From: a virus
Length of the DNA stretch: 23,238 bases
Strand: one strand, 5' to 3'
Virus record (IMG/VR): IMGVR_UViG_3300044301_000545
Location: 1 to 23,238 of that record
Shown: one piece after another, positions 1 to 23,238 of the stretch
How the letters are laid out: every line of letters begins with the position of its first letter
How positions within the stretch are numbered: position 1 is the first letter of the stretch
Position numbers and translations under genes: made by a program
Notes under the pieces: model-generated
Databases searched by the model: none
What the model was told of the DNA's origin: nothing
What the model saw: the letters and a program-made list of their open reading frames with translations, nothing else

Positions 1-348
1 AGTCCACCCAGCACTTACCGTAGCCATACTAGAGCCTGTAATACCTGTATTATACGCATTTGAAGTAGCGCTATCGCTAGCATACCAATCTAAATCATCA
101 GCATCTTCGGCTGTGCTGTATACAGCTATACTATCAATCGTATTACCAGAGGCCGTTAAGTCAAATTGTACGGTGTCGTATTGCGCTGGCATTCCTGCTG
201 CGGTAGCGATTGAAACATCGGTTAGTCTAGTCTCATTGGTTGCGGAAGTTGCATCAGCAGCAAAGTCGTTAGTACCACCAGTCTGATCGCCCCCTACTGG
301 GTCTGCTGAATAAAGATTTGCGTTTGGATAGATAAAATATTTGGCCAT
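1..348 (-). CDS. Tail-associated protein, 3' end cut by window edge
   Basis: The ATG at 348 overlaps the stop codon of the preceding gene (TAATG), and the frame stays open for 116 codons to base 1, so the C-terminus is missing. The protein begins MAKYFIYPNANLY and continues with a Thr/Ser/Ala/Asp-rich, Trp-containing sequence of the kind seen in beta-rich virion surface proteins. There is no signal peptide or membrane segment. It follows the tape measure and hub-like genes, which suggests a distal tail or decoration protein. I do not recognise a family, so the function rests on position only. Confidence 0.8.
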   Translation of the reverse strand, partial: MAKYFIYPNANLYSADPVGGDQTGGTNDFAADATSATNETRLTDVSIATAAGMPAQYDTVQFDLTASGNTIDSIAVYSTAEDADDLDWYASDSATSNAYNTGITGSSMATVSAGWT

Positions 349-2663
349 TAGGATACCTTTATAATTTCCATTTTTGTATTATTTGGATGTTTTTCAATTT
401 TTGTTACCATATAGTAATCAGTTCCCATTGCTGTGCCATATATTTTAATATTTGAATCCCAATTTGAAAACTTTACTATATCACCAATCTCAAGGTGATT
501 GTATTTAGGCCTAGAGCATTTAAAATCAATAACAACTTTACGGTCTTTCATTAAGTATAAATAAGCTTCAGCAAGTTTTGTAGCCGTTGTAGAATCTAAT
601 ATTTCATTAGCATCAAGCATAAGTTTTAACGTATCGTTAAAACCATTAACAGTCGTTCCTTGTGACGTAGAGTCTGTAGCTGTAGCTGTCGATTTATTAC
701 TTTTACCAGCATAATCGTGATTGTATTTTATTTCTATTGAATTTTTTACGCTACCTATAGATGTTTGAGATATGTTGCCTAAAACAATATCATTAAAATC
801 AATAATTTGATCTTGGGAGGAGTAATCATCCTTTTGTCGTAATGTCTTAATTTTAATCTTACTATCGCCTGATATAAATATATAGGAAAAGCATAAAGAA
901 CCTAAATGTTCAATTAAATCCTTAGATGGTATAAATTTATGCTGTGAAAAAGCAAATTTAATATCACCGACCGCATCTGCAAAATATTCTCCTATATATC
1001 CATTAGATGTGTTCCCTGATGTATCAAAACTATCATAATCTATTTCACTACTTGTTAGAGATAGCTCGCTACGCAAAATATCTTCAATCATAAATACAGG
1101 ATTTTCAATTAAATCATTTTCATTATAACCTTGATTTCTTGAATTAGCATCTATCCAAGATCCATACTTTCTACCTTTACCGCTATAATAAACATAGTCA
1201 ATCTTAGCAGGAGTGCTATAAGTAGCTGTTCTTACTTTCATTGTAGACTTTGCAGGAACAGAAGTTTGTATAGGTGGTCCATGAGGTTGTATTACATATC
1301 CGCTTGTTGGATAAAAATGTTCATATTCTTCCACTACATCGTATTGTTCAATTTCTTCAGATGTTATGTCTATTACAAGCCCAGCTTCATATATTTGAGC
1401 AGAGTGATTTGTGTTGTCTGAGCCACTTCTAAGGCTAAATTGTATTGGACCTTCAAAGTCAAATGTAGTTGTTTTGCCGCTATATAAACTACCAACTGCG
1501 GTTTTTGTTACTGAGTTATCACTAATTGTATCATGGTCTTCGTTTACTGAATTAGCTGTATACCTAAAAGTTTCTCCATTATCTCCTTCAAAATCAGAAT
1601 TTGTACCCCATTTAACTAACACCGAGACAGCGCTATAAGTGCCTATACTATTTACTTTAGGCACAGCAAATGTCATTGTTGCTACAGAGTTATTTGTAGT
1701 TCCGCTATTAGCAGCCCATGAAGCGTAGTTAGAAAAAGATCCATCTCCAATCCTTTCTTCATCAGAAACAGCATAACTACCAGAGCCGCTTTCAGATGCA
1801 ATATTAGAAGTGCTAATTGGAACATAAAATGATGCCCCTGCTCCAGAAAACTCAATAACAGGATTTCTACCAGTAGCATTTACCGTTCCTGTCATAGTAG
1901 CATAAGTATTGTTTGAATAAATATACACATTTTCATTGTCTAGCGTATGTATAGCCTGGCTATCTACTGCTGCTTCAACGGCAGCCTCTTGAACATCAAA
2001 TTTGTCAGTTATTATTGCTGGAAAAGCACCTTTGTAAAAATTATAATAGCTATCAAAATGTGTTGTAGGAATTGTGCCTATATCTGTTTTTTCATAAAAA
2101 TCACCATAAGCCATTGGTATCGGCTTACCTATATTGTTTTCTGGTGCATTTGTATAAGTTCCTGCTGCAACTGTGTTTTTAGGAATTAGATTATGATATT
2201 TTGAAGAATTATCAAATAAAGTTATTGAAACTAATCGATCATCGTAACTGATATTACCAGCTATGATTCCGCTACCGATCATCCTTTCTGCATCATCATA
2301 ATTATTTACAGAGTCAGGTTCATTAGTATTTAAAAACAATTCCCATTTTCTATTTGAAAAGTTTTTAGTAGCAAATAAATCAGAAAACCTACCGTTGTTA
2401 ATAGTTCTATCGGTATTTATTAACTTTAGGGATATGTTTGAAGTAGATGTATGAAAATTAAAAAAATCTAAAGATTGTATATGTTTTCCCCATGAAGATA
2501 CTATGCCATAATATTCATCTGATCCATCAATCCTTGTAACATCACTTACCCCTATAAAATTAGAAGCGCTAGTATCATCATTGTAATAAAGTTTTAGCAC
2601 CCAAAAGGCTGTCGTACTAGCTTTATTTAACCTTGTAGTTAATTCGTCATCAAAATTAAGCAT
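348..2663 (-). CDS. Tail hub / tip-like protein (771 aa)
   Basis: Large acidic virion protein encoded directly after the tape measure gene, where siphophages encode distal tail and hub proteins. The N-terminal ~200 residues are rich in beta-type sequence (FWVLKLYYNDD, IGVSDVTRIDG). The middle, roughly residues 260-440, is Ser/Thr/Asn/Gly-rich and looks like an inserted beta-sandwich, possibly carbohydrate binding. The C-terminal ~200 residues (IKIKTLRQKDDY, LEIGDIVKFSN, MVTKIEKHPNNTKMEI) resemble the hub domain of tail-tip proteins. The ATG at 2663 lies eight bases inside the end of the tape measure gene. Assignment rests on position and general character, not on a confident family match. Confidence 0.75.
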   Translation of the reverse strand: MLNFDDELTTRLNKASTTAFWVLKLYYNDDTSASNFIGVSDVTRIDGSDEYYGIVSSWGKHIQSLDFFNFHTSTSNISLKLINTDRTINNGRFSDLFATKNFSNRKWELFLNTNEPDSVNNYDDAERMIGSGIIAGNISYDDRLVSITLFDNSSKYHNLIPKNTVAAGTYTNAPENNIGKPIPMAYGDFYEKTDIGTIPTTHFDSYYNFYKGAFPAIITDKFDVQEAAVEAAVDSQAIHTLDNENVYIYSNNTYATMTGTVNATGRNPVIEFSGAGASFYVPISTSNIASESGSGSYAVSDEERIGDGSFSNYASWAANSGTTNNSVATMTFAVPKVNSIGTYSAVSVLVKWGTNSDFEGDNGETFRYTANSVNEDHDTISDNSVTKTAVGSLYSGKTTTFDFEGPIQFSLRSGSDNTNHSAQIYEAGLVIDITSEEIEQYDVVEEYEHFYPTSGYVIQPHGPPIQTSVPAKSTMKVRTATYSTPAKIDYVYYSGKGRKYGSWIDANSRNQGYNENDLIENPVFMIEDILRSELSLTSSEIDYDSFDTSGNTSNGYIGEYFADAVGDIKFAFSQHKFIPSKDLIEHLGSLCFSYIFISGDSKIKIKTLRQKDDYSSQDQIIDFNDIVLGNISQTSIGSVKNSIEIKYNHDYAGKSNKSTATATDSTSQGTTVNGFNDTLKLMLDANEILDSTTATKLAEAYLYLMKDRKVVIDFKCSRPKYNHLEIGDIVKFSNWDSNIKIYGTAMGTDYYMVTKIEKHPNNTKMEIIKVS

Positions 2664-4518
2664 TAATTCTTGCGCCTGACGTTAGTGCGGTGTTAATAGC
2701 AGGGATTAATTCATTTCTTACATAATCATCCTGAACTACTCCACCATTTATATTAACTATCACGCTTGATGCTTGGCCTGACTCATTCATTTGCGTTAGC
2801 GCATCAAGACCTATAGACTGCGCAGAATCTCTTTTTATAATAAACTCTCCAGCCTGGGCTAATATCGGTACGTTATCCCTGCCATGCACAACACCACCAC
2901 CAGCAAACTTTTGTACTGGGCCACCATCGTGTGCAATTTTTGGAAATAATCCAGCTAGTAAATCAAAGCCAAGCTTTCCTGCGCTAAGTTTATTAGGTGA
3001 AAATAACTGCAATATAGCAAAAGAAGCGGCTTGCGCGGTTAACTCTGCTGCTATAGCTCTTAAAGAATTTGTTACTGCTGTTCCTAATGACTGTCCATCA
3101 ACAACGGCTCTAGCTAGTTGATCACTAAATCTTCTAAAAGCTTTAGCTCTAGCGTGTATAGCATCAAGCTCTATACTGTTTCTTTCTTTCTCTGCTTCAC
3201 CGTTTGTTTTTGTTAAATTTGCTTCTTCTTTTTTTAAGCCTATAAGAGTTTTTAAAATTTCAATTTGTGCTAAAATAAACTCCCTGTTTTGCTCATTGAT
3301 TTCCATACTAAAAAGATTATCTTCATTTGCTTTTTTTGTTTTTTCACCAAAATCTTCTAATGCTGTAGTTGCTGTATTTATTGACAGCGCTGTTTCTAAT
3401 AGGTCTTTTGATGTTCCTCCTGATATTTCTTTTAAAGTAATCATGCCATCTGAGGTTTTATCTATGTCACCTGTAAGATGTATTATTTCTATACCAACTG
3501 TTTTTGCAGAGTCACTAAATGCTTCTACTTCTTTTGTCATAGTTAGAGCTGTAGGCGCGGTAGCTTTTAATTGTTTTTGCAATTCTTTTAGCTTATCTGA
3601 AAGTTGTTTTACGTCAAAATCCTTAATGCTTTCTTGAAACTTAGCCATTGGGGCTTCAAGCAAACCCTCAATACTTTGCTTAAACTCAGGTGAGTCAAAT
3701 TCTCCTTTAAGTTCTTTTAAAAATCTCGTTGCAGCTTTAGCTAAGTTTCCTATTCCCTCAGTTGCTCTTTTTATAGAAGGCATTAAAGTATCACCAATTT
3801 CAACAGAAAGAAGTGTAACTGCATCCTTCATGTTGCTAAATGCGCCTTCAAAAGTTTGAGACAGCCTATCGGTACTTCCTGCAATACCAACAGTAGGATC
3901 TTGTAATGATTTAATTAATGCTTCTCTAAACTCTGGCAATGTGGTTTTTGATAGGTCTGCAAGACCTTGAGAATCTTTAATAATATTTAAGATTCCACGC
4001 TCTCTTAGAATATCGGCTGCTCCAGCGCCTCCAGCGAACGCTCTTCCGAAAGAGTTTGCAGCTTCGGTAGCTGTCGTACCCATAAATGCTGCAAGGTCGG
4101 TGATTTCTTTTAACAGCATTTGTGAATTTGCACCAAAAGCTTCTAACTGCGCTCCAGCATTAACTACGTCATCTAATGTAAATGGTGTGGTTGCAGCTAC
4201 ATCGTTAAACTTGCTAAAAGCTTGCTCTGCCTTTTGAACCGAGCCTGTTAAACCCACAAGCCTTGTTTTTACAGACTCAAATTTTGATGCATCTCTTATA
4301 AATTTTCCAGTAACCTTACCAGCAGCACCTATTGCAAATGTATAAAGAAGTATATTATTTCTTAACGCACCTATTTGCCTTCTTAAACCAGATGTAGTAC
4401 CTCTAAGTTTTTGATTAGACTTCTCATAGCCCCTAGTGGCCTTATCAGCTCTTTGAAGTTGCTGTTCTAGGTTCGTAAACCCCTTAGCTCTGACTTCTAT
4501 TACAAATTTATTTGCCAT
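2656..4518 (-). CDS. Tail tape measure protein (620 aa)
   Basis: Sets tail length and is thought to be ejected with the DNA. The N-terminus is Gln/Arg/Lys-rich and helical (LEQQLQRADKATRGYEKSNQK), followed by a hydrophobic stretch at about residues 50-70. Next comes a region typical of tape measure proteins (KFESVKTRLVGLTGS, NDVAATTPFTLDDVVNAGAQ). Long helical segments follow. The C-terminal part holds the usual Gly-rich patch and GEFIIKRDSAQ motif. It follows the frameshifted chaperone, its normal place. Its ATG overlaps the end of the -1 frame by 11 bases. By the rule of about 0.15 nm per residue, 620 residues would give a tail near 90 nm; that figure is inference. Confidence 0.93.
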   Translation of the reverse strand: MANKFVIEVRAKGFTNLEQQLQRADKATRGYEKSNQKLRGTTSGLRRQIGALRNNILLYTFAIGAAGKVTGKFIRDASKFESVKTRLVGLTGSVQKAEQAFSKFNDVAATTPFTLDDVVNAGAQLEAFGANSQMLLKEITDLAAFMGTTATEAANSFGRAFAGGAGAADILRERGILNIIKDSQGLADLSKTTLPEFREALIKSLQDPTVGIAGSTDRLSQTFEGAFSNMKDAVTLLSVEIGDTLMPSIKRATEGIGNLAKAATRFLKELKGEFDSPEFKQSIEGLLEAPMAKFQESIKDFDVKQLSDKLKELQKQLKATAPTALTMTKEVEAFSDSAKTVGIEIIHLTGDIDKTSDGMITLKEISGGTSKDLLETALSINTATTALEDFGEKTKKANEDNLFSMEINEQNREFILAQIEILKTLIGLKKEEANLTKTNGEAEKERNSIELDAIHARAKAFRRFSDQLARAVVDGQSLGTAVTNSLRAIAAELTAQAASFAILQLFSPNKLSAGKLGFDLLAGLFPKIAHDGGPVQKFAGGGVVHGRDNVPILAQAGEFIIKRDSAQSIGLDALTQMNESGQASSVIVNINGGVVQDDYVRNELIPAINTALTSGARINA

Positions 4519-5181
4519 TATTCATTTCCCTTGATCTTTTTTCACAAGCGGTAAGCTCTTCACTAATAACACGAAAGATGTCAATCGTTTTTGCATCGGC
4601 ATTATATAGGGTGTCTGATAACGGTAAGTTAAATTTATTAGAAACAAAGTAATCGTCTATATAGCCCTCTATCTCATTGTCTAAAAAGAACTTAGGGTTG
4701 CAAAAGAAATTAAGGTTGTAGTAAAGATTTTGACCAATAGAGAACTTATTATGCTTGTCCTCTGCTATAATACGAGCGCACTCATCCCATATCTCATCTT
4801 CTGTAAATGTGATTATCTTGCCCAGAGTAGGGCTTTGAGCTTCGTAGGTAGTGACTTTAGTAGGATAGAGGCTATTCCCCCATCCAAAAAAGTTAGCCCA
4901 AGTTGAGATTCTTACTTTGCAGTTTTTTTTTGATCTAAACCCTTATAGTGCATATAGACATCATTCAATACCTCGTCTATCTGTGCATCATCTAATTTTT
5001 CTAGGGTTTCTTCTGGATTGGAAAAGGCTTTTTCCATACACCAGTTTAACAGATCAAAATAAGCGTCTTTTTCGATGGTGTTTTCATCCCAAAACACCTT
5101 CATCTCCAAACGATGAAGTTCTCTACGCTCACCAAAAGTGATAGGGCGAATCTCAAATTCACCATGCTTTGTTTTTATCAT
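4508..5181 (-). CDS. Tail assembly chaperone, long form by -1 frameshift (GT-like)
   Basis: The product joins 5181..4924 (86 codons) to 4924..4508 (138 codons plus stop) by a -1 shift at an A-run, giving 224 residues. The -1 extension starts NCKVRISTWANFFGWGN and ends SREMNNGK. It is continuously open for 138 codons and has no usable start codon near its beginning, so it is reached only by frameshifting. The extension contains many aromatic and acidic residues (DEIWDECARIIAED, GQNLYYNLNFFCN). In lambda-like systems the short and long chaperones bind the tape measure and recruit tube protein. The location between tube and tape measure genes fits exactly. Without this reading, about 390 bases would be non-coding. 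Confidence 0.87.
4912..5181 (-). CDS. Tail assembly chaperone, short form (G-like, 89 aa)
   Basis: Small acidic helical protein (MIKTKHGEFEIRPITFGERR at the N-terminus, then GLDQKKTAK at the end) made by normal in-frame termination at 4912. It begins seven bases after the tail tube stop codon. This sequence type, a short beta hairpin followed by helices with many Glu and Asp residues, is common among siphophage chaperones. Its last codons contain the slippery A-run that leads to the long form. Expected role: temporary tape measure chaperone, absent from finished virions. Confidence 0.85.
   Translation of the reverse strand: MIKTKHGEFEIRPITFGERRELHRLEMKVFWDENTIEKDAYFDLLNWCMEKAFSNPEETLEKLDDAQIDEVLNDVYMHYKGLDQKKTAK
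4923..4931 (-). promoter_or_regulatory. Programmed -1 ribosomal frameshift site
   Basis: On the coding strand nine consecutive A residues follow GATC. In the zero frame they read CAA AAA AAA ACT, which contains the slippery heptamer A AAA AAA. A Shine-Dalgarno-like AAGGG lies about eight bases upstream (4944-4940), as in dnaX-type sites. A possible weak stem (GGCTA at 4898-4894 with TAGCC at 4874-4870) lies downstream. The zero frame stops 9 bases after the A-run, whereas the -1 frame stays open for 138 codons. Confidence 0.85.
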
Positions 5182-5187
5182 ATTTTA

Positions 5188-6219
5188 TCAGGTTGTAATT
5201 GCAATAAGGGGATTGCTTCCAGATGCAAAGAACTTAGTCGATACATCAAGCATCATTGCATTTGCTTCGTTATAAGCAACGCTTGTTATTCTTCCATAGC
5301 TACCAATAAACCCAAAGCTAGTAGCACTAGCTATTGTAGCGTGATTTGCTACATTTGAAACCACTTCTGTTCCTGCTTTAAAAGAACTAAAGTAGTCTGC
5401 TGTATTGCTATCATATTTAACGGTTGCATCTAAGGTTACTGAGGCTTCTGGAACAGCCCTAACAATGGCATCTGGGTTGCCATTTGTACTTTGTCCTACA
5501 AATTCTGCTGGATTTTCTATATTCAAACTAAAGCTTTGTATAACAGAATTTTCAGCACCAGCTATAGTTCTTTTTACTCCTGCGCTTAATGTTGCGAGTG
5601 AATAGTAGCTTGAACCATAAGCTGTAAAGGCGGAAGCTGCATTTGGGTTGGCTTGATCATAGCTAGAAAGATAACCAGTACGCGCTGTAGCTGTAAAGCG
5701 CAAGCGACCTGATTCATTGGCCATATCGCCACTAATTGATAATGAGGTAATAACACAACCTGGGAAAATAATAGACCTGTTTTCATCGCTTGACCCATCA
5801 TTTGTTGTAGGATTTACCACAGCAAATGTTAATGTTTTAGTGGCATCTCCACTAACGCCAGTTTGCAATTCATCTGGCTGGTAATTATAAGGTACAGTTA
5901 CTACATCGGTATCTACAGTTGCACCGCCTAATACGTTTTGAAGTAGTATTGGAGCAATCGTTGTATCAAAGACTCCAGAAAAAGTAATTTCCTTTGTAAC
6001 ACCTTTTTCATCTATTAAAACATCTGCCGAGTCTGCTACCCTACCATCTGATCCGCTACGAGCTTCTAAGACTTGTGTTAAATTAAAATTAGGCATTTCA
6101 ATATTATCTATATTTACTAGATTCATGTTGCCATCAAGCTTTGCAGTTCCAATAGTCGTTTCACCATCTATTGCTAACTGAAATTGTTTTGGGCTAAATG
6201 CTTGTCCGTCTAAAGCCAT
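5188..6219 (-). CDS. Major tail tube protein (343 aa)
   Basis: Probable tube subunit, predicted to polymerise around the tape measure. The N-terminus is MALDGQAFSPKQFQLAIDGE. The body is rich in Thr, Ser, Ala and Asp with alternating beta-strand patterns (GVTKEITFSGVFDT, RLRFTATARTGYL, ASVTLDATVKYD), which suits the tube-protein beta-barrel fold. There are no membrane segments. It is encoded just before the frameshifted chaperone and tape measure genes, the standard place for the tube gene, and its ATG overlaps the upstream stop (TAATG). The family was inferred from position and composition. Confidence 0.85.
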   Translation of the reverse strand: MALDGQAFSPKQFQLAIDGETTIGTAKLDGNMNLVNIDNIEMPNFNLTQVLEARSGSDGRVADSADVLIDEKGVTKEITFSGVFDTTIAPILLQNVLGGATVDTDVVTVPYNYQPDELQTGVSGDATKTLTFAVVNPTTNDGSSDENRSIIFPGCVITSLSISGDMANESGRLRFTATARTGYLSSYDQANPNAASAFTAYGSSYYSLATLSAGVKRTIAGAENSVIQSFSLNIENPAEFVGQSTNGNPDAIVRAVPEASVTLDATVKYDSNTADYFSSFKAGTEVVSNVANHATIASATSFGFIGSYGRITSVAYNEANAMMLDVSTKFFASGSNPLIAITT

Positions 6220-6392
6220 TACTTAGACTCCTTCTTACTGGATGTTACTTTTTCTAAAAATTCTTTGGCTGCCTCTGGCACTTTATCAAAGTCTACAGAT
6301 TTGCCACTATTTAATGCGTTCCAATCCTCAACTGTCAGTCCTTTGTAACTGCCAAATGAGCTAATTGGTTTTTTTGCTTTATATTTTGCCAT
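6219..6392 (-). CDS. Small protein before the tail tube gene (57 aa)
   Basis: The frame reads MAKYKAKKPISSFGSYKGLT and ends SSKKESK, with Lys-rich ends and an acidic amphipathic middle (VPEAAKEFLEKV). An AAGG lies upstream. Two ATG codons sit in tandem at 6395 and 6392, and the second gives the better spacing. Its stop overlaps the tail tube start (TAATG), so the two are probably translationally coupled. I do not recognise it. A small tail or tube-associated protein is possible from position. Confidence 0.72.
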   Translation of the reverse strand: MAKYKAKKPISSFGSYKGLTVEDWNALNSGKSVDFDKVPEAAKEFLEKVTSSKKESK

Positions 6393-6410
6393 CATTAATA
6401 CCTTAATCGT

Positions 6411-6998
6411 TTACGCATATACTTCTTCAACTACACATAAGAACTCTATACTACTTGAAAGGTAATTAGAGTTCTCTCTTTCTAAATCATAGTTTACAGA
6501 TTGCAATCTAGCATTATGCCACTCATAGCTAAAGTCAGCAGGGAATACTGTAAACGCTTTATCATCTGAAGTAATAAAAAACTGATCGGTGCTTGTGATA
6601 AGAATAGGTCTTTTTAAAATACGCAACTCTTCAGAATCGCTAGTTAAAAAATTATTACCACCAGAATCAACAAAGTATAGAAAATCATCAATGCTTGCTA
6701 CATTTACCCTAATAATTTCCTTCAGTCTCTCTACAATGTTAATACGGCTGTCTAAACTGCGATTTTTGACGTATCTACCGCGTTCTTTTTCATTATAGGT
6801 GATAAGTATCGAGTATTCACGAATCGCACCATCTGAGCGTAATTCAATGATTTCATCCCTTCTAGGCGTTAAATGAAAGAACGAGTTTCCTCTGTACACA
6901 CTATCATAGCGTATAGGAATATTGCGAAATTCTTGAGCAATTAATAGTCTCAAGTTATCCAATACGTTCTGATTAAATGTTTTATTGTAGCTGATCAT
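6411..6998 (-). CDS. Tail completion / terminator-like protein, copy B (195 aa)
   Basis: The N-terminus reads NQNVLDNLRLLIAQEF, then a beta pattern with SFFHLTPRRDE and REYSILITYNEKERGR, and near the end SYEWHNARLQSVNYDLE. The same order of features occurs in the upstream gene (6995-7438): an N-terminal helix ending in EF, a P..YD segment, FF...P..DE, an R-rich strand, then W..A....VNY.E. The two are therefore probably diverged tandem copies. This copy has an extra ~45 residues in the middle. Size and place between connector and tube genes suit a tail terminator or joining protein. ATGA overlap with its upstream neighbour. Confidence 0.75.
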   Translation of the reverse strand: MISYNKTFNQNVLDNLRLLIAQEFRNIPIRYDSVYRGNSFFHLTPRRDEIIELRSDGAIREYSILITYNEKERGRYVKNRSLDSRINIVERLKEIIRVNVASIDDFLYFVDSGGNNFLTSDSEELRILKRPILITSTDQFFITSDDKAFTVFPADFSYEWHNARLQSVNYDLERENSNYLSSSIEFLCVVEEVYA

Positions 6999-7438
6999 AT
7001 CAATACATTGCAGTTAAATAAAAGTTCTACCACTTGATATGCGTTCTCTGCATCTTCAAGCTCTGGCTCATAATTAACAAAAGTGATGACAGCATCATTC
7101 CATTTATAGCTAGATGAGGGGCTGTAATTTGAATTATTGCCAACCAGTCGCTTTATTCTATCTGAGTAATTCATTAATTGTTCTAAATTGTTTCTGCGTG
7201 AGTAGATTCCAGGCGTACGTCTGTATATTCGCATAAGTACACCGTATAATCTAATCTGGTCTTCTGTGGTAGGTTGGTCTAGTTCGTCTTGTACTGGGAT
7301 AAATCGCAAAAAGAAATTTCCACGATTCTTGAAATCAATGTCATAAAATACAGGTAGCTTATTGAACTCACCCTTAATTAGTGATTCAAGTGGGTCAATA
7401 ACATTGTCTTTAATAACTGCGGTGTATTGGGTAGCCAC
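6995..7438 (-). CDS. Tail completion / terminator-like protein, copy A (147 aa)
   Basis: Starts with GTG (GTG GCT ACC). Visible features are VIDPLESLIKGEFNKLPVFY at the N-terminus, a beta segment GNFFLRFIPVQDE, an Arg-rich strand and SYKWNDAVITFVNYEPELED near the end. This pattern matches the next gene, suggesting duplication. At about 147 residues it is in the usual range of tail terminator and head-tail joining proteins. Its stop overlaps the following ATG (ATGA). The exact role cannot be told from sequence alone. Confidence 0.75.
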   Translation of the reverse strand: MATQYTAVIKDNVIDPLESLIKGEFNKLPVFYDIDFKNRGNFFLRFIPVQDELDQPTTEDQIRLYGVLMRIYRRTPGIYSRRNNLEQLMNYSDRIKRLVGNNSNYSPSSSYKWNDAVITFVNYEPELEDAENAYQVVELLFNCNVLI

Positions 7439-7444
7439 AAAACT

Positions 7445-7525
7445 CTACTTACGCCTTTTAACGCGCACTTTCTTTTTCTTTTTCTTCTTCTTTGTAGCGT
7501 AACCGTAACCTTTGCCCTTTGGCAT
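7445..7525 (-). CDS. Lys/Arg-rich micro-protein (26 aa)
   Basis: A 26-codon frame beginning MPKGKGYGYAT, followed by eight Lys in a row and ending VRVKRRK. It is about 60% Lys plus Arg. A clear GGAGA ribosome site precedes the ATG at good spacing, and the frame fills the gap between two virion genes almost completely. A protein this basic could bind packaged DNA or an acidic virion partner, but this is inference. The A-rich codon run raises the alternative of low-complexity sequence; the ribosome site and neat fit argue for a real gene. Confidence 0.65.
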   Translation of the reverse strand: MPKGKGYGYATKKKKKKKKVRVKRRK

Positions 7526-7528
7526 ATC

Positions 7529-8506
7529 TTATCTCCTAGAAATTTGTTCTGATTTTACTTCGCCATGCTCTTCTGGTAAGCCCATGACTATAATGCTCCA
7601 CGCATCGTTGGTCGTATAGACTCCTTCGCCAAAACGTATATACATTCCGTAGGCCAAGCCTTGATAATCGCCATTGATTTCTTCTGACTGTATCACTTCT
7701 TCCATCGCTAGTCCTTTGTCGTTCTTAACAAAGACACTATACTTAACGCTGGTGTTTTCTGTTCCTGCTGTAAACGTACCGCCTGCGGTGATCTTGACAC
7801 GAACATCGTCATAGTCTACGGCTGGTAGCGCGATTGACTTTGTGTCTAAAATACCACCAGTAGTATTGGCATTAACAGCTACAGGTACAATTCTGCCTTC
7901 ATTCTTTTCATAGCTAGACTCATGCCATAGTGCATATTCGCCTCGTTTTAATGAGTCAAGCATACCATCACCATCAGGTGAGATATAGCGCTGCTCTACT
8001 TCTAAAGCTCTTTCAGGATCTACAGGTCGCATCAATTCAGCGCAAGCTAGTCCTGCATTAGCGCTAATCAATACAAAGTCATAATCTCTGCTTGCAGCAC
8101 CCTGGTCTTCTGATTTTGTACGTTTAAATATTGGTCTATTGATATATGAGCGAATACGATCTGCCTGCTCATTTACTACGCGCTGTTTGACTGTAGCCCA
8201 GTCTTCTCCTGCTTCATAGGTTAGGTTATCTGGGTCTACTGAGCTGTATACATACAGAGCATCTTGCGCAGAGTCGTAGTACGCATCATCTGAAGAGTCT
8301 ACAGCTCCAAGTGATGTCTGCATATTCATCTCTTTGCCGTCAACATAACTCATACTTACATAGCCTGAGTTATAAGCAGCGTATACGTTTGTTGAATAGC
8401 TTTGAAAGTTTTGTATTAATCTTTTTCGATCGTAGTTATCAATATTTGGTTCAACACCTTGAAGGTCGGTATTAATATTACAAAAAGCCTCAAGTCTGGT
8501 AGCCAT
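7529..8506 (-). CDS. Probable head-tail connector / virion structural protein (325 aa)
   Basis: Two parts are visible. Residues 1-200 are helical with many Asp, Tyr and Arg residues (NYDRKRLIQNFQSYSTNVYA, DWATVKQRVVNEQADR). Residues 210-325 are beta-type (VRVKITAGGTFTAGTENT, AWSIIVMGLPEEHG) and could be an Ig-like or decoration domain. It sits between the lysis genes and the tail completion genes. In other phages this place holds head-completion or adaptor proteins. The ATG overlaps the previous stop (TAATG). No signal peptide or membrane segment is visible. Function is inferred from context only. Confidence 0.7.
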   Translation of the reverse strand: MATRLEAFCNINTDLQGVEPNIDNYDRKRLIQNFQSYSTNVYAAYNSGYVSMSYVDGKEMNMQTSLGAVDSSDDAYYDSAQDALYVYSSVDPDNLTYEAGEDWATVKQRVVNEQADRIRSYINRPIFKRTKSEDQGAASRDYDFVLISANAGLACAELMRPVDPERALEVEQRYISPDGDGMLDSLKRGEYALWHESSYEKNEGRIVPVAVNANTTGGILDTKSIALPAVDYDDVRVKITAGGTFTAGTENTSVKYSVFVKNDKGLAMEEVIQSEEINGDYQGLAYGMYIRFGEGVYTTNDAWSIIVMGLPEEHGEVKSEQISRR

Positions 8507-8736
8507 TATGCAAGTCCACTTTGTTTACTGTTAATAAGTTCTTGTTCCTCTACGGATTCAAACGAACAGACAATCTCTGGCACATCCAATGTATCGATCA
8601 TCGCCAGTAGGTTTGCAAGTTTTTTAAGCGCTTTGATGGATGTTTCGGTTTCAAAGTCTTTTTGTATTGACCTGCTCAATAATCTTATTGCACGAACCTC
8701 ATCCATCATTGTTTGCATTCTTTCCGCTAAATCCAT
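8506..8736 (-). CDS. Small helical protein of unknown function (76 aa)
   Basis: Acidic, fully helical-looking protein (MDLAERMQTMMDEVRAIRLL, then a Leu/Ile-rich segment and a C-terminal EEQELINSKQ). Its stop overlaps the start of the probable connector gene, so translational coupling is likely. It has no membrane segment. I do not recognise the family. It could be a small capsid or connector helper, but nothing in the sequence shows this. Confidence 0.7.
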   Translation of the reverse strand: MDLAERMQTMMDEVRAIRLLSRSIQKDFETETSIKALKKLANLLAMIDTLDVPEIVCSFESVEEQELINSKQSGLA

Positions 8737-8758
8737 TACTTAAACCCTTTTCGACTAC

Positions 8759-9244
8759 TTAACGTAGCCATTTAGTGACTTGTTCGACAAACTCATCTGC
8801 ATCGCCTTTACCACCAGCGTTGTAATAATCTTTCCAGTAATGCGACATTCCTTCTACGCTGCTAGGCATACGTTTAGGTACTCTCCAGTATTTAATACGA
8901 CAATGCACTATGCCTGCTGCAATATTCTTTTCTAATATCTCAGCCCAAACCTTATTGTCATAAGTTTGCCAATACTTCATATCAACCAAACTGGCATCAG
9001 CGCATTTTTGCATTAACTTTGGCCTATGTTTTAAGTAGTGCATACAATTATCTACGGCTGTGGCTGGCTCTACTTGAAAGAATGATTTAGCTGGACCATC
9101 ATTCATTTGTGTAATGTATTCATAGCGAGATTCTATTATGCCTGTGGCTAGTACCATATCTACGGCACTATCTGAAGCATACTTCTTGCCCATTGCGTTA
9201 CAAGTGCGCTGTATAATTGAGCGCATTTGCTTTATGCTAACCAT
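8759..9244 (-). CDS. Endolysin / lytic transglycosylase-like muramidase (161 aa)
   Basis: Lysozyme-fold enzyme predicted to cut the peptidoglycan glycan chain. The catalytic region reads ATGIIESRYEYITQMNDGPA followed by SFFQVEPATAVD. This is the pattern of the SLT/goose-lysozyme group: a catalytic Glu (E38) after a hydrophobic helix, then a GPA...FQ.EP.T motif. The C-terminal part is helical with Trp and Tyr residues (MSHYWKDYYNAGGKGDADEF). No signal peptide is visible, so release probably needs a holin, for which candidates lie just upstream. A virion-associated role is possible, but the context of small membrane proteins favours lysis. Confidence 0.82.
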   Translation of the reverse strand: MVSIKQMRSIIQRTCNAMGKKYASDSAVDMVLATGIIESRYEYITQMNDGPAKSFFQVEPATAVDNCMHYLKHRPKLMQKCADASLVDMKYWQTYDNKVWAEILEKNIAAGIVHCRIKYWRVPKRMPSSVEGMSHYWKDYYNAGGKGDADEFVEQVTKWLR

Positions 9245-9400
9245 TTAAAAGTTGTTTTCAATAAATGGCTTTACTTCATCGTTCCATATTTTGTCATCGT
9301 CTTTGCCTCTGCTTTGCTTGACTGCAAAGTCACCAATCATAATCATAAGCTTCTTCATGCCATGTTTTCTTACAAGTCTACCTACTAATCGTTTAAGCAT
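9245..9400 (-). CDS. Small basic protein next to the endolysin (51 aa)
   Basis: The frame begins MLKRLVGRLVRKHGMKKLMI and ends VKPFIENNF; its TAA is directly followed by the endolysin ATG. The first ~25 residues form an amphipathic, strongly basic helix, and the rest is acidic. It could sit on the inner membrane face or act with the lysis genes. No family recognised. The gapless join to the endolysin and the absence of any other frame here support it. Confidence 0.65.
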   Translation of the reverse strand: MLKRLVGRLVRKHGMKKLMIMIGDFAVKQSRGKDDDKIWNDEVKPFIENNF

Positions 9401-9401
9401 A

Positions 9402-9545
9402 TTATTTACCTGCTACTTTCTTGATACTAGACCATACGACATCTAATAGAATATCGTCTTTGTCTGTAGGGCTTAGTTTTACTAATTTTTCACATACCAT
9501 AAATCCTAGCAAAAACCATTCCCAATGTTGTGTAAAGAATTCCAT
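9402..9545 (-). CDS. Small membrane protein, holin candidate (47 aa)
   Basis: The frame begins MEFFTQHWEWFLLGFMVCEK. It has one hydrophobic segment (about residues 8-20) rich in Trp and Phe, then a polar part with LSPTDKDDILLDVVWSSIKK. A single membrane pass with a charged tail close to an endolysin is typical of small holin or lysis-accessory proteins. It lies between another membrane protein and the gene next to the endolysin. Role inferred from topology and place. Confidence 0.65.
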   Translation of the reverse strand: MEFFTQHWEWFLLGFMVCEKLVKLSPTDKDDILLDVVWSSIKKVAGK

Positions 9546-9547
9546 AA

Positions 9548-9772
9548 TTAACTCACTCCTTTTAACCATGCAAAAAGACTACTAAAAACAAAAGTAATCG
9601 TGGCCAGTATCCCTGCAAACCAAGATTGTTTATTCTCTAAAGCTCGCACTCTGCCATTTTGCGCTTTTATGTCTACTCTAATTTCTTTTGTAACCTCAAA
9701 ATGAGCCTGGTGCTTTTCTTCCAGTCTCGTTAAACGGTCAAGCATTTCATCGCGATACGCATCTAGTTTCAT
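9548..9772 (-). CDS. Coiled-coil protein with C-terminal membrane segment, XhlA-like (74 aa)
   Basis: Residues 1-48 form a charged helix with heptad character (DRLTRLEEKHQAHFEVTKEI, RVRALENKQSW), followed by a hydrophobic segment (GILATITFVFSSLFAWL) to the C-terminus. This layout, coiled coil then one membrane pass after an ALE..QSW junction, resembles XhlA-type lysis-associated proteins. The ATG overlaps the upstream stop (ATGA). It could be a holin partner. Confidence in the gene is good; confidence in the role is moderate. Confidence 0.72.
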   Translation of the reverse strand: MKLDAYRDEMLDRLTRLEEKHQAHFEVTKEIRVDIKAQNGRVRALENKQSWFAGILATITFVFSSLFAWLKGVS

Positions 9773-10026
9773 TTTGTTGACTTTCTACGCTGCTTAGAAC
9801 CGCGACCGTTACCAAGTTTTGCCTCAATATAATTTAATTGATCTGTAAGTTCGTCATTTAACTCTGCAAACTTTTCAATCATTAAATTCTTAGAATCAAT
9901 AAGTTTTATAATGATTTGATGTAAGTCATCAATCTTTTTATTTAACTCAGATGTCATCCATTTAAATGTCATCCATAATATTCCTGCTGCTAATCCAGCA
10001 AAACCTACTTCGGTCCAATTTTCCAC
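9769..10026 (-). CDS. Membrane-anchored coiled-coil protein (85 aa)
   Basis: Starts with GTG. Residues 6-24 are hydrophobic (EVGFAGLAAGILWMTFKWM), a likely membrane anchor. The rest is a coiled coil (KKIDDLHQIIIKLIDSKNLM, NYIEAKLG) ending in a basic tail (KQRRKST). The topology suggests an i-spanin-like or holin-accessory protein, but no family is recognised. It is the first gene after the terminator at 10041-10070. Confidence 0.7.
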   Translation of the reverse strand: MENWTEVGFAGLAAGILWMTFKWMTSELNKKIDDLHQIIIKLIDSKNLMIEKFAELNDELTDQLNYIEAKLGNGRGSKQRRKSTK

Positions 10027-10040
10027 TATATCTCTTTTCT

Positions 10041-10070
10041 AAAAACAAGGGGGAGACAAAGCTCCCCCTT
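10041..10070 (-). terminator. Rho-independent terminator
   Basis: Read on the minus strand, AAGGGGGAG (10070-10062) pairs perfectly with CTCCCCCTT (10055-10047) around a six-base loop, followed by GTTTTT. It lies just downstream of the gene ending at 10078 and probably stops or thins transcription before the holin/endolysin genes. Confidence 0.88.
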
Positions 10071-10077
10071 TAGGTTG

Positions 10078-10296
10078 TTATGCTTCTTCAGTTTCTAAAC
10101 TATTTTTTAAGCTAGAAACGAAGCTTTGTCTACCCATTTCCATCTGCTGAAGATTGAACTTTGCGTTGTCAACCTTGCGATTAAGGTCATTGATATGAGC
10201 GACCATTACCTTTTCTTCGTCTTTCATATCATTGATCTTATACTCTTTTTCATCGAGTACAAGAGTTGGTTCGTTTTGTTTCTCTTTTTTAGCCAT
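10078..10296 (-). CDS. Small acidic protein, DUF6447-like (72 aa)
   Basis: The sequence contains LVLDEKEYKINDMKDEEK, then a helical stretch ending in the pattern GRQSFVSSLKNSLE. This matches my recollection of the DUF6447 type found in marine phages: an I/L-x-hydrophobic-D-x-K-E-Y beta hairpin followed by two helices with a conserved GR..F...L. It has no membrane segment, unlike its neighbours, so it is probably cytoplasmic. Function unknown. A strong terminator follows its stop. Confidence 0.75.
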   Translation of the reverse strand: MAKKEKQNEPTLVLDEKEYKINDMKDEEKVMVAHINDLNRKVDNAKFNLQQMEMGRQSFVSSLKNSLETEEA

Positions 10297-10315
10297 TTTA
10301 AACTCCTGTTTATTG

Positions 10316-10573
10316 TTATTTGAAAATGTTTACTTTTTCCATTAGAGTTTTATTTTTTTCCTCTAATTCTTGTGTACGCTTCGCTTCTATTGCACTAATA
10401 CGACCATTTAGGTCGCCTATATCTTTTTCAATTATTTCTATATGTCTTTGGTTATCTGCCATACGCTTCTGGGCTTGGTAATAACTGCCGACAATAATTG
10501 TAACCAGCACCACAATCTGCACGAGCCATTTAATATTAATCGTGATAGCAAGGTCATCATTCAGGTTTGCCAT
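10316..10573 (-). CDS. Membrane-anchored coiled-coil protein (85 aa)
   Basis: Residues 14-31 are hydrophobic (IKWLVQIVVLVTIIVGSYY), forming one membrane pass. The remainder is a charged coiled coil (HIEIIEKDIGDLNGRISAIE). The pattern is that of i-spanin or XhlA-like accessory proteins. Its ATG lies inside the end of the previous gene (17-base overlap). Several neighbours share this layout although their sequences differ. Confidence 0.72.
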   Translation of the reverse strand: MANLNDDLAITINIKWLVQIVVLVTIIVGSYYQAQKRMADNQRHIEIIEKDIGDLNGRISAIEAKRTQELEEKNKTLMEKVNIFK

Positions 10574-10721
10574 CTATATCAAACTCCGTTGTGTCTGGTG
10601 GTAATTCTGTTTTAATTCCAATTCTTTCTTCAAACTTATTTACAGCAGGCTCTAGCGTGCCTTTTGCATCCGCAATTACAATCACAATCGCAGTCGCGCA
10701 TAATGCATAAAAAAATGTCAT
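10557..10721 (-). CDS. Small membrane-anchored or exported protein (54 aa)
   Basis: The frame starts MTFFYALCATAIVIVIADAK, a hydrophobic N-terminus that may be an anchor or a signal peptide, followed by a mostly acidic polar tail with a Pro pair (KTELPPDTTEF). It overlaps the previous gene by ATGA and the next by 17 bases, so it is embedded in a coupled chain. There is a Cys at position 8, but it is too early for a lipobox. No family recognised. Confidence 0.65.
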   Translation of the reverse strand: MTFFYALCATAIVIVIADAKGTLEPAVNKFEERIGIKTELPPDTTEFDIDGKPE

Positions 10722-10993
10722 TTTTTTCCATCTCTTAATCTCATAATCTCTACTTCAATTCTTCTAATTTTTTCATCTTGTCTAACATCGCTTGGTATTG
10801 GCAGATCTTGCATCGCTTTCATTTCTTCAATAGAGGTCTCATTCCCTTGCGCTTGATGCTCTAAAAAACTAATTCTAGTATTTAGTTGTCCATAGCCCCA
10901 GACCATTGCAGAAATAAAACCCACCGCTTGTATTAACATCGGAAGACTAATATTGAAACTAGAATTTTCTCCTATAGGTTGCTTATTTGTCAT
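10718..10993 (-). CDS. Membrane protein with coiled-coil tail (91 aa)
   Basis: I chose the ATG at 10993, giving MTNKQPIGENSSFNISLPML, rather than the earlier GTG at 11029, which has no ribosome site and would run through another small frame. A hydrophobic segment (LPMLIQAVGFISAMVWGYG) is followed by a coiled coil (LNTRISFLEHQAQGNE) and a basic C-terminus (RLRDGKK). The topology is like the other accessory membrane proteins nearby. The stop overlaps the next ATG (ATGA). Confidence 0.7.
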   Translation of the reverse strand: MTNKQPIGENSSFNISLPMLIQAVGFISAMVWGYGQLNTRISFLEHQAQGNETSIEEMKAMQDLPIPSDVRQDEKIRRIEVEIMRLRDGKK

Positions 10994-11063
10994 AATAACA
11001 CATAAAATAAATAGCAGTCGCAAACACACAGAGTGCTATTGCCTGTAAAGCTATTTCATTCAT
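10983..11063 (-). CDS. Micro membrane peptide bridging two genes (26 aa)
   Basis: The frame begins MNEIALQAIALCVFATAIYF and ends MCYYDK. It is almost entirely a single hydrophobic helix. Its start overlaps the previous stop by 8 bases, and its stop falls 11 bases inside the next gene, so it exactly bridges the gap. This favours a coupled micro-gene over an N-terminal extension of the next gene. Supported only by arrangement and hydrophobicity. Confidence 0.45.
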   Translation of the reverse strand: MNEIALQAIALCVFATAIYFMCYYDK

Positions 11064-11340
11064 TTTTTGGTCTTGGTCTTGGCTTTGGCTTTTTATTAAT
11101 AACAATACTTTTAGTATAAACAGGTTTTATATGCGGTCTTGTTTCCCAGTATCTATAATCATCTGTATTCCAACCAATCGCTATTGCATTTGGATAATAT
11201 CTATGTGCAAAAGCATCTGATCTATACACCTTGATCACCCTGCCACTATCAGAATAAGTTATAACCTCAGATGGTACAGGTTCGCCCATATCGCCACTAA
11301 GAGCATAGCCTAAAATTAATCCTAGCATAAACTGTATCAT
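11056..11340 (-). CDS. Exported or anchored protein with Pro/Lys/Arg tail (94 aa)
   Basis: The ATG at 11340 overlaps the previous stop (TGATG); a TTG one codon earlier is less likely. The N-terminus (MIQFMLGLILGYALSG) is a signal peptide or anchor. The middle is Tyr-rich and probably beta (SGRVIKVYRSDAFAHRYYPN), and the C-terminus is KKPKPRPRPKNE. No lipobox Cys is visible, so it is not an ordinary Rz1 lipoprotein, although the overlap with a preceding membrane/coiled-coil gene resembles an Rz/Rz1 arrangement. Confidence 0.68.
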   Translation of the reverse strand: MIQFMLGLILGYALSGDMGEPVPSEVITYSDSGRVIKVYRSDAFAHRYYPNAIAIGWNTDDYRYWETRPHIKPVYTKSIVINKKPKPRPRPKNE

Positions 11341-11615
11341 CAATTACTACCGTTGTTTATGCGTTGTGCATCTATATAAAGTTTATTAAAATCCATTGCT
11401 GTAGAATCAAGCTGTAGCTGGATCAGTTTAAATAAGCTATCCACTTCAAATGCGTTTCTTGTTACCTCTGCATTTAATTCATCTCTGGTTTTCCCAAAGT
11501 AAAATTCATCTGCACAACTAATAGCTGTAAAGACAAAAGCAAGAGTAAATGCAATGATTACCAGCACATTGACCGCTTTGTCAAAGTTTGCAAATTGGCT
11601 TAATTTTTTACGCAT
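11340..11615 (-). CDS. Membrane-anchored helical protein, possible i-spanin-like (91 aa)
   Basis: A short basic start (MRKKLSQFANFDKA) precedes one hydrophobic segment (VNVLVIIAFTLAFVFTAISC), then a charged helical region (RDELNAEVTRNAFEVDSLFK). This N-in, C-out layout with a periplasmic helix suits an i-spanin. Cys follows AIS, a poor lipobox. Its ATG lies within the last codons of the fibre gene (8-base overlap), so it may be co-translated with it. Role uncertain. Confidence 0.68.
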   Translation of the reverse strand: MRKKLSQFANFDKAVNVLVIIAFTLAFVFTAISCADEFYFGKTRDELNAEVTRNAFEVDSLFKLIQLQLDSTAMDFNKLYIDAQRINNGSN

Positions 11616-14600
11616 TTTCTAAAGCTTCTACTTTTGCTGATAGTTCTTGAACTGCTTTAATTAGTGGTGCTATTAAGTCATTATAATTAAGACCATATTC
11701 TCCATCTTTATCGCCAAATACAGAATCTTTAAGTTTTCCATCTTTTAAATCTTGGGCTATTAGTCCATAATGTTTTTTATTATAATCATCATGTGTTTCT
11801 TCAAGATTTTTTATATTATAAGATTTTGGCTTTAATGTATTAACAAAGTCAATACCTAAATCACAATCTTTTATATTTTCTTTCTTTGTTTCATCTGATA
11901 CAACAACAGAATTTGCTGTATATAAAACTGATACTTGCCTTGCACTGCTTCCAATGTTGTAAGTATTATCAGCTTCAGGAATAATACTACCAGCTGCTGG
12001 AATATTCCATCTCGCTGTAGCAGCTGAAGTTCCGCTATTAGTTTTGAAAACAATTCTGCCTGGCATATCGTTACCACCTGGAGTTCCATCTACCTCAACA
12101 TCTATACTTGCAGCTACTGTATTAATATCAGTACCATCAGCACCACAAAAGAACAAAGCACCAAGCCTATCACCATCGGCAGCAACAGTAGACGAACCAT
12201 CTGAAGTACCTCTACTTCTTCCAAAAAATATTATTGGTGCAGCTCCAGATGATGTTCCTGTATTCCCCACTAATGACATTGAAGAAGTATCGTAAGATGT
12301 TCCTTCAACTTGGAATTGTGAACTAACTCCTGACATTTCTCTTATAGCTCCACTTCCTACTAAAACTCTGCCATCAGATTTAAATGTAGTTGATTGTGAG
12401 CCATTAGTATATACTCTTAAATCACCGCCATGTCCACTTGAAGAAATACCTGTATCAGCACCTGCTAAGGCTGTTCCTGTAAAATATATTCCACCTGTTG
12501 ATTTTACAACACTATCAGATTCAAGTGTAAGGTGTTCAGTCATTGTTCCTGCCTTCATTGTTCTAAAAGTTATAGAACCATCTTCAGTTGTATCACTATT
12601 ATCTACGATGTTTGCCCTTATATCTGCATAGGTTGTTGCTTCTGAGGCACTATTATTAGCAACGAAAGCTGTGGTGTGTATTAACTGACCATCTGTGCTT
12701 CTATCACTATAGAATTGTGCATAAGTATCATCTCCAGTTGGAGCATCTACTTTAAACTGTCCAGTAATTTTTGTTTGTGCGCTTGTAACCTCTATTCTTT
12801 CAGCTCCACCAGTTGCAAATCTTAATGTATTAGCAGTTCCTCTGTACATTCCTGTATCTGTATCTGAGTTAAATGAATAGGTTGGTGTACTTGCTGAACC
12901 TGCTGAATCATTAATTGCGAATTTTCCTTCACCATAATGGTATATATCTCCTGTGCCACCTGAAGAACCAAATTGAACATCGCCATTTGCTTTAATTCTA
13001 AGTCTTTCAATTAAACTGCCAGAAGGTGCTGTTCTGAATACAAATTCCCCATCATCTTTGTTTGTTGTATCTGAACCACTAACAATTAGCATATCACCTA
13101 CTGAAGTCCCATTCCATTTACCAACTATTCCCATAATTGTAGAATCAGCACTACTTCTATTAGCATCACCATCAATTTGAGAACCAGAATTTCCTGTATT
13201 TTTCATTAACATTGTTGTTGATGTAGCTGACTCTAAATGTAGTTGATTTGACGGATCGTTCGTACCAATACCAGTACGACCTCCTCCTTTTACTGAAAAT
13301 AAATCATTTGCATCTTTGTCTTGTACTCTTAATGAATAATCTGCATTATCAGCACCACCTTTGACAAACGCTCCCCAGCCTGTTGCTGATGTATTAGTAA
13401 ACGATCCTATATATGCACTACCTGTTGAACCTGAAACAGTCAATGTACTTGCCATATCTACAGCACCATCAATATCTACTACATCTAAGTTAGCTGTACC
13501 ATCTACATCTATATCGCCAGAAATATCCAAAGACGTTGCTTCAATCTCACCACTTGCTTTCATCGTTACGCCATCACCACCAGCAACTCTAAATATTATT
13601 TCATCATCTGTACTAAATTTGATTTGATTGTCTGCATCTCTACCAGCTACTAAACTTGCGTTCAATATTGATGTTAATCCAGTTTGTGAAGCATCTACTG
13701 CAAAATCTATATTGTCGTTTGTTGTATCATAAGTAACAGTAATTCCACTTTCAGTATTACTGCTGACCATATTTGTTCCGACTGTATCTCTAATATATGT
13801 GGCTAACGCTACGCTTTCTACTGTTATTGCATCAGCTTCTAAAGTTCCATCTACATCTACATTACCAGATATATCAAGCGATCCAAAAGCACCAACACCA
13901 GTTGTTGTTATATTGCTTGAGCCAGTATCTATTGTGCCAAATCCGCTTGTAATACTTCCTGAATTTAATGCTCCAGTTGTAACAATATTTGAGCCACCAA
14001 CATTATGACTTGCGAAATATGTAGAAACTGTATCTACATTTGTCATTCGCATTGTACCGCCATCGTTGATTAAAATACCATCTCCAGATGCTACAGCAGT
14101 TGTGCCTCTAGCTGTTCCCCCATCAATTAAATTTATTTCTTCTGGAGTTGCTGAGATTGCAGTTGTTGTAGCTGCTGCCAAGACTGGAATATATCCGCCT
14201 TGATTGATTAAATATTGCGTATGATCAGAAGTAGGATCTACTATGCTCAAAGTTGTTTCGCTTGAATCGGCAGTTGCCCCTTCAAATACAATCGCATTTT
14301 GAGCATTCATTGTTACCGTATCTACTGTAGTTGTAGTTCCAGCTACGCTTAAATTTGGTACTCTTAAAGTTTCGGTGCTTGGATTATAATAAAGTGAACC
14401 AGTATCGTCTAATAAAGCATTTGATTCATCATTAAAGACTACAGGGAAATTTGTATTTGCTGTGCTATTAGTAACCGTAACCGTAGTTGCTAAAGTTGCC
14501 GTATCAGCATTACCAGTTACCGCACCAGTAATTGGTCCAGCAAAAGCATCTGCTGTAACCGTTCCATCAAAGAAAGCATCTTTAAATTCATTATCAGACT

Positions 14601-16218
14601 TACCAAGATCAATTATGTTATCTGAACCTGGATATAAAGCACCATCTTCAAGGATTAATTGTTTTTCATTCCCTGCGTAAAAATTAATTTTATCAGCATC
14701 TTCAAAATCTATTTTAGTCTGATCATCTTCACCGATCTTAATATCAGTTGCTAGTAGTGAAGTGATCCCTGTTTGTGCTGCATCTACTGAAAGATCAACG
14801 GTGTTATCACTATCTTGGAATGTTACCGTTATTCCGCTTTCGGTATTGCTAGAGAACATTCCTCCAGCTTGGTCTGTAATATATTCAGCTAATGTCGTTC
14901 CATCAACGGTGATTGCATCGGCTTCTAATGTGCCGTCTATATCCGCATCTCCAGAGATGTCTAAACTTGTGGCATCTACTTCACCCGCTACTGTTACAAC
15001 ACCGCTAGTAAGGGTGATTAGATCCGTATCTCCTGTATGGCCTATTGTCGTTCCGTCAATAGCTATATTATCAACTGTTAATGCCGTAAGTGTTCCCAGG
15101 CTTGTAACATTTCCCTGGGCTGCTGTGTTTAATGTTCCAGCAAAAAGTGTAGAAGTCAAAAGACCGCTAGAGGGATTGTATGTTAATCCTGTATCTGATT
15201 CAGCACCTTGCGAGCCTGTCGCTCCATCAACAAAGATTGGATAAACCGTTTCATCAGAGGAATTATTAGCGGAAACCGTAATGTTATCTGCTGTACCAGT
15301 TGTATCTTGATTAAGTGTGCCAATTACAAAGTCTAAAGTATTATCACTATCTTCGTATGTAACTGTGATGTTGGTTTCTGTATTAGAGCCTACCATCGCT
15401 CCGACAGTATCGGCTATGTATTCATTTAAAGCCGTACCATCCACCGTATAAGCATCGGCTTCCATTGTTCCGTCAATATCAGCATTACCGCTAATATCTA
15501 ATGAGGCAAAAGTTCCTACGCCTGTCGTGGTTATATTTTCATCTCCGAAGCTTATTGTGCCTGAGGAATCGGTTATTGAGCCGTTGGCAATCGTTACATT
15601 TCCGATAGTAGAACCTGATACCTGGCTTGAAGTCTGAGCAAAGGTTACTCCGCCACCGTCAGCGATGGTCATGGCTAAATCACCATCGGTGTAGTCTATT
15701 GTTGCTGTTTCGATTGATCCTGCGACATTAAAATCACCGCTAGAATCGATAGCTGCTAATGTGCTGGAGGCATCTTTAAATGATATGTCTCCGCCATCTG
15801 CGTTAAATTCTATATCCCCTGCTACATCTACGGTTAAATTACCGCTTGCGACATCGATTTCAGTCGCATCTGAAAAATAGAGGTCTCCCTCTAGGTATAA
15901 ATCTTGCCAAGCATAGCTAGACGAACCAATATCATAGGTGTCATCTGCTGCTGGAATTAAGTTTGAATCGATTGATCCTGTGATAGTAACCGTATCACCA
16001 GAAGCATCTCCTAGATCTACGTTGCCAGTAAGTGATACATTTGCTGCTGTAACCGTTCCTGTAGCGGTAATGTGCCGAAATCCTGTAATATCTTTATTAG
16101 AATCGACAACGACAGCTTTACTAGCTGCAACCGTTCCTGCGGTCACATCGCTTGAATTTGCTCTGGATACTGCGCTGTCAATCTGAGCGCCAGTATAATC
16201 TGAATTGTAATTAGCCAT
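11608..16218 (-). CDS. Tail fibre with C-terminal S74 intramolecular chaperone (1536 aa)
   Basis: Probably the receptor-binding fibre. Residues 1 to about 900 are built of degenerate repeats with motifs such as SLDISGNADIDGT, EADAITVDGT and SNTESGITVT, typical of beta-helical fibres. From about 1441 the sequence SDETKKENIKDCDLG begins a Peptidase_S74 / endosialidase chaperone domain, with the Ser-Lys pair (S1441, K1446) expected to cut the chaperone off after trimerisation. The conserved YGLIAQDLKDG and final coiled coil (AVQELSAKVEALENA) are also present. A strong AGGGGA ribosome site precedes the ATG. The gene lies between the capsid and lysis genes rather than after the tape measure. Confidence 0.92.
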   Translation of the reverse strand: MANYNSDYTGAQIDSAVSRANSSDVTAGTVAASKAVVVDSNKDITGFRHITATGTVTAANVSLTGNVDLGDASGDTVTITGSIDSNLIPAADDTYDIGSSSYAWQDLYLEGDLYFSDATEIDVASGNLTVDVAGDIEFNADGGDISFKDASSTLAAIDSSGDFNVAGSIETATIDYTDGDLAMTIADGGGVTFAQTSSQVSGSTIGNVTIANGSITDSSGTISFGDENITTTGVGTFASLDISGNADIDGTMEADAYTVDGTALNEYIADTVGAMVGSNTETNITVTYEDSDNTLDFVIGTLNQDTTGTADNITVSANNSSDETVYPIFVDGATGSQGAESDTGLTYNPSSGLLTSTLFAGTLNTAAQGNVTSLGTLTALTVDNIAIDGTTIGHTGDTDLITLTSGVVTVAGEVDATSLDISGDADIDGTLEADAITVDGTTLAEYITDQAGGMFSSNTESGITVTFQDSDNTVDLSVDAAQTGITSLLATDIKIGEDDQTKIDFEDADKINFYAGNEKQLILEDGALYPGSDNIIDLGKSDNEFKDAFFDGTVTADAFAGPITGAVTGNADTATLATTVTVTNSTANTNFPVVFNDESNALLDDTGSLYYNPSTETLRVPNLSVAGTTTTVDTVTMNAQNAIVFEGATADSSETTLSIVDPTSDHTQYLINQGGYIPVLAAATTTAISATPEEINLIDGGTARGTTAVASGDGILINDGGTMRMTNVDTVSTYFASHNVGGSNIVTTGALNSGSITSGFGTIDTGSSNITTTGVGAFGSLDISGNVDVDGTLEADAITVESVALATYIRDTVGTNMVSSNTESGITVTYDTTNDNIDFAVDASQTGLTSILNASLVAGRDADNQIKFSTDDEIIFRVAGGDGVTMKASGEIEATSLDISGDIDVDGTANLDVVDIDGAVDMASTLTVSGSTGSAYIGSFTNTSATGWGAFVKGGADNADYSLRVQDKDANDLFSVKGGGRTGIGTNDPSNQLHLESATSTTMLMKNTGNSGSQIDGDANRSSADSTIMGIVGKWNGTSVGDMLIVSGSDTTNKDDGEFVFRTAPSGSLIERLRIKANGDVQFGSSGGTGDIYHYGEGKFAINDSAGSASTPTYSFNSDTDTGMYRGTANTLRFATGGAERIEVTSAQTKITGQFKVDAPTGDDTYAQFYSDRSTDGQLIHTTAFVANNSASEATTYADIRANIVDNSDTTEDGSITFRTMKAGTMTEHLTLESDSVVKSTGGIYFTGTALAGADTGISSSGHGGDLRVYTNGSQSTTFKSDGRVLVGSGAIREMSGVSSQFQVEGTSYDTSSMSLVGNTGTSSGAAPIIFFGRSRGTSDGSSTVAADGDRLGALFFCGADGTDINTVAASIDVEVDGTPGGNDMPGRIVFKTNSGTSAATARWNIPAAGSIIPEADNTYNIGSSARQVSVLYTANSVVVSDETKKENIKDCDLGIDFVNTLKPKSYNIKNLEETHDDYNKKHYGLIAQDLKDGKLKDSVFGDKDGEYGLNYNDLIAPLIKAVQELSAKVEALENA
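13675..13890 (-). repeat. Fibre repeat unit, copy 3
   Basis: One of three related segments of about 200 bases within the fibre gene. Each encodes, in order, a Q-T-G/L-type lead, a D..D..NIDF-like strand, SNTESGITVTY-like sequence, a YI.DT-type strand and LEADAIT, ending in a LDISG.VD motif. The copies have diverged at DNA level, so they come from old duplications. Confidence 0.7.
14765..14965 (-). repeat. Fibre repeat unit, copy 2
   Basis: Same module as the unit at 13675-13890. It encodes SNTESGITVTFQDSDNTVDL, then AEYITDQAGGM and LDISGDADIDGTLEADAITV (listed here in non-collinear order). The near identity of the protein motifs to the other copies, with many silent base changes, shows selection on the protein. 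Confidence 0.7.
15325..15510 (-). repeat. Fibre repeat unit, copy 1
   Basis: The copy nearest the N-terminus. It encodes SLDISGNADIDGTMEADAYT, then LNEYIADTVGAM and SNTETNITVTYEDSDNTLDF. Shorter pieces of the same module (SLDISGDIDVDGT) recur near 13485-13535. Confidence 0.7.
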
Positions 16219-16266
16219 TTATGTTCCCCTGTTAATAGACTTCAATTAAAGAGGATTAGACTACAC

Positions 16267-16482
16267 TTAAATCTTTTGACCGTTAGCCATGCGCTTGCAG
16301 TCAGATTGAGCCTTAAACTCTTTTCCTGGCCAGCCGTTCCCTTTAAGTTTGAATAAAGGCCCACTCATAAGTTTTTTTAAATTCGTGTTACCACATTCAC
16401 AAGTAGCAGTCTCATCTACTTTAGTCATTATCTCAAATGTGTCTTCGCATTTACTGCATTCATAATCGAAAGTTCTAAACAT
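16267..16482 (-). CDS. FmdB-type zinc-ribbon protein (71 aa)
   Basis: The start at 16482 overlaps the previous stop (TGATG) and gives MFRTFDYECSKCEDTFEIM, the usual FmdB opening with a C-x-x-C pair at residues 9 and 12. A second pair (C28, C30) in TCECGNTNLKKLMSGP completes the zinc site. An ATG two codons upstream (16488) is less likely. FmdB-like proteins are annotated as putative regulators, and similar ones occur in marine phages; their role there is unknown. The C-terminus is basic and may bind nucleic acid. Confidence 0.85.
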   Translation of the reverse strand: MFRTFDYECSKCEDTFEIMTKVDETATCECGNTNLKKLMSGPLFKLKGNGWPGKEFKAQSDCKRMANGQKI

Positions 16483-16754
16483 CACCATTTAACCTTTGCA
16501 GCCCAATATGCTGCGCTCATCTTGCCTTTAGCTATATTCTTGCGATGTCTAGCTAAAAATGATTTACGTCTAGCTCTTTGTGCTTTTGATCTTGGATTCT
16601 TACCAGCACCACGCACCCCCTGTTGACCAAAGCGAATCAATTTTACTTTAGATCCTGACTTTGCTAAAACTGCGTGACTTTTTGTTTTGTGTTTTGGTGT
16701 TCTTTTTGGCTTATTGTAACCAGAAAAACGCACACCTCTATAATTTATGGCCAT
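16482..16754 (-). CDS. Small very basic protein, DUF6321-like (90 aa)
   Basis: Very rich in Lys and Arg, with the segments VKLIRFGQQGVRGAGKNPRS, RARRKSFLARHRKNIAKGKM and SAAYWAAKVKW. I recognise this pattern from small proteins of marine phages (DUF6321 type). Its function is not established; the charge suggests nucleic-acid binding. The ATG directly follows the previous TAA, and its stop overlaps the FmdB-type gene, so the three small genes form a coupled unit. Confidence 0.82.
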   Translation of the reverse strand: MAINYRGVRFSGYNKPKRTPKHKTKSHAVLAKSGSKVKLIRFGQQGVRGAGKNPRSKAQRARRKSFLARHRKNIAKGKMSAAYWAAKVKW

Positions 16755-16934
16755 TTATCTACCGACAAGCCTTTGTGCGGTTCTATGACTTTGTGTAAAA
16801 GTTCTACCTTTACGCATCTCAGTAGCCATTTTTGATAAATGCCTTTTAGTGTGATGCGTTTTGTGCCTTTGCATTTGGCTTTTTTGTCTTGATGTTAAGC
16901 CTTTTAGATTTATGCCTTTTAGATTTGTAGCCAT
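16755..16934 (-). CDS. Small basic protein (59 aa)
   Basis: The frame begins MATNLKGINLKGLTSRQKSQ and continues MQRHKTHHTKRHLSKMATEM, ending FTQSHRTAQRLVGR. It is rich in His, Lys and Arg. Comparable short proteins with an HHTK.H segment and a FTQ(S/A)H...A...VG ending occur in marine phages, by recollection; function unknown. An AGGG lies about ten bases before the ATG. It is the first gene after the capsid terminator. Confidence 0.75.
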   Translation of the reverse strand: MATNLKGINLKGLTSRQKSQMQRHKTHHTKRHLSKMATEMRKGRTFTQSHRTAQRLVGR

Positions 16935-16954
16935 TTATATATTACCCTGGATTT

Positions 16955-16988
16955 AAAAAAAGGAATGGGGGCTAATAAAAGCCCCCAT
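16955..16988 (-). terminator. Strong rho-independent terminator after the MCP gene
   Basis: On the minus strand ATGGGGGC (16988-16981) pairs perfectly with GCCCCCAT (16972-16965) around an eight-base loop, followed by TCC and seven T. It starts 18 bases after the MCP stop and probably insulates high capsid expression from downstream genes, or lets a fraction read through. Confidence 0.92.
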
Positions 16989-17005
16989 ATAACTCCTATT
17001 AGTGA

Positions 17006-18103
17006 TTAAGGATTCTTGAACTCTTGGATTCTACCCTCAAAAACTGTAACTGCTCCGTAAAGCATATCGCAAACGACTTTAGTTCCTAAGAAGTCCACGC
17101 TGTATTCAGCTTGTACTCTTGGTTCTAGTTGTCGAGCTGCTGAAACGGCAGATGGATGAAAAATGTATCCAACTTCCACTCCAGTAGACGTTGATGCTCC
17201 CATTACTGTAGAATGGAGAACAGGCATACCGTAAAGCATACCGATTTGACCATTCTTCAATCCAGAAGGACCTGCGCCCATCTTAGAAGCATCTACGAAG
17301 TCGCTGATTCCAAGCATTGCAGTATACAATGCAGGAGAAACAACAAAATTACACTCATTCGTGTCTACATCAGCTTCCATCAAAGTCTTCATTCCGCCTC
17401 TGATTTCTGCTGCTGTGATTGTGTTGTCGCCAGCTAAAGCTGTACTGTTTGTAGTTGCTGCTTCAACTTTAGATTCGATATACGCATCATAAGTCTTAGC
17501 AAGCGCGTACGCCATTCCAGATACTTCTTTTTCAAAAAGACCTGGGATTGCTTGTACAGATGCTATGTCTTCAACGAGTTTTGCAGCGTAACGATGCTGG
17601 TCGATCGTAAGATCGGCCTTTGCGTGCGTTCCTGCTGCGTAAGTTACGAGTGTTTCTGCTGCTTTAGCGGCATCACTTACCTCTGTTAATTTAGGGATAT
17701 GATATGTATCACCTTTGTTACCCTTAACAAGACCGTTTAAAGATGTGTCTACACATTGTTCGAACACAAGATTGCGTTCCATATATGCTTTGACTCCATC
17801 AGTCCAAATTTCAGGTATAAAATTCAGTTGTTATCGTAGTGGCTTTTTATCCTCTACTTCTTTAGGTTTCCCTAAAGTTCGGCATATCTTTTCAACTTTC
17901 GTTGTCGAGGCCTCTTGGATACATTATATCTTTTCAGTATCTATGCTCTGCCCCTGACTGATCTTAGACCAGCCTTCGGTTCTGATTAGCTTATCTTACG
18001 ACTTAGCCTTCCAGCTTAATTCCTCGATTTAACGCTGCCAATTTTATCTAGCAGCGGTGGTAGTGGTAACCGATGCGCCAGAAAAATTTTCTGATAATGC
18101 CAT
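17006..18103 (-). CDS. Major capsid protein, gene split by a group I intron (290 aa after splicing)
   Basis: The coding sequence is the join of 18103..18050 (exon 1, 18 codons) and 17824..17006 (exon 2). Exon 1 reads MALSENFSGASVTTTTAA, and exon 2 opens NFIPEIWTDGVKAYMERNLV. Spliced together they give an N-terminus typical of this HK97-fold capsid type (a Thr-rich arm, then NFIPEIW), followed by KGNKGDTYHIPKLTEV and a C-terminal EYSVDFLGTKVVCDMLYG. The gene follows the scaffold gene, the normal place. Without splicing, translation stops at TAA (18046-18044) after 19 codons. A start at the internal ATG 17782 would lose 32 conserved residues and has no ribosome site. Confidence 0.93.
17825..18049 (-). 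ncRNA. Group I self-splicing intron in the MCP gene (225 nt)
   Basis: Helices seen on the coding strand: P1, exon CGCUGCU (18056-18050) with GGCAGCG (18039-18033), ending in the required U-G pair at the 5' splice site. P10, exon-2 AAUUUUAU (17824-17817) with AUAAAAUU (18047-18040), 8 bp. P3, UCGAGG (18027-18022) with CCUCGA (17910-17905). P6, GGCUGGUC (17974-17967) with GAUCAGUC (17963-17956). P7, GCAUA (17946-17942) with UAUGC (17886-17882). P7.1, GAUAC (17941-17937) with GUAUC (17922-17918). P8, CAAC-GAAA-GUUG (17904-17893). P9, CUUUAGG-GAAA-CCUAAAG (17877-17860). P9.1 at 17857-17836. The last intron base is G. P4/P5 are weak: tentatively CUG/CAG and GGCU/AGCU. P7.1 hints at subgroup IA. 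No endonuclease ORF. Confidence 0.92.
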
Positions 18104-18124
18104 AGTGGTTATCTACTTTCCACG

Positions 18125-18655
18125 CTATTTTTTAGCGTAATTTGAAAGAACCTTACCCCAATTCCTTTGCCTCTCGTCTTTGTTCATTTCCGCGAACGGA
18201 TTGACAGAGCGATCTGGCATTGGTGTAGAATATGATTCATTCGTTTTAACTTTCTGATTAAATGATCGAGTTACGAATTTCTGCAACTTTTCAGTTGGTA
18301 GATCAATCGCAAATTCTCGATCCTCGTCAGATAACTGATTAAGAAGGTCTTTTCGTACAGATTCTTTAATCTGCTGACCTTCTTCCGCCTGAGATTTGTA
18401 CTCGTCTCGTTCTGACTTGTACTTGGTAGCTAGATCCTGCCACTCGTTGTTCTTCTGCATCTCTGCTTCGGCTTTTGCATCGAGTTGATCTTGCAATTCC
18501 TTTACCTTTGCTTCAGCTTCCTGGCGCTGGTGTCTGTATTTTTTCGCATCTGCGATAAGCTGTCCAACATCAGCGCTGCTGTCGGTACTTTCTTGAACAT
18601 TACCTTGTTCTACAGGTTGCTCTTCCTGAGCGACTACTTTAGAGTCCGTTTCCAT
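18125..18655 (-). CDS. Capsid scaffolding protein (176 aa)
   Basis: Acidic, Gln/Glu-rich N-terminus, then a long coiled coil (about residues 30-105; KKYRHQRQEAEAKVKELQDQ) and a basic C-terminus (ERQRNWGKVLSNYAKK) like the coat-binding end of scaffold proteins. There is no catalytic domain. A good GGAGA ribosome site precedes the ATG. It lies immediately before the capsid gene; scaffolds are normally lost on head maturation. Confidence 0.85.
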   Translation of the reverse strand: METDSKVVAQEEQPVEQGNVQESTDSSADVGQLIADAKKYRHQRQEAEAKVKELQDQLDAKAEAEMQKNNEWQDLATKYKSERDEYKSQAEEGQQIKESVRKDLLNQLSDEDREFAIDLPTEKLQKFVTRSFNQKVKTNESYSTPMPDRSVNPFAEMNKDERQRNWGKVLSNYAKK

Positions 18656-18663
18656 AATTTCTC

Positions 18664-19161
18664 CTATATGGTGTATACCTTATAACCCATGCCGTTCCTT
18701 CTTAATTCCTTAGTAAAGCTTTTGACTACTTCTTGTGCCATTTCTTTACCAATCATCTTTTGCTCGGCAGGGGGCGTAGGGCTTTTTTTGGTTGTTGTAA
18801 ATCTTCGTGCAAAACTACCGTCTTTTCTTTGCTTTTTTCTGTCTCCTTGAAAATCCATACGCTCTGCCATAGAACCTTTGCGTGTTTCATCTCCTTTTAT
18901 TCCATATTTAAATCCATTTTTATCTGCACTTATAAACTCAAATGATCTTTTCATCTCTCCTGATAAAGTCAAATTGACATTTGCACTACCACCTTGCTTC
19001 ATTTTTTGTTTTTTGTAGGCTGGTGTATACGCTTTAAATGGCCTACCATGTTGGTCTAGTCCTTTTTTAAAGATAGAACGCTTATGTCTTTTTGCTACAC
19101 TTTTACCTAATGCAGTAAAAAACTCCTTACTAAAAGAAAATGCTTTTTGAAAATTAATCAT
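18664..19161 (-). CDS. Phage virion morphogenesis protein, Mu gpG / HK97 gp10-like (165 aa)
   Basis: Strongly basic. It contains GLDQHGRPFKAYTPAYKKQK, then VNLTLSGEMKRSFEF and later YGIKGDE, the pattern of the virion morphogenesis / tail completion group, in which a 'D..G.PF..Y...Y' motif precedes 'L..SG.M..S'. It is encoded between the minor head protein and scaffold, and its ATG overlaps the previous stop (ATGA). Likely role at the head-tail joint. The insertion of a very Lys/Arg-rich segment near RMDFQGDRKKQRKDGSFARR is unusual. Confidence 0.75.
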   Translation of the reverse strand: MINFQKAFSFSKEFFTALGKSVAKRHKRSIFKKGLDQHGRPFKAYTPAYKKQKMKQGGSANVNLTLSGEMKRSFEFISADKNGFKYGIKGDETRKGSMAERMDFQGDRKKQRKDGSFARRFTTTKKSPTPPAEQKMIGKEMAQEVVKSFTKELRRNGMGYKVYTI

Positions 19162-19955
19162 CCGTAATACTCTTGTAATGTTTTTGGCACTTTGAATGCC
19201 CTGCCTTTCTTCTTTGCCTTAGCCTGCATACCTTGATAGGCTACTTTAGCTCTTTGCTGTATGTCCTTATTTTGCGTTTTAGGTGACAATGCGACCCATT
19301 GATGCCTACAATTAAAGCCACCACCATCTCGTAAAGCGCCTGGATATTTAGATTCTACTTGTTTTTGTGTCATCCCACCTTCTTTCAACATTCGAATACA
19401 GACAGGTCTGGTCTTAGAATCCATTGGACCTTGATAAATCAGGCGTTGCTCTGGATTGTCCTCTAGCTGTAAAAGCGTAAGCGATCTAGAGTAAGTAGCC
19501 ATTGAGGTCGTGATAATCGTGTCTACTTGATACGGTTTGATCGATAGGTCTCGCAGTAGCATTGCCCTAATGTCTTTTTGAGGCATTCTTTGCAGAACGC
19601 CTTGCACTAGAGATAGCCTGACCCTTTCTCCAATATCATTTGCGTATCTTAAAATAGATGCCTGCTGCATTCTGCGAAGCGCTACTAATTGTGGTTCTGA
19701 TACTTGACCAAAGAAGACTGCATCGTCAAGTAGTGTGTCGAATGACATCATTAAGCGATTGACCGCTTTTTGCATTTGGAGGTCAATTAACCAGTAATCA
19801 ACCATAGTGATACCGCCTAGAATAATCAGTATCTCTTCTGTGGATAGCCCCTGCTCCCTTAAATTTTCTACATCTTCTGTGAATTGGTTTTGAGCCTCGG
19901 TAAGTCTTGACTCAAAATCCGCGACCGCTTGGTCGATCGTGCTGGATAAAGGCAT
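19158..19955 (-). CDS. Minor head protein, SPP1 gp7 / Mu gpF-like (265 aa)
   Basis: Residues 1-150 are helical. The C-terminal part has the family signature YQGPMDSKTRPVCIRMLKEG (D179, C186), then GGGFNCRHQWVAL with C216 and H218, matching the 'D..TR..C......N(C)RH' core of the Phage_Mu_F / SPP1 gp7 domain. Proteins of this family bind the portal and enter the head. It directly follows the portal gene; stop and start overlap (TAATG). The protein is at the short end for the family. Confidence 0.87.
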   Translation of the reverse strand: MPLSSTIDQAVADFESRLTEAQNQFTEDVENLREQGLSTEEILIILGGITMVDYWLIDLQMQKAVNRLMMSFDTLLDDAVFFGQVSEPQLVALRRMQQASILRYANDIGERVRLSLVQGVLQRMPQKDIRAMLLRDLSIKPYQVDTIITTSMATYSRSLTLLQLEDNPEQRLIYQGPMDSKTRPVCIRMLKEGGMTQKQVESKYPGALRDGGGFNCRHQWVALSPKTQNKDIQQRAKVAYQGMQAKAKKKGRAFKVPKTLQEYYG

Positions 19956-21277
19956 TAGCTTTGCAGTCTATCTAAAAGCCTATTCCCTGATCCTTCGGAG
20001 TCGTCTACTTCTTCGAGTAGCTTTTCAGCATCCTCTGGTAGCATATCTGGATTCTTTAACATAAGATACGACTTGCGCGTAGCGAGCTTGTTCTGGAATA
20101 ACCAAGAAAACATCTCGCGTTCTTCTGACGGTGATAGAATTTGTGGCTCTTCAAAGTCTACTAGATAGTCTGCACTTAATTTTTGACCTGTCTGCACTTC
20201 AATGATCCTGCGGTCAATATCATAGCGCTTATGCTCCCACGCTCTCCAAGTGTCTTCAATATTAGCTTGCACCTCGGAGTAGTTGTCAATCTCTTGTACT
20301 CTCAAGGCTTCTGCTGATTCTGCGTTACCATGAGAATCAATAAACTTTACCCTTAGTTGATTGTTGTTTAGGGTGGTTTCTACAAGATATTTAGCACCTT
20401 TGATTAAATCCTCAATACTAGCGCTCGGTCCTGTGACACCAAAGTTAGCGCCCTCTGGTAAATAAAGTATCTTATCGACACCCATAGAAATGCGTGAGCG
20501 ATCATCTACGCCAGTTACAAACTTGACACCAATAGCACCCAGCCTAATGCACAACGATATTTCCATAGCCGCTACCGAAAGCGCTAAGTCTGCATTAACC
20601 ACATCACTAGCATCTCCAACCCAAAAGTCTCGGATTGGAGAGTAGCGATGGCAGAAGGATACTGGTAAAATGCCGTAGGGATTGACATCCCCTTCATTAA
20701 ATGAAAACTTGTCGCCATGAGAATCAATACCAAAGTGTTTACCAGGCATACCATCTCTGTCGGCTGTCCAGACAATAAATTCTTGTTTTGTGAGTTTAGA
20801 CATTCCCTCGTTCTCGATTGCATAGATCACACCAAAAGGTTCTTTTTCTCCTGGCAGGAACAACGGTTCAAAGAATGGGAGTAATTCGTACTCGACCTTG
20901 TTGCGCTTGTCGTTCCATAGACTACGGTAGGCCATCGTGCCTAATAAAAATGTAGTCTGCTCTAATTGCCTACGCTTAGAATTAAGGTCTTGTAGGTCGG
21001 CAAGTTCACTATAGCGTGGGTCTGCGCTAATACGAGGTGGTCGTTTATAGGCCTGTCCTCTAGCCTTGCATACGCGCCTTGTTAGGTTTTGCGTGTACGT
21101 TGGAACTTGCTGTAGGCTTTCTGAGCCAAAGTATTCTCCTACATAGTCCTTAATGTTAAACCCTTCGTAAAAATCCAAAAGGTACTCACGCTCTTTGGTG
21201 CGCCTTGTTTCTATATTGTTTAGATAATCTGCTAAACTATCTATTATAAGCTGTTCTGAAAGATCTTGTATTATCAC
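19955..21277 (-). CDS. Portal protein (440 aa)
   Basis: Forms the ring at the packaging vertex. The N-terminal helical region (RRTKEREYLLDFYEGFNIKD, QVPTYTQNLTRRVCKARGQA) is followed by a stem/wing section (TMAYRSLWNDKRNKVEYELL) and a long C-terminal helical part (EDTWRAWEHKRYDIDRRIIE). Length fits the portal range (about 400-500). It starts with GTG, overlapping the terminase stop (GTGA). Adjacent large terminase and minor head genes support the call. Confidence 0.92.
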   Translation of the reverse strand: MIIQDLSEQLIIDSLADYLNNIETRRTKEREYLLDFYEGFNIKDYVGEYFGSESLQQVPTYTQNLTRRVCKARGQAYKRPPRISADPRYSELADLQDLNSKRRQLEQTTFLLGTMAYRSLWNDKRNKVEYELLPFFEPLFLPGEKEPFGVIYAIENEGMSKLTKQEFIVWTADRDGMPGKHFGIDSHGDKFSFNEGDVNPYGILPVSFCHRYSPIRDFWVGDASDVVNADLALSVAAMEISLCIRLGAIGVKFVTGVDDRSRISMGVDKILYLPEGANFGVTGPSASIEDLIKGAKYLVETTLNNNQLRVKFIDSHGNAESAEALRVQEIDNYSEVQANIEDTWRAWEHKRYDIDRRIIEVQTGQKLSADYLVDFEEPQILSPSEEREMFSWLFQNKLATRKSYLMLKNPDMLPEDAEKLLEEVDDSEGSGNRLLDRLQS

Positions 21278-22614
21278 CAGTCTATTACTCCTGCGGTTCT
21301 ACTTTTAATTGGAAAAAGATTACACCAGAAATATCTACTGGCATCGCAGGCGTGGTCATTCAGTCCATCTTTTAGAGGTTCTTCTTTAAGTCTTTGGTCT
21401 TTCTTCTTCTCTGGGTAGCGGTAATTCTCGTAGCTCGAAATAAACTTTTCTGCTCTAGGGTCTGCGTAAAAGTGGGTATTTCCAGCAGCATCCTCAAACC
21501 AAGTACGCATATGACTAATGCCGTTTGGAATGTTACGAGAGACCTTATCTCTTCTGTAATCGACATTGATTCCTTTCTTTCTAAAAATCTCTATATCTCC
21601 AATTCCGCTCTGTGCTTGCACTCCCCCTCCTGCTGGATCGCCAAAATATCGGATAATTGGGTAGCTTTTTGCTCTAATCTTGTCTGCAAAGTCTTCGGTT
21701 TTGATGTTTTCTTCCCAAACTTCATCTATGAGGAATACTTTATCTTTATTTGGGTGTTGTTCGACTTGAAAAAATCCTGCTGCACTTGTGCGGTATCCAA
21801 AGTCGATACCCACATAGGTAGGAAGATCTGGGTTATACTTGAGTTTTTGGATGTGTATGGTGCGATCAAACGGAAACACCCTCCCTGAAAAGCTGGTGAA
21901 TTGCGCTCCGAACTCTTGTTGCCATGTTTCATAAGTTAATGTCTTCTTTAATTCTTCAATGTCATCTTTGAAATACGGAGACTCCCAGCTTGGGTGCTGC
22001 CAGGAATCCCAGTCTGGGAACTCTTCTGACTTTCCGCGTTGCCATAAATCATATATCCAGTTGTATCCTTCTGGTGTTGTGGTAAAGAGCGCCCAGCCTT
22101 GTTTGTCGGCTAGTGTTGGTCTGAGATACTGCTCCCATACGATTTTCCTTATCTTTGCTGCTTCTTCTACTACTAAGTGGTCTATGCCATCTCCTACTAA
22201 TGACTCAGGCCTGTCTGCTGACTTGACCGATACTTCGCTGTTTAAACCAGCTAGTTTCATATAATGTACCGCACCGCTAATCTCTTTTTTGTATGCGATC
22301 GGAAGTCTAAGCTTTGTAATAACATCAACCTTGATCTCTCGCATGATTTTATCTGCTAAATCAAGTGTTGGACCAACTATCCATGTCCGAGTATTCGGAG
22401 TCAATATGTATGGCAAAACTTCTTTAGCCGCAGAATAACTTTTTCCTGATCTTCGGCCTTGCACATTCACCCTAAACCTTGCGGACGAATTATGCACCGA
22501 TAACTGATTAGGGCTAGGCGAGTACTCTAGGGCTTTCCAAAGCTTCTGTTTGTTTAATACTTTTCTTTTCAATGGGTGAATCTTCGTAGCCACATTCTTT
22601 GAGTAATCCCTCAA
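21274..22614 (-). CDS. terL: Terminase large subunit (446 aa)
   Basis: Packaging ATPase and nuclease. ATPase parts: P-loop VQGRRSGKSYSA (about 51-62), Walker B HLVVEEAAK (146-154) and coupling motif LFTTTPEG (176-183). Nuclease (RNase H fold): D271 in YVGIDFGYRT, D326 in IRYFGDPAGGG and D424 in NDHACDASRYF. All motifs are intact. The reading frame can only begin at TTG 22614 or later non-ATG codons (GTG 22593, TTG 22572), because a stop lies just upstream; there is no ATG before the P-loop. This implies an overlap of up to 101 bases with the small subunit gene. Confidence 0.96.
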   Translation of the reverse strand: MRDYSKNVATKIHPLKRKVLNKQKLWKALEYSPSPNQLSVHNSSARFRVNVQGRRSGKSYSAAKEVLPYILTPNTRTWIVGPTLDLADKIMREIKVDVITKLRLPIAYKKEISGAVHYMKLAGLNSEVSVKSADRPESLVGDGIDHLVVEEAAKIRKIVWEQYLRPTLADKQGWALFTTTPEGYNWIYDLWQRGKSEEFPDWDSWQHPSWESPYFKDDIEELKKTLTYETWQQEFGAQFTSFSGRVFPFDRTIHIQKLKYNPDLPTYVGIDFGYRTSAAGFFQVEQHPNKDKVFLIDEVWEENIKTEDFADKIRAKSYPIIRYFGDPAGGGVQAQSGIGDIEIFRKKGINVDYRRDKVSRNIPNGISHMRTWFEDAAGNTHFYADPRAEKFISSYENYRYPEKKKDQRLKEEPLKDGLNDHACDASRYFWCNLFPIKSRTAGVIDW

Positions 22615-22912
22615 GATTGCCTACTAGTTCCAGTTCATTACGGTCTGATTGACCTAAATATTGTTTTCCTAAAAATATTAACATTGCATTTGAGCCTTGC
22701 TCGGCAGTCTTCCATTGAAGCTGACGTAGCTTGATCTTCATGCTTTCTCTACCGCGCTCAAGCTCTGGCTTGAAGCGTGTGCGAATAGTTTGCTCATCGC
22801 AATTATGAAGCTTTGCTATTTCTACTGTAGAACAACCGAAGCTTGCAAGCATTTCTACTTTTTCAGCATCGATGTCTAGCTTGGGTCTGCCTCGTTTTTT
22901 CTTTTTATCCAT
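22514..22912 (-). CDS. terS: Terminase small subunit (132 aa)
   Basis: DNA-recognition part of the terminase. I use ATG 22912, which has AGGA at correct spacing; a TTG at 22933 is the longest alternative. After a basic start (MDKKKKRGRPKLDIDAEKVE) an HTH follows (SFGCSTVEIAKLHNCDEQTI), then helices and the segment GSNAMLIFLGKQYLGQSD, the usual small-terminase oligomerisation motif. The C-terminus overlaps the large subunit gene. Confidence 0.87.
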   Translation of the reverse strand: MDKKKKRGRPKLDIDAEKVEMLASFGCSTVEIAKLHNCDEQTIRTRFKPELERGRESMKIKLRQLQWKTAEQGSNAMLIFLGKQYLGQSDRNELELVGNLEGLLKECGYEDSPIEKKSIKQTEALESPRVLA

Positions 22913-22943
22913 AAGATTCCTATAGTCTTTCAAAAACTATTGA

Positions 22944-23238
22944 TTAGACTACATCAAATAGAACCCAACACTTGCGTATGGCTCTACGCCAGTAGGTTTT
23001 GGCTGATGATTCGGATATTTCCAGGCTTTCTGCTATGAGTGGAAAGCTGTGCGATTTTAAACGCATCTTGAAGACCTGAAGTTCACGCTCGGATAGATTG
23101 TCGTAGGCCTCGTGGGCTGAAAGCTGCCAATGGCGCATATGTGGCTCGATGAGTCCAGAGCGGAAGATTGCTAGTTTGCGAAAGAACTCGTCACCGAGGT
23201 CGATGGATTCGATCAGTCTTTCGTAGTCATCTTCGGTG
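22944..23238 (-). CDS. Partial HTH protein, sigma-70 region 4 / LuxR-like
   Basis: The frame is open to the window edge, so the N-terminus is missing; 97 residues remain. The C-terminal part reads LSERELQVFKMRLKSHSFPL, then IAESLEISESSAKTYWRRAI. This is the pattern of LuxR/sigma-4 helix-turn-helix (L-S-E-R-E ... I-A..L.IS...K.Y). The preceding residues (DDYERLIESIDLGDEFFRKL) are helical. It lies just ahead of the terminase genes and may regulate late transcription; alternatively it may be a packaging accessory. It is not a full sigma factor as far as visible. Confidence 0.78.
   Translation of the reverse strand, partial: TEDDYERLIESIDLGDEFFRKLAIFRSGLIEPHMRHWQLSAHEAYDNLSERELQVFKMRLKSHSFPLIAESLEISESSAKTYWRRAIRKCWVLFDVV

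Follow-up and report, generated by a model that had tools for sequence, protein, structure and literature searches.

Phage T4 encloses small basic proteins, among them its internal proteins and those of the prohead core, together with its DNA. In eukaryotic viruses, Tlr6f is conserved in nearly all polinton-like viruses (PLV) and many Megavirales, and also occurs in some phages; its function is given as not known by Yutin et al. 2015 (PMC4642659). DUF5754 is the same domain as Tlr6F, according to PMC12220804. For phage ICP1, cleavage of the scaffold has been reported (PMC10945586), and the passages on proteases in that article do not treat the capsid protease gp125.

Here, we describe three small genes that follow the major capsid gene in a 23,238-nt stretch of viral DNA ("the window"; IMG/VR record IMGVR_UViG_3300044301_000545). 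All three genes encode new representatives of already known families. From its sequence, we identify the middle protein, of 90 aa, as a free-standing version of a domain fused, in different orders, to the XkdF-type prohead protease in other phages.

Organization of the locus

The features of the region are listed in Table 1. The initial annotation had described three coupled genes at 16267-16934, and all three open reading frames (ORFs) were found there on the minus strand, abutting or overlapping. The stop codon TAA of the 59-aa gene is followed by the ATG of the 90-aa gene with zero gap, and the junction between the 90-aa gene and the zinc-ribbon gene reads TGATG, with one shared base, when the 71-aa start is used. 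The first ATG of the zinc-ribbon gene gives 73 aa and the second, at 16482, gives 71 aa; in one relative (L104), the ORF starts exactly at the 71-aa start.

Table 1. Positions of the trio and of adjoining features in the window.
Feature	Position	Strand	Basis
59-aa basic three-helix protein (phrog_31838)	16755..16934	-	phrog_31838 match, AlphaFold2, relatives
90-aa basic protein, free form of XkdF-fused domain, distant DUF5754/Tlr6F homologue (assigned from sequence)	16482..16754	-	phrog_7595/phrog_9979, fusions, hhalign, AlphaFold2
FmdB-family zinc ribbon, 73 aa (or 71 aa from 16482)	16267..16488	-	TIGR02605, PF09723, CxxC...CxC
Intrinsic-terminator-like hairpin, between capsid gene and trio	16965..16988	-	hairpin search
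Major capsid gene, main part (context)	17006..17782	-	phrog_267 major head protein, E 5.5e-34

The placement of the trio behind a capsid terminator was borne out by the hairpin, which has nine pairs, six of them G-C, and is followed by TCCTTTTTTT. Four terminator-like sites occur in the region, compared to 2.0 +/- 1.3 in shuffled sequences, and this hairpin has the longest stem. Promoter-like sites in the region were not above chance (four found, 6.4 expected). Two of the proteins had been called very basic, as the calculated charges confirm: the 59-aa protein has a pI of 12 and a net charge of about +14, and the 90-aa protein has a pI of 12 and a net charge of about +27, with 27 lysines and arginines and no acidic residues. 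The zinc ribbon is mildly basic (+1.5, pI 8.3).

The view of the trio as a single three-protein unit was not supported by the comparison with other phages. Hundreds of phages carry the 90-aa gene, in most cases without the 59-aa and zinc-ribbon genes. A 59-aa gene is followed by a 90-aa gene in 18 of the 35 cases with room for one, and the complete order, with the FmdB gene after both, is kept in 13 of 95 loci with the 90-aa gene, the window included. Directly behind the trio (11608-16218, minus strand) lies a gene for a 1536-aa acidic, repetitive, fibre-like protein, with a C-terminus that, by eye, resembles the S74 intramolecular chaperone.

The major capsid gene itself is broken by a 225-nt non-coding insert on the minus strand (17825-18049), which separates exon 1 (18103-18050, MALSENFSGASVTTTTAA) from exon 2, starting at 17824. 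Five relatives (L090, L088, L086, L002 and L093) have an uninterrupted capsid gene of 290 aa, and another (L083) carries the same insert. No Rfam family matched at the gathering threshold; in a restricted search, the insert matched the group I intron with 24.5 bits (E 0.00035), short of the gathering score of 50. The last base of exon 1 is T and that of the insert is G, as expected for group I, and the insert thus looks like a group I-like intron. When the structural half of the window was searched as DNA against phage records, the sole match was of 38 bp (97.4%, about 17824-17861) to Staphylococcus phages ROSA, IME1365_01 and Rosita. Because this match falls at the 3' end of the insert, these phages may carry a related intron.

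The 59-aa protein and the zinc ribbon

The 59-aa protein matches phrog_31838 (E 1.5e-6, residues 13-58 to 3-50 of 51), and relatives 68-100% identical are encoded by 32 viral contigs. Its AlphaFold2 model (pLDDT 93.3) consists of three helices, at residues 15-27, 30-41 and 46-56. A sequence search of the PDB gave no matches, Foldseek of the model against the PDB gave nothing at E <= 0.001, and the best VIA-align match (9qh4_C, Z 4.5, rmsd 2.6, 57 aligned) was uninformative. A relation to ChaB, considered by eye, was not established. In three loci (L105, L106 and L107), three other small basic ORFs precede the 59-aa gene, which is directly followed by a gene that looks ParB-like by eye.

The four-cysteine zinc ribbon seen in the initial annotation was recovered by NCBIfam TIGR02605 (E 4.6e-12), with 45.8 bits over a cut-off of 31.3; against PF09723 (Zn_ribbon_8) it scored 30.8 bits, below the cut-off of 34.4. 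All 15 FmdB-like ORFs aligned from the set of loci, window included, keep the four cysteines at the ribbon positions. In the window ribbon and its near relatives, the knuckles are CxxC followed by CxC, and CxxC occurs twice in two other ORFs (L016 and L099). A PDB sequence search with the ribbon gave nothing significant (best 8fjg_A, E 0.16). Judged by these matches, the protein is an ordinary FmdB and a predicted zinc binder.

The 90-aa protein and its relation to DUF5754

Over its whole length, the 90-aa protein aligns with phrog_7595 (E 9.9e-38, residues 3-90 to 7-96 of 96), and it also matches phrog_9979 (E 2.5e-7). More than 599 viral contigs encode relatives, and the best 80 of them were analyzed as the free form; at E 0.01, relatives were found in 153 phage records, including SIO1, HMO-2011, KBS-S-2A, P12053L and ICP1. 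The hosts of the carriers are cyanobacteria, Roseobacter, Vibrio, Aeromonas and Puniceispirillum. Among prokaryote genomes, 57 loci were found, which by title are metagenome bins, single-cell or uncultured assemblies, and the plasmid search gave none. In a Rhodobacteraceae bin (L249, 4731-5249), the domain sits behind an unrelated N-terminal part of 85 aa in a 173-aa ORF. A protein of Roseobacter phage CRP-901 (L122, 3992-4249), deposited as an HVA1 family protein, is the free domain by our 90-aa profile (E 1.4e-6) and has no Pfam matches; the deposited name looks wrong.

The AlphaFold2 model of the 90-aa protein (pLDDT 81.9) has two pairs of strands followed by three helices. Nothing significant was found in the PDB by sequence (best 7zhs_A, E 1.6), by profile (best 9euf_M, a baseplate component, E 0.29) or by Foldseek at E <= 0.001, and the best VIA-align match was uninformative (2mfk, Z 2.5, rmsd 3.5, 54 aligned). 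The search of a viral structure library gave four matches at E <= 0.001; XkdF (E 2.9e-3) and a ChaB protein (E 8.7e-3) were matched with a probability of 1.00, and Tunisvirus V9SE36 weakly (E 0.26, probability 0.72). Weak Pfam matches below the cut-off, to Protoglobin, Phage_tail_tube_init and DUF6321 (PF19846, 12.3 versus 28.5), were dropped.

The relation to DUF5754 came through jumbo phages. The 86-aa homologue in jumbo phage NCTB matches PF19058 (DUF5754) with 43.8 bits over 27.4, and together with three contig relatives forms a set in which all four proteins match. In hhalign, the window family was aligned to these four jumbo-phage proteins with 98.2% probability (E 4.8e-14). Thirteen of 24 relatives of the 90-aa protein match PF19058 weakly (best E 0.0038), and no match to the window protein itself was seen up to E 10. 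Because this direct match is absent, we describe the window protein as a homologue of DUF5754, and not as a member.

Fusion to the prohead protease

A tblastn search with the 90-aa protein hit the C-terminal end of the ICP1 capsid protease, the N-terminal part of which is PF14550 (Peptidase_S78_2/XkdF; 37.9 bits over 24). The protease comes first in ICP1, and the domain comes first in Aeromonas phage PhAER-3 and Roseobacter phage CRP-6. A search with the CRP-6 protein matched more than 599 viral contigs, and the best 80 of these were kept; domain profiles built solely from free small ORFs were then applied to them. The 90-aa domain was present in 79 of the 80 proteins, as follows from a query that holds both parts. 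An N-terminal DUF5824 module was present in 40 of the same best 80, which does not follow from the query, since CRP-6 lacks DUF5824. Among eight fused proteins chosen for Pfam analysis, PF14550 was found in all eight, DUF5824 in four and Hva1_TUDOR in two, and in five a sub-threshold DUF5754 match fell on the fused domain itself. Profile-profile comparison of the free and fused domains gave 96.9% probability (E 1.5e-10), with a median net charge of +19 for the free and +10 for the fused domain. We found no description of this fusion in the literature searched, and as far as that literature shows, the link of the phrog_7595 domain to the prohead protease is new.

The modules of the fused proteins also occur on their own. 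Small basic ORFs encoding DUF5824, Hva1_TUDOR, DUF6496 and several proteins without a Pfam name abut the 90-aa gene, often with overlaps of one or four bases, and DUF5824 and Hva1 are thus both free neighbors and protease modules. Of 80 loci, 51 have a member of one or more of ten such families on the same strand no more than 400 nt away, and none has one on the other strand; this figure is descriptive and not a test, because the ten families were picked from the same loci.

Genomic neighborhood

Head-region genes were identified for cluster representatives with PHROGs. Of 80 loci, 47 have a portal, MuF, scaffold, capsid, terminase or adaptor gene on the same strand as the 90-aa gene and no more than 3 kb from it (portal in 25, MuF in 17, scaffold in 16, capsid in 15, terminase in 12 and adaptors in 15), and 33 have no recognized head gene within 3 kb. 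In the window, PHROGs confirmed TerL and the capsid protein, and four other head-region proteins had no match. In KBS-S-2A, the 90-aa gene directly precedes a 225-aa gene and the coat gene, and it has the same place in MED4-184; in ICP1, this place is held by the protease followed by the scaffold. Some copies adjoin lysis or other genes, such as a cytidyltransferase gene in HTVC008M and a MmcB-like gene in NCTB.

PF14550 was not found in the window or in the 90-aa protein. Of 35 records searched, 33 lacked it; the exceptions were ICP1, with the fused form, and L006, which has a free copy plus a separate XkdF protein. With ICP1 left out, 33 of the 34 free-form records lacked it, which says little because most of the records are fragments. 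Other protease families were likewise absent from records many of which are fragments: PF04586 from all 20 searched, and PF01343 and PF00574 from all six, the window and its 35-kb relative L083 among them. Conversely, 17 records with a fused copy had a single copy of the domain in 15 cases and none at threshold in two. These counts are compatible with, but do not prove, use of the domain either free or fused and not both.

Conservation of the 90-aa protein

The capsid proteins of 26 loci that carry both genes form 325 pairs, of which 208 had no BLASTP hit (E 1e-3), while the 90-aa proteins in these comparisons had a median identity of 73.5% and a minimum of 60.6%, a level that is partly built in, because the loci were chosen by 90-aa similarity (best 80 of more than 599). 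Over 81 loci, 2761 of 3240 pairs shared no other similar gene of at least 130 aa. Four-fold degenerate sites agreed at chance level in pairs of 65-75% amino acid identity (0.301 versus 0.294, and 0.319 versus 0.311 expected), and recent exchange is therefore not the cause of the identity. Old horizontal exchange could also yield conserved 90-aa proteins beside unrelated capsids. The pattern points to strong purifying selection on the free copies. Because identity holds despite saturated synonymous sites and unrelated capsids, the partner of the protein is probably invariant, and would most simply be nucleic acid; a conserved host factor is a possible alternative.

Discussion

As the stand-alone form of a protease-fused domain, the 90-aa protein may be expected to work inside the phage head during assembly. 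The earlier proposal that the set is linked to the head or to packaged DNA gains ground from the in-frame fusions and from the head-gene neighbors in more than half of the loci. Building on homology, fusions, neighborhood and selection, we infer an interior location, DNA binding and a role for the protein as a late, nucleic-acid-binding module supplied in trans to the prohead interior, a reading to which we give an even chance. In other phages, the same module, fused to the prohead protease, would help to position the protease within the head as it assembles. In the window lineage, it may act on its own, since no prohead-protease family was found there. The free module would enter the prohead along with the scaffold, remain there or be retained by its charge, and coat the DNA or seat it as it comes in. 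The 59-aa three-helix protein would be the cassette's second basic protein, with a task of the same sort, and the FmdB zinc ribbon, co-encoded in the window lineage only, need not be part of the mechanism.

The same neighborhoods would also suit packaging or genome-ejection factors that bind the DNA end, the terminase or the portal and are not parts of the prohead core. The 59-aa gene lies just before a small-terminase-like and a 405-aa terminase-like gene, named by eye, in four loci (L095, L098, L101 and L103), and TerL and portal genes are among the neighbors counted above (12 and 25 of 80 loci). At the protein level, however, the 90-aa domain is linked to the prohead protease and not to terminase or portal, and we consider such factors rather unlikely. 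The fusions with PF14550 in both orders could instead mean that the domain works with or regulates the maturation protease, for example as a pro-domain or substrate adaptor, with free copies being substrates or relics without DNA contact. This is quite improbable in view of the strong purifying selection that the free copies appear to be under, and of the absence of PF14550 from all but one free-form record and of PF04586, PF01343 and PF00574 from every record searched.

Host takeover, by action on the host nucleoid, transcription or translation, would fit small basic proteins with an invariant partner, and PHROGs annotates the FmdB family (phrog_1076) as a transcriptional regulator. Yet the genes sit in late and not early regions, among structural genes, the domain is fused to a prohead protease, and the hosts of the carriers are so diverse that a host partner would need to be equally conserved. 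We regard this explanation as very unlikely, and for the action on host transcription suggested in the initial annotation no supporting evidence was found.

More broadly, the prohead-interior module may belong to a cassette that amounts to a multi-domain prohead protease taken apart, with the Tlr6F-like, DUF5824 and Hva1-type domains as general DNA-contacting modules of the head interior, either XkdF-fused or free neighbors; we advance this only tentatively, as possible but on balance doubtful. If true, the Tlr6F of phages, polinton-like viruses and giant viruses would be a module of virion assembly shared by capsids of very different kinds. The analysis offers a candidate role for a small protein family that is among the most widespread in marine phages. 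The protease fusion of the phage homologue is, as far as we searched, the first functional lead for Tlr6F/DUF5754, a domain common to phages and eukaryotic viruses, and can be tested in cultured phages.

Among known systems, the comparison with the T4 internal proteins and prohead core is one of how the proteins would work, with no sequence relation claimed and no targeting sequence known here. The window protein of 71 or 73 aa is, like FmdB (TIGR02605, phrog_1076), encoded by a zinc-ribbon gene, with CxC as the second knuckle where FmdB has CxxC. The 90-aa protein matches phrog_7595 over its full length, and to that family, which has no assigned function, the present analysis adds the protease link. 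Residues 183-261 of ICP1 gp125 (phrog_9979) are the same domain, preceded in ICP1 by the PF14550 protease, which the window protein lacks. With DUF5754/Tlr6F (PF19058) of polinton-like viruses, virophages, giant viruses and some phages, the window protein shares its domain layout, but it is far more basic.
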